Below are positions 1-64,000 of a stretch of 64,000 nucleotides of DNA, piece by piece. The position numbers were made by a program, and so were the translations under genes. The notes beneath the pieces are model-generated. The model saw only the letters and a list, made by a program, of their open reading frames with translations, ran no database searches and had not been told where the DNA came from. Numbering within the stretch: the first letter of the stretch is position 1; each line of letters starts with the position of its first letter. The stretch comes from Lasiosphaeria ovina (lineage: Eukaryota > Ascomycota > Sordariomycetes > Sordariales > Lasiosphaeriaceae). The DNA is taken from NCBI GenBank assembly GCA_033439765.1, contig JAULSN010000008.1:62001-126000 (forward strand). Reading direction: 5' to 3'.

Positions 1-981
1 ATGTCTTGCAGGCATCGGCCTCATTTATGACGCCAAATCGAGCAGAACCGCAAACTGTGCCCGCCTTGTGAGGATTGTGAGGATTTGGACACGGCAACCA
101 CGCTGGGCGAGCGCTTTGGGGAGGGCCGCCTTTTGGGCGACATGGGGGATTTGACATGGCCACCTTCTGGGTCATTTCGCCCATCACAAGGCCACCTGAC
201 AACCGGAACCCCCAATCGGCATCCCAAGCAATCTATGGAAGACGGCATCAGGACCTTGCGCAGCTGGCTCAGGCCATGTGTGTTGAGAGAGGCATAACGC
301 GATATCTCTTCCAATTGACATGATCCCCGAGTTGTGTTTATTCTCGTTGTGTAGTTCTCTCCACGTTTTCCCCGGCTTTAGCGGAATCCCGAGCCTATGA
401 CTATTCACTTCAAACGAGTTGGCCATGGCCGCCAGCTTTTCGTGAGCAATCGCAAACAACAATCAGGATTTTGCAAGTTATATCACGAGACTGATTGGTG
501 TGAAGCAGTGAGTTTGCCTTCCAGAGGCTGTGTGGTAAGGATCGGAGGGGCCAAACACCAGGTCGCCATTTCGACGGGCCGTAAGTTGGCGGCCAAGAGC
601 ACAAAACCGCGTCCTTGGCCATAATATGAGCCTCCACCGTGGTCTGCTGCCTACTGTTATTCAATGCGCTCCCTCTCTCTCTTCACGGGGCGATGTGGAG
701 CATAGGGGGCGTCGAACAACAGCAACTGCCGTGTCGTCTGTCAGAGAAGGATGGGGTTAAATATCCCACCAGGCACGTACGAAGCCCATCCCGCTCTCTC
801 TCTGGCCATGGTACTATGGGAATTCGGTACTCAACAGTCAACCTCTTTCATCTTCCAGCTGCTTTACCTAGGTAGATACGTTGCAACCTATCACTTCCGC
901 ATACTCGCTACCTAATCCATCACACACCTCGCACACCACCACAATCCAAGGCTCTCATACAAGCCCAAGAGCCTTCAGACT
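1..981. other. Non-coding, no gene recognised
   Basis: Only short overlapping open frames without recognisable motifs occur here, and none joins into a convincing spliced gene. A perfect TACCTAGGTA palindrome lies at 865-874, about 110 bp before the first gene. The stretch from roughly 850 to 981 is rich in C and A (CCACCACAATCC-like) and looks like the promoter and leader of the gene at 982. Confidence 0.5.
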
Positions 982-1700
982 ATGGAAGTTATCAGGTCAA
1001 TGCTAGCGTGTATATTTGGCCCTCGAAGCAGACATCAGGGATACACCGAGATCTTTGACGAGAAGATGCCCTTGTACATGCATGACGCGTCGTACCAGCC
1101 AGACACTATGGCCTACGGCACCGTGGTTCACTCGAAACCAAGAGCTGGTCCGTCTCGGCCAACAGACGACGAAATAGCCGACGAAATAGTCCGTCTGCTG
1201 CGGCAGGCGGAATGGAATGGCAACAGGTTGCAGCAGCGCATAAGGGATGTTCTGGGCGAGCGGGGCTGGAACCGCAGGACGGTTGAAGTGTGTCTTGACA
1301 ACGTTATCGACTGTGTCGAAGACGGCCGCGGATACATGGGCAGTGCCATGCGCTCTGCGCTTGACCGGGTAACCCCTCTCGCCGACGAAGCGTTCTCATT
1401 CCCGCGTCGCCACCCCGAGTCTCTCGATGGCTTTATCGCCATTGTTTCGGTGGGAATTCTTATGGAGATGCAAGGGCCGTGGGTCCTACCAGTCCTTGGG
1501 TTTGGAGAGGTTCGGGGGACAGATTGTTCGTTCAAGAAAGGTGAAATTCTGATGTTTTCCCCTTATAGTTTGGCAAATTGCTAACATCGCCTCCAGGCTC
1601 GGTTGCGTCGTGGTGGATCAGGAAGTACGCCGAGTATATCCCTACCGGCTCCGTCTACGCCTTCCTTCGCCGTCTTGATATGGTGGACGACGTCGAATGA
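982..1700 (+). CDS. IFI6/IFI27-like (Ifi-6-16 family) small protein
   Basis: Two exons, 982-1540 and 1597-1700. The 56-nt intron has a GTGAAA donor, a GCTAAC branch site and a CAG acceptor, and splicing gives 220 residues. Residues about 60-125 are charged and helical. The C-terminal ~75 residues hold a hydrophobic segment (FIAIVSVGIL), the signature PWVLPVLGFGE, then GSVASWW and GSVYAFLRRLDMV. That order (helix, PWVL..LGFGE, GS..A.W, P.GS.F..L..L.M) is what I recall from fungal proteins annotated as interferon-induced 6-16 family. Animal members sit in mitochondrial or ER membranes and affect apoptosis; the fungal role is unknown. Without splicing the frame would stop after 200 residues and lose the last motif, which supports the intron. 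The start is the first ATG of the frame. Family assignment is from memory of motif layout. Confidence 0.6.
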
Positions 1701-2948
1701 GCTTCAGGTGTAACTGGAAGGTTTTGGAGAACGCGCTGGCACCTCCTGGACGCTGTCTCCTGGTCAGGCCTGTGCATTTCGCTTGGGGCAAGGAAGCGTG
1801 TATTCATGAATGGACGGCGGGTATTTGGCGTAGTGCCAATTGATGAGACATGTCTGGCAATCGCGATCCTTGTACGGAATATCCGTCGTTTCAAGAATCC
1901 TATTTTCCCCGGATTTTTGGTTCGTTCCCGCTGTCGATTGGGATCCTAGCGAGCTAGGTGCCAAGTTTTCCCGACCCGCCCACTAGCAGTCAATAATCTG
2001 CAGACGAGGCATCCCAAACATACCCGCGGAATTGAGCCGACTGGTCGTGCCAGATGACGAGACTGTATTGGGGTGCGTCAATGATAGTACAACAAACACC
2101 AAGACTTCCTCAACCACCAGCAACTTGCGATGGGTGATGCACATCCAGTAGTATGGGAGATCAGGCAATAACGTACACTTTGTGTACCTTGGTTAATGTA
2201 TATATTTGATGTTGTCGCTGAGGCACAGAAGCATATCCCTGACGTGGGGGCACAGTACATACACCCGTTACCCAACCCATGGAGTGCCTTATCGACCAGC
2301 CCCTGTTCGGCCGGTCTTAGTTACCACTTGTGTCCAGTCTCCTAATCCATTCATGGTGCCTTCACGCACATTTTCCGCCCACCTTCCTATCTCAGCAACG
2401 CTTCTTCCAACTATGGCCTCTGCCCCGTCCACATCCACCCTCGTCTTAGAGCTAAGCTTTCGAGGCCGAGGCCGAGGCATCTAGTATATATGGTCCATTC
2501 TACCGTGGATAACTACCGCTACAGTAGACTATATACTTACCTAATGGCCTTGGGTCGAGAACCCCTCGATTCGATCGACGGGCGCCGCCTTATCAGCGCG
2601 CTCGGCCCCTCTCCGGATGTGACCACTCTTTCGGCGGTCCTTAGTTGTCGGGAGAGGGGGGAGCTGCAATGCTACGCCCACTCGACCTGTCAAGCTCAGA
2701 TAAGCTCCAATCTGTGATGCAAGACCGAGCTCTCGCCGTTACCTCTCTGGCCGACTCTTCCCTTTTGCATCCTCTTGTCTTATTGTCACGACTTTGTTTG
2801 GGAGAAGACCGTCGACTCACCCAAGTTGCCCTTTTCGGCGCTGCCGCGCAGTTTCTCTCCGGCCGCGCTCCGGCCTCCGTCTGTCCCTGTTACCGACCGC
2901 CCTTGCCGGGAAGCCCGAGGCCGCCTTGACTGAACGGTGCCCGCCAGT
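1701..2948. other. Intergenic region and permease promoter
   Basis: No gene is recognisable. The open frames are short, overlap on both strands and lack conserved features. The last 250 bases are pyrimidine-rich, typical of a fungal promoter and leader for the permease that starts at 2949. Confidence 0.5.
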
Positions 2949-4917
2949 ATGAGTGTCGAAGAACCGGCCGTTGAGCGCCGGCCGTCCAACAGCGACGAGG
3001 AGCGGGATGAGAATCGTCTGGCCCAGTTTGGCTACAAGCAGGAGCTGAAGCGCGACTGGGGGCTGGCGCACAATTTTGGCGTCTCCTTCTCCATCATCGT
3101 CCGTTCCTACAAGTCGGAACCCGCCTGGTCTGGCTTCACGCACTGACAATACACTAGAGCGTCATCACCGGGCTCACCACGTTGTTTCAATATGGCCTTC
3201 TCACGGGCGGCCCAGGCGGTATGTGCTCGGATCTGTCAACCGGGTTTTGCTTCACAAGACCCTTCACCTTCCGTTCGAGTCGTTGACAAGCACGCGCAGT
3301 CATGTCCGTTGGGTGGATCATCGTTTCCTTCTTCACCATCCTCGTGGCCATCGCAATGGCTGAGATCGTCTCTGCCATCCCCACCAGCGGCGGCCCCTAC
3401 TTTTGGTCCGCAATGCTTGCACCTCCACGCCTGTCGCCCTTCGCCGCCTGGCTTACCGGCTGGTACAACCTCCTGGGCCAAGTTGCCGTCACCACGGGCA
3501 TTTCGTTTGGCCTTGCCACGCTGATTCCCACGGCCATCACGGTCAAGAATCCCAACTTCGCCCCTACCCCGGCCGTCACCATCGGCATATATGCCGCCAT
3601 CCTCGTGTCGCACGCCGTCGTCAACAGCTTCGGTGTGCGTACGCTCCGCTATCTAAACAATATCTCCATATTGCTACACAGTGTTGGCGTTACGGCTCTC
3701 TGCATCGCAATCCTCGCAAAGGCACCAACACACCAGCCTGCCTCGTTTGTCTTCAGCACTTTTAGCGATGGAACCGGCGTCGATGGTGAAGGCTGGAGCA
3801 TCCGTGCTAGTCCCGTCTACGTTGCCGTCTGCGGCTCGCTGATGGCACAGTTCACGCTCACTGGGTTAGTTTGAGTTTGGCCATCTGTTACTGCCCTGTT
3901 ATCCCTCATCTCCACCTTGACGACTTTGCTAACCCACTCTCAGATTTGATAGCGCTGCCCATTTGAGCGAGGAGACGAAAAATGCCAGCTGGAGCGCGCC
4001 TATTGGTGTCGTCTCGAGCGTTGGGTTCAGCGCCCTGTTCGGCTTTTTGGTTCTGATGGCGTACTTGTTTTCCATCCAGGATTTCGACGCCACCGTTAAT
4101 AGCCCGTATAAACAGCCTGTATTGCAGATCTTGGTTGATATTGCTGGCGAAGATGGGGCGCTTGTTATGTTTTCGTTGATTATGGGTAAGTTTTCCCACA
4201 AACTGCAGAGAACGAGGGACCAAATCTCGTTGTCCATCAAGATTACTTACCAGGGCTCTAGTCTGTGTCTGGCATTGCGGACTTTTCAGCATGACCAGCA
4301 ACAGCCGCATGATGTTCGCCTTCGCCCGTGATCGAGGCATTGTGAGTCTCCTTCAGCCGCCTTCCCATGTCTTGTTTCGTCTCCAGCTAATTTGTCTCTA
4401 GCATCCGTTCTTCCACAAGGTCGACAAGCGTTTCCGCTCTCCCATTCGTGCTGTCTGGCTCGCAGCGTTCCTGTCCTTTATTTTGGCCTTGCCCTCGCTT
4501 GGCTCCACAGTCGCTTACACGGCCGCAACCTCGATTGCCACCATCGGTCTCTACATAAGCTACGGGCTGCCCATTATGATCGGCCTGATCTACCACGACT
4601 CTTTTACCGTCATGAAGGGGCCCTTCAACCTCGGCATTTTTTCGCGTCCCATCGCCGCGGTGGCCTGTGTCTACATCATGTTCATCACCGTCGTGTTCTG
4701 TCTGCCAACTGCAAACCCAGTAACAAGTGAGACGGTTAACTATGCCGTCGTCGCGGTCGGGATCATTGGCATTTTTACCATCGGCTCGTGGGTTGTCTGG
4801 GCTCATCGGTGGTTTGTTGGTCCGGCAAAGGAGGTTGCCGAGGCCATGCGGCTGGGTGTTGACATCACAGAGCCCGGTGCGCTGGAAGAGCGGGAAAAGG
4901 CTGAGAAGGGAGAATAA
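2949..4917 (+). CDS. Amino-acid/GABA/choline-type permease (APC superfamily)
   Basis: Six exons: 2949-3098, 3158-3218, 3300-3864, 3944-4185, 4262-4341, 4402-4917. All introns are GT-AG, and the joined frame encodes 537 residues. The N-terminus has the cytosolic DENRLAQFGYKQELKRDW motif followed by NFGVSFSIISVITG, GGPGVMSVGWI and MAEIVSAIPTSGGPYFW. This series is diagnostic of the fungal ACT branch of amino acid-polyamine-organocation permeases (Uga4, Hnm1, Bat1 relatives). TGFDSAAHLSEETKNA and ARDRGIHPFFHKVDKR are two further family blocks. About twelve membrane helices are expected, with plasma-membrane import of an amino acid, GABA or choline. The exact substrate cannot be read from the sequence. 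Length matches the family (500-550), and nothing appears broken. Confidence 0.92.
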
Positions 4918-7900
4918 GCATGTATTTAGTTGATGGATGTATAATCTCGTTTGCACACACCAACAGTTTCGACCGAGGAAGCCTGTTTGTAAAATGTGTC
5001 TGCGCCCTAGTCAAACAACTTGAATTGGGTCATTTCAAAACACTTGATAGTTCACGGTAGCTATAAAGCTTGGGTGTCTTTCTGAGTTGATTTTCATATT
5101 TCCCATCGACCTGAAAGTTAACAATCTCTTACAAAAACGAAACCTCGTCCACCTATGTTGGATAGCTAAATTAAGCGTCAAACTCTATTGACGTATTTCA
5201 TCATTAGAATGCTTTGGAGAACTACCAGGTATAACTTGGGGTATCGTTATATATCTTTATACGATCTGCTTATAGGTATGCTGATTGTAGGTAAGAGAAA
5301 GATCTGGGAATATTTTCGACCTACGTATCCGTATTTTATATTAAAATACCCGTATTCTCACATTACTTTATCACGCTTTTATCACCCTTGCGAGAACTTA
5401 CTTTGTGTAGGTATTTAGGTAGATGGATATTCGAGTTCATAAATAACCTAAAGAACGGGACGTTCCATACGCGAACATAAAGCTTTGAAACAAAGACGAA
5501 GTCATGATTACACTAATTACTGTACTCCTTTTAAAGGGGCTGAACTATACATATCCCGGCATATATATGGTAATGTAAATGCAGTATAAACGAATTAATA
5601 ACCTCACCAGAGCTAGTTCCGGACATGGCTAAAATTTGCTGCCGATTAAGCAGGAATCAATGGTAGTCCATAAGGGTTTGCTAAAGGGCTCTAGGGCGGC
5701 CCCCATGCGTGCCAAGACCACCCACTCCCGGAGACAGGGGGACTAAAAGATGACTCGGAATATATAACGTAGTGGGCAGAGATCTTTAGCATACTTCCCT
5801 CCTTCCTATTTACTCTGAACTAGGTTAAGAGTGTAAGAAAGCTGGTAGTATTTGGAAGCCTGGTCGGCATGATTCGTGTGCCTTTGGGACCTCTTGAATC
5901 TTAGGTAAATGCCCAAAGGTAACTCCCAAACTCTTTACAACATACCAAGACATGATGGTAGGCTTTGGTGCCTAGGCGAAAACTTGGATCTCAATTACAT
6001 GGCGGCGGTAAAGTTTGTGAGTCTCCGGTATGAGTATGGCTCTGTTGTTTCGTTCGTTTCTTTTGGCCTTTGATGTGCGGCGGTAAATACTTGACAGTAT
6101 TCCTTTAACAGGTATGCATGGTGATGAGCATAAAGCCATTTCTCTTTGGGCTTTAGTGAATGGCTTTAGTGAATGGCTCTGAATCTAACACTACGGAAGT
6201 TCGCCCCCCACAAAGTCACAGCGGAGAATGGGGTTTGGTTAGTACGGTATTACAGTATGACATTATGACAGTACTGCCGTTGCCTGTACGTGCTAAGGTA
6301 CGGATACCCCATATGTTAGACATGGCTGGTATTATTACCCAGTTACCTACGGAGTACGGATACGGATACCTAATAAGTACCTCCGAATAATACCTCAGAG
6401 TCAGAGTTCTCCACGGAAATGAGCCATTATACTTCGTGCAGTTGCTCGCAAAATCGGTGTCGCTCGGCGCCCAAAGCGGACTAAACCACATCGTATCTAC
6501 ATTATAATACAGTATGTAGAGTGCAGTATTCGTGCATATAGTCTGTCTAATGCTACATGTGCATGTGCAGGTCGGATGTCATCTGTCGGAGAAGGCCGTC
6601 TGGGCTTTTGTCGCTGTCGTTGGGCACTGTCGCAGTTAGGTAGGTATCGCAGTGATTGCCAGGTGCAGAATGTCACTGCAGCATTATACACTAATACCTG
6701 AGGTGGTTAGCTACCCGCGGACACACCCTGCCGACAGCCATGCCGACACTTCTTGGCTGCTTTTCTGTCCACCTCAGTGGTCCATGAAAATAACGGCTGG
6801 GCTGGGCTGGGAAAGACAAGGGCCTCGCCGCTTCCACACTTTTCGCAATCGCATCCACGCGCCGAGGTGGCTTCTTCATTAGACAAGCTTGCATCGACCA
6901 AGCCACTGTGTAGAGCTTACTCGGCGGCAGGACGTCAGATACGGGCCGCCACACGGAGGAGTGAAAGTACGTATATGTATGCATAGACACCCACTGAGAT
7001 GGGACCCATTTCTCCGAAGCAGCCCAGCCAAGATAACGAGCTCGAGGCCAAGCCCGTTGGTTACCGTTGGCTTTTGATAAGGCTGGCTGTCTTCGGTAGT
7101 GCTAAATTAACAATGGCATCCATATTATAGTACGTATGGGGCGGGCGCCGTTGAGTACCTAGCCGAGGAGAGGTGTCTGTATGTATGTACTCGGTACTGG
7201 TACTGGTGCTGGTGGGGTGCTGAAGCCGTCCCAATGGATGCATCCAATTTTTTTCTGCTCGGGCCTTCCGCTTCTCCAGATCACAGAGTACAAAGGACAC
7301 TCGGCACATGGAAGAGAAGCAGGCGCCCTTTCGCCACCGATGGCTTTTCTGTCCGAAACCGACGAGATGGTGACAAGAGCAAGTTTGGTATAAATGGTGA
7401 GGCAAACACGGAGTCAATCAAGCGGCTGTCGACACGCACGATCAACCTAACCCGCTTGCGCAATTACCAGGGTCCAGCTTCAGCCAGCAGGGGGGCGATC
7501 GACGCGAGCGACCCTAGCTTGCCTAGCTCCTCCGTAGAGAGTTAGACGGCCCCAAGCTCCGAGCTAACCACGCTATTGACCCCCTCTTCCATCACTGGGC
7601 CCCCGGCCTGTTGGACTGGACCGGCGCCGTCCGCTTTGCAGCTGGTTTTCGCCGTTTCTCCTTTTCACCTGCTTGCCCGTGGGCAGAACTCGAGAAGAGG
7701 TGGTGTGGCAGATTGGGACGGAATATCACCTAATCAATCTCTAAAATTACCTGCTTTGATTTCCAAGGACCTGCCCTCAGCTACCTACCTGCCTTAGTCT
7801 ACGCTACGACGGAATACACACTTGATATTTTCTCTCAAGCTTTCGCCGATCTCCCTCGCCTCGCCTTTCCCGCAGCCCGCTCCCTGCCAGTCTCCTTAAT

Positions 7901-8452
7901 CCGTGCCTCCATACCCCCACAGAAGTGCTGCAGCAACGACACTCGGTGAAGCACCTAGCTTGACAGTGACGACACCTTGACAACCGCCAGCATCCAAGAG
8001 CCCAGCCATTGTTTCTGGTGTACCGCATCGGCAAACCCACTCCCCTCGGACTGACCTCCGATTTGGTGCACAAAACCCTCTGCTGGGCCCAGCACCGCCG
8101 GACTCGACTCGGTCCTCAGTATCCTCTCGTCTCTCGGTCCACCCGGGCAAGCGGCGCATTACCCGACACTCGGCCTCACGCCGTGGGAAAGAGCAGAAGG
8201 GCTCCTGGTACCCGTGGACCTCAGGGCTTGGCTGGGATGGGATATACCCGAATTACCTTCGTTAGGCAATCTCTGGGCCTCGAAGAGCACCGAAACACCA
8301 ACGCCCTATAGCTCCATTCAGCTCGCTCACTCCCTCCAACCCATTTTCTGGGGAGTATCGTTCTCTGCCTTCCGATGATACGTCCGGCAGCAGTCACCCA
8401 TGCAACAGGGTATTCCATTCGCGTGCGACTGCCACAACCACGACCAGCCAAC
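4918..8452. other. Gene-free region with AT-rich island
   Basis: No gene is supported over 3.5 kb. From about 5,000 to 6,600 the sequence is markedly AT- and TpA-rich, unlike its GC-balanced neighbours, and its open frames are low-complexity. This could be a RIP-degenerated element or simply AT-rich spacer. TAGGTA repeats occur at 5408-5421 and 6637-6646, TACGGAGTACGGA at 6348-6360 and TACCTACCT at 7782-7790. From about 7,800 the sequence becomes C/T-rich and probably holds the promoter and long leader of the gene at 8453. Confidence 0.5.
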
Positions 8453-9034
8453 ATGAACACGGCAGTGACGTCGTCCTCAGTAGGGCCACTGCCTGAGCCG
8501 CCGAGGGCAGCACCCCAATACAATAGCAACCACAACCGGGATTTGGCGCTGCAGAAATACCTTCTTCTACACGAGCAACACGAGTCTCTGAGGCAACACC
8601 TCGACGAGCTTCGACCTCTCCACTCGTTGGACGCCTCTGTAAACAGCGTGAGCACAGCCAGCTCGCCCACCATGGCGGGCTCTGTGGCCAGCCTCTCGTC
8701 GTCGTCGAGCCAGGCATGGCCATACCAGTCCAGGCCGGCGCTGGCCAGCCCATACCGTCGCGCCTCGGTCCCGCCTCGGCTCCCATCCGGCGCGTTTGAT
8801 GACTGCGGCGATCTGGGCACGATGGCCCACAAGACGGCACTCACCGAGGTTGCCGTCGAGGAGGCCAAGCTTTGCGACGTCAACGAGGGCATTAAGCGTA
8901 CACTCACTGAGCTGCTCAACTGTGAGGCGGTGCGCGGCGACAGATCGTTCCGCACCTGGGTTCAATGTCGGCTCATGGACACGGAACGCGAACTGCGGAG
9001 TGGCAGGAGACGACGCAGTGCTCCCGAGCCTTGA
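8453..9034 (+). CDS. Conserved uncharacterised fungal protein
   Basis: Single exon of 193 residues from the ATG at 8453, which has A at -3. The same frame is open from an ATG at 8375, but that 26-residue extension looks like leader translation. The sequence falls into an N-terminal block (NRDLALQKYLLLHEQHESL, then LDELRPLHSLDASVNSVSTA), a Ser/Pro-rich linker and a C-terminal helical block (EEAKLCDVNEGIKRTLTELLN, then RTWVQCRLMDTERELR) ending in a basic RSGRRRR tail. I recall near-identical blocks in hypothetical proteins of other sordariomycetes, but no function is known. The C-terminal half could be a coiled coil or helical bundle. No signal peptide or membrane segment is seen. Confidence 0.75.
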   Translation: MNTAVTSSSVGPLPEPPRAAPQYNSNHNRDLALQKYLLLHEQHESLRQHLDELRPLHSLDASVNSVSTASSPTMAGSVASLSSSSSQAWPYQSRPALASPYRRASVPPRLPSGAFDDCGDLGTMAHKTALTEVAVEEAKLCDVNEGIKRTLTELLNCEAVRGDRSFRTWVQCRLMDTERELRSGRRRRSAPEP

Positions 9035-10254
9035 TGGCACCCCAGCATCATAGCCCCACCGGCTGCTCATCAGCCAGGGCAGACCAATTCTCTTTTCCCA
9101 CACGCACATTCGCGTTCCATCCCGAGAACGCGAGATTTATGCTTTTGCGACGGATCTGGGCATCTCGCTTACCTTGCATCATATTTTTTTTTTAAAAAAA
9201 CTAAATCTTCTTCGATTCCTGCATCATATGTATCCCGGAGTTTTTTCTGTCCTGGGATGGGAACTGGTCTAAATTCCTTTTTTTGTCTTTCCGGTTGATT
9301 GGATGCAAACGTCGACGTTGGGAAGGGTTCCAAGGGCGTCGTCTCTTTTTTGTGGCACGGGACACGACATAGTCTCAAACGGACAGTGGGCTGGCGCATC
9401 TTTTTTCCCTTAATACTTATGAAGCTCCGGAGGGAAGTCAAAACTGGTGCGTGCGAGCTTGGATGGATGGACTGCATGCGCTACGGCAGTCGACAGGTTT
9501 GGGGTCCTTCGGCGATCGTGGAGATGTCCGCCTGCCGCGTGTGTTGGGATGCAGTCTCCGGGATTTAAGTTGACGGCTTTGCCCGCATTTTCTTCCACAG
9601 CTGCAATATAGGAATGTAATGATGGGGGAAGAAGAAGAACACAGATAATTGTCGTCAACTTACAGATAAGCTTACCGAGTTCCGGAGCCTATCCCACTGC
9701 TGTGCCTTCTCTCTACTTCGGCATCCTAGAATTTCCGTCCCAAAGAAGATTCCCCGGATCGGTGCCAATGGTGGATGCCTGGAAGGCGGGGCGAATTCGG
9801 TGGTAAATGGGCACTGGCAACCAAGGCGAGAAACCCTTGAGGTCCCATACCACTTTCACCATAACATGATTTTAAACGTAGAAGCTAGATGCAACATTTG
9901 TTGTAGTACCAGACGTGATTACTTTGTCCTGTTGGAACCGAATGCGGTATCAGAATTACATACCGTAGAGGAAGCTGCTAGCGACCATTCAGTCGGTTAC
10001 AAGGGACTCGTTGTATTTACATAACCCTAACCCATACCCGCAATATGATACGTCAATACGTCAGCTTGTTCCACTGCGCAACCCGCCGCCAAAATATTGA
10101 TCTTCCCATCGCGGATAACAGCTTCCTAACCCAACTTCGCGCTCTCGACACTTGACCCTCAACCGCGACAGCCCATTCCACTTTGAAGTCATCCACCATT
10201 TCATGATGCGATTGTGGTTTTTGAGCGCGGCCCCCACTTTTTGAAGCCGCCAAC
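9035..10254. other. Intergenic region before cyp6
   Basis: No gene is seen. It holds the 3' region of the preceding gene, with A/T runs near 9184-9201. An AACCCTAACCC element lies at 10023-10033, described separately. Confidence 0.5.
10023..10033 (+). promoter_or_regulatory. Telobox / TBF1-like element upstream of cyp6
   Basis: AACCCTAACCC lies about 220 bp before the cyp6 start codon. It contains AACCCTAA, matching the ARCCCTAA consensus I recall for the TBF1 telobox-binding factor, which drives ribosomal and RNA-processing genes in many fungi. The match is seen directly; binding is inferred. Confidence 0.4.
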
Positions 10255-11884
10255 ATGTCCGTTCTCCTCGAAACCAGCGTCGGCGACATCGTGATCGACC
10301 TTCTCGTCGATTATGCGCCGAAGATGTGCGAAAAGTAAGCCTGACCCTGTTTTCGCCTCTCTCTCTATCTCTCTCTCTCCGTGAAGCTTACCGGGCGCAT
10401 CTCGTGTTCCCAGTTTCGTCAAGCTCTGCAAGACCAAATACTACAACTTCTCCCCGATCCACTCGATCCAAAAATCCTTCTCGTTCCAGACTGGCGACCC
10501 TCTTGGTCCCATATCACCCGAGTCCGATGGCGGCACTTCTATCTGGGGCCTTCTTTCGGGAGATGGCAAAGAAAAGGCCTTCCCGGCTCTCTTCCACCCC
10601 AAACTGAAACACCTCGAACGCGGAACTGTCAGCATGGCCACTGCCCCGCATCCTTCAGACCCAGAGATACGGCTGGCAGCGTCGCAGTTTATCGTTACCC
10701 TCGGGGACAACACAGACTATCTCGACGGAAAGGCGGCCATTTTTGGCAAGGTGGTCGAAGGCTTCGACGTGCTGGAGAAGATCAACGACGCCATTGTCGA
10801 CGAGCGCGGCCACCCCCTTGTCGATATTCGCATTAAGCACACAGTTGTCCTCGACGACCCTTACCCCGACCCCGCAGGCTTCCGCGAACCTAGCAGTTCC
10901 CCGCCGCCCAGCAAGACACAGCTTGCCACGGTCCGCATCGGCGAGGATGAAGAGCTGCTGGATGAGGATGCGAACGAGGCCGCTGCCGCCGATGCGGAGC
11001 GCAGGAGAAAGGAGCGCGAGGCGGCCGCCCAGGCTCTGACACTCGAGATGATGGGAGACCTGCCTTTTGCCGAAGTCAAGCCCCCAGAGAACGTGCTGTT
11101 TGTCTGCAAGTTGAATCCCGTCACGACAGACGAGGACTTGGAGTTGATATTTAGCCGTTTCGGCAAGATTCTGAGCTGCGAAGTGATTCGAGATCGCAAA
11201 ACTGGCGACAGCCTCCAGTACGCCTTTATCGAGTTTGAAGACAAGAAGAGCTGTGAGGACGCCTACTACAAGATGGACTCGGTGCTCATCGACGACCGAC
11301 GAATCCACATCGACTTCAGCCAGAGTGTGAGCCGGCTGAGCGAGGTCTGGCGCAACGAGACCAACAAGAAACGCAAGAGCGCCGCGGTCAGGAGAGGGGG
11401 CGGCGGATGGGGTGGTGTCAAAGAGCTGGAGAAATGGCGGAAGTACCGCGACGAGGACGATGAGGGCCCCGCCGAAGTAGACTACGAAATGGTTCACGGA
11501 ATGGAGGAAATGCGGGGGCGACACGACAAGGACAAAACGGCCGACAGGGGCGGCCCAAGAGATCGGGAAGCCGATGGCCACGGCGACAGTCGCCGGCAGG
11601 ATGGGCATTCCCAAAGCCACGACAGCGTCAAGTTCAGTTCAGGGGATCGTAGCATGAGGCGTGATATCTCACGTCGAAGCAGAAGCCCCAGACGAGACAA
11701 CTACCGCGGTGGACGGGATGAGAGATCTGGCGGCCGTGGGCCGAGTCGAGGTGATCGGGACTGGGACCACAGGCGCGATCGCGATCGCGACCGCGACCCC
11801 GGTAGAGACCGTGACTGGGGCAAGGGCAGGGATAAAGACAAGCCCCGCGGCCATCCGGGGCGCGAAGACTTCAGGGGTAAATGA
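10255..11884 (+). CDS. cyp6: Cyclophilin-RRM protein, PPIL4/Cyp6 (peptidyl-prolyl isomerase-like 4)
   Basis: Exons 10255-10334 and 10414-11884 encode 516 residues. The cyclophilin-like domain starts at the initiator ([15 protein letters not shown]) and runs to about residue 165. Its core includes [28 protein letters not shown] and GTVSMA. An RRM occupies about 252-330, with RNP2 VLFVCKL and RNP1 SLQYAFIEF. The tail is RS/RD/RG-rich ([16 protein letters not shown]). This order, cyclophilin then RRM then charged tail, defines the nuclear PPIL4/Cyp6 family, linked to spliceosomes and RNA polymerase II transcripts. The canonical catalytic arginine (FHRxIPxF in CypA) is replaced by serine (IHSIQKSF) and the loop tryptophan by tyrosine, as in other PPIL4 proteins as I recall them. 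The domain may therefore bind rather than isomerise prolines. The short first exon encodes the initiator methionine and the first strand, so the unspliced frame alone misses the N-terminus. Confidence 0.93.
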
Positions 11885-14085
11885 GCCGGCGTGACTGCTA
11901 GCAGCTAGCCATCGGTTGCTTGCACGCTCTGCATGGAAGGTTGCGCCATCACCTTCTCGACAGAACCCAAATCTGGCGATAAACCCCCACTAGACTCGAT
12001 CCCTCGTCGTCCACTTTCTAAGAGGGCGACCTTGCCTTAGCTCGCCTTAGAACCCCCGTTTGTGCTCGGCGTGTTTCGAGAGGCTCCCACAACCACGGGA
12101 TATCTAGATAATCCCGAATGGATATCTTTCGCATACCCTCGCTAGAGTTTGTCATGTGTCCATAGGCACCATCCTGAGATTTGGAATCTCCTGGAGATGG
12201 ATTTGCTGGCGCGAGTTCCACAGCGATTCGAATCCAATATCTGGCACAGAGCCTCCAGCGGGTGACTAGCGAGCGAACCAGTCAGGTTTCTATAGGCAGT
12301 CTGCTGTCTCTGATCATTCGGTACGTGCTCTGTACCTTACCTGGAGTAACGCGTGGTACCAGCTTGGCCAATCTGCTCTTCGATTCCATTATCCAGTCCC
12401 ACCCTAGCTAAGTCGCTAATACCGTGTTTTGAGACAGCCGAGTCCATGCTGGAAATGATCCCTCCAGGGCTTGGGGAGTGTGCCCTCAAGTGTGAACAAT
12501 CGCATGTCCCGGCACCACGTTCTCGCCGCTACCAGCTCGCCCATGGTTGGTCTTCCAAGCTGACAACGAACAGATCTTGAGAAATTACGAATAAGTTATG
12601 TCGGATTTGGTGTTGTTCGCCAGATTTGCCGCGGGTCGCGCCACCTGCCACTTCGCTAAACATTGAGATTGTCCATATTTATGCGTGTTGCAGCTTGTCT
12701 CTTAATGGTTTTGATGATATATAGACCTACGCCTCCCTAATAAATACAACGAGTCTCCTTGTTCTTGTCAGATAACGTGTTGGCAGTTTCCCTAGCGTGC
12801 TAAACCGATGCCCTTGGTTGTAAACTCACACAATCCGTTGCTGTGTTGTTTGGAGCAACATGTTGGCTTACATGTCAGCAGTGCACACTCGACTCGTCGT
12901 TCCTTGGAGCCCCCATATCGAGTTATTGGTTATTGTAGCTCCGTCTGACATCTCTCTATTGCCCGACGACGACCCGTAGCAAACGCATTTCAGACAGGCA
13001 TACAAAGTGCGTTTAGAATGCAGAGTCTTGGCATGGCCGGAGTTTGCTCAAGGGAGGCTACTGTTTTTAGCTCACGGCTTGTAGATTCTGTTGCACACGT
13101 CGGCCGTCGGCCAGCGTCGGCCATTTGGTGACGATAATTCCATTACATTCACCTCCCCGTCTTTGCATGGACTTGTTTTAAGTATACGGCAGTGCTTGAA
13201 CCTGCATTACGACAACCAAGACATGGCCTTGGCGCTTCATATCCTTCCCATTTTCCCCCATTTCTCTTCTCCCATATTCGTGGTTATGGAGCCATTTCTG
13301 CGAGCCTCGCTATCTAGTCTAAAACTCTCATGCTACGAGTTTATACAAGCGTCGATGGAACTTGCCCTACTCTCAGCAGCCCATGACATCTAGCCCTATT
13401 CACAACAAGGGAGTGCCGGACTTCCCTGGGCACAGCGAACTGCACTCGAAACACCCTTGTACGAATATAAATGGAGCTTGTTGCGTCGGTGCAGTGCAGT
13501 GGAAAGGCCTTTGATTACACATGGCGGCCAGCTGCAGATTTCTGAAGCACGGTTGACAACGCGGATAAGGTCATTAGTGCTGCGGATAGCCGCCAACATT
13601 TCTGTTCTCAAAATTTCCGCTGTGTCTCCGTTACCAGCCCCCAATCCCAAGCCTTGATTTCTATCCGACCCTGTGTGAAGTGTGCGAATTTCCTCCGTCC
13701 ACACCAGCACCGAGTGTCGCCGTCTCTTCCCTGTTGACTGAACAGATTATCGGAAAGACTTAACAAGAGAAGAGGACGAAATTGGAAGAAGCCTTCCAAG
13801 TCAGCAGCTAGTGCCAGAGGCCTGAAAGAACATGGGAGCCAAGACTTGATCTCGCCAAATACGCTGTGGAACAGGAGGAGCAGGTTCGTCCGGATAGCGT
13901 GGCACGGCTTTGATACGAGTTGCCATGTCTTGAGCTTGAAGCCGCATGCGGAGATAGCCAGATGGTAATCAAAAACCGAGCTCAGAGCTGCGCAATGATT
14001 GTTTGCTTATCATGGCTACCTTCTAGGAGTATGCTATTCCCTACTCCAGTACCCGAGACCTAGCAGGCTAGGCCAATGGGGAACA

Positions 14086-14087
<2 letters not shown>

Positions 14088-14119
<32 letters not shown>
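14088..14119 (+). repeat. Homopolymer run of 32 T
   Basis: An uninterrupted run of 32 T. Read on the minus strand it is poly(A), so a retroposed tail is one possibility, but no flanking target-site duplication or recognisable insert was found. Confidence 0.9.
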
Positions 14120-17100
14120 CAATGCTCCCATCAGGGGCGAGTTTCCAAACAATGGCTTTGTTTCTTCCGACTGTGTGGTGTGCTGGTGCTGGAGGTGCCA
14201 CACTCTGGCATTTGTCCCATGAGCCGAAATGGCTTTGGTTGCTGCTTTGCCGGGCAGTGAAAAGCTTTTTTCGACGACTCAAGCGGCCAGCCCGGCCCAT
14301 CATGAGCACAATGTCTTTGGGGGCCCAGGCCGTCGAGCTTGACCATCGTTCTCACGGACCTATCTGTCTTTCTAATTAACTAGGGCATCACATTTCCGCA
14401 GTGGCAGTATGGACAGCATGGACAAGCAGCGCAGGGAACCCCTCAACACGCCTCGGTCGAAGTCATGTACATACACACTGTGCAACGCAGTCGAGCCTGC
14501 AGGTCCTCTCACATTGGCCTAGGTGCAGTCTCTCGTGTTTGCGATGCAAGACATAGGAAGAGCCCTGCTGGCAAACGCGGCGGGGCATTACCACCTTTTC
14601 GGGTGGGCAAATCGGATGGCATTCCCAGGCGACGGGCAGGACGGATCGCTCATATTTGGGCGAGGCGATCAGATTGCTCTCTCCAAAAAAAATATGACAG
14701 AATCCAGGGCTATCGAGGTTACCGACCGGGCTGGCCCCGCAAACCTGCAAGCCTGCAGGCCTGCAAGCCCTGCAAGGGGACTAAGGGGCCCTATGATGGG
14801 CCTCAGTGGCTTGCCCTGACAAACCGCGAAACCGGCATGTTCGGAGCCACCGTCCACTGGCGGATGCCGTTTTTATTTTTCATTCTCTTGTGACGTGGCC
14901 GAGCATTCAGCTCAGATTCCCCGTATGCGAGGTAATACATGGTCCTCTAATCACCAAGCCCAACAACTTTCTTTTTCGTCTTTATTGATCGCTTGAGACG
15001 TCGAGAGAATATCGCATGGGGTCTACTGCCCCCTCACTAGTCTTCCGAGAGTCGCATCGGGCTATCAGTGTCTTGGACGAGCAGATGAGGATGCAGTGAC
15101 GACAGAGGCGCGCGGAGTAGGGGAGGGAAGCACGACGTATTCGCAATCATGCTGGCAACTTATCAGCAGGCAACCATAGCCGACCATGTGATATCTGTCC
15201 GACTGTTTTTAATATTCATCATGGCCACGGCAGCAAGTCCAGGTTCCACGGATTTCACCCCCCACTCGCTGTCGGTATCGAGTCTTCATATGTCCCTTTC
15301 CAAGGTCTTTCCAAGGGCTTTCCAAAAAGCCATGGATCAACTCCATGTTAATTATTATCTCCTGGGTTAAGGCAAGAATGCGGACAGGGCGCATCCAAGG
15401 CAAATAGAGACGGGCGTAGTTGAGTCCTGATAGGCATCGACATTGGCATCCAGGTACACGTACCGACCAACCAGCCTGCATAAATACATACCTACCTACA
15501 TACTAACCCGCTTGGCCTAGTCCTCCTTGAGAAATCTGCAGCTTGAACTTGCCTGAAATAGACAAGCCTCGCCGACTTTCTTAGGACGTCTCCTCTGGCA
15601 GGCCAAACGCACAGGGGTCTATTATTCCCCGAGCTTACTTCCCACGCACCCATCAAGTCCAAGAGGATTCAACATGTTGCTCTGTCACTTCACTGTAGGA
15701 TACCTAATTAATTATTACCTGCAAATAGCAGGCGAGACCAGACAGCAAAACCGCACGCCTCCCCGTTATCAGGGATTCTTGTCCTGCATGCACGAGGAAA
15801 ATCCAAAGTCGCACAAGGCTGCTGCTGTTGAGATGTACCCTGTATGCGCTGTCCGCTTCGGACGACAGCTTTCTGCGTTACGTCGTCCAAAGTCCCCTTC
15901 TTCTTCTTCTTCCTCCTACTCCCCCATCCTCATCTCTCGCCGTCTCCCTCTCTTTCTCTTCGCACTGTCTCTGATAAAGTTCAGTCCAGATCCTTGCAGA
16001 AGCGGGCGTGCAAAGTCTTGCCAAGCGAACAAAGCTGTGCTGAGACCTCGCCGGCCGGCATCTCCTTAGAAGAACGAGATGATAATTAGGGTACCTTGGG
16101 ATGCACTTGGTGACATCCACAACCATGTGTGTGTGCCGTTGTGCGTTTGTCCACTCGCCGCCCCGAGTGGGACGGCCGGGTTTTGAAACCGGGTCGAGAA
16201 AAGATTGGGGCCATGTTTGCTTACTACACTAACCCTCTTTTTGCGTTATCAGACTCGTCATTTCCCCCTCCAAGAGCCTGTCGACACTGTGCCCGTGGCC
16301 CCGTGGGAAATCAATGAATGATTGCAATTCCAACGCCAAGGTTGGTGCTGGTTGCTGGTGCCCACAGTGCAGTGTGTGTCATCCAGTGCCCCCGTTCGCC
16401 ATCCAGGGTCTCCGTGTGGAGGCTTGACGCGTGTGTTAGGTTGGTGGGCTGGCTCTGAAGGATGATGGTACAAATAGGGCCCAAAAGACCGTGCTTGTAG
16501 TCTGGACGGCAGATAGCATTGCATCCACATTGACCTCTCCGATAGCTGTGGGGATGAAACTTTGGTCCGGCTCACTGGCCATGAAATCGTGCCTCACGGC
16601 TTCTACTAGCTTAGCTCTGCCGTACCTTGGAATTGGATTCCCGGCCATCAAACGCCACCGTCTTGGCCCGTCAGCCTCACCCCCAGGCCGAGCAGGAACG
16701 AGCCGCAGATACTGAAGCCTCTCGTACTGGACCGGCCACATGTCTTAGCCGCCGGTACAAACGCCATACCCCCGGAGGCGCATATTTAGTTGGCTTCCCC
16801 ACCCAGCCAGGCCCTTGCCCTCGTCGCCCACCGTCAAGAGTAGAGACATCTAGTCTAGGCTTTCCAGATGCTCCCCTGCTGGGTGATCGCCGCTTTCAAC
16901 GGTGCCCCCCACCCACTGACGCTGCACTAGCAGTGTTACTAGCCCTGGCACTGGCGAGTCCAGTTGTGTTTGAAAGGCGTGTCTGGCCGGCTGGGGAGGC
17001 GAACGACCAGGCAGCCTATGGGAGGCTTGCAGTGGTGATGATGTAAGTACATGCACCTCTATGGGCACTCAGGCACCACCAATCCACCAAGATGCATCTC

Positions 17101-17687
17101 TCCGGCTGGACACGAATATGCGGACCCGTCCATGCCTTGATCAGACTGGAGCTCCGCTGTCAGGGAGCGGGACATCTGCTGTGGAAGCCTGGTATACGCC
17201 GACATTGCTGTGCCCGTGTGGTACCTTCTCTTTACTGACCTAGGCTCATGGGCTCTGGCAGCATGGTAATATGGCGGTTGCAGAAAGTTCTGACCCGTGC
17301 CAACGGACACACGTGTGGGATGGATACCTGGTCTAGATGCCGAGTACCTGCCTTGGCTGCCGCGGGCTGGCCAGGTACCTCCAGGCCCCGTCTTGCCCCC
17401 AATCTTTGATTCCTGGTCCACACCCTTCGTCGATAGAACAGCGCCGATGCCACCGTGGGGTCAGTTTGGCAGGCACGCAGTTATTGGGTATGCAAACAGC
17501 CAACACTGGGCCTGGAACCTGAGGCCATGGCGAGCTCGTCGGCTTGTCAGTCACGAGTGACACGGCGAGCTATAACACCATGACATTGCACGGCGTGTTT
17601 ACCTACCTACTCTGCTGTCTTTTTCTCTCCTCATTTCTTGATTTCTATTCAGTTCAACTGCGGGGCTGTGGCCGGTGAAGGAACCCT

Positions 17688-17735
17688 CTCTCTCTCTCAC
17701 ACACACACACTCCCTCTCTCGCTATCTATCCCTCA
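17688..17735 (+). repeat. CT/CA dinucleotide-rich tract
   Basis: Short (CT)n and (CA)n stretches are joined and followed by more CT. It lies about 1 kb before the Zn2Cys6 gene and is probably part of its promoter or leader. Confidence 0.7.
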
Positions 17736-17983
17736 TCATCGCCGCTGCCATAAGGGCCTCGCCACCATACTTGACCTCGCTGCCTTTCTCCCCCGCACGC
17801 ACAGCTTCTCTCTGTTCCGACCTTTTGTCTCGTCTCGCAGATATTTCTTTGTGTGGGCTCGTTTCGCTCCCCATTTCGAGTTCTGCGACACTCCGCTCGC
17901 TTCTTGGACACGCAACATCGAATCACCATTCACCAGTCGACTCGGGCCTGTCAGGTGTGTCTCATCCCCCCTCTCCAGTCCTG

Positions 17984-18001
17984 CCCCCCCCCCCCCCCCC
18001 C
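17984..18001 (+). repeat. Homopolymer run of 18 C
   Basis: Uninterrupted run of 18 C. The exact length may be uncertain in the assembly, because such runs are error-prone in sequencing. Confidence 0.85.
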
Positions 18002-18738
18002 TGTGGAGGTCGAGCTGCAGAAGGCACTGGTGGGCGCAGGGTTGTGCTCTGTCGGTTGGGGGTACAACCAGCTTATGGCTGTAGGGGATAGGTGCCAGAG
18101 GGCAGGCGCGAGTGCGTGCTGTTAATTAGCTATGTGCGATATGTGCCAGCTGTGCGTGTACGTGTTGCTCATGTACGTCAAGGTCAGGTCCAGGCTTGCG
18201 AACACAAAGACAAGGCAGGACAGGCATCACATCTCGCCCAAAGCACCTAGACCATCCCAACCTCTCTCGTCAGCCAGCTTTACATTGCGTCCGAGTCGAG
18301 TGTTATTTCTTTTTTGGAACCTACCTTCGCCCGAAAGTCGAAAGCGCTGAGCCGGGGCTTGCGGCCTTGTCTCTGTTTCGCCCGACCGCGATCCCGACCC
18401 CCGACCCCTATCTGCCTGCCTGCCTCAGCCTGTCTGCTGCTTACCTACTTGCACACTCCCTCTGCAACAGGTCGGGGAACCAGCAGCAATCTACTTTTTG
18501 GTCCCAGTGGTTGGAGTCCCAGTGTCTTGCGGCGGATCAGAGCCCCAGCCCAAGGAGCTTTCTCCTTTATCGGGTCATACTGCTTGGGTTTTGACTCGGA
18601 CGGCGCCAGCTCGGCTGCAGAGATTTGACACAAAACTCACTCGGGCTCCAGAAGGGGCGCGTGACGACAGCAGGCAGCCAGCTAGAAGACAGACTATAAT
18701 TAACAGAGGGAAACATTTGCATCCCTCGAGGGCGGACA

Positions 18739-20378
18739 ATGGTGGCCCAGACCAACTACTCTCCTCCCTCAGACGGAAGACGATATAGCCGTCCGTACCC
18801 CCCTTACTTTCCCAGCCCCGAACGGCGGTTCCAACTGCAGTCCCACGACCCAGCTAGAGCCCTCTCCATGGCGGACCAGCACCTCGACTCGGACTCGGCC
18901 CGGCAGCGGAAGCGCATCTCGGTGGCGGTAAGGCCTGATTAACCCAGCCCCTGAAGTTGTTTACTTTGTGTTTGTCGACGTGACAGAACTGAAATTTGCC
19001 CCGTGTCCAGTGTGGCCGCTGCCGGAAACGGAAGATCCGGTGCAGTGGCGACCCGGGCCAAGGCCAGCCCTGCACCAACTGCAAGAACGCGGGGGCGGAT
19101 CCATGCTTGTTCCTCCGGGTAGGCCAGGCCTCTCCCCGTCTCGGCTATGTGCCGTGGGCCGACTCACCTGACTGTGGTGCTGTGCAGGTGCAATCACGCG
19201 AAGCGCCCCTGCGCGAGGACTCGGGCGAGTTCAGCTACAGCATCGGCGACGCGCGTGCCTATGCCAGCCGGGCGCCCATGAGCCACGGCCTCGGCGGGTA
19301 CACGGCCGATGTGGCTGCAGGCCTGAGCTCCAACGACGTGCTGGCCTCGTACCGCCCCGGCTCCGCATACTCCTATGCCGCCGCCAGCAAGCCCTACTAC
19401 CCGGCTATGACCGCCTACAGCTCGCCCTACGGCGACGACTTCGACTACGCCATGGGCATGCCGCCGCAGTCGGTATTGGGCCACGACGCCGCCAGCATCA
19501 TGCACAGCCAGTGGCCCTCGCCTTCGCGCTCCAACAAGCCGCCGGCCTACAGCAACCTGTACGCGGACCCGGACTCGCCCTACGGCTACAGTAGCGCGAG
19601 CCTCGTCCAGCGGCCCGTCAGCACCGTCTCAGCTGACTCGCCCAACTTTTCCTTCTCGAGCGTCGCCGCCTCGCTGCCCAGCGCCACAAGTGCCGACCGC
19701 CTGCTCCCCTACCCGGCCTCTGGACGTCCTCCGTCGGCTCTGCCCTCGGGTCTGCCGTATCCGTATCCGGTGACTGTCAAGACAGGAGTATCGTCGGCGG
19801 GGGCGCCAGCCGTGGCGCCGTCCACGAGCTCCCTCGCCGACGCGGCTTCGGCAGCAACCTATGCTACCGGATTTGACGGCAGCTCGGGCCTCCAATATCA
19901 AACCCATACCCAGACCCAGTCTCAGACGCAGGCCGCGTCCAACACGCTCGGCAGCCACCAACAGACGGCACCATCATCGCGCACCAACTCGGACGCCTTC
20001 ACATCCGGAGCCGAGACCATTTTTGGCGAGCACGAGCGCAGCCTACAGAGCCAGGGCCCAGCCTTTGACCTCAGCGCCTACACGTCCGAACCGCGGCGGG
20101 ACTCTGTTGGGTCTACCAGCCACGGGGGCGGCGCAACCCTCTCCAATGGGCAAACCTATGTGCCGAGCGAGGCCACACACGAGACCCACCCATCGCACCA
20201 CCTGGCCTTTGTGACAGACTCGTCCCCCCCCCACACCCACGCCGCCGCCCAGACCCAGACCCACGCTCAGGCTCACCGTCACCCGCATAGCCACAACCAC
20301 GGCCATCTGAGTGGCGCCGGGGCCGGTAGCACAAGCCATGCGGATACCCATCGGGACACTGCGGTTACCCGGCGCTAG
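18739..20378 (+). CDS. Zn2Cys6 (C6) transcription factor
   Basis: Exons 18739-18927, 19011-19118 and 19188-20378 encode 495 residues. The zinc cluster is at 64-95 with cysteines 64, 67, 74, 84, 87 and 95 (CX2CX6CX9CX2CX7C). The N-terminal block TNYSPPSDGRRYSRPYP and the basic RQRKR just before the cluster are features I associate with one conserved but uncharacterised sordariomycete group. Downstream the protein is low-complexity: Ser/Ala/Tyr/Pro-rich, a TQTQTQ stretch near 310, and a His-rich C-terminus (HAQAHRHPHSHNHGH). No fungal-specific middle homology region was seen. It is expected to bind CGG-type sites in the nucleus; targets are unknown. The second intron is exactly 69 nt, in frame and stop-free, so its retention would insert 23 residues right after the zinc cluster. 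Confidence 0.88.
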
Positions 20379-22807
20379 AGCCACGCACTCTCCCGTCGGA
20401 CGAGACCCTTCAAACTCGACTGCGTGCCGTGACGTGCTACTGGGAGACAAATCGGAGGAGAGAGAGGGGGAGAGGGGGAGAGGGGGGAGAGGCAACAGCA
20501 GCAGAGCTGGACCTCGACACCTGCACCTGCTGTTTCAGTTGTCCTCTTATCGCCATGGCGGCCCCTGCCGCGGGCCAGCTTGATGTCGGCACCCGTCTAC
20601 GTGCTGTCCAGAAGGATGTCTGTCTCGATGGCTGGCTCGTGTTTAGAGAACCCCTTTCGCCTTTCTTCTCCCGCTTCTCTCCTCCCGGCCGGCATCACCA
20701 TCTCGTTAACACGTGGCCGCTACTGCCAATCGGTTTAACCCATCTTAGCTTACCGCCCATGGCACACCTTTTGAGCACGTACCTCCCGTACTCAGGTAGC
20801 CATTCAAGTTGCCTGCCAGTCTCTCCTACTTTCTCAATTTCTTTTTTCATGCCGAAGACCAAAAAAATAAACAACGCCCCAACCCCTTTCATCCCCTTTC
20901 CAACAGCCTGATGCATGTCATCGACCCTAAATAAATCAAGTCAGGCGGTCCTATGGACCTACTTATTTCGGGGCCTCCTTGATCTGGTAAAGGCTTTAAC
21001 TCCAATGCCATCTAAGTCTACTGGACTATGTGGACCGAGAGGGGTCAAGGTGTCTGGGTGGTGCCCCGAGAAGGAGAAACGCCACACACTTATTTTGAAA
21101 CCACAACGTGGCAACGGCGATATCGTCGTGCGTCTCGCGTCTTGCGTCAAAACCATTGTTCCTCATCTTCTCTCGTCTGGGTGTGGGACATCAGCTCAAG
21201 GCCCATGATCAATATTCCCTGGGCTCGGGACGTCGCATATTCTCACACACCCTGGGCTCTTCCATGGGCTCTTGATATATAAACACCCGACACCATTTCC
21301 GGGGACTACTCTGGAGGCCGCCCACCTGCCCGCCCATCCTCGCCGCCAACCAGCTCTCCGCATCGGGGCCGCCCTCTCATGCCGTGTCGGTTTTGATGTT
21401 GTGCGCCCATCCACTTTTTCCTGCGTCTATGATCCGGCCCAAAAATGCCCACAAAGCAACACCTATTTTGATGGGCCACATCGCACAATCATCAACGGCC
21501 ACCCCCCCCCCTCAAATTCCATCCCTGTACATTAAAGGTGATTTGCCGGCCTGTATGTTTCCCGTCAGCTGGTTTTATCACATACTCTACGGCTTCTTGG
21601 CTGAATGGGTTGGTTTTAGTTTCTTGTCTCACCCTGGGGCCTGTTCCAAATAGGTCTCATCTGCAGACTTGAAGCGTGTGTGCGAAATCAAGGTCTCCCC
21701 ATTAACCCCATACTAGTAATGCTTTTTTTTTTTTTTTTGGTATTTCAGTCTCTTCGGTTTAGCCTCGGGCCTCCCGGCTTTGAACCTCGTGTCAGTTTTC
21801 CCCCTTCAAGATCAATTCGACTTATGTACAGTGTCAAGAAGAAACCACTGGGCTTTGCCCGCAAATGCTGTTGCTGCCCATCTCACACACACTCCTTTGC
21901 TCATCCGGCTCGTCTTTTTTACAAGTTATTTTTTCAATATTACTTTACCAGGGGATAATAATCTGTCCCCTTAACCACGGCAGCATTTTGGCTGGAAAAG
22001 CTCTGCTATTATTTCCTTTACTTCCTCCGGCGACAGTAATGGCAGAACCGAAAAGCCTTGTCTTCTGTCATCCCTCAACATGGAGGACCCGGGACACTTA
22101 CGTCTAGCAGTAAAAGACACTCCATAGAATGAATACGGGCCAGAAATATTATACACAACTTGGCCTTGTCACCTTGTTTCTCGTTGATTATGCTGCATTT
22201 AGTGACAATTGAGTCTTTCATGTTGGCCGAAACGCATTTTGACGTCGGAACTGGTCAGAGCCAACAAAAGAGACTGCCGTCATCTCCCACGATTTTGAGA
22301 GCTGGCCCAAACCCCATGCCAAAACATACAGCCCAATCCCTCAATATTTATTAGCGTGATATTTAGATACATACAAAGAAGCAAGATCATAGCAAGCACG
22401 CTGGCTAGGAAAGCCTTTAATATGTATTTCTAGAACAGAGAAGGGCCTCCAAGATTCCATAGTAGGGATCCTAATACGACTACCTCTCTCAGCTGAAATC
22501 TTTCAGGGCGAGCATTGAGTTATTAAGGCCTTTCAAATCTTGAAAACTCCCCCACTAATAATCACTCAGGGATTGGATTGTACGTCAAAGGTGTTGGTAG
22601 CCAGTGTCAACACATTACCTAAACGGGGGCAGAAGACTTCGAAATGCACGTGATCGCGCGGGTTCTAAAGGCTCAAAGTATTCGAAGGTTTGTGAGGAAC
22701 CTAGAAACCTAAACGAACTGAACTCCGAAGTTAAAAAATCGACGAATCCGTTATTTAACTGTCCCAGAACACAAGCACAAAAGAAGGGGGGCTAAAGACC
22801 AACCGGG
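20379..22807. other. Intergenic region, no gene recognised
   Basis: No coding region is supported. A purine-rich (GAGAGGGG)n-like stretch lies at about 20458-20492, probably in the 3' UTR of the transcription factor. A run of 16 T is at 21723-21738. From 21,900 to 22,750 the sequence is moderately AT-rich without open frames of note. Confidence 0.5.
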
Positions 22808-23944
22808 ATGGGGTCGACAATTGCATCGCAGAGCCTGGCAATTGACCGCTTTTGCCGACAATACCTGCAACTCGAGCTCGAGCTGGATTATCCGGCAGAG
22901 GGTTTGCTTTGCCATGAGGCCTTCCAAGAGGCGCTGTACGAGCGGCTTTTTGCCCGAGACGCGGTCGCGCTCCCGCCCCCTCATCGCTACCGGCTGCGAG
23001 TCCTCAAACAGCTCGTGGCCAAGATCGAGGCCGCCATCGTCGACTGGGACGAGCATGTGAGTTCTCCCCTGTGCCGGGCACATGCCCCCCCATCCCAGTG
23101 GCCACCCAGAGCCATCGCAGCTTATTTGTTATTTGCGCTGGTCTGTGCATAGGGAATCTCGGATAACCTCATGGCAGTCTTGGCACATCTGGTCTCGATG
23201 CCCTTGCCATCCGAAGAGACGGCCGTGCAACAGAAATGCTACGTGACCTACCGGCCATCCCTGGTCGAGTCTGGCAGTGCGGAAAGCGAAGCGAACATCA
23301 CGCTCCTCGAGTCACGATCGCTCATCTCGGCAGCGGGGACTACGGGGCTACGGACGTGGGAGGCGTCATTGCATCTTGGGCAGTATCTCTGCGCGCATCC
23401 GTCACTCACTCGCGGCAGGCGCATTCTCGAGCTGGGCACCGGCACTGGCTACATCGCCATGCTGTGTGCGAGGTACCTGGGCGCCCAGCACGTTCTTGCC
23501 TCGGACGGGTCAGAAGATGTCGTGAACAATCTTCCCGACAGCTTATTTCTGAATGGCCTCCAAGGGTCTAACAAGGTGACGCCGACCGAGCTGAAGTGGG
23601 GCCACGCGCTGGTCGGGAGCGAAGAGAAAGAATGGAATGGAGGGCAAAGGGTAGACGTGGTTCTTGGTGCAGACCTCACCTACGATGCGAGCGGTATCCC
23701 AGCTCTGGTTGCGACGTTGGAGGAGCTTGTGTCTCTCTTCCCCGGCGTGGAAATAGTGATTGCTGCGACAGAGCGAAACACGGCGACGTTGCAGGGGTTC
23801 TTGACCACCTGCGGGAAGCGAGGGTTCGCTGTGAACCACGAACCATTCCCCGTGCCGCCTAGGAGTGAACAGAATGGGCCCTTCTACAACGACAAGATGC
23901 TAGTACACATCTGCAAATTGTACCATATTGGTATGAAAAGGTAG
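22808..23944 (+). CDS. EFM3: eEF2 lysine methyltransferase, FAM86/EFM3 family
   Basis: Exons 22808-23056 and 23153-23944 are joined in phase 0 and give 346 residues. The N-terminal helical domain (FCRQYLQLELELDYP, then LLCHEAFQEALYERLF) is the FAM86 N-terminal region. Next comes the bridging TTGLRTWEASLHLGQYL and the class I methyltransferase motif LELGTGTGYIAML, with DVVLGADLTYD as the motif IV/post II region and PFYNDKMLVHICKL near the end. Yeast Efm3 has about 340 residues. The enzyme uses S-adenosylmethionine to methylate a conserved lysine of elongation factor 2 in the cytosol. It lies 410 bp upstream of the ribosomal protein eS24 gene in the same direction. The first ATG of the frame is taken as start. 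Nothing appears broken. Confidence 0.88.
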
Positions 23945-24354
23945 TGCAGAAACGTGGCCACCACTTCCTGTTTCCTTAGAATCGACGCGCCGAAACTGCA
24001 ATGCAAGATGCAATGGGTTGGGTGGTGCGCGCTGTGCTGTGCTGTGCTGTGCAGGTGCTGTACTGTGTACGGCGCTGTGCCTTCTTCTCCCCACAGTTGC
24101 AATGGATGTTTGATGGCCCGAGCGCGTCCCCGCTCATCCCCTCGCCCTCTCCCTCGCAGGATGGTTATTTGTGCGCCTCAAATACTAGGCCGCCACATCG
24201 GATTAGGGCTCACACCCACACGGGACCGGAATTTTTCGAGATCCACCTCAGCGCAGCGGCCTGCTAAAAAACACCACGCAAGAAAAAATCCCAATCTCGC
24301 ACCTCTCTGGCTTGAGATCGTCACGTATCGCCAAACATACCATCAACCGCCAAC
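23945..24354. other. Short intergenic region, eS24 promoter
   Basis: It contains four copies of GCTGT at 24031-24050 and a TTAGGGCT box at 24203-24210. The rest looks like a compact ribosomal-protein promoter. Confidence 0.5.
24203..24210 (-). promoter_or_regulatory. TBF1-like AGCCCTAA box before eS24
   Basis: TTAGGGCT on the plus strand reads AGCCCTAA on the minus strand, matching ARCCCTAA. It lies 145 bp upstream of the eS24 start codon. In many ascomycetes outside the yeast lineage, ribosomal-protein promoters use TBF1 rather than RAP1, so this is a plausible control site. Binding is inferred. Confidence 0.5.
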
Positions 24355-25067
24355 ATGGCCGACTCGGACGCCCCAGTGACGCTGCGCACGCGCAAATTCA
24401 TTCGCAACCCTCTGCTGGGCCGCAAGCAGATGGTCGTGTGAGTTGTCCCGATGTCCCTGTTGCCCTTCTACCCGTCCTCCCAGTAGCCGCACCGACGCGA
24501 CGATTTCTGCATCAAAGATCGAGGGCGAGGCCAGGCAACTCCGGACACAGTTTTCTCTCTGAGAGGTTGTGATCCGTGGGGGAAAAAAACTGGGAGGAAT
24601 TTCATTTTTTTTCGTGGTCGGAGCGGAATTGCTAACCATTTCTTCCTTCGCTGCAGCGACATCCTCCACCCCAGCCGCGCAAACATCTCCAAGGATGAGC
24701 TCCGCGACAAGCTCGCCACCCTTTACAAGGCCAACAAGGACCAGGTCAGCGTTTTCGGCCTGCGGACACAATTCGGTGGCGGCAAGACCACCGGCTTCGC
24801 CCTTGTCTACGATTCCCCCGAGGCGATGAAGAAGTTCGAGCCCCACTTCAGATTGGTCCGCGTTGGACTGGCCACCAAGGTCGAGCGGGCGAGCAGACAG
24901 CAGCGTACGTGTGCCAGAACAGTGACGGAACTGGGGGAAACGAGATCCGGAATGGTCGTGACTGACACCCTTTTTCTCAACACACAGGCAAGCAGCGCAA
25001 GAACCGACAGAAGACCCTCCGGGGAACGGCGAAGGTCAAGGGTGCGAAGGCGAAGAAGGAGAAATAA
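24355..25067 (+). CDS. RPS24: 40S ribosomal protein eS24 (RPS24)
   Basis: Exons 24355-24437, 24657-24904 and 24988-25067 are joined to give 136 residues, matching the family length of about 135. Diagnostic blocks are [61 protein letters not shown] and the basic tail [12 protein letters not shown] followed by [11 protein letters not shown]. It is a structural protein of the small ribosomal subunit. The first intron (219 nt) is long for this window and the second is 83 nt; both are GT-AG. The start context is CCAACATGGCC, with A at -3 and G at +4. A TBF1-like box lies 145 bp upstream. Confidence 0.97.
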
Positions 25068-26164
25068 ACGGGTCGCTTGGCGTTTCTTTTTGCGTCATCT
25101 TCTACACCGGGTGTATCTTCGAGGGACGGACGGACAATGGCCGTGGCTCTGTGCATTACTTTTATTGGGTGCAACCTCCACCCGGCAATACAATTGGGAT
25201 GAAGTTGCTTTGCGCCCGGGATCCTTCATGGCGGTGTGACTGTCGGGCTTCGAGGATTCGTGCAAAAACATAGCATTTCAATAAAGGGATGTTTATGCTA
25301 TGATGGACTGAAGACGGGCTTTCTTCTTCCTAACTTGGACGCGCAACAACCTCTCCCCAGAGCAAGCCTTGCTATATGGTACATATGATCACGCGTCACG
25401 AAAAAGACAAAGTTATGCAGCCGCTCTTCCTCCCTTGCTTGACTTTGAACACATTCAACAATCCCTTATTCAGGCTACTAACAGCAGCATTCGCGTTACC
25501 TTTCGCCAGCCTTTCACCAGCGCTCTGTCGATCAAAACGACGACCACACCAGCTTGCCCCCACTGTTGTCCAATTCCAGAATGGTCAATGATATCCGTAA
25601 ATTAGGACGCCCAAGGGACGAACCTATCGTTTCGAATGGGATTAACTACGATATTGGTGTCTCCTCTATTCAATACAGATTGTGATGGGCAAGGAAGTGG
25701 CCTTGGGAGGTGCGTTTCTTTGGACCTTGGCACTTATTGAGCAAGAGAAACACCGCGATTTAGAGAGGAGCGTGAATAGTTGCTAGAGTAGAATCACCCA
25801 TGTGTGTCTCCGTCAACGCCAAGTGTTGTCCAACCATTGTCACAGGTGCGGACAAACAGACAACGAAGAGAAATAGTTAGGCACCTCAAGAAGCAAATAT
25901 CAGTTACTACTGCCTGAATTATATACGTCAGAGACACACAAGTCCCGAGCTGTCCTGAGCTGCACTCTATGGGAAGAGAGTGCTGCCAATCAAACGGTAA
26001 ACTACTCTACGTTACAAACAACATGTGTGGCATCACATGCATCACGGCCGTGATCTGCCAGACCACCCTGTGCAACCTCAAACGCCGTCCCATAAACCCG
26101 AACTCAACTTCCGAACTCCCGGAACAACGCATCCATCCGCAATTATCATACACTGCGTCCCAGT
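25068..26164. other. Intergenic region between convergent genes
   Basis: No gene is supported. It lies between the convergent 3' ends of eS24 and the coilin-like gene. An AATAAA-like signal (CAATAAAGG) at about 25280 could serve eS24. Confidence 0.5.
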
Positions 26165-29100
26165 TTAAAAAGCTCTTTCCAAGCCAGTCTTTTTCTTTGA
26201 CCGAAGAGATGACGGAACCGCACTCGAGCGCTTCTCCAGGTCCTGTCTTCCCTGCGACGAGCGTAGCCTTCGGGTGGGGTTTTCGCGCGCCACAGTCTTA
26301 GCGGGCAAGCTCATGCCACGGCGGGTCTGCAACTTCTTGGCCCATCCGGGGCCAGTTGGCAAACTTGGTTCCTCATAGGTGTCATCAATACTATCATCGG
26401 CATAGTTCTCCACAACTTCGGGCTCTGGACTACTTGAAAGTAGCGAGACTACCTGCTTGCCCTCGGGAATCTCGAACGAGCCAGCCTGTTGTGATGATTT
26501 GCGTAGTCGGGAAACTCTGAGGTCGGGGTAGTTTAACGCAGAGGATCCATTATCTGCCTTGACAGCCTGACGAGCCAACGACGGATTTGATGCTTTGCTC
26601 TGCGTACTTGATTTGTTGCCAAGTGGCTTCTCCATGGGTTTGTTGACAAGTTTCTGAGCTTGACGTGACAGACGCCCATTCTGGTTACGGCCTTCCTCCT
26701 TTACGTGCGCTTCTTCCTCAGAGTCATACGGGCTGGCCCGTTCGTCAAGCTGTCGCATAGCCTCCCGATACTCCAAGTCAGGAGTGACATCCGACTTGCG
26801 CGCTTTGATGGCTGACATCACTGCAGCTTTAGCTGGGGTCCTAGAATCGTTGGATGTCGAGGTTGTGATCCAAACCTCGCTCAAGGACGGGAAAGAATTT
26901 ACCGAAGATTCCGAGTCTACTGGGCTACTATAATCGATCTTTGCCGCTTTTTTGACAAGCGTGGTTGTCTCCAGCTTTTCCTGGCGCAGTGGAAGACTGG
27001 TGGTTGGGCCTGGCTCGGCTGTTTGGTTATCGAGCTGTTCATGTGGGTCGCTTTCAAGCTGAACGCCGAAAGTCGAGTCCGGTTGTCTTCCACTATAAAC
27101 ACTATCGGCATCCGAAAGCACATGTTCCAGTCGAGGGTACTCCACGCGGTCCACAAGTAACGAGTCTTCAATGTTGTCGGAGAACCCGTTGAGTTGATCA
27201 AGCAAAACGGGTTGAGAGTCGACATATCCCGGAATGTTCGATTGCTGTTGAGATTCATCTGGTGCCAGTGGTGCAGTATGGCTTATGGCAACCGTAGCCG
27301 CCGAAGATGTAGTCAACTGCGGCTCAAGCAGAGTTCGAGGGGCACTTGCTGCTTCCTGCGACATCAACTCGAGCTGCTCAGAGGAGCTGCTCAAATCTGG
27401 CGTCTCGTCATTGGCAAAGGAAGGGTTGACTTCTTTGCAAAAGCCGGCATCACTTATCAGCAGACTGATCTCGTGTCGCCGGTCTTCCGTCAAGGAGGTA
27501 TCGTCAAAACATTTGGACTGGGCTGCGGAATGATCTCCTATGTTCTCAAGGTGTTCTGCAGGATGCTCGGTCTTGTCAATGCGCTGGCTATCGATCTGCA
27601 TATGGTCAGATCTGTTTTGGCCACTCTCGAGCTGATCATGGGCGGGTGTGCTAGATTGTCCGCCGAGGTTCGGCTCTGGCTTACCATCAGCACTCTCCAT
27701 CTCCGGTGCTGATTCGTTGCCAGACAAGCCAGGGTGTGGTTGGGCAGAGGCTGGATTCGAGACTCCTGAAGGCTGTTGTAGAATCCGGGGATCGACCATA
27801 TCTGCAACTTCCAAAGTTCGATATCCAAACTCGGCACCTTCTTCAGGCTCTTCGTCCATTTCCGGTGCCTCAAACTTGTCATACACTCGGTTGCCGTCCT
27901 CGTCATACACCTTCTCATTCTGGTCGAGATTGCGATCGCGTTTGGCAAGACGAACTCTCAAACAAGTGCCACTATCATAGATATCGACAACAACACCAGT
28001 ACGAGTGGACACTTGAGGTTGCCACTGGGTTGCCTTGGATAGAACCCATTGAGTCCATGTAAGAACCATCCCAGGCTGGGCCGCACTGGGCTGGAAGGCA
28101 GGAAGCGTTGACAGGTCGCTGGGGACAGGAGGCAAGTCTTCTTCGTCCAGGTCTTGACTCTCTTCGATGTTGTTCTGCTCGGCAACATCCTGGGGCTCGT
28201 CATCATAGTTCAAGGTAACGTCGGCGGAATCGAACCCATCACCAGCGCTGATATACGATTCCCCTTCCATGTCATCTTGGTTGTCCTCTGATGTGTATCC
28301 TGCAACCCTTCTCCTCTTTGCATCTGGCTGGCTGTAGTCGTCGTAGAAACTAGACTGGTCTCGTTGCTTCCGCTTCGAGCGACCTCCTCGCTGAGTCTTA
28401 TCTTTCCAAAACCCTTGTTGCTGAGGATCCCAGCGCTGAACAAAAGGGAAAGGCGGTTCGCTGAGCTCTACTCCTTCTTGGCAGCATTCCACGGCACGGT
28501 ATGAGATCTTTTCCCGCCATGATTCATCGTTGTTGGGCGCTAGTTCGCCGTGCGATTCCTGGCTCACAGAGGCGCTGCTTGGTTCTTCGAGCCGCGGATT
28601 AGCCAGAGGTCGAACGTCCTTCAATAAATCGGAGCGTATCTTGTCCTCGTCAGCTTTCGTCTTCGGATTCTTCAGCCCCAGTGAGCCAAAGATCATCCGG
28701 CGTCCGGCGCCAACATCAAGCCTTGCCTTTCGCTGCGATGAAGCAGAAGTTGTGTCCAAGGCTTCGACATGAGGAGACACAGATGTGCCTGAGTCGGGCC
28801 CCTTTGCGATGGCTGTAGATGTGGAACTTGGATGTTTGTCGGCCTCTTTATCGTTCACACCCATGCCATGCTTTGGACCTGGCTCTAGAGCTTCAAGTCT
28901 TTTTAATAGAGCGGCTTTTTTGGCGGCGATTGACTGGACCTGGCTAGCAAGCTCATTGTAATCTGGGTTAGAGTCTTCCGAGAACCCAGGGCCAGATGCA
29001 GGTCTCTCGGAAGCCCGCGACGCCTTCATGGCAGCTCTTCTCCGGGCATTTCGTTTTTGGGTTTTCGACATGCCTTGACCTGGTGGGATTGGAGGGACCG

Positions 29101-29345
29101 TTTCCTCAGAGGCTGAAGGCGGTCGATGAGACAAGAAAGCATCCAGGAGCTTGTTTGCTTGCGTGGCTCGCGAAGTGATTGCTGCTTGGCCGACAGATGA
29201 AGTAAATGACCCGACTTTCGTCTGACTAGACTCTGACGTGGAATCCCCACTCCTCTCATTTGATGAGTCCTGTGCGTGGTTGTTGGAAGCACTGCCATTT
29301 TCACTGGATCTATCCATGGCGCCATCGTCGTCGCTGTCACTATCG

Positions 29346-29377
<32 letters not shown>

Positions 29378-31078
29378 ATCGCTATTGTCGTCACTGTCGC
29401 CATCGCTCTCGTTCTCGCCAAAGTTTTCGCTATCGCTGCCGCTGTCGCTGTCGCTGTCGCTGCCGCTGCCGCTGCTGCTGTCATCGTTGCTCGAGCTCTC
29501 AGATTCACTGTCGCTGCTCAGTTGCATCGTCCCAGGGGGGATTCTTGGGGCAATTTTGGACGATGTCACCTCTGGACTACTGTCGCCGTCACTATCGCTG
29601 TCGATGTCCTTATCGTTTTCGCCATCGCTGGAGCTTGAGCTGTCTCCATCGCTGCTGGAGCTGTCAGACGAAGACTGGGACAATTTTTGGGTACCAGAAG
29701 AAGCGGTGTTTTCGAGAGTGCTGAGCGCACTTGACATATTGTTGGCCGTCCCAGAGCCTCGTTTGTCACCATGAGCTTCTCCAAACTTGATATGGACAGG
29801 CAGCTTCACCAGTCTTCCAGACTTGCGAAGCGTCTCTGCTATGTGGGTGGACGCGGTGCCGGCTAAAATGGAGCCTGCGGGAAACCCGTGTTCGTCATAG
29901 TGCTTGACGAACGATTCAACTGACCCGGCGTCACTGTCGTCGGGGTTGCTATCATCGGCCACACTCAGTTCCTTTGGATGCAGTGACTCGCCAAATACAC
30001 GCATTTCGCCGACGGTCAGTTGTGCGTCATGGTCTTTTTGAAGCAGCTTGAACGCATTTTTGTCGTTCTTGTTGCAGCTAAGAAGAGCCTTCTCGCAAAC
30101 GTCCACAGATGCTGTAGGGAATGCTGTTCGAAGCGCAGTGATCTTGTCGAGGGCCAGCAGATCAAGCCGCTTGCTTTCAACCGCACTGAGTTTGCTCGGT
30201 TCCGGAATTTTGTTTCCCGTTTCTTCTAGTTGGGAAGGCTCTGGTTCCTCGTCGTCCAAGTCTCCTAGTTCGGCATTTTCCATACGCAAGTGTCGAAGCT
30301 CTTCGTCAATCTCAGAGTCGTCGAGACCGTCTTCTTCGTCCACTTCGTCCATGTCGTCATCGCTATCATCGCCGCCCTCGTCAACGAAGTCGTCGTCTTC
30401 ATTCTCGTCGTCCTCATTTTCAGTATCTTCCTCGCCTTCCAGTGTATCATCGTCGAGGTCGTCAGAGGTAGCTCTGACGCGAACGCTTGTGGGATCTTCG
30501 TTGTCTTCTCCGTGTTCCATGAGGAGAAGCGGTGGATCATCCTCATCAGCCTCGGCATCCCAGTCCTCTGGCTCGTATGCAATCCTCCGGCGCTTCAGAG
30601 GTGGAATGTCAACAGGCGGTCGGTCTCGTGGGGCCTTGAGGCGGGGTCGACCAAACGGCACGCCATCAAAAAGATGTCTGCCGTCGGTGGATATTTGGTG
30701 GCGTCCGCTCAGCAATCGCTTCTTCCGGTCTTCGGTGACGAGGGGTCGGATACTGTCACAAGTTATTAGGACACTAAGTACGAGGGGGCATTGTTCGCAG
30801 AGTGTAAATAATTACAAGATCTCTTCGTCGTTCTTCAGGACAACGGCGACCTGCTGGAAGTGCAGACAGTCGAAGCCGTGACCGTCAGCATCTCGTAGCT
30901 CGACGACGTAGTCCTCCAAACCCCAATCATTGCTCTCCAGCGGAATAATCTCGTTGATCTGCCCCAGGAGATTGGCGATGGTGGGGCCGTTGTCAAGGCT
31001 GACGTTGAAGACGACTCGAACTTCGGGGAGAGCGTGACGTCGCACCACCAGGCGAAGGCGAAGCCCGTTTTCCCTCAT
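26165..31078 (-). CDS. Large acidic coilin-like nuclear protein (DUF7357-type N-terminus)
   Basis: Two exons, 31078-30816 and 30752-26165 (minus strand), encode 1616 residues. The first begins RLRLVVRRHALPEVRVVF and contains IPLESNDWGLEDYVVEL and GFDCLHFQQVAVVLKNDEE. The intron splits a codon, and the second exon starts IRPLVTEDRKKRLLSGRHQIS. These blocks resemble an N-terminal ubiquitin-like fold I recall from fungal proteins annotated DUF7357 or coilin-like. Highly acidic Asp/Glu tracts follow at about 180-245, and Ser-Asp repeats lie near 505-565. A region near 980-1075 (TQWVLSKATQWQ, TRTGVVVDIYDSGTCLRVRLAKRD) suggests the Tudor-like C-terminal domain of coilin. The last 500 residues are Ser/Glu/Gln-rich and probably disordered. 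Coilin scaffolds Cajal bodies in snRNP assembly. The gene structure is firm; the coilin link is inferred. Confidence 0.8.
29325..29480 (-). repeat. Trinucleotide/hexanucleotide coding repeat (Asp-Ser tract)
   Basis: Imperfect CTGTCG units (GAC AGC on the coding strand) are repeated many times and encode alternating Asp and Ser in the coilin-like protein. The purity suggests replication slippage and length variation between strains. Confidence 0.85.
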
Positions 31079-31885
31079 CTTGAGGGCCAATCGCTGGGCG
31101 GAAACAGTGAGTTCAGCGATCGATGTGTGTAAATGGAAGTGCTGATTCGGAGAACAGGACGAGAAATTAAAGAACCACTCTCCAACGAGCCGGTGAGGAA
31201 AGGAAGGAAGGAATTTGGTCGCCAGTTCAGGTATCGGTCGGTGGAAACGCGTTAGGATTTTTTTGGGCCTTCGATCCGCGCAGGCTCCGATAACCAATTA
31301 AGCTCACGCGTAGGGTGGGGGGTTCTGTGAGTCGTCAAATATAATTGGCTGCCGTAAGCAGATGCCTGCCAAAGTATTGGGTTAGCTCGTCAAGCATCGT
31401 CACCCGCCACGCGGCAAAATTCTCCAATACACATTATTACGGTAGCTTTCAAGCTTGCGAGTAAGATTCGATGTCCAAAAATTTCTTGGCTACCGTTCGA
31501 AATGTAGGCATCGTGTCGCAATGTGGCGTCTCCAACAAGGTTTTTGGGGTCAAAATTCCTTGTCTTGCGAGGAGCTGGTGTTAAACGAGCATCCACACTC
31601 CACGAAGTACCGAACAGATCAAATCCCGTCTTTGCGTTGCATCTATGCACGTTTGGACAGGTGCCGAAGGCGCCTAGCTGTGCGCACCCCAAAAAATAGA
31701 CTTCAAAAGAATGCAAGGAAAAGTCATTGGTATTTTCGCTACGGTTCCTTTCTGAAAAATTCCACCTGGGTAAAGGAAGGTGCCGAGGTTTGCTTTTGTC
31801 CAAGACTGCCTGGTCTGTAATTTCCTTGGCCTCCCTACTTCTTGAACTTGTCCATGGAGAAGTGAAATCGGCGAATCCAAGCCAT
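31079..31885. other. Promoter of the coilin-like gene and 3' region of the DUF1996 gene
   Basis: No separate gene is supported. The long minus-strand frame covering 31390-31980 is read-through of the DUF1996 gene's last intron and 3' UTR and lacks conserved features. Confidence 0.5.
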
Positions 31886-33403
31886 CTATTCCATTCCCGG
31901 AAGCCTCTCCAGCCCTGTTCCAACATGTCAGCAGTCTGCTCTCGGCAGCATGGTGCGCGTGGGCCTCGACCATCATGCACTTACATCCATCGTTGTTTTC
32001 CTTGACGGCGTTCTTCACAACGCACTGGTTGGCTTTGGCAAAGGATTGGGACTTGAGCTGCTTGCAGCTCGCGGCGAAGCAGGCGTTGTCCATTGCTTTC
32101 TGGAGACTGTCGCCCTTCCATCCAAAGACATAATCTCCATGTTGCCCGAATCCAGTGCTGCCCGTAGATGTCAGCATCCGCACTCGTTGTGGGCAGGAAG
32201 GCTAGGATGGTAGTCTTACGTATCACCATGGCTCAGCACAAATGGCTGGGACCCATCCGCGGGCCAGTCATTCTTGTTGTTAAATTTGGTCGTGTCCCAG
32301 ACAATCTTGAGTCGTATTAGTGTAAGAGTTTGGCTGGTAAGACCCCCGCTTGCGGGTTTAAGTGTTTGGGAATATATACCTCGAGGTGGACTTGCGGGAT
32401 CTTGACGGGGTGCGTTGACGGACACTTTGCGCTCATAACGGTGAAAGATGCAGGCCCACCCACTGGATGAGAAATATGGTCCGCATGGTTTGGGCTATCG
32501 AGGTTCTTCCCATCCCAGCAACTAGGAGTTGATCAGTAACTAATTCACCAACATAATTAATAATATGAGCTGGAGGGCTAACATGGGGAAAATGACGCTC
32601 GATCGCCACCCTCCAAGGCACGGCTTGGTCGGAAACCCCTCGGTATCTCGCTGAGGATCGAAGCAAGGCGACATAATGTTGCCTTTGAAGTTGGGCCCGT
32701 CGTAGCATCGGAAACAGCTCTGTGTACTCTTGCCCAGGTTTGTCGGGGTGCGGCGTTTGGCATCGCCAGAGAACATCCGGAACCCCTGAGAAGACGTGTT
32801 AATCAGAATCCGAGGCCCTTGAACATAGAACTTACCGGTTTAAAGGCAGTCACTGCGCCCTTGCCTGGAGAGCTGTAGTAAACAGTCATCCCGCCGTTTG
32901 CGGCGCCAATGGCGTCGTTGACCATGATTGGCACGCGCTTGAAGGTGCCGTTGCGCGCCTTGAAGTACACGTTGGCTGTCCAGTAGTTGGAGAAATCTTC
33001 CTCATAGGTACAACTAGTGCACGTGGCGACCTGGGAGATATCGCCCACAGGCATGGATGCATTGAAGGCGTCCTATCGTAGGTGATCGGATGAGTACATG
33101 GCCAGACTTAAAATGGACGGAGACGGTATAGGCAGGTAGGTAGGTACATACTCCTCCAATGATCTGGTGAACATGAGGTGAGGGAATCTTTCCAGGATCG
33201 ACCAGACTATAAGGTAGATAACGTCAGTACCCCGGGATATCTCGCCCCTCGGTTAGACAAATATCATATAAACAATCTACTTACGGATCGATGCGGTCGA
33301 TGACAATGTTGGAGCATCCAAACCGAAGCATAGCGCTACCGCCGCTCTGGGCTTGCGCAGCAGCCGCGAAGGCAAGAAGAGAGAGCCAAGCAGAAGGTGC
33401 CAT
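31886..33403 (-). CDS. Secreted DUF1996 domain protein
   Basis: Eight exons on the minus strand: 33403-33285, 33206-33152, 33072-32836, 32785-32583, 32521-32380, 32305-32220, 32157-31985, 31914-31886. The joined frame is 347 residues. A signal peptide (PSAWLSLLAFAAAAQAQ) is followed by MLRFGCSNIVIDRIDPLVDP, PHVHQIIGG, CTSCTYEEDFSNYWTANVYF, SCFRCYDG, CWDGKNLDSPNH, CPSTHPVKIPQVHLE and GQHGDYVFGW. All are characteristic of the DUF1996 family, and the protein ends DGWLERLPGME. The biochemical role is unknown; members are found in fungal secretomes and sometimes carry WSC or carbohydrate-binding modules, none of which is present here. The conserved His, Trp and Cys pattern suggests a disulfide-stabilised, possibly carbohydrate-active, fold. 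Seven introns in 1.5 kb is the highest density in the window. The last coding exon is only 29 nt. Confidence 0.92.
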
Positions 33404-34958
33404 ATTTTCGGTCAAGTGCACACGCACATGGAACGGGTTTGGTTGACGTCGCAAGAAATTATTCGGCTGCAGGAGCGGAGCACAGCTTATATGTTAGCTA
33501 TCCCCGCTGTTCATGTCTTTAGTTATCTAGGTACCGTATTGATTGCCGCGCTATGGCAAGCTTGTTATATCATGGGGTCATTAACATCACAACATCACTC
33601 TGGGTATTAAAGACTCCGCATATTGTTGCCCAACGGTCCTAGCCGTTTTGCCGCGGCATATTTTCTAAGTTCTTCGCAGCAATTTAGAGCTTGGCACTAA
33701 CATCCGCACCCCAATATGTACAGCGGCGTTGACTGACAGGATGGGTTGCTTGAAAGTATTCTTTGACGGCCACTCGAACGCGACGTTGTCAGAAGTGTCA
33801 TGCAGCACTGGTTGATCAAATGACACTACTTGGCGTACTTTGCCACAACGGTTTTATCTGGTCCCATCCCCCCTTTTTACCCTTTCTTTAAAAGAGCTGC
33901 ATCACACTTTCCAGGGGCCAAGGCTTTGGCGATATTGTGGATGATTTACTCCGTAGATTTGTGCCTCCTCGGCGGAGGGAGCATGTTTAATTGGTGCTTG
34001 GCAGACTTGGCCCTGGATGAGTCCGAACGGTAGCTGCTCTTTGCCATCTCTGCTCTGCCGGCACTTTACTTGATTGCAAGTGGACCTCATTACCCCGGTC
34101 TTGGCAGTAAACCAACCTGATTTTTCTGGCCGCGATGGTTGTCGCCAAGAGCCTGCATCGTTCTGGTCTCACAATCAACTAAGAGCAACTTTCATGGAAT
34201 GACATTAAACACAAGCTATAAAGGTAATCAGACAAAGTATCATCCGCTGCAGACCTACAAATTGAATACATCTTTGTGATTATGGCGTTCGTCAGCATAG
34301 ATATTGTCGAAATTTTCTTTGCAATCATACTGTATCTAGTTCAAAATCTCACGGGATTTGTCAAGGGTTCTTGGAGTTCTGTCAAAAAGGATACCCTATG
34401 CCTCCTCTAGGAGGGGGTTATTTCAGCGCCTAACCAGTTGGGCAGTCTAAAATGAATGTACTTAAATACATAGACGGGCGTTCTGTTAGAGGCCTCTGTC
34501 GAACGGCAACTGTCTCCCCTCACACGAAGTTCTGTTGGAAAAGAAAATGGCGTGATAGACCAAAATATCGACTAATGATTTTTATGCAAGTCTAATTATG
34601 GGTAGCCCCCACTAATTTCCTCAGCTCTTCCAACATTGGAAACGATACTGGCACATAACTGGCTGTTCAACCCCGGTCTATTCGGTGGGGAGACAGATGG
34701 CAGATAGTTTGATGCAGGTTTCCTGCAAGTCTATCATGAGGCTGGCTGAAATCCCTAGACGTAACATTGACATTTGCCACTCGTCTTACTTGCTTTCTAC
34801 AAGTAAGGCGGAAGTGATGATCGAGTGAGGTAGAATAGGCATCACATGGGTAACCAATTGCTTCAAATTACCCTGGCAGTTTCACGGAGCTTGACAACTA
34901 GTCATTTTGTGTTCCCCTTCACTCATACACCCGCAGATCCGAAACACTGAACGCCAAC
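33404..34958. other. Divergent intergenic region (DUF1996 gene / amidohydrolase)
   Basis: No gene is supported. On the minus strand a CATATAAG-like TATA element lies at about 33485-33492, about 85 bp before the DUF1996 start. TACTCCGTAGATT occurs at 33947-33959 and again at 52390-52402. The rest is moderately AT-rich spacer. Confidence 0.5.
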
Positions 34959-36776
34959 ATGTGCAACGACGGCGCGCTCCTCATCGCTCAGTCGATGGTG
35001 CGAGATATGGACAAAGAAGCTCCCGCTCCTGTAGGGAATCTTCTGGAAGAGAATGTAATGCAGCAGACCGGCGACGATGTTTCAGTTTATGCTGGCACCA
35101 TCATCACGATGGCGGCTGGTAATTTCAGCCCAGAGGAGGCAATGGCTATCAAGGGCGACACCATCATCGCAATTGGCACGACGGAGGCCGTCGACGCGGC
35201 CGTGTCGTCGATGCAACACACGAAGCGCGACCTCGGCACGCAATGCATTATGCCCGGCTTTGTAGAGCCTCACGTACACCTTCTCCTTTCCTCCTTGGTC
35301 GGGAAGGGGTCGCCGGTGATTGACATGTCGTATTCGGCGGTGAAGAAACGACACAAAGCCGTCGACCTAATCAAGAAATCACCACACTATGGCAACCCGT
35401 GCGAATGGATCATTGGCTGCGGCTATGATCCATCTTTGGTTGAGGCACACGAGCAATTTAAACTGGACGATCTCGACTGCATAGCGCCCCTCAACCCCGT
35501 CTTCATCCTCAACCAGTCTGGCCATCTTGCCTATGTCAACAGTCGTGCCTTCAAATGGGCGAAAATTGGCATCACGAACTGCGATGCAAACTTCCCCGAA
35601 TGCGACCCAAACTACGAAAAGAACGATTCCGGCACAGCGCTCGACGGCGTACTCAAGGAGGGCGCCGTGACCACTGTGGCGAAATCTCTCCCGCAGTCCC
35701 CATTCATGATTGACAACCTTGCTGCGACACTCAAAGGCTGGGCAAAGAATGGCTGCACGACTGTTTTCGACTGCGGACTTGGCTCCATCTCGGGTTCATA
35801 CAGCACAGAAATTTCTTGGATCAACAGCAAGACAGCCGGCGGCAAATTCCCACGTTTATATGGTGCCGTAGCTATCCAGGCAATTACTGATCTTCAGCAA
35901 TTCATCGACAGCCAGCAACCCCCATGGGATTCTGGGTCTATAAGAGTCCAGGCCGTCAAATTCTGGCTCGACGGATCGACCCAGGGCTTCACCGCCGCGG
36001 TCAGTAAGCCTTACCTCAATCCGCCAAAGGGGTGGCCACCATGCGGGCCGCTCAACTACCCCTGCAACGACGAGAAGCACAAGCACGACGATGATGAAAA
36101 GCCTACCGACGACGAAAAGACGCTGCAAGGATATGTCACGCCGCTCGTGAAGGCAGGCTGGCAGATGGTGCTGCATGCAAATGGCAGCCGGGCGGTCGAG
36201 CAGGGTCTCCGCGTCCTTGGGAAGGCCTTGGCAGCCAGCGGCGATATAGTGAAGAAACCCAACTTCTTGCACAGGCTGGAGCACGTCACGGCCGACATCA
36301 CGACCGACCAGCTGAGAGCAGCAGCTACGATGGGGCTCGCGGTGAGCCACCTGGTGGCCCACATCCGCACATGGGGCTACACGTTCCGCACCTGGGTTTT
36401 GGGGGCCGAGCGTGCGGCGCGCCTCGATCCTGTCCGAGACGATGTCGACCTTGGCGTCACGTACTCATTCCACAGCGACTCACCTGTGTCTGAGGCTGAG
36501 CCGCTGCAGTATGTCGACACTGCGGTGACACGGCAGATGGCCAATGGGTGTGGCGTGCTGGGCAAGTGCCAAACGGTGAGCTTGGAGGAGGGATTCCGCG
36601 GCATCACGTACAACCCGGCAAAGAAGTTGGGTGCATTGGCCGACATTGGCTCGTTGGAGGTGGGCAAGAAGGCCGACTTTGTCGTTTTGGGCATTGATCC
36701 ACGGCTCGTGCATGAGGGGCTGCTTCGTTCCCAGTGCAGTGTGCTGGAAACGTGGGTTGGGGGTGTGGAAATCTAG
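34959..36776 (+). CDS. Amidohydrolase family protein (YtcJ/NfdA-like)
   Basis: Uninterrupted frame of 605 residues. The N-terminal beta-sandwich segment is DVSVYAGTIITMAAG. It is followed by AIKGDTIIAIG, the metal-binding GFVEPHVHLLL, VQAVKFWLDGSTQGFTA, MVLHANGSRAVEQGL, FLHRLEHVTAD, YSFHSDSPVSEAEPL, ITYNPAKKLG and GSLEVGKKADFVVLGIDP. This order is that of the amidohydrolase_3 superfamily (YtcJ, N-substituted formamide deformylase-like, exoenzyme regulatory protein AepA-like). Metal-dependent hydrolysis of an amide or related substrate is expected; the substrate is not deducible. A lysine/aspartate-rich loop (EKHKHDDDEKPTDDEK) inserted near residue 375 is unusual. It has no introns, unlike most neighbours, and no signal peptide. 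The start is the first ATG in context CAACATG. Confidence 0.88.
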   Translation: MCNDGALLIAQSMVRDMDKEAPAPVGNLLEENVMQQTGDDVSVYAGTIITMAAGNFSPEEAMAIKGDTIIAIGTTEAVDAAVSSMQHTKRDLGTQCIMPGFVEPHVHLLLSSLVGKGSPVIDMSYSAVKKRHKAVDLIKKSPHYGNPCEWIIGCGYDPSLVEAHEQFKLDDLDCIAPLNPVFILNQSGHLAYVNSRAFKWAKIGITNCDANFPECDPNYEKNDSGTALDGVLKEGAVTTVAKSLPQSPFMIDNLAATLKGWAKNGCTTVFDCGLGSISGSYSTEISWINSKTAGGKFPRLYGAVAIQAITDLQQFIDSQQPPWDSGSIRVQAVKFWLDGSTQGFTAAVSKPYLNPPKGWPPCGPLNYPCNDEKHKHDDDEKPTDDEKTLQGYVTPLVKAGWQMVLHANGSRAVEQGLRVLGKALAASGDIVKKPNFLHRLEHVTADITTDQLRAAATMGLAVSHLVAHIRTWGYTFRTWVLGAERAARLDPVRDDVDLGVTYSFHSDSPVSEAEPLQYVDTAVTRQMANGCGVLGKCQTVSLEEGFRGITYNPAKKLGALADIGSLEVGKKADFVVLGIDPRLVHEGLLRSQCSVLETWVGGVEI

Positions 36777-37523
36777 TCGTTTAACGGAGTAGTACTGCGT
36801 GAGTACGGATACGTACATACCTAGGTAAGGTACGCTACAGTACCTTAAGTACATTCAGGTCGGAAAACTAAGCTGGATCTTGGGGATAATTGGAATTGTC
36901 AAGTGTCGCAACAACAAGCCCTCCCGACCCGAAGGCGTGGATGACAAAGAGGATGTCCCGCGCCCGTGCCTGTCATCCCTGAACCTGATTGGGTTTGGAA
37001 GCAGGGATCCGGCCGACGTTCTGGAAGGACACACTCGTCGGGCTGGAGAGTGGGGGATTGGATGTGCCCGATCGGTCTCCGGAGACCCCGCAAAATAGAG
37101 GCTATTTACTTGTAGACGTGTTTACTTGCTTGGTTAACTATTATATTGCGGCAGTGTGTGTCGTCGGCGCGCACACACAGCCAGGGCGCATGCACACACA
37201 TATACACACACTGTATACGGGAGGCATTTAAAATAGTCTTGAGGTCTGGCGTTGTCTGGGTATATTTTCGTCCTTCAATCAATCACGATGGATGCACGAA
37301 AATGTCAAGTATATGTTTTCTATTGAGTATTACCCAGTTCGAATCGTCGCCTAGTTAACAAATGAATGCCACCTGTCTCAATTCCCAATACAATCGCATG
37401 TTCTAGCCGTTTATCTTTAGGGAACTAAACAATTAATTACGGGAATGTTAAAGTAATTGAAGGTTGCCTGAATATAAACATCTGGCTGGCTCCTCATCTG
37501 TATGGAACAATAAGCCTGGACAA
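36777..37523. other. Intergenic region, no gene recognised
   Basis: It contains the perfect palindrome TACCTAGGTA at 36828-36837, next to GTAC-rich sequence, and a CACACA-rich stretch near 37170-37210. No coding feature is seen. Confidence 0.5.
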
Positions 37524-37613
37524 GGTTGTATAGTGTAGCGGTTATCATTCCAGATTCTGATTCTATTTCGAGTAGAACTTTCTGGCGACCCCGGTTCGAT
37601 TCCGGGTACGACC
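37524..37613 (+). tRNA. tRNA-Gln (anticodon CTG) with 19-nt intron
   Basis: A cloverleaf can be drawn. The acceptor stem is GGTTGTA with TACGACC (one wobble pair). The anticodon stem is CCAGA with TCTGG, around the loop TT-CTG-A..T. The T arm is CCCGG TTCGATT CCGGG. The anticodon CTG is at 37557-37559, and a canonical intron directly after position 37 occupies 37561-37579. The mature RNA is 71 nt without CCA. The B box GGTTCGATTCC is at 37593-37603 and a TTTTT terminator lies at 37616-37620. It should decode CAG glutamine codons. Confidence 0.92.
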
Positions 37614-37916
37614 TATTTTTGCCTCTTGAGCCCTCGGATTGACCGAGGTTCCTCACCTAAGCTCTCGGAACCGAACAAGCATATCCCAGGTCGATGCCTG
37701 CACCTTCGTCGGTCGATGTGGAATTCTAGGTGAAGTCTAATTAAACTCCATGGGCTCTTGTGCGTTTAATGCCTGGAAGCTTGTTTCTTTTCTCTTTGTA
37801 AGGACTTTGCCACAAACGGAATCTCGTTGAAACGGGTCGAAATTTCTTTTACTTCTTCGTCTGATTTTGAATTGCTATCGTCTATCTAAGGGGGCAAGGA
37901 AACATGAGACGCGTCA
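37614..37916. other. Intergenic region
   Basis: The pol III terminator TTTTT follows the tRNA at 37616-37620. The remainder to the 3' end of the receptor gene holds nothing recognisable. Confidence 0.5.
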
Positions 37917-39315
37917 TCATACGGGAGACGCATCTCCCTTGCGGGCATAGCTGAGCGGCGGCAGCGCTGGTTCGTGTTCGACCGACGACGCCTCGACGGA
38001 CACCGTGGCGTCCGACTTCTCCGAAAGCTGGCGCCGATGGTCAGCCATTTCGAAATTCATCAGCTGCCTGTCCATCTCGCGGTCCAGGTCCCCAACCGCA
38101 TCTTCGCGGGTGCGTGGCTGTGACCTCAGGCGGGACCCACCGCCAGTCCTCACTCCCGTTCCGCCTTGCGATATGTAGGTGGACACGAAGCCTGGCGCCA
38201 GCTTGGAAAACAGTGGGCGCATGGGCGGGATCGAGACGCAGATGATTCCAAGACTGCACTCGATGACGGTCCAGTTCAGAGGGGACACCAGATAGTCTGT
38301 CGAATCAAAGTCAGAACGAGGCCGGTATTGACAATAGGGCCGATCGCAAATAGTGGATGAGACGAGGGCGGATAGAAAACGGCTGAGGCTTACATGTCAC
38401 ATCGATGCCTTGCATGTCTCGCAACGACACAATACGGACGACGCTGACAACAAAAGCACTGTTTGATGAGCGGTCATTAGCGAATCTGCCGTGAGAGTGA
38501 AGACGGCCGATGGAGGTAGTAGTTACATGAAGCCGACGCCAAACAGGACGCAGATGACGATCCTCTGCCTCAACGGCAGGTTGAGGGACCAGAAGTAGGG
38601 CAGCGGCGCGGCGACGAGGACGAGGTCGGTGGCGATGCTGACGGCGGCGTTGGCGAACAGGAAGTCGGTAAACGGGAAACACTTTCTCTCCGTAATGTTG
38701 AAGTTCCACGCCGCCTCGACGGGCAAGCACTGGAATATGGTGGCGAAGATGGCGCTGATGCCAATGCCCACTACCAAAACGGCCGTCCCGTACATGATCC
38801 GCCGTAGCGTCTCGTGCGGGAAGATGCGCAGGTACGACGTGATGATGGACAGCTTGGTGAAAGCTGTGGCGACGGCGTAAAACACATGCGCCACGAACAT
38901 GAGCTGTTGTTGGTTCAGCCGATAATCGGGGTCAGATTCAACCAGGGGATTAATGGAGGGAACGGACCTTGACGCAGTGCGTGATCATGTCGACCATGTT
39001 GGAGATTGGCGGTGGCAGATTCCAGACGTGCATTCCGAGGCCGTATTCAGTAGCGGCGAGGGCTGTCGAGGCCGATACGAGGGTGAAGATGGCGGCGAAG
39101 ACGGCAAGCACGTCATCGGCGAAGAAGTGTCGGGTAATGAAGGCACGCGTGAATATTCGGAGCGACACGACAACGCCGACTAGCACGATGAAGGTGAGGT
39201 TGACGCGCCATATCACCGGCGCCGATGTCGACCTGTCGCTCAAGTCGTACTGGGCCAGGTCCTGGATACTGGGGAAGGGGGTCGGAGTGTCGCGCTTGAT
39301 AGAGAAGAAAGCCAT
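37917..39315 (-). CDS. Fungal rhodopsin-like / PTH11-related seven-helix membrane protein
   Basis: Four exons on the minus strand: 39315-38968, 38903-38527, 38458-38394, 38296-37917. The joined frame encodes 389 residues. Hydrophobic helices include VNLTFIVLVGVVVSLRIF, FADDVLAVFAAIFTLVSA, LMFVAHVFYAVATAFTKLSI, MYGTAVLVVGIGISAIFATI, FANAAVSIATDLVLVAAPLP and IVICVLFGVGFIAFVVSVVR, then WTVIECSLGIICVSIPPMRPL. The motifs RIFTRAFITRHFFADD, FTKLSIITSYLRIFP, FQCLPVEAAWN and SIPPMRPLF are those of the fungal integral membrane rhodopsin-domain family that includes PTH11-like receptors. No CFEM domain is present. The C-terminal tail is cytosolic, Ser/Arg-rich and about 100 residues long. A role in sensing surface or nutrient cues is inferred from relatives. 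Confidence 0.88.
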
Positions 39316-41014
39316 ATTTTATGCCAATGTCGCATTTGAGATCCGCAGGTTTGGTCACGGCAAATGTAAGGTAAGGGCCGCAGACATGGCACCTTTCCGG
39401 CGTAGCACTCGAGGATCAGAAGAGAACTGGGATGGCGAAGGGTGTCGAATTGACGTCGACGGAAAAGAAGGAAACACCTACGTACATAGTAACAGTGTAG
39501 CTATGGTCACGGTGCGCCACTGCGGTATTTTCCAAGACTTTTATCAGTCAGGGACCAGGACCAGGCTCGTTCCCATCTCACGTTTCCAGCCCGCTTTGAC
39601 AATACCGACTTGTGGACGGCATTGACGGAATCGCATGGCGTTCCTCTTAGCATGGCCTCGGAGACCTTCTCTCTTGGATTTGCAAGGGGTCTGCAGCCTC
39701 TAGCAGCCTCTATTGGACGCCACACAAATGGTGTGGTCGGGCTTGGAGGAACAAAGTCCCTGGTTTCTCTGGATTCACGCTGCAGGCGGCTGCAGAATCA
39801 TTTCCCCCGCGGCCGCGTTGGGCGTCTTTTGGTGTGAGAGCCAGAGGGGAACGTCCGGTTTCGTCTTGTCGCCTTGACTTTGTCACAAGCTCAGCCGCTC
39901 GCCGAGTTGCCATCACACCCTTGCTCGGCTTGCTCCGCACTGGTCTGTCTCCCTATCGCACTGTAGTATTCTGACGCGGTCAGATGTGCCTAGATGCGCG
40001 CTCGGACGATTGATGGTCGACCAAGCCATCTTTGGCAGCCCCTAAGCCGTGCGCAATCACTTTCCGGAACACTAGCCCGATCCTCATGCGAGGTTGGGTT
40101 CGGTCAGACCCAAAGATCGTTCTTGATGAATCGCCGACCTGGTCCTTTCTGGACAACAACCGCACGTGTTATCAGGGGGGGGGAAGCCAGGACCCTGACT
40201 ATTTCTTGCAGTTCCTTAACTACCTAGGTACTAGTAATTACCTACCCGGCATTGGTGATGCAATTGCACTCACCTAGGTACGCAGGGTATTTATTTGTAA
40301 CCTGCAAAAGTTTCTGACGACTCGCTCGGCAAGGGGAGAGAAATGGTGGCGTCTCATTTCTTATCGATTACCTACCTGTCCTACTCGATCAGTTATCTAT
40401 CTACTTTGACTTCAAGCGGAATGTTTTCTCCCTCTACCACACCCAAAAGCCACGGTCAAGTTCTCGTCTCGCAGCTGGCGTAATAATTGGCTGTTGTTTC
40501 ACTTCAGCTGGCCTGTGTCCTCCGGCCTGAATAACGGACTCTATGCCAAGGACTCGTGTTGTGACTTGATAGTCTCAACGCTCCGGTCGTTGCCAATGTG
40601 AGTTTTGGTTGAATTCCTTCTATCCGAATTCGTCGTCAAAAGCTCTCTTCTTGTTGAGCAATGCAATTCTGCAATTCAGCAACATGGTTATCTCGCCAGG
40701 TCCTTCAATTATAGCCATTGCAAGGTACAGGGTTAACTTGTTTTTTATACATGGAAATCGTTCTACGTAGCCCAAAATTAGCAGTATTATTGTATCCTGG
40801 CCTGCAACTCCAACTTGAAACTGCTTTCACCAGTACCACCTGATTAATTACATAGCTTCGACCTTCCTTTGGAGCAGTGGAGTGTTGCTTTACCTTGACG
40901 CATCACGAGCCCAGCCTCTCACTCGCCTCTCAGGTCTTAACCCATTGCTCCAGGCTGCCTAGCTACCACAACCACCCCCTGAATCAGCCTTGGCAGTCTT
41001 CATCGACAGGTCTA
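39316..41014. other. Intergenic region, no gene recognised
   Basis: Open frames here are shadows of neighbouring genes or random. TACCTAGGTA lies at 40221-40230, CACCTAGGTA at 40271-40280 and TTACCTACCT from 40368. This is the densest cluster of that motif in the window. Confidence 0.5.
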
Positions 41015-42289
41015 TCAACCCTCCTCAATGAAAAACCATTCCCTTGTCTTGAGGAGATTCCTCTGCACCACCTCACTGAGGGTTTGCGCGATCGCTTCGG
41101 TCACGCTCGTCCTGGCCATGCCCTTATCGAGCGTGTAGTGGCGTACGAATTCGCCCTGGCAGTCGTCTATGACATCAGCCTTGCCGAAGAGACCTGGGTA
41201 TCCATTTGCGTCGTTGCAGCTGATTTCCTACGAAGCATGTTAATTAGGTAAGATACACAATGCAGGCAGTCCGTGGCGCTTGATGGAGGAATAGTAGGCT
41301 AGCGAGAAAAAGGGGGTTGACTCACGACAATGTTGTCTCCGTCTGGATTGAAATCGTAACGAATGAATTCCGAGAATGCGCGTTGCTCGTGGCTCCACTT
41401 CGTCTTCCACTTTCCGCAGCCTGGGTATCTAGTCTCGTCTGTGCACGTCCTCCACGCGTCCATCATGTCAAAGGTGTGGCGGGAGCTCTGCGCCACGACG
41501 ACGCCCGTGTTCAGCACAACCTTCCCCTTGCTGTCCATGCTCATCCCGTCGTTGCCCTGACGCGTGTCGATGGGCATGGCGATGGACGTATTGGGGGCGA
41601 TGTTCCAGCGGTTGAAGAGAAATTCCATGGGCACCTCGAGGTGTTGGATTATGGCGTCGGCGTCGATGAAGACGACAAATCTGTACAGCTCAAGCATCTC
41701 TTTGAGGACGTGAGGCTTGATCCACGTGTCCCAGAGGCCATCAATGCGGCGTGCGTGAAAGTACTTGTATTCGTAGCCGTGTATTTGAGCTGCATTGGTG
41801 TGTAGTGTCAGCTTCGCTACATTAGCTAGGCGACTATGACAGCGGCAACAACCCACAGTACATATAATGGTTAACGAGAGACGCAGTCAGGACGCCGCCG
41901 CCGTTCGAGCTTCCCGTCGCCCAGTTGATCTTCTGTGGGTTGAATATCTCATTCGGTCCATCCGGGACCCTTGTATCGATGTCGATGATGACTATATTCT
42001 TCCCAAGGCCCTGTGTCCAGTGGCTGCGACCACCACTTTCGAACACCTTGCCCCGCTGGTCCGTGTAGTTATTTGCGTCGACGGGGACCTTAATGGGTCT
42101 GTAGAGCTCAGCGACGATGTCGGCAAATGTCGAGTGATCCTTGGGAGGAGAAGTTTTCGTCGAGCCGGCAATGGCCCGAAAGGGCGCCGCTGCGAAGCCA
42201 GTATAAAGAGCGGAAAAAGTGAACGTGGCGACGAGAAATGCGGCGGGTATGCAGAAGATGGCGATGCGCTGGGAGGCGGCAGACAGCAT
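41015..42289 (-). CDS. GT34 glycosyltransferase (galactosyltransferase GMA12/MNN10 family)
   Basis: Three exons on the minus strand: 42289-41857, 41789-41326, 41227-41015, encoding 369 residues. It has type II Golgi topology: an N-terminal membrane anchor (IAIFCIPAAFLVATFTF) and a lumenal catalytic domain. Family blocks are IVIIDIDTRVPD, NHYMYSQIHGYEYKYFHARR, the DXD motif in FVVFIDADAII, HLEVPMEFLFNRW, SKGKVVLNTGVVVAQSS, ETRYPGCGKWKTKW and SHEQRAFSEFIRYDFNPDG, then VRHYTLDKG near the C-terminus. These define GT34, whose members add alpha-linked mannose or galactose to N- and O-glycans in yeasts. Donor and linkage cannot be deduced. The first intron uses the donor GTGGGT, which keeps the SQIHGYEYKY block in frame. 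The start at 42289 places the anchor right at the N-terminus; upstream in-frame codons look like leader. Confidence 0.9.
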
Positions 42290-44556
42290 TTTGAAGGAGC
42301 GAGAAATAACAGGAAAGGAAAAGAAAGAGCGTGGCACGAAAATGGTTTGGAAAGGGTTAAACAACAACGCAAGGGAGGGAAATTCTGTCAACCGAGGCAA
42401 ACGCTGGCAGCCAAGGGAGAAGAGCGAGGTAAGGGATGAGGTAAAGGGGGCGAGGCAAGGGGGAAGTGGAGTGAGGCGGCGGGATGATAGATGGACGGAT
42501 GGAGGGCCCCCATCATGCCATCTGTTCTTCGGGCTCCTTCGTGTCCCTTTCCCCTTGTGGGTGTCAGGCTCCCCGGGAGCCAGACTCACCTAAACAAACA
42601 GCCAACAAGTTCGGTTTCCTAAAGGGGGATGATCTCTGATGTCTCACTCAAAAGTTAGACCTAACGCTGGCCTGGCACAGCAATAATAATTATACGTAGC
42701 CAGACGGGACCCAACAGCGTTGACGAGATTCCGCTTCCCACCCCCCCATGTCGAACGCGTAAGCCACAAGCAAGCCAGGCAACTGCCCGGTAGTTGAATC
42801 GAGTATTGCCGTTTGCAATCGTGGCCGAGATTGTTTGACGGCGCTTTGTGGACATTTCATTTGGAACTAGTGCCAAAACCGGGCAAAACTGAGCAGCCAC
42901 CTGCCTGTCAGTCTGTTGAAGCTGTCGACTGGCCCGGATTTGGACGCGAATTTATAGTGCCCGAATGCGGAACTGTCCTGCTGAAGAGAAGAACTCGATC
43001 CTCCAGTTTTTGGTGTTGTCGTATTCATACATGGGGGTTCGTCCTCAACGTTAGCTCGGGCGATAGGGCCGACCCGGGGCGACCAAGACAATGGGCCCAC
43101 CGGCCGCCGTGTTTCAACCCCCCTACTATCCAATGATTGATTGACTGTTGGCGCAAAACCGGCGATCAGGGTCCCACCGCCAACAATTGAACAAGGACAG
43201 GAGCGGATGGAATCTCTGGTCAAGATCTGATCCAGTTAAGTACACGAGTTGTTAGGCCTTGGCTCAATTCCAATTTCGACGAGCTCTAAGGTAAATTAAC
43301 GGCGGCGAGCGGCAACTGGAACCTCATCCAATGATCAATGACAGGCATTTGTGCCCATCCCGTCCACTGTAAAGCACTCCGAAGTGTCGTGTCACACTCG
43401 GTGCATGCTCCGTGGCTTGGGATGTTTCCGTGTGATAACGCGCGTTCACTGCGCCCCCATTGGTTTCCTTATCATCTCGGACTCGCCAACCGCATGCCCG
43501 TCAATCGCTAGAGCGTATCTAGAATTAGTAAAAGGAATGAACATTTTTAAAAACTATGCCGCCACAGTAATTACATCGCCGGGCTTGAAGAATGTGGGAC
43601 GGATCAATGCAAAGAGGCCGCTAATTAAGAGGAGCTCGGGAGTCGGCGTTTAGGTAGTTAGGTACCAAGCTCCCGTCGCTTGGGCCATCTTAAAAAACAG
43701 GCTGGAATCCTACGTGGAATAGACGTGTTTCGATGATCTACACGGGGGGCAAAGGTCCGGTGGTCCAACCCAGGGCCGTGGAATCGGACCCGGCTAAAGT
43801 GGAATATATCATTTAGGTAGGTACTGATGCCTAGCCGCCAATGTCCCTTGATGCTAACCCCCGAACCCTATTTGGATCTCGTTCGTGCTTGCTTGGCGCT
43901 ACGAGGCTGAACAAACGGCCAACCCTTGAGCCTCAAACGTTTGATCCAACTTCCAAGCCATTCTCGGGAGAATAGGCGCGGCGAGTATGGGCCCGCCCGG
44001 GACCTCCTGGTCTAGGCTTTCGTTAAGCTCAACCCCCGGAGGGGCAAGCAAAAATTATTTACATTAGTTAATTAATATTCTGTCCATTCTTGATAATCCA
44101 AAGATTACAAGTCCCCCGCCAGTATCTGATATGATTCCATACCAAACGACGGTTGTTGGCTTTGCATTTCGGAAGCTCTAGAAAATGTAAGACAGGGCTT
44201 AAACTATCAATGCATATTAAGTGTGCAGCTGCGTTACACCCGCCTGCATGTCTGCCGATCATGCATTGCATGACGTGCCAAGGCTGACGACACATCTCAG
44301 GAACGGAACGTGATTTGCGAGAAGGATCGTTTTTTTTTTCAATTTGATCTCCTTATTTATTTTTCAGAGAAAGTGGCCCCTCGAAAACATTTCCATCGGA
44401 GAAAAAGACAATGCAATGCACACAAAAATCTACCATAATGACATATCATGCAGTTAGGTACCCGATAGTATCGGCCCTTCGCAACCGTCTTAGCTGCATC
44501 CTCCTCGAGTCCTCACTCCCCCCCCTCCACGACACAACGACATGACTTGTCTTGGC
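42290..44556. other. Intergenic region, no gene recognised
   Basis: No supported gene. TAGGTA-type motifs lie at about 43651-43665 and 43813-43824. The region near 44,040-44,480 is AT-rich and is the 3' flank of the protease gene. Confidence 0.5.
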
Positions 44557-46013
<1,457 letters not shown>

Positions 46014-49000
46014 CTTGACGAGGCGTCTCGATCAAGAACAAGGACCAAGAGATGAGCGACAGCTGGGGGAGAGACCGTGGGGAGCGAGAAAGAGAAGTCT
46101 GAAAGCTCTTTCGATGTCCTGGTGCCCTTTGATGCTGGATCGTGAGGATGTAGAGTCATCTCTCTCTATTTTGCCGGAGGAGGAGCTGGTGATATTTATC
46201 TCAGAAGGCGAAGCCATGGTGCGTTCTTTTTCTCCCTGCTACGAGTACGGCCGAGGATGCCGGCGAGGCCAGAAGACAGACGACCTTCCAGATTGGAACT
46301 CTCGCGAGGCAACCTCGTACGCGCCAAGGCTCTGTTTTGGCGCCTCGAGGAGCGAGTAGCTGGTGTCATGTTGATCTGATAGTTGACAAACGGCGCTCGA
46401 GGTCTCGGCGCTGCGGCGGGTGGACTGGTCAAAGACAGGACGAAGACAGACACACCTTCCAGGTTCGGTCTCTCAGCCGCCAGCCACTAGTTCTCTCATG
46501 TGAGTGCGGGCGCTCCCGCCAAGCCAAGGAAACCCCCAAGAGAGGCGAGCTCGGGGAGGCGACCTGACGTTTCGAGCTCTAGCAGCCATGCCTGCCAGGC
46601 ATGCCAAGAGCTTCGAGAAGGCCCCGTGCAGAAGCAAAGTCACGGACCTAACGTAACGAGTTTAAGCAGGCGGCAGCCTGTCGATCGCGGCACGGATTCG
46701 AAGGGGGCGGCAGTCTTGGCTTTACCACACACTTCTCATCGTGTTGGGTGTGAAATGCCAAGAGCCGCAACGCACCTCGAAGCCAGCGAGACCGCACGAT
46801 TTCAAACCTGCCAAGAGCTGTTTTTTTTGGTCGGAGAGGGCGCGAGCCGGGGAAGGGGGGCGCAACCGCGGCAGCCACCTCGATCGATACTATGGACTGC
46901 CTTGTATTACGCGCGACACAAGTACCACCCTAGGAGCGTTCGATGGCTGGCTGAGATTTCTGTGGCGCCAACGCGTTGGACCAAGTCGCCATAGACTGTT
47001 GGATGAGACTCATCTCGATTAAGTCCACCTCAGCCAAGGAACTAACTCACTTCCAGGGAGTAGACGAGACTAAGTACTGCCTGCCACGACACGACTAGTC
47101 TCTGCGATTACCGAGAATATAATAGTAAAGGTGGGCCTGTATTTGAGAGGGAGGAGACGAGATCCTCAGGTGGATCCTAATTATCCTTGCCACCTGGCCG
47201 GCTTCTGGTTACGTATTTGGACTTGACGATGGTAAGTTGCTGATGGCGCTGTTTGGACCCCACGGCGTCGAGTGGGGCGGGGGGCGGGGGAAGAGGAAGG
47301 ACAGCATGAGGGGTGGGATCTGCCGACAGGTGCATCTACTAGGATACATGTCGAGCTCTCTCCAGGTATGTCTTGTTGCGAGGCGCACGTAGAAGGTTTG
47401 CTGTTCTGCCTCAGACATGACGGCCATTGGCCGACCCATTAGGCTTTGCACCAGGTGGGCAGGTGGTATTGGAACTCGAAAGCTACCTTGCCTTAGCCAC
47501 AGTATCCGAGCATTGTGAGTGTTCAAGTATTGGGATCAGGTTCAAGGACCTGCGCCAAGAACATGCGGTGCTCCCAGAACCGGAGCAGGACCGGGCAGCA
47601 ACCGGCCACCACTCCAACCTGGGAGAGGGGACTGAGACATGTCGGAATTACCGCAGCGGGACGCCGCTCCAAGCCGTCGGGAATAATAGCATAATTAGGA
47701 GTGCCTAGTAATTAATAAATCTGCAATATCGACTCTTGAACTGGGTGTCGGTTTGAACCGCAAACGCGCCGTTCCTGCATCACCCCAGGAATAAATTCGG
47801 GCCTGCCCGGCAGTCGCGCTCGCCATCGCAAATGCTCCGCGCAGGGCTGGGCTAGCTCCAGTGGTGCAGAGGGGAGATAAGGATCGCCACCCCTGTTGTT
47901 GTCTGCCGAACCAGCTCGGCCCGCAGCGCCAAGGATGGCGCCATGGGACGATGAGAGTCGTCCAGTTGCCGGCTCTTATCGCACTTACATCCGCCTTCCG
48001 TATCGGGCGCAGTCCGATATCGAAACCCCACACTCCCTCCCGGACGGGGTTGCCACCTGGAGGCTGCATCCGGGATCGATATCAGCCACCTCAACTGTTT
48101 TTCTCGCTGCGGCCGGATGCATGGCGGGGTGGCTCGAGTGGGGGCTCCTAAACCTTGGTGCTTGGACGACGGCCGGGGAGGATGCTGGGGTCTGCATCCA
48201 GGCTTCTGAATATCCCCAGTGCCTCCACAGTACTAACCAACTGCCGAATCGGGGTCGAGTCCGCCGGTCACGTCACAACTCACATCTCAGATCTTCACTA
48301 GTTCTACCTAGTACTGTCTCGCCCAGTGTTAATGGAGCTGGTCTTGGAGTAGGTGTCACGACATTGTCTCTCAGCCACCGAGGTTATTTCTGACTTGTTG
48401 TCCCTGAAAATGACACATGGGGGTAATAGGTAATTGTGAGATAGCAGTTTATTAAGATAATATTCAGCAGTAGATGAGCGAGATCGGAATTATAGTCTAG
48501 TCTGATTGACAATCTCACCTAAACTGCCCTGGACATGGGGGTAATCAGGGGGCAACTGGCGTGCTATCGAGGTAAAGTGGTCGATACGTACAAGGAAATG
48601 AATCTCTCACAACATGCATGACACTGGCACATCAGGAGTAACCGCTTTCAGTTGCTTCTAATGACGTGCATTGTGCAGACTCCTTCTAGAAGCACCTACC
48701 TAGGTGGTAATTACCTAGACTCAAGTCGAGGTTTCGAGCTAACAACCTGCATGGTGCCCGCAAATCAAAATCAGACACTTCCTGTAGATAGATCTCGACC
48801 AGGTACCTACCTGAACTCATGAGACGTCTGCGGGAGGGGCAACTATTCGACGGCCCCTTACAAGTTGAAATGACACGGCAAAATTACGCTATCTACAGTT
48901 CTACGACCACCCACTCACTCACCCACTCACTCACTCACAACCTTCATTATTTCTAGATGGTACCAAACTTGTTCGCTCTGACGCCCCTTCAGCCATGATA

Positions 49001-50063
49001 TCATTGGCGTCTTTTCCACTCCAATGAGTGAGCCTAGTCCGGCGCAACATTGAGGGATTTTAGAGGTGGTCTGAGAAGTAAAGTTAGACTCGGTGGTGTT
49101 CAAGGGTTTGAGAAAGTGCCCTGCATCTCACATCTCTTCTTTCGATTGTGTTGCCCGAAGTGAATTCTTAGTATTAACTAGGTAGGTACAAGGGTACGTA
49201 ATAGTTTCAAATAGAAGACAGCACGTAAACTAATATTCGAGTCCGCCTCGTTGGTTCTCGTCTTTCTACGCTCCATGTCAAATAATCAGTATAGACCAAG
49301 TAAAGAGGAAAGAAGCGTTATCATTTCTCGTATTGTCATGAAAATTGCTTTGACTTGTCAGATTCTCCCCTTTCTTCTGCTTATCAAACCTGTCCTACCT
49401 TGCTTGCCCCCTCATTTACATACTCACGCCTCACTTCATCTCTCTTCTCAACTCCTTCCCCATTGATGGCATTAATTACCTGCTACGGCCGTAGACCGAC
49501 CGAGCCAGCTCAATATGCTCCATTTTTGTACAAATCTATCATTTACCTCACCACCTCGCTGCCTCCCCCGCCACAGCCCATCAGCCCCAGCCTCCCGATT
49601 CTTTGGGTTGTCTTCTATATCCATCTATTTGGATGACCCTGTGACACGTATGCCTACGTGTTCGCTCTCATGTAGGGAAGTTTCTTGATGGGGATATGGG
49701 CACCCGTCCTCTGTCTTAGAAGCAAGTTTCTTCATAGCATCTTGTAATCTGGCCATTGCCAAAGTTAGTTCTTACACATGCCCTCTTCATCTTTTCCACC
49801 ACTTGCACATTTGTAGGTCCGCTACCATACCCAAGGTGAGCCAAACAGAGACAAATTGCCTCGCTGAGGTGGGCTCGTTGATTGCTCTTATATCATCCCA
49901 GCTAATACCAGCTTTTGTTCAGGACCGGAAAATACACAACTCCATCAGATCACCGCCCCGTCTATCCAACCTGTTCCCACTGCCCGTCTATATATGCATG
50001 AGCTATTTCCAAGGAAAAGAAAAGTCACAGAAGGGTATCGCAGCCGAAAATTGACACCTGCCC
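46014..50063. other. 4-kb intergenic region, no gene recognised
   Basis: No coding region is supported. The longest open frame (46500-46994) is Arg/Pro/Ser-rich with no motif. Landmarks are CACTCACT-type repeats at about 48909-48940 and TACCTACCTAGGTGG-like sequence around 48694-48715. AGGTACCTACC lies at about 48801 and TAGGTAGGTACA near 49179. Confidence 0.5.
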
Positions 50064-51707
50064 TCAGCTGTACCAGGTCGACTTCTTGCCGGCCTCAATG
50101 CTCTCGAGTATTGTACACCTTTCGTTTTGGCACACCTTATTCCTATCAAGCTTCTTGAAGACGGGCCCAAGCGGGCCGTCGGTATAGTGATATTCCCCAA
50201 ATAGCCTCCACTGGCGCTTGTCACTCAGAGGCAAGATGTCGTCACCCCAATACCCCTTGAAGTGAAACCACGATGTTGGGGCGTCGGGGTTTGATGACGC
50301 TGGTGCTAGGCTGGTCCGGTTCTGGCCAGTCGGATTCTTCTCCTCGGCCCAGCCAGCCTCGTAGTCGTACCAGTAGGCATAATTGTTCAGGGTCGGATCC
50401 CAGAGCGGGCCCTTGTCCGTGATGTCCTTGAGCATCTTGAAGGGGAGGACGTACGGGTGCATGCCAGAGGAGGCGTACATGGCATGGCTGCCTACAGCAG
50501 AGTAGATGATGGGACGGGCGGGCTTGTCGCCCTTCTGTGCCCGCTTCTCGAGCGCTTGCCACGCATAGGCTTTGCCGCCGGCATGTTCGCTCAAATACAT
50601 GGCTTTTGGGACCCCATGCTCAAACCGCGTCATGCAATGCTCCCAATCGCCAACGTGGTTCCCGAAGCGCATGCGGAGCACGGTCTGTCCCAGGTTATAG
50701 CTGTAGAAATAAAACCAGAACGCGTCAAGGATTCCTGCGCCCTTGTCGACGAGGATAAGAACGGCGGGCCCCTTGGAATACCCGCTGGGGTGGGGCTTGT
50801 TACCCTCGTCATCGCCGTCTGCAACGAGGGGCGCCTGGGCTCCGAAAGAAGAACGTCGCTGTCGCGACCCTCGCTGGATTCCAGAGAACTTCTTTGGCTC
50901 GACTATCCTATTAGGCGGGTGGTCCTTATCAGCATCCCACCACCTCGTACCGTCACTGGGTTGCTTGGGCTGATCGCGCCAACCAGCATCCTCGTCTTCC
51001 CCTTCTCGAGGACCGTCGTTGTCGTCAAAAGGCACCGGAACCCCAGAGTGACTGTGAAGCCATTCTGGCCTGGTCTCCACGTCGTCCTTGCTCGACAAGA
51101 AGACAGTGCCGTTTATCTGGTTCAGTGTCTCGAGGTTGTCCAGGCTCAAAGGCTGCGACACATTTACCAGCACACCACCCACAAACGGTTTCATGTACCG
51201 GATATGCTCGGCTATGTCTGACGGCAAGAATTCCTCTCCAGAGTAGAGATGTACTAGTGGCGCATGAGCGTAGACGAAATCCGGGATGTCATCCAGTATC
51301 TTGGGCGCGACAGTGACGTCTGGTTCCCTCCGGCTGGGCCTCGTATCCCTTCGCATGGGAGCAGTCTCCCAGGTGCTCATCCCGGATTTCTGAACGAATG
51401 TTCTCTCTTCGCTCCATCCCAAGACCAATGACTTAAACATCTCGAGCCTTATATCAACGCGGTCGTCGCTATGGTCGGGAAGCCTCGCGGGGTCATATCT
51501 CAAGTGATGGACGCCACATATACCCAGCCAGCGACAGGCCTGACGGTCGAGCCAATATGGCGACGTGTTGACCCATTTCTGGTCTCGGTCGCGCTCGTCG
51601 GCGTCGGGCGGTGTGGGATTGAGGATGCGGGGCAGGAGCCAGAGGAGGAAGACGACGGTCGCGACGAGAATGGCGGCGATGGTGGCTCGCCGAAAGTGAT
51701 GGAGCAT
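50064..51707 (-). CDS. VPS62: Vacuolar protein sorting-associated protein Vps62 family
   Basis: Uninterrupted frame of 547 residues. An N-terminal signal-anchor (AAILVATVVFLLWLLPRIL, about 10-28) precedes a lumenal domain. Family blocks are VYAHAPLVHLYSGEEFLPSDI, NVSQPLSLDNLETLN, GPAVLILVDKGAGILDAFWF, SYNLGQTVLRMRFGNHVGDWE, AGGKAYAWQALEK, RPIIYSAVGSHAMYAS and SWFHFKGYWGD, with a C-terminal Cys pair. These match yeast Vps62 (DUF946), originally tied to cytoplasm-to-vacuole protein targeting. Its molecular activity is not known. An acidic Asp/Glu linker lies near residues 225-250. No intron is present. The start is the ATG that directly precedes the anchor. Confidence 0.92.
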   Translation of the reverse strand: MLHHFRRATIAAILVATVVFLLWLLPRILNPTPPDADERDRDQKWVNTSPYWLDRQACRWLGICGVHHLRYDPARLPDHSDDRVDIRLEMFKSLVLGWSEERTFVQKSGMSTWETAPMRRDTRPSRREPDVTVAPKILDDIPDFVYAHAPLVHLYSGEEFLPSDIAEHIRYMKPFVGGVLVNVSQPLSLDNLETLNQINGTVFLSSKDDVETRPEWLHSHSGVPVPFDDNDGPREGEDEDAGWRDQPKQPSDGTRWWDADKDHPPNRIVEPKKFSGIQRGSRQRRSSFGAQAPLVADGDDEGNKPHPSGYSKGPAVLILVDKGAGILDAFWFYFYSYNLGQTVLRMRFGNHVGDWEHCMTRFEHGVPKAMYLSEHAGGKAYAWQALEKRAQKGDKPARPIIYSAVGSHAMYASSGMHPYVLPFKMLKDITDKGPLWDPTLNNYAYWYDYEAGWAEEKNPTGQNRTSLAPASSNPDAPTSWFHFKGYWGDDILPLSDKRQWRLFGEYHYTDGPLGPVFKKLDRNKVCQNERCTILESIEAGKKSTWYS

Positions 51708-52739
51708 GTCGAATTCGCGCGCAACCTCGCGCGCAGTCCGTCACGAAGCCGGCAGTTCGGATAATGGCGTCAGCAGCCTCAAAGTCGCGAGTTCGCGCCG
51801 CAGAATCGAGGGCAGCGTTGAGGCTCAAGACCCGGTGCGGGGATGGGAGTTTGGTAGACCACGCAGCCTGCACAGGCACCTTTGCAACGGACTCGGAGGG
51901 TCGGTCGAGGTGAAAGAGAACGACTGGAATTATTCAGTTCGGGAAATATTCTGTAAAGTCTGCCGGAAACAACAGTGCAGCAGTCCAAGTTAAAAGGCCT
52001 CTAGGTCATTGACAAGCCGGATCGGCGGGTTAGAGAAGAGCAAGACTGGCCTTGGAGTTTTTGGACGGGATTCCGGGGAAGCCAAGGAATTCTGTTTCAA
52101 ACTTCAGTTGGGTTGGGTTCCATGATCCGCTAGTACCGGAACGTGCATGTTGCCCACGTCATCCAGTGGGTACCTGTACTGATTGGCAGCGGTAGATACC
52201 ACGAGATTGCAAGTACTGGTACTGTTCACTCCAGGAAAGTTACAGAATACGCGGAATACGGATTAGCTGTCAGAAGGTCCGCGTTCGCCGGCAATTCCCG
52301 CCAGCCAGCCCCCCCTGATCCTTTGACCACAGACATCGGCTGGCCGCCGAAAATGCAACCTTGCCGACTCCTGACAGATGCACGAGACCTACTCCGTAGA
52401 TTCGCTGACCTATTTCATTCCACTCAGAGCTGCTGAATCCACCACATGTACGGCGTACAGGCGAAATTTGAGTTGTTTTATTCAAAACACGAGATGGTTA
52501 TGATGTCGAGCACGGTTTCAATCCCTTGAACTCGATTCGTCACAGCCTCCGCCTCTCATGAGAATGTATTATGCTTTACAAGGTGAGAGCCTTTCCGTGG
52601 CAGGTTCACGACGGTGCAATGGGCTGGCAACACAAAGGAGGTATGGCTCGACCCAAGAATATATCCTAGGGAATAGTCTGGACTGAGGTTATCGCCGAAA
52701 TCGCAAAAAGAAACATGGGGTATAATTGGGTGATATAGT
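51708..52739. other. Intergenic region, no gene recognised
   Basis: Contains TACTCCGTAGATT at 52390-52402, a second copy of the 13-mer at 33947-33959. No open frame shows conserved features. Confidence 0.5.
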
Positions 52740-54059
52740 TCAACCCAGACTTCCTTCCCGATCGGAGACACCATCCGGCTCCCGAACGGCTGCTTCGGCG
52801 CGAGGCAAATCGGACCAGCGGGCAGGTGTTGGAGTCGACTCGTCTACCCGAGCCGTACTCGGGCTGCGATGGTCTCCTGTTACGCTGTCCCTTCGGATCA
52901 AGACGGCGCGTCGGGTTCGTGGCCGGGAGCCAGGCCCTCTCCTCCCCTTCATCGCCTTTTGTCTCGGAATGTAGCTCCCCTCCGCAGCGGGTGCTGCACT
53001 CGCCACCGCGCCCGTCGCTGCGCCAATCGCTGCGCCCGTCTCATCCTTCTTCCTCTCGCGGAAGGCAAGCATACGCATATGGTCTGCGCGGAGCTTATTC
53101 CGCCGACGCTCCTCCTCTTCATCCTCCACCATCAACCGATTCTGCCTCGTCTCTACCGACTGAATGGTGACCTCGTCTTTCTCGCCGCGCTTGCGCTTCA
53201 GCGTAATCAAATCTTCCAAGAAATGGGCCTGGGGCTGTCGCTGGCCGCTCTTGTCACCGCCAATGTGGACGTATATCCCGCCATTCTGCCGGTACCGTTC
53301 TGGAATGTCCTCGTCCCTCTCGTATTCTTCCCTTGCAGGCTCCTGTTCTCGCGACACACCGACATTCTTTGGCACCAAGATTGCCTCCTTGAAATTGATT
53401 CGTGAAGCGCTCGCCGCCAGCAGGTCGATGTTCTGGTTTAACCTTCGGAGAAGCGGTAGTGCTGGATTGTCCTCGTGGGGGGTGAAGATCATCTCCGTGC
53501 CAATGTTCTCCACCCAAGAGCCGCGAAAGACATGGTTGCGATATGAAATGATTGGCTCGGCCGAGTGAAGGTCTAGTATTTGGATCTCGTCGACGGGGTC
53601 GTCGTTCGGCTTGTCCGGTCTGTAGATGTTACCCCCCGGCTGTCCCTGCAGCAGCGGGTCTATCGGAAGCTCTGATCGGGCGTCGGATGGCGCCAGACCG
53701 ATGTTGTCCAGGTCCGGCAGCCCGTGCTCTGGGAGCTCGCCGTCGTCGCCATCTTGGTTATTTGTGATGAGCTCCGGATTTGTGGCGCGAGGCTCTGGCG
53801 CATTGAAGAGAGGATTATACCACACTCGGTAGCCTCCTCGCGTCTGGACGACTGTGCCTTTCCTTCGTTCGAGAAAGTCGCGAACCGACAGGTCCAAGGT
53901 TAGGTAGTAGGTCTAACTGGATGTTAGCGGCACCGGAGTGTGAATGCCACCCTCTGGAACCCTCACTTCTGTTTCTGTTGTGGAATACTCGTATTCCCAC
54001 TCGTCTTCGTTTTCTTCCTGTACGGAAGGGGTCTGCCGTAGCCTGGAATCTGAAGCCAT
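52740..54059 (-). CDS. TFIIIC triple-barrel subunit (tau55/Tfc7/Sfc7-like)
   Basis: Exons 54059-53967 and 53912-52740 on the minus strand encode 421 residues. The intron is only 54 nt, with branch GCTAAC and acceptor TAG. The N-terminal motif EDEWEYEYSTTETETYYLTLDLS, formed across the splice junction, is the hallmark of the TFIIIC triple-barrel domain. It is followed by RNHVFRGSWVENIGTEMIF. In yeast the Tfc7 barrel pairs with Tfc1 within the tau-A module that binds the A box of tRNA genes. The C-terminal part is charged and basic (KRKRGEKDE, GRRGPGSRPRTRR) and probably disordered. It is divergent from HIS7, with 576 bp between the start codons. A tRNA gene lies 16 kb away with no implied link. 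Confidence 0.88.
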
Positions 54060-54635
54060 TCTTGTCAAAGTTCTCGCCTTCCAGGCCAGTCCGGATTACG
54101 TTGTGGGTCGGTTTGCTAAGCTGGTCGATTGGCCGTCAGTTGAGCTTGGTTTACGGACTCTAATCGGAAAAGATAAGCCATAATACACGCGACACTACAT
54201 TCGTGTAATTTTGTTCAGCTCCTGAAAGGGAAGCTCGAATTGCGCATGGCTGCTCAACAAAATTCCTGCGTAGCTGGGTTGTTTTGTCCCTGGACAGTAC
54301 AGAAGAACGCGGGTCTGTTCTTAGAGGGGCACGCCTTGGGAACAATTTAGCGGTAGGCTCCGGCAGAACCTTTTACAGGGCCTCTTTGCGGGGCTACTGT
54401 GACCGAGGGGAAATTTAGAGTAGCTCCACTCTGCGCAGGCCTGCTAACGAACCGAAAAAATGCCCCGCCCTCGAAAGCAGCCCTTCCATCACCAATTTTG
54501 AACAGACAAACCTTGAGTCACCCTCCGACGAGTCACTTTGAGACGTTCTTGGAAGCGGCTCTTCCCCACGACCTCGTCTCTCTTGACGCACGCTTGGAGT
54601 TATCCAGTTCGACCTTTTGGAGCGGACAAGACACG
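54060..54635. other. Divergent promoter region of TFIIIC subunit and HIS7
   Basis: Shared upstream region of two divergent housekeeping genes, with a GCN4/CPC1 site described separately. The HIS7 frame stays open upstream to 54399, but homologues as I recall them start at the 54636 ATG. Confidence 0.6.
54514..54520 (+). promoter_or_regulatory. GCN4/CPC1 (AP-1-like) element TGAGTCA
   Basis: A perfect TGAGTCA lies 116 bp before the HIS7 start codon. A second related site (CGAGTCA, 54529-54535) follows 8 nt later. GCN4/CPC1/CpcA bZIP factors bind TGASTCA to activate amino-acid biosynthetic genes under starvation. The sequence is seen directly; control is inferred from the family. Confidence 0.75.
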
Positions 54636-56390
54636 ATGCCGAAAGTCCACCTGCTCGATTATGTTGCTGGCAACGTGCGCAGTCTCGGCAATGCCATTGA
54701 GAAGATAGGGTACGAGGTCGAGTGGGTTAGGACGCCCGAGGAGGTCGCAAATGCTGAGGTGCGCTCTCCTTCGCTCTCCTGTGCTCCTTATTCTTTGTTG
54801 TCGAGCAGTCTGTCCAAACTCGCTCCCTGATCTGCTGCTGACGCCTAGCGCGGACAGAAACTGATTCTCCCCGGTGTCGGCCACTTCGGCCACTGCCTCT
54901 CGCAACTGTCTTCGGCGGGCTACATGCCTGCACTGCGCGCACATATTGATTCGGGAAAGCCGTTTATGGGAATATGCGTTGGGTTGCAGGCTCTGTTCTC
55001 TAGCTCCGCCGAGGACTCTGAATGCTCTGGATTTAATGTTATTCCTGGAACGCTCGACCGGTTTGACGACGCAACAAAAGCAGTACCGCACATCGGATGG
55101 AACAATGCATCGTGCCCCACGAATCCCACGTTATACGGCCTGCGCCCCGACTCCAAGTACTACTACGTTCACTCGTACAAATTTCCGTACAATGAGGGGG
55201 AACTAGAAGCTTTGGGATGGGCTGTGGCCACTGCGACATACGGCGGCGAGACCTTTGTGGGCGCCGTGGCAAAGGGAAACGTTTTGGCTACACAGTTTCA
55301 CCCTGAGAAGAGCGGAGTTGCGGGCCTGAGAACGCTCCGCGCATTTTTGGATGGGTCTGGCGCTGCGGCATTGGCGACGCAATCTCCAGGGGCAACCAAC
55401 GGCGTCGCGGATACCCTGATCGCACACGAAGGGCTGACAAGGCGCATAATTGCGTGTCTCGACGTGCGCACCAACGACCAGGGCGACTTGGTTGTTACCA
55501 AGGGTGACCAGTATGACGTGCGGGAGAAGTCTGACCGGTCTGTACGAAACCTTGGCAAGCCGGTCGAGCTTGCGAGGAAGTACTACGAGCAAGGAGCCGA
55601 CGAGGTGACGTTCTTGAACATCACTTCCTTTCGTGACTGCCCGATTGCCGACTTGCCGATGTTGGAGATCCTAAGGAAAACATCAGAAACTGTTTTCGTC
55701 CCACTGACGATAGGCGGCGGCATTCGGGACACGGTGGATGTAGACGGAACCAAGGTCTCGGCCCTCGAGATTGCAACCATGTACTTCAAGAGCGGAGCCG
55801 ACAAGGTATCCATTGGCAGCGATGCCGTCCTTGCTGCCGAGGAGTACTATGCGGGGGGGAAGTCACTGTTCGGGAACACTGCTATCGAGCAGATCAGCAA
55901 AGCTTATGGCAACCAAGCGGTTGTCGTGAGTGTGGACCCCAAGCGGATATATGTGCCCAGGCCTGATGTCACACGCCACGCGACGCTTAAGACGCAATAT
56001 CCCGGGCCAAAGGGGGAGCAATACTGCTGGTACGCGTGTACGATCAAGGGAGGGAGGGAGACCCGGGATATGGACGTTGTGGAGCTTACTCAAGCCGTTG
56101 AAGCGATGGGCGCGGGAGAGATCCTGCTCAACTCCATCGACAAGGACGGCACGAACAGCGGGTTCAATCTGGAGCTAATTACGCAGGTCAAGGAGGCGGT
56201 TAGGATACCTGTCATTTCTAGCAGTGGAGCAGGAATCCCTGACCACTTCCAGGAGGTCTTTGAGAAGACGGCGACAGATGCTGCTCTGGGCGCTGGAATG
56301 TTCCACAGAGGCGAGTATACTGTACAACAGGTGAAAGACTTCTTAGGGGCCAAGGGTCTCGTGGTTAGACACTTTGAGGGAGACCTCTAA
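54636..56390 (+). CDS. HIS7: Imidazole glycerol phosphate synthase, bifunctional HisH-HisF
   Basis: Exons 54636-54758 and 54849-56390 encode 554 residues; yeast His7 has 552. The N-terminal class I glutamine amidotransferase domain carries [19 protein letters not shown], the oxyanion strand [10 protein letters not shown], nucleophile Cys84 in GICVGLQ, and His192/Glu194 in TQFHPEKSG. The C-terminal cyclase (HisF) domain begins near [10 protein letters not shown] and contains [52 protein letters not shown] and PVISSSGAG. The enzyme uses glutamine-derived ammonia and PRFAR to make imidazole glycerol phosphate and AICAR, the fifth step of histidine synthesis, and feeds purine metabolism. The intron is 90 nt. 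A GCN4/CPC1 element upstream suggests cross-pathway control. Confidence 0.97.
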
Positions 56391-56720
56391 GTTATGTCGC
56401 CTCCAATTCATCACGTTATTGGACTGAGTGTGAGACATTCCGATGCAACAAGTTCTCATCCTAAATATCCGTTGTCTGAGTTCGGCACGGCCTATTACGG
56501 CACTCTGTGAACCCATCCTAAGAATATTATCCCAATCTGTCGAGGAGCCACCCGATATCAAGGAAAAGGGGGGGTTGGATCGAGAAAAGAAAACACCCAA
56601 TAAGAGAAAAGTGAGTAATGAAGTATTGGCAATGAAAATCGAGACTGAGCCACGAATGACAGTGAAGAATCCCTCAACATCACACTCCTAATGCAATAAG
56701 CATGCACACTGTCTGCATCC
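56391..56720. other. Intergenic region between convergent genes
   Basis: Lies between the convergent HIS7 and antizyme 3' ends. Nothing recognisable is seen. Confidence 0.5.
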
Positions 56721-57861
56721 TTAGACTTCCATGCCCATGAACAACCATTGACGACTGATGACGTCGCACCCCCCTGAGATGAAATCGAGTGCGGTGAGTG
56801 AGAACCCAGCCCATTGCAAACCCTTGGTTAACGCCTGCGCCTCATCTCCGGGTATCGAACGATCGATGCAAATGACCATGTGTGTGCAAACAAATGGACC
56901 TTCGGCAAGCTCGATCAAAGCGACGAGCCTGTTTAGGAGGGGTCAGCTGGGATCCATTTCCAACAGTGTGTGCTGAAGAGGGGTATATGCATGGGTAGAC
57001 GTAAGACCAGGTACATACGCTTTCTTGAGGTCGCGGCTAAGGACGTGAGCATCAAAGAAGACGAACATAGACTTTTCCTCCCCGTTGACATCCTCTGCCA
57101 GGAATGCGCGGAAGCTCGAGCCGCCGGCATAATCCCAGATCTCCAACCACGCGTTGACGCCGTGGCCGCCGCCGCCGCCCGCCATCCAATTTTCATTGGC
57201 AATGGGATAGTCGTAGGGTGGTGTCAGTGGTCCAGCAGCGGCCGTCATGCCAACGCCGCCGGTAGGAGTTCCATCCAAGATCGGACGGCCGTTACCACTC
57301 CCACCACCTGTATTATGAACAATGTTGGTGTTGGTATCGTTGTAGTAGTACGTGTTGTTGTTATTGTTGTTGTGGTTGTTGTGGTTGTTGTTGTCGTTGT
57401 TATAGGCACTGGTCAGGCGGGAGTGCTGCGACGCCGAGTTCCCCTCACCTAGAAACGTGGCGCGCAGTATCTCGCAAAAGAATCTCTCACATTCTTCCCT
57501 GATCCGCAGTGCTGCCCCCCCTCGACGGTGCTGTCGAGTGGTGTTGTTGCCCGAGCCGGTCCGACCATGGATGCTGCTACGCGATGATGACTTCCTCGCC
57601 TTGGGAGTCAGCGTGAGCTCATTGGTCGGCGTGAGGGCCGCGAGGGGGGGGCTTGAGGGCGGCGATGGAAGTCCCGTGGAAGGGACCTCAGGAATACCAC
57701 TCAGCCCCTGTGGCGCCCGTAGTGCAGTAGTGGAAGCCCTTCAGCGAAGTGGCAGACGAGTCGACCAGGTAGCAGCTGGCGAGGATATTGGCCTGGCGAA
57801 CAATGCCCTCGCCGGGTTTACTACTACTGTAATTATTACTGTTCTGTTTCATTGGCGCCAT
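56721..57861 (-). CDS. OAZ1: Ornithine decarboxylase antizyme with programmed +1 frameshift
   Basis: ORF0 runs from the ATG at 57861 to the UGA at 57690-57688. It encodes 57 residues ending TTGATGAEWYS, then TCC TGA. ORF1 continues in the +1 frame from 57689 to 57019, and after an intron (57018-56929) from 56928 to the stop at 56721. Skipping the T of TGA yields EVPSTGLPSPPSSPPLAALT, and the whole protein is 349 residues. The C-terminal half has the antizyme core: WLEIWDYAGGSSFRAFLAED, MFVFFDAHVLSRDLKKALV, HMVICIDRSIP, KGLQWAGFSLTALDF and WLFMGMEV. Antizyme binds ornithine decarboxylase monomers, drives their ubiquitin-independent proteasomal decay and inhibits polyamine uptake. Known antizymes use UCC-UGA +1 shifting stimulated by polyamines. 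A poly-Asn stretch from AAC repeats lies between the shift site and the core. ORF0 could start at a second ATG at 57852. Recorded as one CDS; the break at 57690 is functional, not damage. Confidence 0.93.
57345..57407 (-). repeat. Asn-coding AAC/CAC trinucleotide tract in antizyme ORF1
   Basis: On the coding strand AAC, AAT and CAC codons repeat and give an Asn-rich stretch with His interruptions, followed by TYYYND. It is a slippage-prone low-complexity linker within antizyme. Confidence 0.85.
57688..57693 (-). promoter_or_regulatory. +1 ribosomal frameshift site TCC-TGA
   Basis: On the coding strand the ORF0 end reads TAT TCC TGA GGT. The frame shifts by skipping T at 57690 and resumes with GAG at 57689. 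UCC-UGA is a shift site I recall for eukaryotic antizymes. Downstream residues in the new frame (LPSPPSSPPLAALT) are typical of fungal antizymes as I remember them, which ties the shift to this point. Confidence 0.92.
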
Positions 57862-58327
57862 TGAGACTTGAGGATGCCAGTTTCGCTGGCAATCGAATAT
57901 AGACTCGGTATATCGGACGGGATGCAGTGTTGCGGTCGTCGCGGCGGATTTCGAGTGCGGATGAGGATGCGAAGTGGCGGATTTGGAGAATCCGAGAGGA
58001 GACAAGGGCCGTGGAGGCGAGGTCTGATCCGTCAGGAGCAAAAAGGTACAGGGCGGCGAGAATGGCGAACCAAAGGGATTCAACAACTGAGAAGCTTGAG
58101 AAGCGACTTTTTTTTGGCGATTGTGCGTTTCTGCGATACAACGACGATTGAGTCAGGGCGGGTGAAATGGCGGTGTTACAAAGCTGACGAGCAGGATATC
58201 CTTGGGTTTGTATGGATGTGTCCGGTGGGAGGTATGAGGGAAAACCTAGAAGAATCTCGTTGGCTCAGCTGGGCAGATAAAGGTGGGGTGGCGGAACGAT
58301 CCTTGCTCTGAATGGACGAAGGGCTGT

Positions 58328-58333
58328 CACGTG
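58328..58333. promoter_or_regulatory. CACGTG E-box upstream of antizyme
   Basis: TCACGTGT lies about 470 bp upstream of the antizyme start and 8 nt from the perfect inverted repeat. CACGTG is the core for bHLH factors of the Cbf1/Tye7 type. Function is inferred. Confidence 0.4.
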
Positions 58334-58341
58334 TTTACCGC

Positions 58342-58394
58342 GCCCGGGCTGGTTGGGCCACATCTCCGACGGCCGTGGCCCAACCAGCCCGGGC
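58342..58394. repeat. Perfect 20-bp inverted repeat (hairpin) with 13-nt loop
   Basis: Arms 58342-58361 and 58375-58394 are exact reverse complements (left arm starts GCCCGGGCTGG and ends GGGCCAC). The loop is 58362-58374. The arms are GC-rich, so a strong cruciform or RNA hairpin could form. Confidence 0.95.
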
Positions 58395-58844
58395 AAGGCA
58401 CATCAAACCGACAAAGAACCCCAACCAAAAGTTATCTTCCAAGTTTCGACGCCATGACCTGCGAACCGCAGCGCCATTGGCCTGGTCTTGCCTATGAATT
58501 GGGCCCTCCCAGACCCACCTACGCAGGCCTGCGAACTGGTTTTGGGGACTTGATCTGGCCAAACCAACGTGAGCAACAGGCATTTGTGAAGGAAACCGCG
58601 TTCAGCTGGATGCGCCTCTGTCATTCCAATACTTGGCAAGCTGAAGTAGATCGGTATGATTGTCAATGTCACCAGAAATCACTTTGGTATTAGCGTCACT
58701 GGAGCGTAAATGGTATACGAGTGATCTACACCACCCAGGGTGCCTTGTTCCCCGTGGTCTTCCAGGCTGAGTGGGAACAATTCCCGTCAAGTCCACAACA
58801 CCACTCTCGCACGCCGCATTAAAACGGGTGCACCTCAGGCCTCT

Positions 58845-58869
58845 TTTTATTTTATTTTATTTTATTTTA
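58845..58869 (+). repeat. (TTTTA)5 microsatellite
   Basis: Five TTTTA units in tandem in non-coding sequence between the antizyme and Yippee genes. Confidence 0.85.
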
Positions 58870-59921
58870 ATTCGTAGTTGTCGCTTACACCGGTCAACAC
58901 CGGAAGTCCACATTGTACCGCGTTGACCTCTTAGACAGCTAGTATTGTACAGTACAATGCACTTGTGGCAACATCACTGATAACCACTACCAACGCCACC
59001 ATTAAGTCTCAATGTGCCGCCTGCCACCGAGGTTGCAAATCGAGTCGCAGCGATCGGGTCCGTGGGCACGCTGGGCGAGTCATTCTGTCCCAGCTCTGGC
59101 AACATGGAATGTATGTACCGTAGAACTCCCTTTCTTTCAGGTCATCTGGGCACTCGTCCAATTGCGTGCTGTATGGCGATTGCTGATACTGAAAATGGGG
59201 ACCTAGGCCACAGAGAAAATGAAGGTTGAATTGGGCCTAGAGCCGCGGGTTAGCAACGGCTTGAGCGAGGTGTTGGCTGCAGATGCCCCACCACGGCAAT
59301 CCGTCCAGGGGGAGGCGTTCAAGGATAGCCCCGCACCATACCTATCGATAACGGCGGCAGCAGAGGGGTCACCTGCCGCATGACAGGTCAGGTCAGGCTG
59401 GGCCGCTCGAGCTCCTTGGCGCCAAAGCCAGCTCTCATCTTGACGCAAGCGGAAAAGAGGTGATGACCGTTGCAGGCGGTGAGTGAAGTGGCAAAGGATG
59501 CAGGGACGAAATATTGCGACGGATGGTTTCCCCAGACTATATCGGTGCTTTGTCCACCAGCTCACGCCGTTTGTTGTTTGCAGATGCATAGCACGGCGTG
59601 ATCACCAGATTGCGGGGCACCGGCTTACAAGGCATGACTTGACAAGGCGGGACATGAGTAAAGTCCCCCTCCATTACATTGTGCAGAGCCGATCCGTCGC
59701 CGAACCTTCCGAACGAAAAGGACCGGTCGCTGCCCCTACCTACCCGCCGCGGGAGGCTGAGACGGCGAGTATGGTTATGGCCTGCCATACTCGACCTCCA
59801 AGCTCCAACCTTTGAGACGAAGGTAGTCTGCCTGCGCCGACCATTTCACCAATAATTGTTTCCTATTTCGTCTTTGATCACTTGCCGCCAGCCTCCGCAA
59901 CCACCGCCTCGCTCGGAAGCA

Positions 59922-61034
59922 ATGTTTGGCGACTTCACCACCTCGGGCCGGCCCGCCGCGTCCCCGGCCACTGATGATGGCCCGATGTTCCCACTATATC
60001 TCCTTCCCAGCTTCAGCCTACCGTTTCGTCGCCGGCGCGCGTCCATCTCATCGGCGGCGCCTCCCGTTACCGCCCAAGCTATCACCTACGACAGTCCTGT
60101 CCCATCTCTCTCCAGCTCACCGGACTCGCTAACCTGCCTTGGCTCCCCAAGTAGCCCAAGGAGCTTCAAATCTTTCTTTCCCGAGCTGCCGAGTCTGAAC
60201 GACTACGGCAACCTCGACGAGCCCCAATCCAAGAAGCCAGGCCCAGCTGCCCTTCCACCTAGTTCCAGGCTCTCCCGCGCCCAGCCTGACACGCTCCGCT
60301 GCGGCACCTGCGCCACTGACGTCGCCTTTTCCTCGCAGATCGTCAGTAAGGGCTTCACGGGCCGCCACGGTCGCGCATACCTTGTGTCGCCGCCGCAGGC
60401 GCACGCGACGCCCAGCTGCCCGGGGTCGCCTCTAAACAGCAACAACGCCGGGGCAGCCGCTCCGGGCAGCGTGACGGAAGCAGACCTGCTCAACATCCGC
60501 GTCGGCCGCTCCGAGAACCGCCAGCTGGTCACCGGCGCGCATGTCGTAGCCGATATCAGCTGCGGCGTGTGCGGCACCAAGCTGGGCTGGAAGTACGTCG
60601 ACGCGCGTGAGTCTGCGCAGAAGTACAAGGTCGGCAAGTTCATCCTCGAGACGCAGCGCGTCGTGGCGCACCACGGCTGGGAGGAAGCCGCTGTTGCCAG
60701 CAGCGGTGGTAGTTCTCTGTCGACCGCCGGCCAAACCGAAGAAGAGAACGCCGCCCATGTTAGGACGTGGAGAGGAGGAAGACTTGGCTGGCGGAAGCGT
60801 AGCAGACCCTCCCGGGCGTCTCAGGACAGCACTGCCGCTAGCAGCAGCAGCAGCACCGATGCGCGAGGCCGCAATGACGACGATGACAACGGCGACGAGG
60901 TGATTGTGTTTGACTCGGACGACTCGGATGAGTGCGAGGACATCTTTGCCGGCGTGTGGGACGCCGACGTCGTCGCCAAGCGGCGGAGGGGCAAGGTCGG
61001 GAACCTCCGCCGGAGGACCGGTGCCGCTGCCTAG
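59922..61034 (+). CDS. Yippee-like zinc-binding domain protein
   Basis: Single exon of 370 residues from the first ATG of the frame (MFGDF; upstream codons use no ATG). The Ser/Pro-rich N-terminal 115 residues precede a Yippee/Mis18-type fold. The first CxxC pair is Cys127/Cys130 (LRCGTCATDV), then FTGRHGRAYLV, NIRVGRSENRQLVTGAHVVADI, the second pair Cys214/Cys217 (SCGVCGTKLGWKYVDA) and YKVGKFILETQRVV. The interdomain stretch between FTGRHGRAYLV and NIRVGR carries a Ser/Gly/Ala-rich insertion not present in short Yippee proteins. The C-terminus is charged (DDDDNGDEVIVFDSDDSDE) with a basic tail (KRRRGKVGNLRRR). The protein is presumably nuclear; yeast Moh1 is a short relative. The molecular role of Yippee proteins is poorly known. 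The assignment rests on the four cysteines and the WKY..A.E motif. Confidence 0.88.
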   Translation: MFGDFTTSGRPAASPATDDGPMFPLYLLPSFSLPFRRRRASISSAAPPVTAQAITYDSPVPSLSSSPDSLTCLGSPSSPRSFKSFFPELPSLNDYGNLDEPQSKKPGPAALPPSSRLSRAQPDTLRCGTCATDVAFSSQIVSKGFTGRHGRAYLVSPPQAHATPSCPGSPLNSNNAGAAAPGSVTEADLLNIRVGRSENRQLVTGAHVVADISCGVCGTKLGWKYVDARESAQKYKVGKFILETQRVVAHHGWEEAAVASSGGSSLSTAGQTEEENAAHVRTWRGGRLGWRKRSRPSRASQDSTAASSSSSTDARGRNDDDDNGDEVIVFDSDDSDECEDIFAGVWDADVVAKRRRGKVGNLRRRTGAAA

Positions 61035-61752
61035 GTTGAACTTGATGATTGGCATGCGTTCCCCAGGCCAGACTAACTGTCCTGAATCTCTGGATTGACT
61101 TTTTCTTCTCTCCCTACGTTCTACAAGAACTCCTCATGACCCAACGCCACCATGTTGGCGGTTCGTCACCCGTTGCCGGTGGGGTTGGGGTTGTCTGTTT
61201 GTGCGCTTCGCTTTCGAGTTCGAGATAATACCCCCTTTCTTTTTATTTCCATTTTGGGTCCCCGGAGTGTTATTTCGGCGGTTGGGAGTGAAATTTACAG
61301 TTACGGTCTATAACAAGGGGTCGGACGAGGTAGGTAGGTAGGCACAGCATTAATACCCCGGGGGGACTGGGCTGAGTCCAATATAGATTTCACGGGACAA
61401 GCATAGTTCAGGTTATTAGCATATTGCGTGTAGCATCTAGGTTGCCTAAAGTTCTTGTCGTATCTTCTAGGGATTTAATAGGTAGACAGTTGTCACGAAA
61501 CAGATAATTCTGCCAATGTTCCTAGCCATTACAGACACAAGAGGTACTTGAAGACTGCGGGATTTTGGGTTTAAGTTTCATTATAGCACGTCGTACATAG
61601 ATCCAAGGTATCCGTATGATCTATTACTCCAAGAAGCTCTGCTCAAACAGACAGATTTACATGAGCTGTGTAAGGCAAAGCCTAGGGGCAGTAGCATATT
61701 CCTATGAGCCCCACGAAGCAACGAGCCTCGGCTAGATAATGATCTGATCCCT
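61035..61752. other. Intergenic region between convergent genes
   Basis: It contains a GAGGTAGGTAGGTAGGCAC repeat at about 61327-61345, part of the dispersed TAGGTA family. Nothing coding is seen. Confidence 0.5.
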
Positions 61753-63180
61753 CTACTCCTTGGGCTCCTCGGCAACGTAGTGCAGGTACGCGCCGAGCAG
61801 CTTGATGCCCTCGATATAATTCTTCTTGTCGAGTTTCTCGTTGATGGAGTGAGCGCCGTCCGTCGAGCTGCCCATCGGCAACAACAAGACATTCTTGCCT
61901 GTCGCCTGCTCAAACGTGAGCGTCACCGGGATGCTGCCTCCCTCGCGCGTGAAATCAGGCTTCATGCCCCAGACGCGCTCGACGGCCTTGGCGGCGGCCG
62001 TGAAGTTCCAGTGCTTTGGGCTAGCCACCCACCACTTACCCGTGTGCTGCGCCCACACCTTCATCGTGTTCTTGGAGTTGAACTTCTTGAATACCTCGTT
62101 AACGTGTGCGTAAACGACCTCGTTGACCTTGTCGACCTCCATGTTGGGCACTGTCCGGATGGAGAACTTGCCGATGACCTTGGCCGGGATGACCGTCTTG
62201 GCGCCAGGGGCCGAGAAGGCGCCCTCGACACCGTGCACCGACAGCGACGGGTAGCGCCACCGGGCCATCAGTGTAGGCTTCTTGTCCTCAAAGATGGTCG
62301 TCTTGCTCCCCAGCGACTCGTGCAGCGTCTCCATGGTGAAGGCGATGTTGTCGTAGAGGCCCTCCTCCTCCGCCGTCACGGGAGCCACCTGCTCGGCGAT
62401 GCCCTTGATCAGGATCTTGCCGTCCGTGTCGACGAGCGAGCCCAGGATTCGCACCAGGTCCGTCATGGGCTCCTGGGCGGTGCCGCCAAATACGCCGCTA
62501 TGCAGGTCAGCGCCGGGGCCCGACACCTCGACGCTGTAGTAATTGCAGCCGCGCAGGCCGTACGTGAGGCACGGGCGCTCGGTACCGAGCCAGTAGTTGT
62601 CGCTGATGCAGACGGCGTCGGCGTCGGCAAAGTACTTCTTGCCCTCGGCGTTGATGAGATCGTCGAGCCCATCCGAGCCGTACTCCTCCATTCCCTCGAA
62701 GCACATGAGGAGGTTGACGGGGAAGTCGACGCCGGCGGCCTGGTGGGCCTCGATGGCATTCAGCCAGCCTAGGACGGGACCCTTGTCATCGGTGGATCCG
62801 CGGCCCAACATGCGCCCGTCTCCCTTGACCGTCAGCTCAAACGGCTCCGTCTCCCAGCCGTCAGACTTCTCGGCGGGCTGCACGTCGTAATGGCCGTATA
62901 CCAGAATGGTGCGTTTGCTCTTGTCGCTGCCGTAGCGGGCGAGGACGACGGGGGGCAGGTTGAGGTCTGTGCCGGCTTGCTTGCCGAGCTCTCGCAGCTC
63001 AACGATTGCGCCGAGCTTGGTCAGCTCGTCGGCGAGGAACTTGCCCATGCGGACGACCTCCGGACGGCGGTCTGCCTCGGAGGAGACGGACGGAATGGCG
63101 ACGGCCTGGCGCAGCCGCTCAATGAAGTGGTCGGACAGTGTATCCACCTGCTTGAAGAAGCCATCGAGCTGGGGCGCCAT
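61753..63180 (-). CDS. DUG1: Cys-Gly metallodipeptidase Dug1 (M20A)
   Basis: From the ATG at 63180 the protein has 475 residues (yeast Dug1 481). M20 metal and catalytic residues are present: His97 and Asp99 in YGHYDVQP, the metal-bridging Asp in GRGSTDDKG (131/132), Glu165/166 in CFEGMEEYGS, Asp194 in CISDNYW and the late His in DGAHSINEKL. RGCNYYSVEVSGP and DLHSGVFGG are further family blocks. Dug1 cleaves Cys-Gly and other dipeptides, completing cytosolic glutathione degradation with Dug2-Dug3. The frame stays open upstream, and an in-frame ATG at 63420 would add 80 residues resembling a mitochondrial presequence (WYLRPARFQLANLALPRGH). Both starts may be used. Confidence 0.95.
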   Translation of the reverse strand: MAPQLDGFFKQVDTLSDHFIERLRQAVAIPSVSSEADRRPEVVRMGKFLADELTKLGAIVELRELGKQAGTDLNLPPVVLARYGSDKSKRTILVYGHYDVQPAEKSDGWETEPFELTVKGDGRMLGRGSTDDKGPVLGWLNAIEAHQAAGVDFPVNLLMCFEGMEEYGSDGLDDLINAEGKKYFADADAVCISDNYWLGTERPCLTYGLRGCNYYSVEVSGPGADLHSGVFGGTAQEPMTDLVRILGSLVDTDGKILIKGIAEQVAPVTAEEEGLYDNIAFTMETLHESLGSKTTIFEDKKPTLMARWRYPSLSVHGVEGAFSAPGAKTVIPAKVIGKFSIRTVPNMEVDKVNEVVYAHVNEVFKKFNSKNTMKVWAQHTGKWWVASPKHWNFTAAAKAVERVWGMKPDFTREGGSIPVTLTFEQATGKNVLLLPMGSSTDGAHSINEKLDKKNYIEGIKLLGAYLHYVAEEPKE

Positions 63181-63797
63181 GTTACGGGCTTGGTGTGCGA
63201 TGATGGAACTCGTGAGGTACGGGCGGGTGTGGGGAGGAGCTTGCGGAAGCTGCTGGTGATGGCGAGGGCGGGCTTGCTTCGGCTGTGGCTGTGGCTGTGG
63301 CTCTGGTTTCGGCGAGACCAGCTTGGATTGGGATGTGGAAAAGTGCGATAGATGGCCTCGTGGGAGGGCGAGATTTGCCAGTTGGAATCGGGCAGGTCGT
63401 AGATACCAGGTGCGGGGCATTGGGAAGGTGTGGGATGACGCTGAGCGGCAGCTGAGCGCCAGAGACTTGCCCGGGAGCTGCAGTTGCGAATGGCCTACTC
63501 GGCCAGCGTCGGCAGCCTGCCCCGCACTCATATGCAATAAGAGGGGCTGATTTGACGATGCGCACTTGCACACAGGACGAGTTAGAATATTGCATAAGCA
63601 AAATAACATTACGTTACAGAGTTCCAACATGGTTCAGACATCCCTTGCGTAGAAACATTGTCATCTACTCTTGCCCATTGCGATAACCTTGAACATATTT
63701 TTTTTTCCCTTTTTAAGTCTGAACTGCTCCTCGCTCTCAATCCAATGTTCTCTTCCTCTTATTATCAATCCAATCGTCTCCGCGATATACTATTCAG
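63181..63797. other. Divergent region upstream of DUG1 and the partial gene
   Basis: It includes the possible 5' extension of DUG1 (to 63420) with a CTGTGG repeat at about 63284-63303 coding Pro-Gln in that extension. AT-rich sequence lies around 63,690-63,790. No other gene is supported. Confidence 0.5.
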
Positions 63798-64000
63798 ATG
63801 TCACCGCTAAACCAGCAAGACCATCGTCGCCGCCTCTTTACTTCCTCCGAGTCTATCGCGCATCCTACATCACCAAAATTGGATGATGATCTCGCAGCAA
63901 ATCTGCAACTCCTCGACATTCTCGATCGTTCAACGTCCCAAGAAGATGTCACCCCGTCCACGAGCGACTCCCCCGATGACCCAAAGGGAGCGAACAACGA
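63798..64000 (+). CDS. 5' part of an unidentified gene, cut by the window end
   Basis: The frame starting with ATG at 63798 (context TTCAGATG) stays open for 67 codons to the window end and has no stop. It begins SPLNQQDHRRRLFTSSES, then has SPKLDDDLAANLQLLDILDR and TSDSPDDPKG. It is polar and acidic with an amphipathic helix near residues 30-45. It lies divergent from DUG1, 617 bp away. Product not recognised; it may be only the first exon. Confidence 0.5.
   Translation, partial: MSPLNQQDHRRRLFTSSESIAHPTSPKLDDDLAANLQLLDILDRSTSQEDVTPSTSDSPDDPKGANN

What the first reader, a model, noticed from the sequence alone, without database searches (positions are those of the whole stretch)
56721..57861. 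Antizyme gene needs a +1 ribosomal frameshift at UCC-UGA
The first frame (57 codons) ends at TCC TGA, and the conserved antizyme core lies in the +1 frame, split further by one intron. Skipping one T restores a continuous 349-residue antizyme. It is a self-regulated polyamine switch that gene callers usually break into fragments or lose. The separate reading frames, the shift codon and the C-terminal motifs are seen; polyamine sensing is established for the family.
Basis: partly seen in the sequence, partly recalled or inferred. Interest (0 to 1): 0.85.

Follow-up and report, generated by a model that had tools for sequence, protein, structure and literature searches.

The report
Frameshifted antizyme gene of a fungus
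This is the fungus's ordinary polyamine-control gene (antizyme), whose two halves lie in different reading frames and are expected to be joined when ribosomes skip one base at a stop codon; the mechanism is well known, but the database gene models of its nearest relatives that were checked leave it out.

Summary
On the minus strand a 57-codon ORF (57861-57691) ends UGG-UAU-UCC-UGA. Reading on from 57689 in the +1 frame, across one 90-nt intron (57018-56929), gives a 349-residue antizyme (Pfam ODC_AZ 3.3e-42). It is the only antizyme match in the 51.7-Mb genome, and ornithine decarboxylase, the expected target, is there. Best relative: Lasiosphaeria miniovina, 84%.

Relatives share the break as far as protein models can tell: the 57 of 120 listed homologues read in the +1 frame through the site all fit it, wobble U of UAU included. 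None of the 120 models carries the shift; 116 bypass the stop by joins that differ even within genera. In the window 28 GT-AG pairs could do so; none has a consensus donor.

The mechanism is known: a new member of a known kind. Possibly new: a conserved ORF0 peptide (LASCY in 114 and HYCTT in 87 of 120 models) and a hairpin directly after the stop. Either could be a frameshift stimulator of these fungi; neither is tested, and the 2007 antizyme survey is not held.

The parts
57691..57861 (-). ORF0, 57 codons, MAPMK...GAEWYS; ends UGG-UAU-UCC
   Evidence: LASCY in 114 and HYCTT in 87 of 120 homologue models
57688..57693 (-). shift site UCC-UGA; one base (T57690) skipped
   Evidence: sequence; 57 of 57 informative homologue models fit the same site; 14-mer around it unique in the genome
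57694..57711 (-). 5' flank of the shift site, codons -7 to -2 (ACA GGG GCT GAG UGG UAU), likely RNA-level stimulator (module A type)
   Evidence: third base U of codon -2 constant in 57 of 57; codon -6 reads NGG in 45 of 48 rows; function inferred
57670..57687 (-). 6-bp hairpin GGUCCC-UUCCAC-GGGACU directly 3' of UGA, candidate 3' stimulator
   Evidence: -8.9 kcal/mol; 8 of 1850 TGA positions in the window, itself included, fold as well; only modest against shuffles (z -1.63)
57019..57689 (-). ORF1 exon 1 (+1 frame): linker, conserved helix RRGGAALRIREECERFFCE, Asn-rich linker, first part of ODC_AZ core
   Evidence: helix in the model of orthologue P0001
56929..57018 (-). intron, 90 nt, GTATGT...CTGAC...AAACAG
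   Evidence: protein contiguous with 23 homologues
56721..56928 (-). ORF1 exon 2, end of the ODC_AZ core, ...WLFMGMEV stop

Best explanation
This is the single ornithine decarboxylase antizyme gene of a fungus near Lasiosphaeria (Sordariales, recalled placement). Ribosomes start at AUG 57861 and reach UCC with UGA in the A site. Some terminate there, giving a 57-residue peptide; a fraction slips +1 and reads GAG, making the 349-residue antizyme. As in the family, rising polyamines should raise the shift, and the product should bind ODC, block its dimer and send it to the proteasome. Shown here: gene structure, frames, domain, a site that relatives fit, presence of ODC. Inferred: the shift, its polyamine response, ODC binding and degradation.
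For: ODC_AZ 3.3e-42 over the whole profile. Single antizyme in the genome and one Orn_Arg_deC_N match, whose frame matches ODC chains of the PDB at about 1e-108. 84% identity to Lasiosphaeria miniovina; 359 homologues, 120 listed. In 57 of 57 informative rows the +1 frame reads GIPEVPx[S/T]G[L/F]PSPP, which at base level means NGG-NAU-HCC-NGA-R; the window's UGG-UAU-UCC-UGA-G fits, and the third base U of codon -2 is constant although Tyr is UAC in 21 of 31 codons counted in the HIS7 frame, ORF0 and ORF1. Three models whose ORF0 runs far enough show the Trp (P0089, P0106, P0206). Model of the L. miniovina orthologue: core pLDDT about 90, best PDB hit human antizyme in complex with ODC, 4zgy_B, E 2e-4. 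A Hypocrea virens EST encoding an antizyme is tabulated in PMC2375905, found by a tool that looks for two overlapping ORFs.
Against: No RNA, Ribo-seq or peptide data could be examined. None of the 120 database models shows the shift; 116 show another join. No relative's DNA was available, so site conservation is read indirectly from +1-frame protein models: first codon bases stay open, a frame-0 stop in the relatives is assumed, rows are related, and the regular expression itself fixes G, P, E, P and a downstream P (I, V, the next four positions and S-P-P were free). The Foldseek match has rmsd 10.2 and TM-score 0.55 on the target.
Confidence: 0.94

Rival explanations
1. Splicing, not frameshifting, joins the frames: a short intron in or around the end of ORF0 removes the stop or changes the frame before it, as public models of relatives show. 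As an alternative splice it would make antizyme independent of polyamines.
For: 116 of 120 homologue models are drawn this way. Joins of the kinds used in them exist in the window: 57765-57708 (GTCGAC..CAG, 58 nt), 57757-57700 (GTCTGC..GAG, 58 nt), 57765-57687 (79 nt) and 57697-57652 (GTATTC..AAG, 46 nt). Seven listed models share the LASCYL|GPSGIPEVP join (P0005, P0007, P0010, P0024, P0026, P0054, P0080). 18 of the 28 possible pairs contain a YTRAY motif somewhere.
Against: None of 28 frame-restoring GT-AG pairs has a consensus donor (best 4 of 6 positions), and the four joins named here lack a YTRAY branch site, while the core intron has both. Joins differ between models of one genus (Coniochaeta, Neurospora, Colletotrichum, Trichoderma, Fusarium, Podospora, Diaporthe). 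Each join deletes sequence that other relatives conserve as ORF0 or as VPx[S/T]GLPSPP.
Confidence: 0.04
2. A pseudogene or an assembly error: one extra T breaks a normal gene.
For: A single-base difference joins the frames.
Against: 57 of 57 informative relatives fit the same break and flank; conserved core, intact splice sites, single copy.
Confidence: 0.01
3. Readthrough of UGA or an independent start of ORF1, not a +1 shift.
For: UGA is a leaky stop in general (recalled). A Met at residue 205 precedes the ODC_AZ core (235-349), so a core-only product is conceivable.
Against: Readthrough would stay in frame 0, not the antizyme frame. After Met4 the first Met is residue 205, so an internal start would lose the conserved helix block at 112.
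Confidence: 0.01

Closest known systems
[quoted passage not shown] human OAZ1 and S. pombe as examples are recalled
   Same: ODC_AZ core, short ORF0, UGG as second codon 5' of the shift codon, UCC-UGA, ORF1 in +1
   Different: UAU between them, where human has UGC (recalled); no Rfam frameshift-element match; a plain predicted hairpin follows the stop, no pseudoknot was shown
Hypocrea virens antizyme, fungal cluster F2 of OAF (PMC2375905, parts 1 and 2 of 4 and passages read)
   Same: a Trichoderma virens protein (P0061; Hypocrea virens by its other name, recalled) aligns with this one
   Different: an EST there, genomic DNA here; cluster membership was not run with OAF
Agaricomycete antizyme with nascent-peptide stimulator (PMC4505036, named sections and passages read)
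   Same: conserved ORF0 peptide just 5' of the site
   Different: shift site UUU-UGA; peptide action was shown there, only conservation here; the two peptides were not aligned
S. cerevisiae OAZ1
   Same: two-frame antizyme, +1 shift at a UGA
   Different: GCG-UGA-C site, intrinsically shifty with inhibitory signals (PMC5009743 passages)

Membership tests
Ornithine decarboxylase antizyme | ODC_AZ domain (PF02100) over the curated cut-off | tested here: met
   143.4 bits against cut-off 24.2, profile 1-114 of 114
Ornithine decarboxylase antizyme | short upstream ORF overlapped by a larger ORF in the +1 phase | tested here: met
   57 codons, then 292 residues in +1
Ornithine decarboxylase antizyme | shift site at the last sense codon before the ORF0 stop, usually UCC-UGA | tested here: met
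   TCC TGA at 57693-57688; 57 of 57 informative models fit it. The site is there; its use was not tested
Ornithine decarboxylase antizyme | antizyme fold like the ODC-binding fragment | tested here: met
   model of orthologue P0001; best PDB hits 4zgy_B (E 2e-4) and 5bwa_B (E 1e-3), rmsd about 10; the window protein itself was not modelled
Ornithine decarboxylase antizyme | target ODC encoded in the same genome | tested here: met
   one match, ODC chains of the PDB at about 1e-108
Ornithine decarboxylase antizyme | shift occurs and rises with polyamines | not testable with these tools
   needs reporters or Ribo-seq
Ornithine decarboxylase antizyme | binds ODC and promotes its degradation | not testable with these tools
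   needs biochemistry
Agaricomycete-type nascent-peptide antizyme | UUU-UGA shift site | tested here: not met
   site is UCC-UGA
S. cerevisiae-type antizyme | GCG-UGA-C shift site | tested here: not met
   site is UCC-UGA-G
Antizyme frameshift element of Rfam (that Rfam holds one is recalled) | match to an Rfam frameshift family | tested here: not met
   none among the 8 matches at E up to 10 in 55000-60000

The most novel reading that the evidence does not exclude
Sordariomycetes have their own two-sided control of antizyme frameshifting: an ORF0 nascent peptide ([VI]LASCY[LIV]VD...L[KR]GLHYCTTGxxGAEWYS) that senses polyamines in the exit tunnel, independent of the Agaricomycete one, and a hairpin abutting the UGA built from the codons of the V-P and G-L residues.
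Probability: 0.22. Interest if true: 0.6.

Novelty: new member of a known kind. Interest (0 to 1): 0.27.

Why it matters
It adds a clean fungal case of a known regulatory frameshift. More usefully, it shows that the 120 best database relatives listed are all modelled without the shift, so comparative work on these proteins starts from wrong N-termini. The conserved ORF0 peptide and 3' hairpin make a testable question: how many times have antizyme mRNAs evolved nascent-peptide sensing? A passage of the 2016 review (PMC5009743, cut off in the output) calls Agaricomycetes the only examples so far where bioinformatics had pointed to it.

Tried and rejected
Relatives' DNA: one viral-contig scan with alignment A1 found 5 pattern matches and no relative; genome contigs holds prokaryotes and was not scanned, and G000 has no relatives here, so covariation of the hairpin and codon-level tests of ORF0 could not be done. 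Sequence search of the PDB with the protein or with A1 found no antizyme; only the fold comparison did. Folding of the 90 nt before the site is no better than shuffles (z +0.86); the 3' region is modestly better (z -1.30, -1.63, -1.57 for three lengths). By a looser criterion, a stem at least as long and G+C-rich within 3 nt of a TGA, 48 of 1848 TGA positions reach it, itself included, so the hairpin alone is weak evidence. A first count of ORF0 conservation (90 rows) used a motif that fixed most of the columns it then counted as constant; I dropped it for a count without that motif. Synonymous change in ORF0: only the window and three +1-frame models (P0021, P0031, P0039) read through it; the +1 residues over HYCT did not differ, and one model differs at -10 and one at -9, so peptide-level against RNA-level selection stays open. 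The second homologue search, meant to reach other fungal classes by length, returned 120 proteins (119 new), of which I saw only one with ORF0 motifs, P0206. PMC1874602, the 2007 survey of close to 300 antizymes, is not held, so whether the peptide or hairpin is described there is unknown. The eight paper searches were seen as listings, apart from the three papers cited.

Full report
What is there. On the minus strand, ATG 57861 opens a 57-codon frame that ends GAG TGG TAT TCC TGA (TGA 57690-57688). From 57689 the +1 frame is open to a 90-nt intron (57018-56929; GTATGT, CTGAC, AAACAG) and goes on to a stop ending at 56721. Skipping one T gives 349 residues.

What it is. The joined protein matches Pfam ODC_AZ over the full profile, 3.3e-42. 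In the genome it is the only antizyme match, seen as two exon hits. The first search found 359 homologues, 120 listed, the best 84% identical (Lasiosphaeria miniovina); the organisms named in the list are filamentous ascomycetes that I recognise as Sordariomycetes (class recalled). An AlphaFold2 model of that orthologue has a confident core of about 115 residues (mean pLDDT of the whole model 63), and its best PDB match is human antizyme bound to ODC, E 2e-4, rmsd 10.2. The genome has one Orn_Arg_deC_N match, whose frame matches solved ODC chains at about 1e-108.

Is the frame break real and conserved? No relative's DNA was available, but 57 of the 120 listed models run in the +1 frame through the site. 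The pattern used to find them fixes G, P, E, P and a later P; the other positions were free. All 57 have Ile between G and P and Val after E. In bases this is NGG-NAU-HCC-NGA-R; the window's UGG-UAU-UCC-UGA-G fits, first codon bases remain open, and a stop in frame 0 is assumed. Trp itself is seen in three models whose ORF0 runs that far. Tyr is UAC in 21 of 31 codons counted here, so a constant U at the third place of codon -2 points to selection on the RNA, with the caution that the rows are related. Codon -6 reads NGG in 45 of 48 rows, while codon -5 varies at its third base, C 38, G 5, T 2, if it is Ala throughout. In the window's genome the 14-mer around the site is unique.

How databases treat it. 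By regular-expression classes, 0 of 120 models carry the shift. 54 join ORF0 to the +1 frame before the stop, 43 just after it, 19 further down, 3 have only the +1 frame and 1 is truncated. Models of one genus fall into different classes (Coniochaeta, Neurospora, Colletotrichum, Trichoderma, Fusarium, Podospora, Diaporthe). In the window 28 GT-AG pairs could do the same; none has a consensus donor, and the four that match joins seen in relatives lack a branch site, though 18 of the 28 contain a YTRAY motif somewhere. The joins are therefore most likely gene-caller artefacts; alternative splicing is not excluded. PMC2375905 (parts 1 and 2 of 4 and passages read) says that standard pipelines cannot recognise such sites and tabulates a Hypocrea virens antizyme EST.

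How it probably works. The family mechanism: UCC in the P site, UGA in the A site, a +1 slip helped by signals on both sides, and more slipping when polyamines are high, giving antizyme that removes ODC. Steps beyond gene structure are inferred from the family (PMC5009743 passages; PMC4505036 sections and passages).

Candidate stimulators. ORF0 is well conserved. With the first 75 residues of all 120 models aligned to the window's ORF0, without a motif filter, the LASCY positions are L 116, A 116, S 116, C 116 and Y 115 of 120; LASCY is exact in 114 and HYCTT in 87 of 120. Of the 33 without HYCTT, 3 have it with one change and 30 do not show the stretch in their first 120 residues, 4 of them being the models without ORF0. 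Other positions vary conservatively (K 82, R 16 at -17; V 81, I 35 at -32). The amino end is also conserved (MAPM at 105 to 114 of 120 per position), so conservation is not confined to the stretch near the site. The second block lies at codons -18 to -9, near the place of the Agaricomycete nascent peptide (-15 to -5, PMC4505036). Directly after the stop a 6-bp stem, GGUCCC/GGGACU, folds at -8.9 kcal/mol; 8 of 1850 TGA positions in the window do as well, itself included. Against shuffles it is modest (12 of 200). By my own mapping its arms are the codons of V-P and G-L; across the 57 rows V and G do not vary, P is fixed by the pattern and L varies once, while the residue in the loop does vary (S 33, I 20, T 3, F 1). 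This fits an RNA stem but also a plain protein motif.

Verdict. Right observation, right interpretation, known mechanism. New member of a known kind.

Noticed in passing
window 58342-58394: Perfect 20-bp inverted repeat with a 13-nt spacer, about 480 bp upstream of the antizyme ATG; the arm sequence has no other exact copy in the genome. Meaning unknown.
   Followed up: partly
window 57019-57689 (ORF1 exon 1): Conserved helix RRGGAALRIREECERFFCE lies outside the Pfam core and is about as conserved as the core (mean column identity 0.78 against 0.73 over the 54 rows of A2); whether it is fungal-specific was not tested.
   Followed up: partly
window 57350-57410: Asn/His-rich linker encoded by a trinucleotide-like repeat; shorter in the closest relative P0001.
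   Followed up: no
homologue models such as P0043, P0059, P0083, P0087: Extra residues between the CTTGAA part and PSGIPEVP hint at a real intron in ORF0 a few codons before the shift site in Colletotrichum and some Xylariales; none is seen in the window.
   Followed up: no
P0027 and P0089: Two different antizyme models are named for one strain, Coniochaeta sp. 2T2.1; paralogues or alternative models.
   Followed up: no
window 54849-56390: The neighbouring gene on the other strand is a histidine biosynthesis gene of HIS7 type (GATase plus His_biosynth; the name HIS7 is recalled).
   Followed up: no
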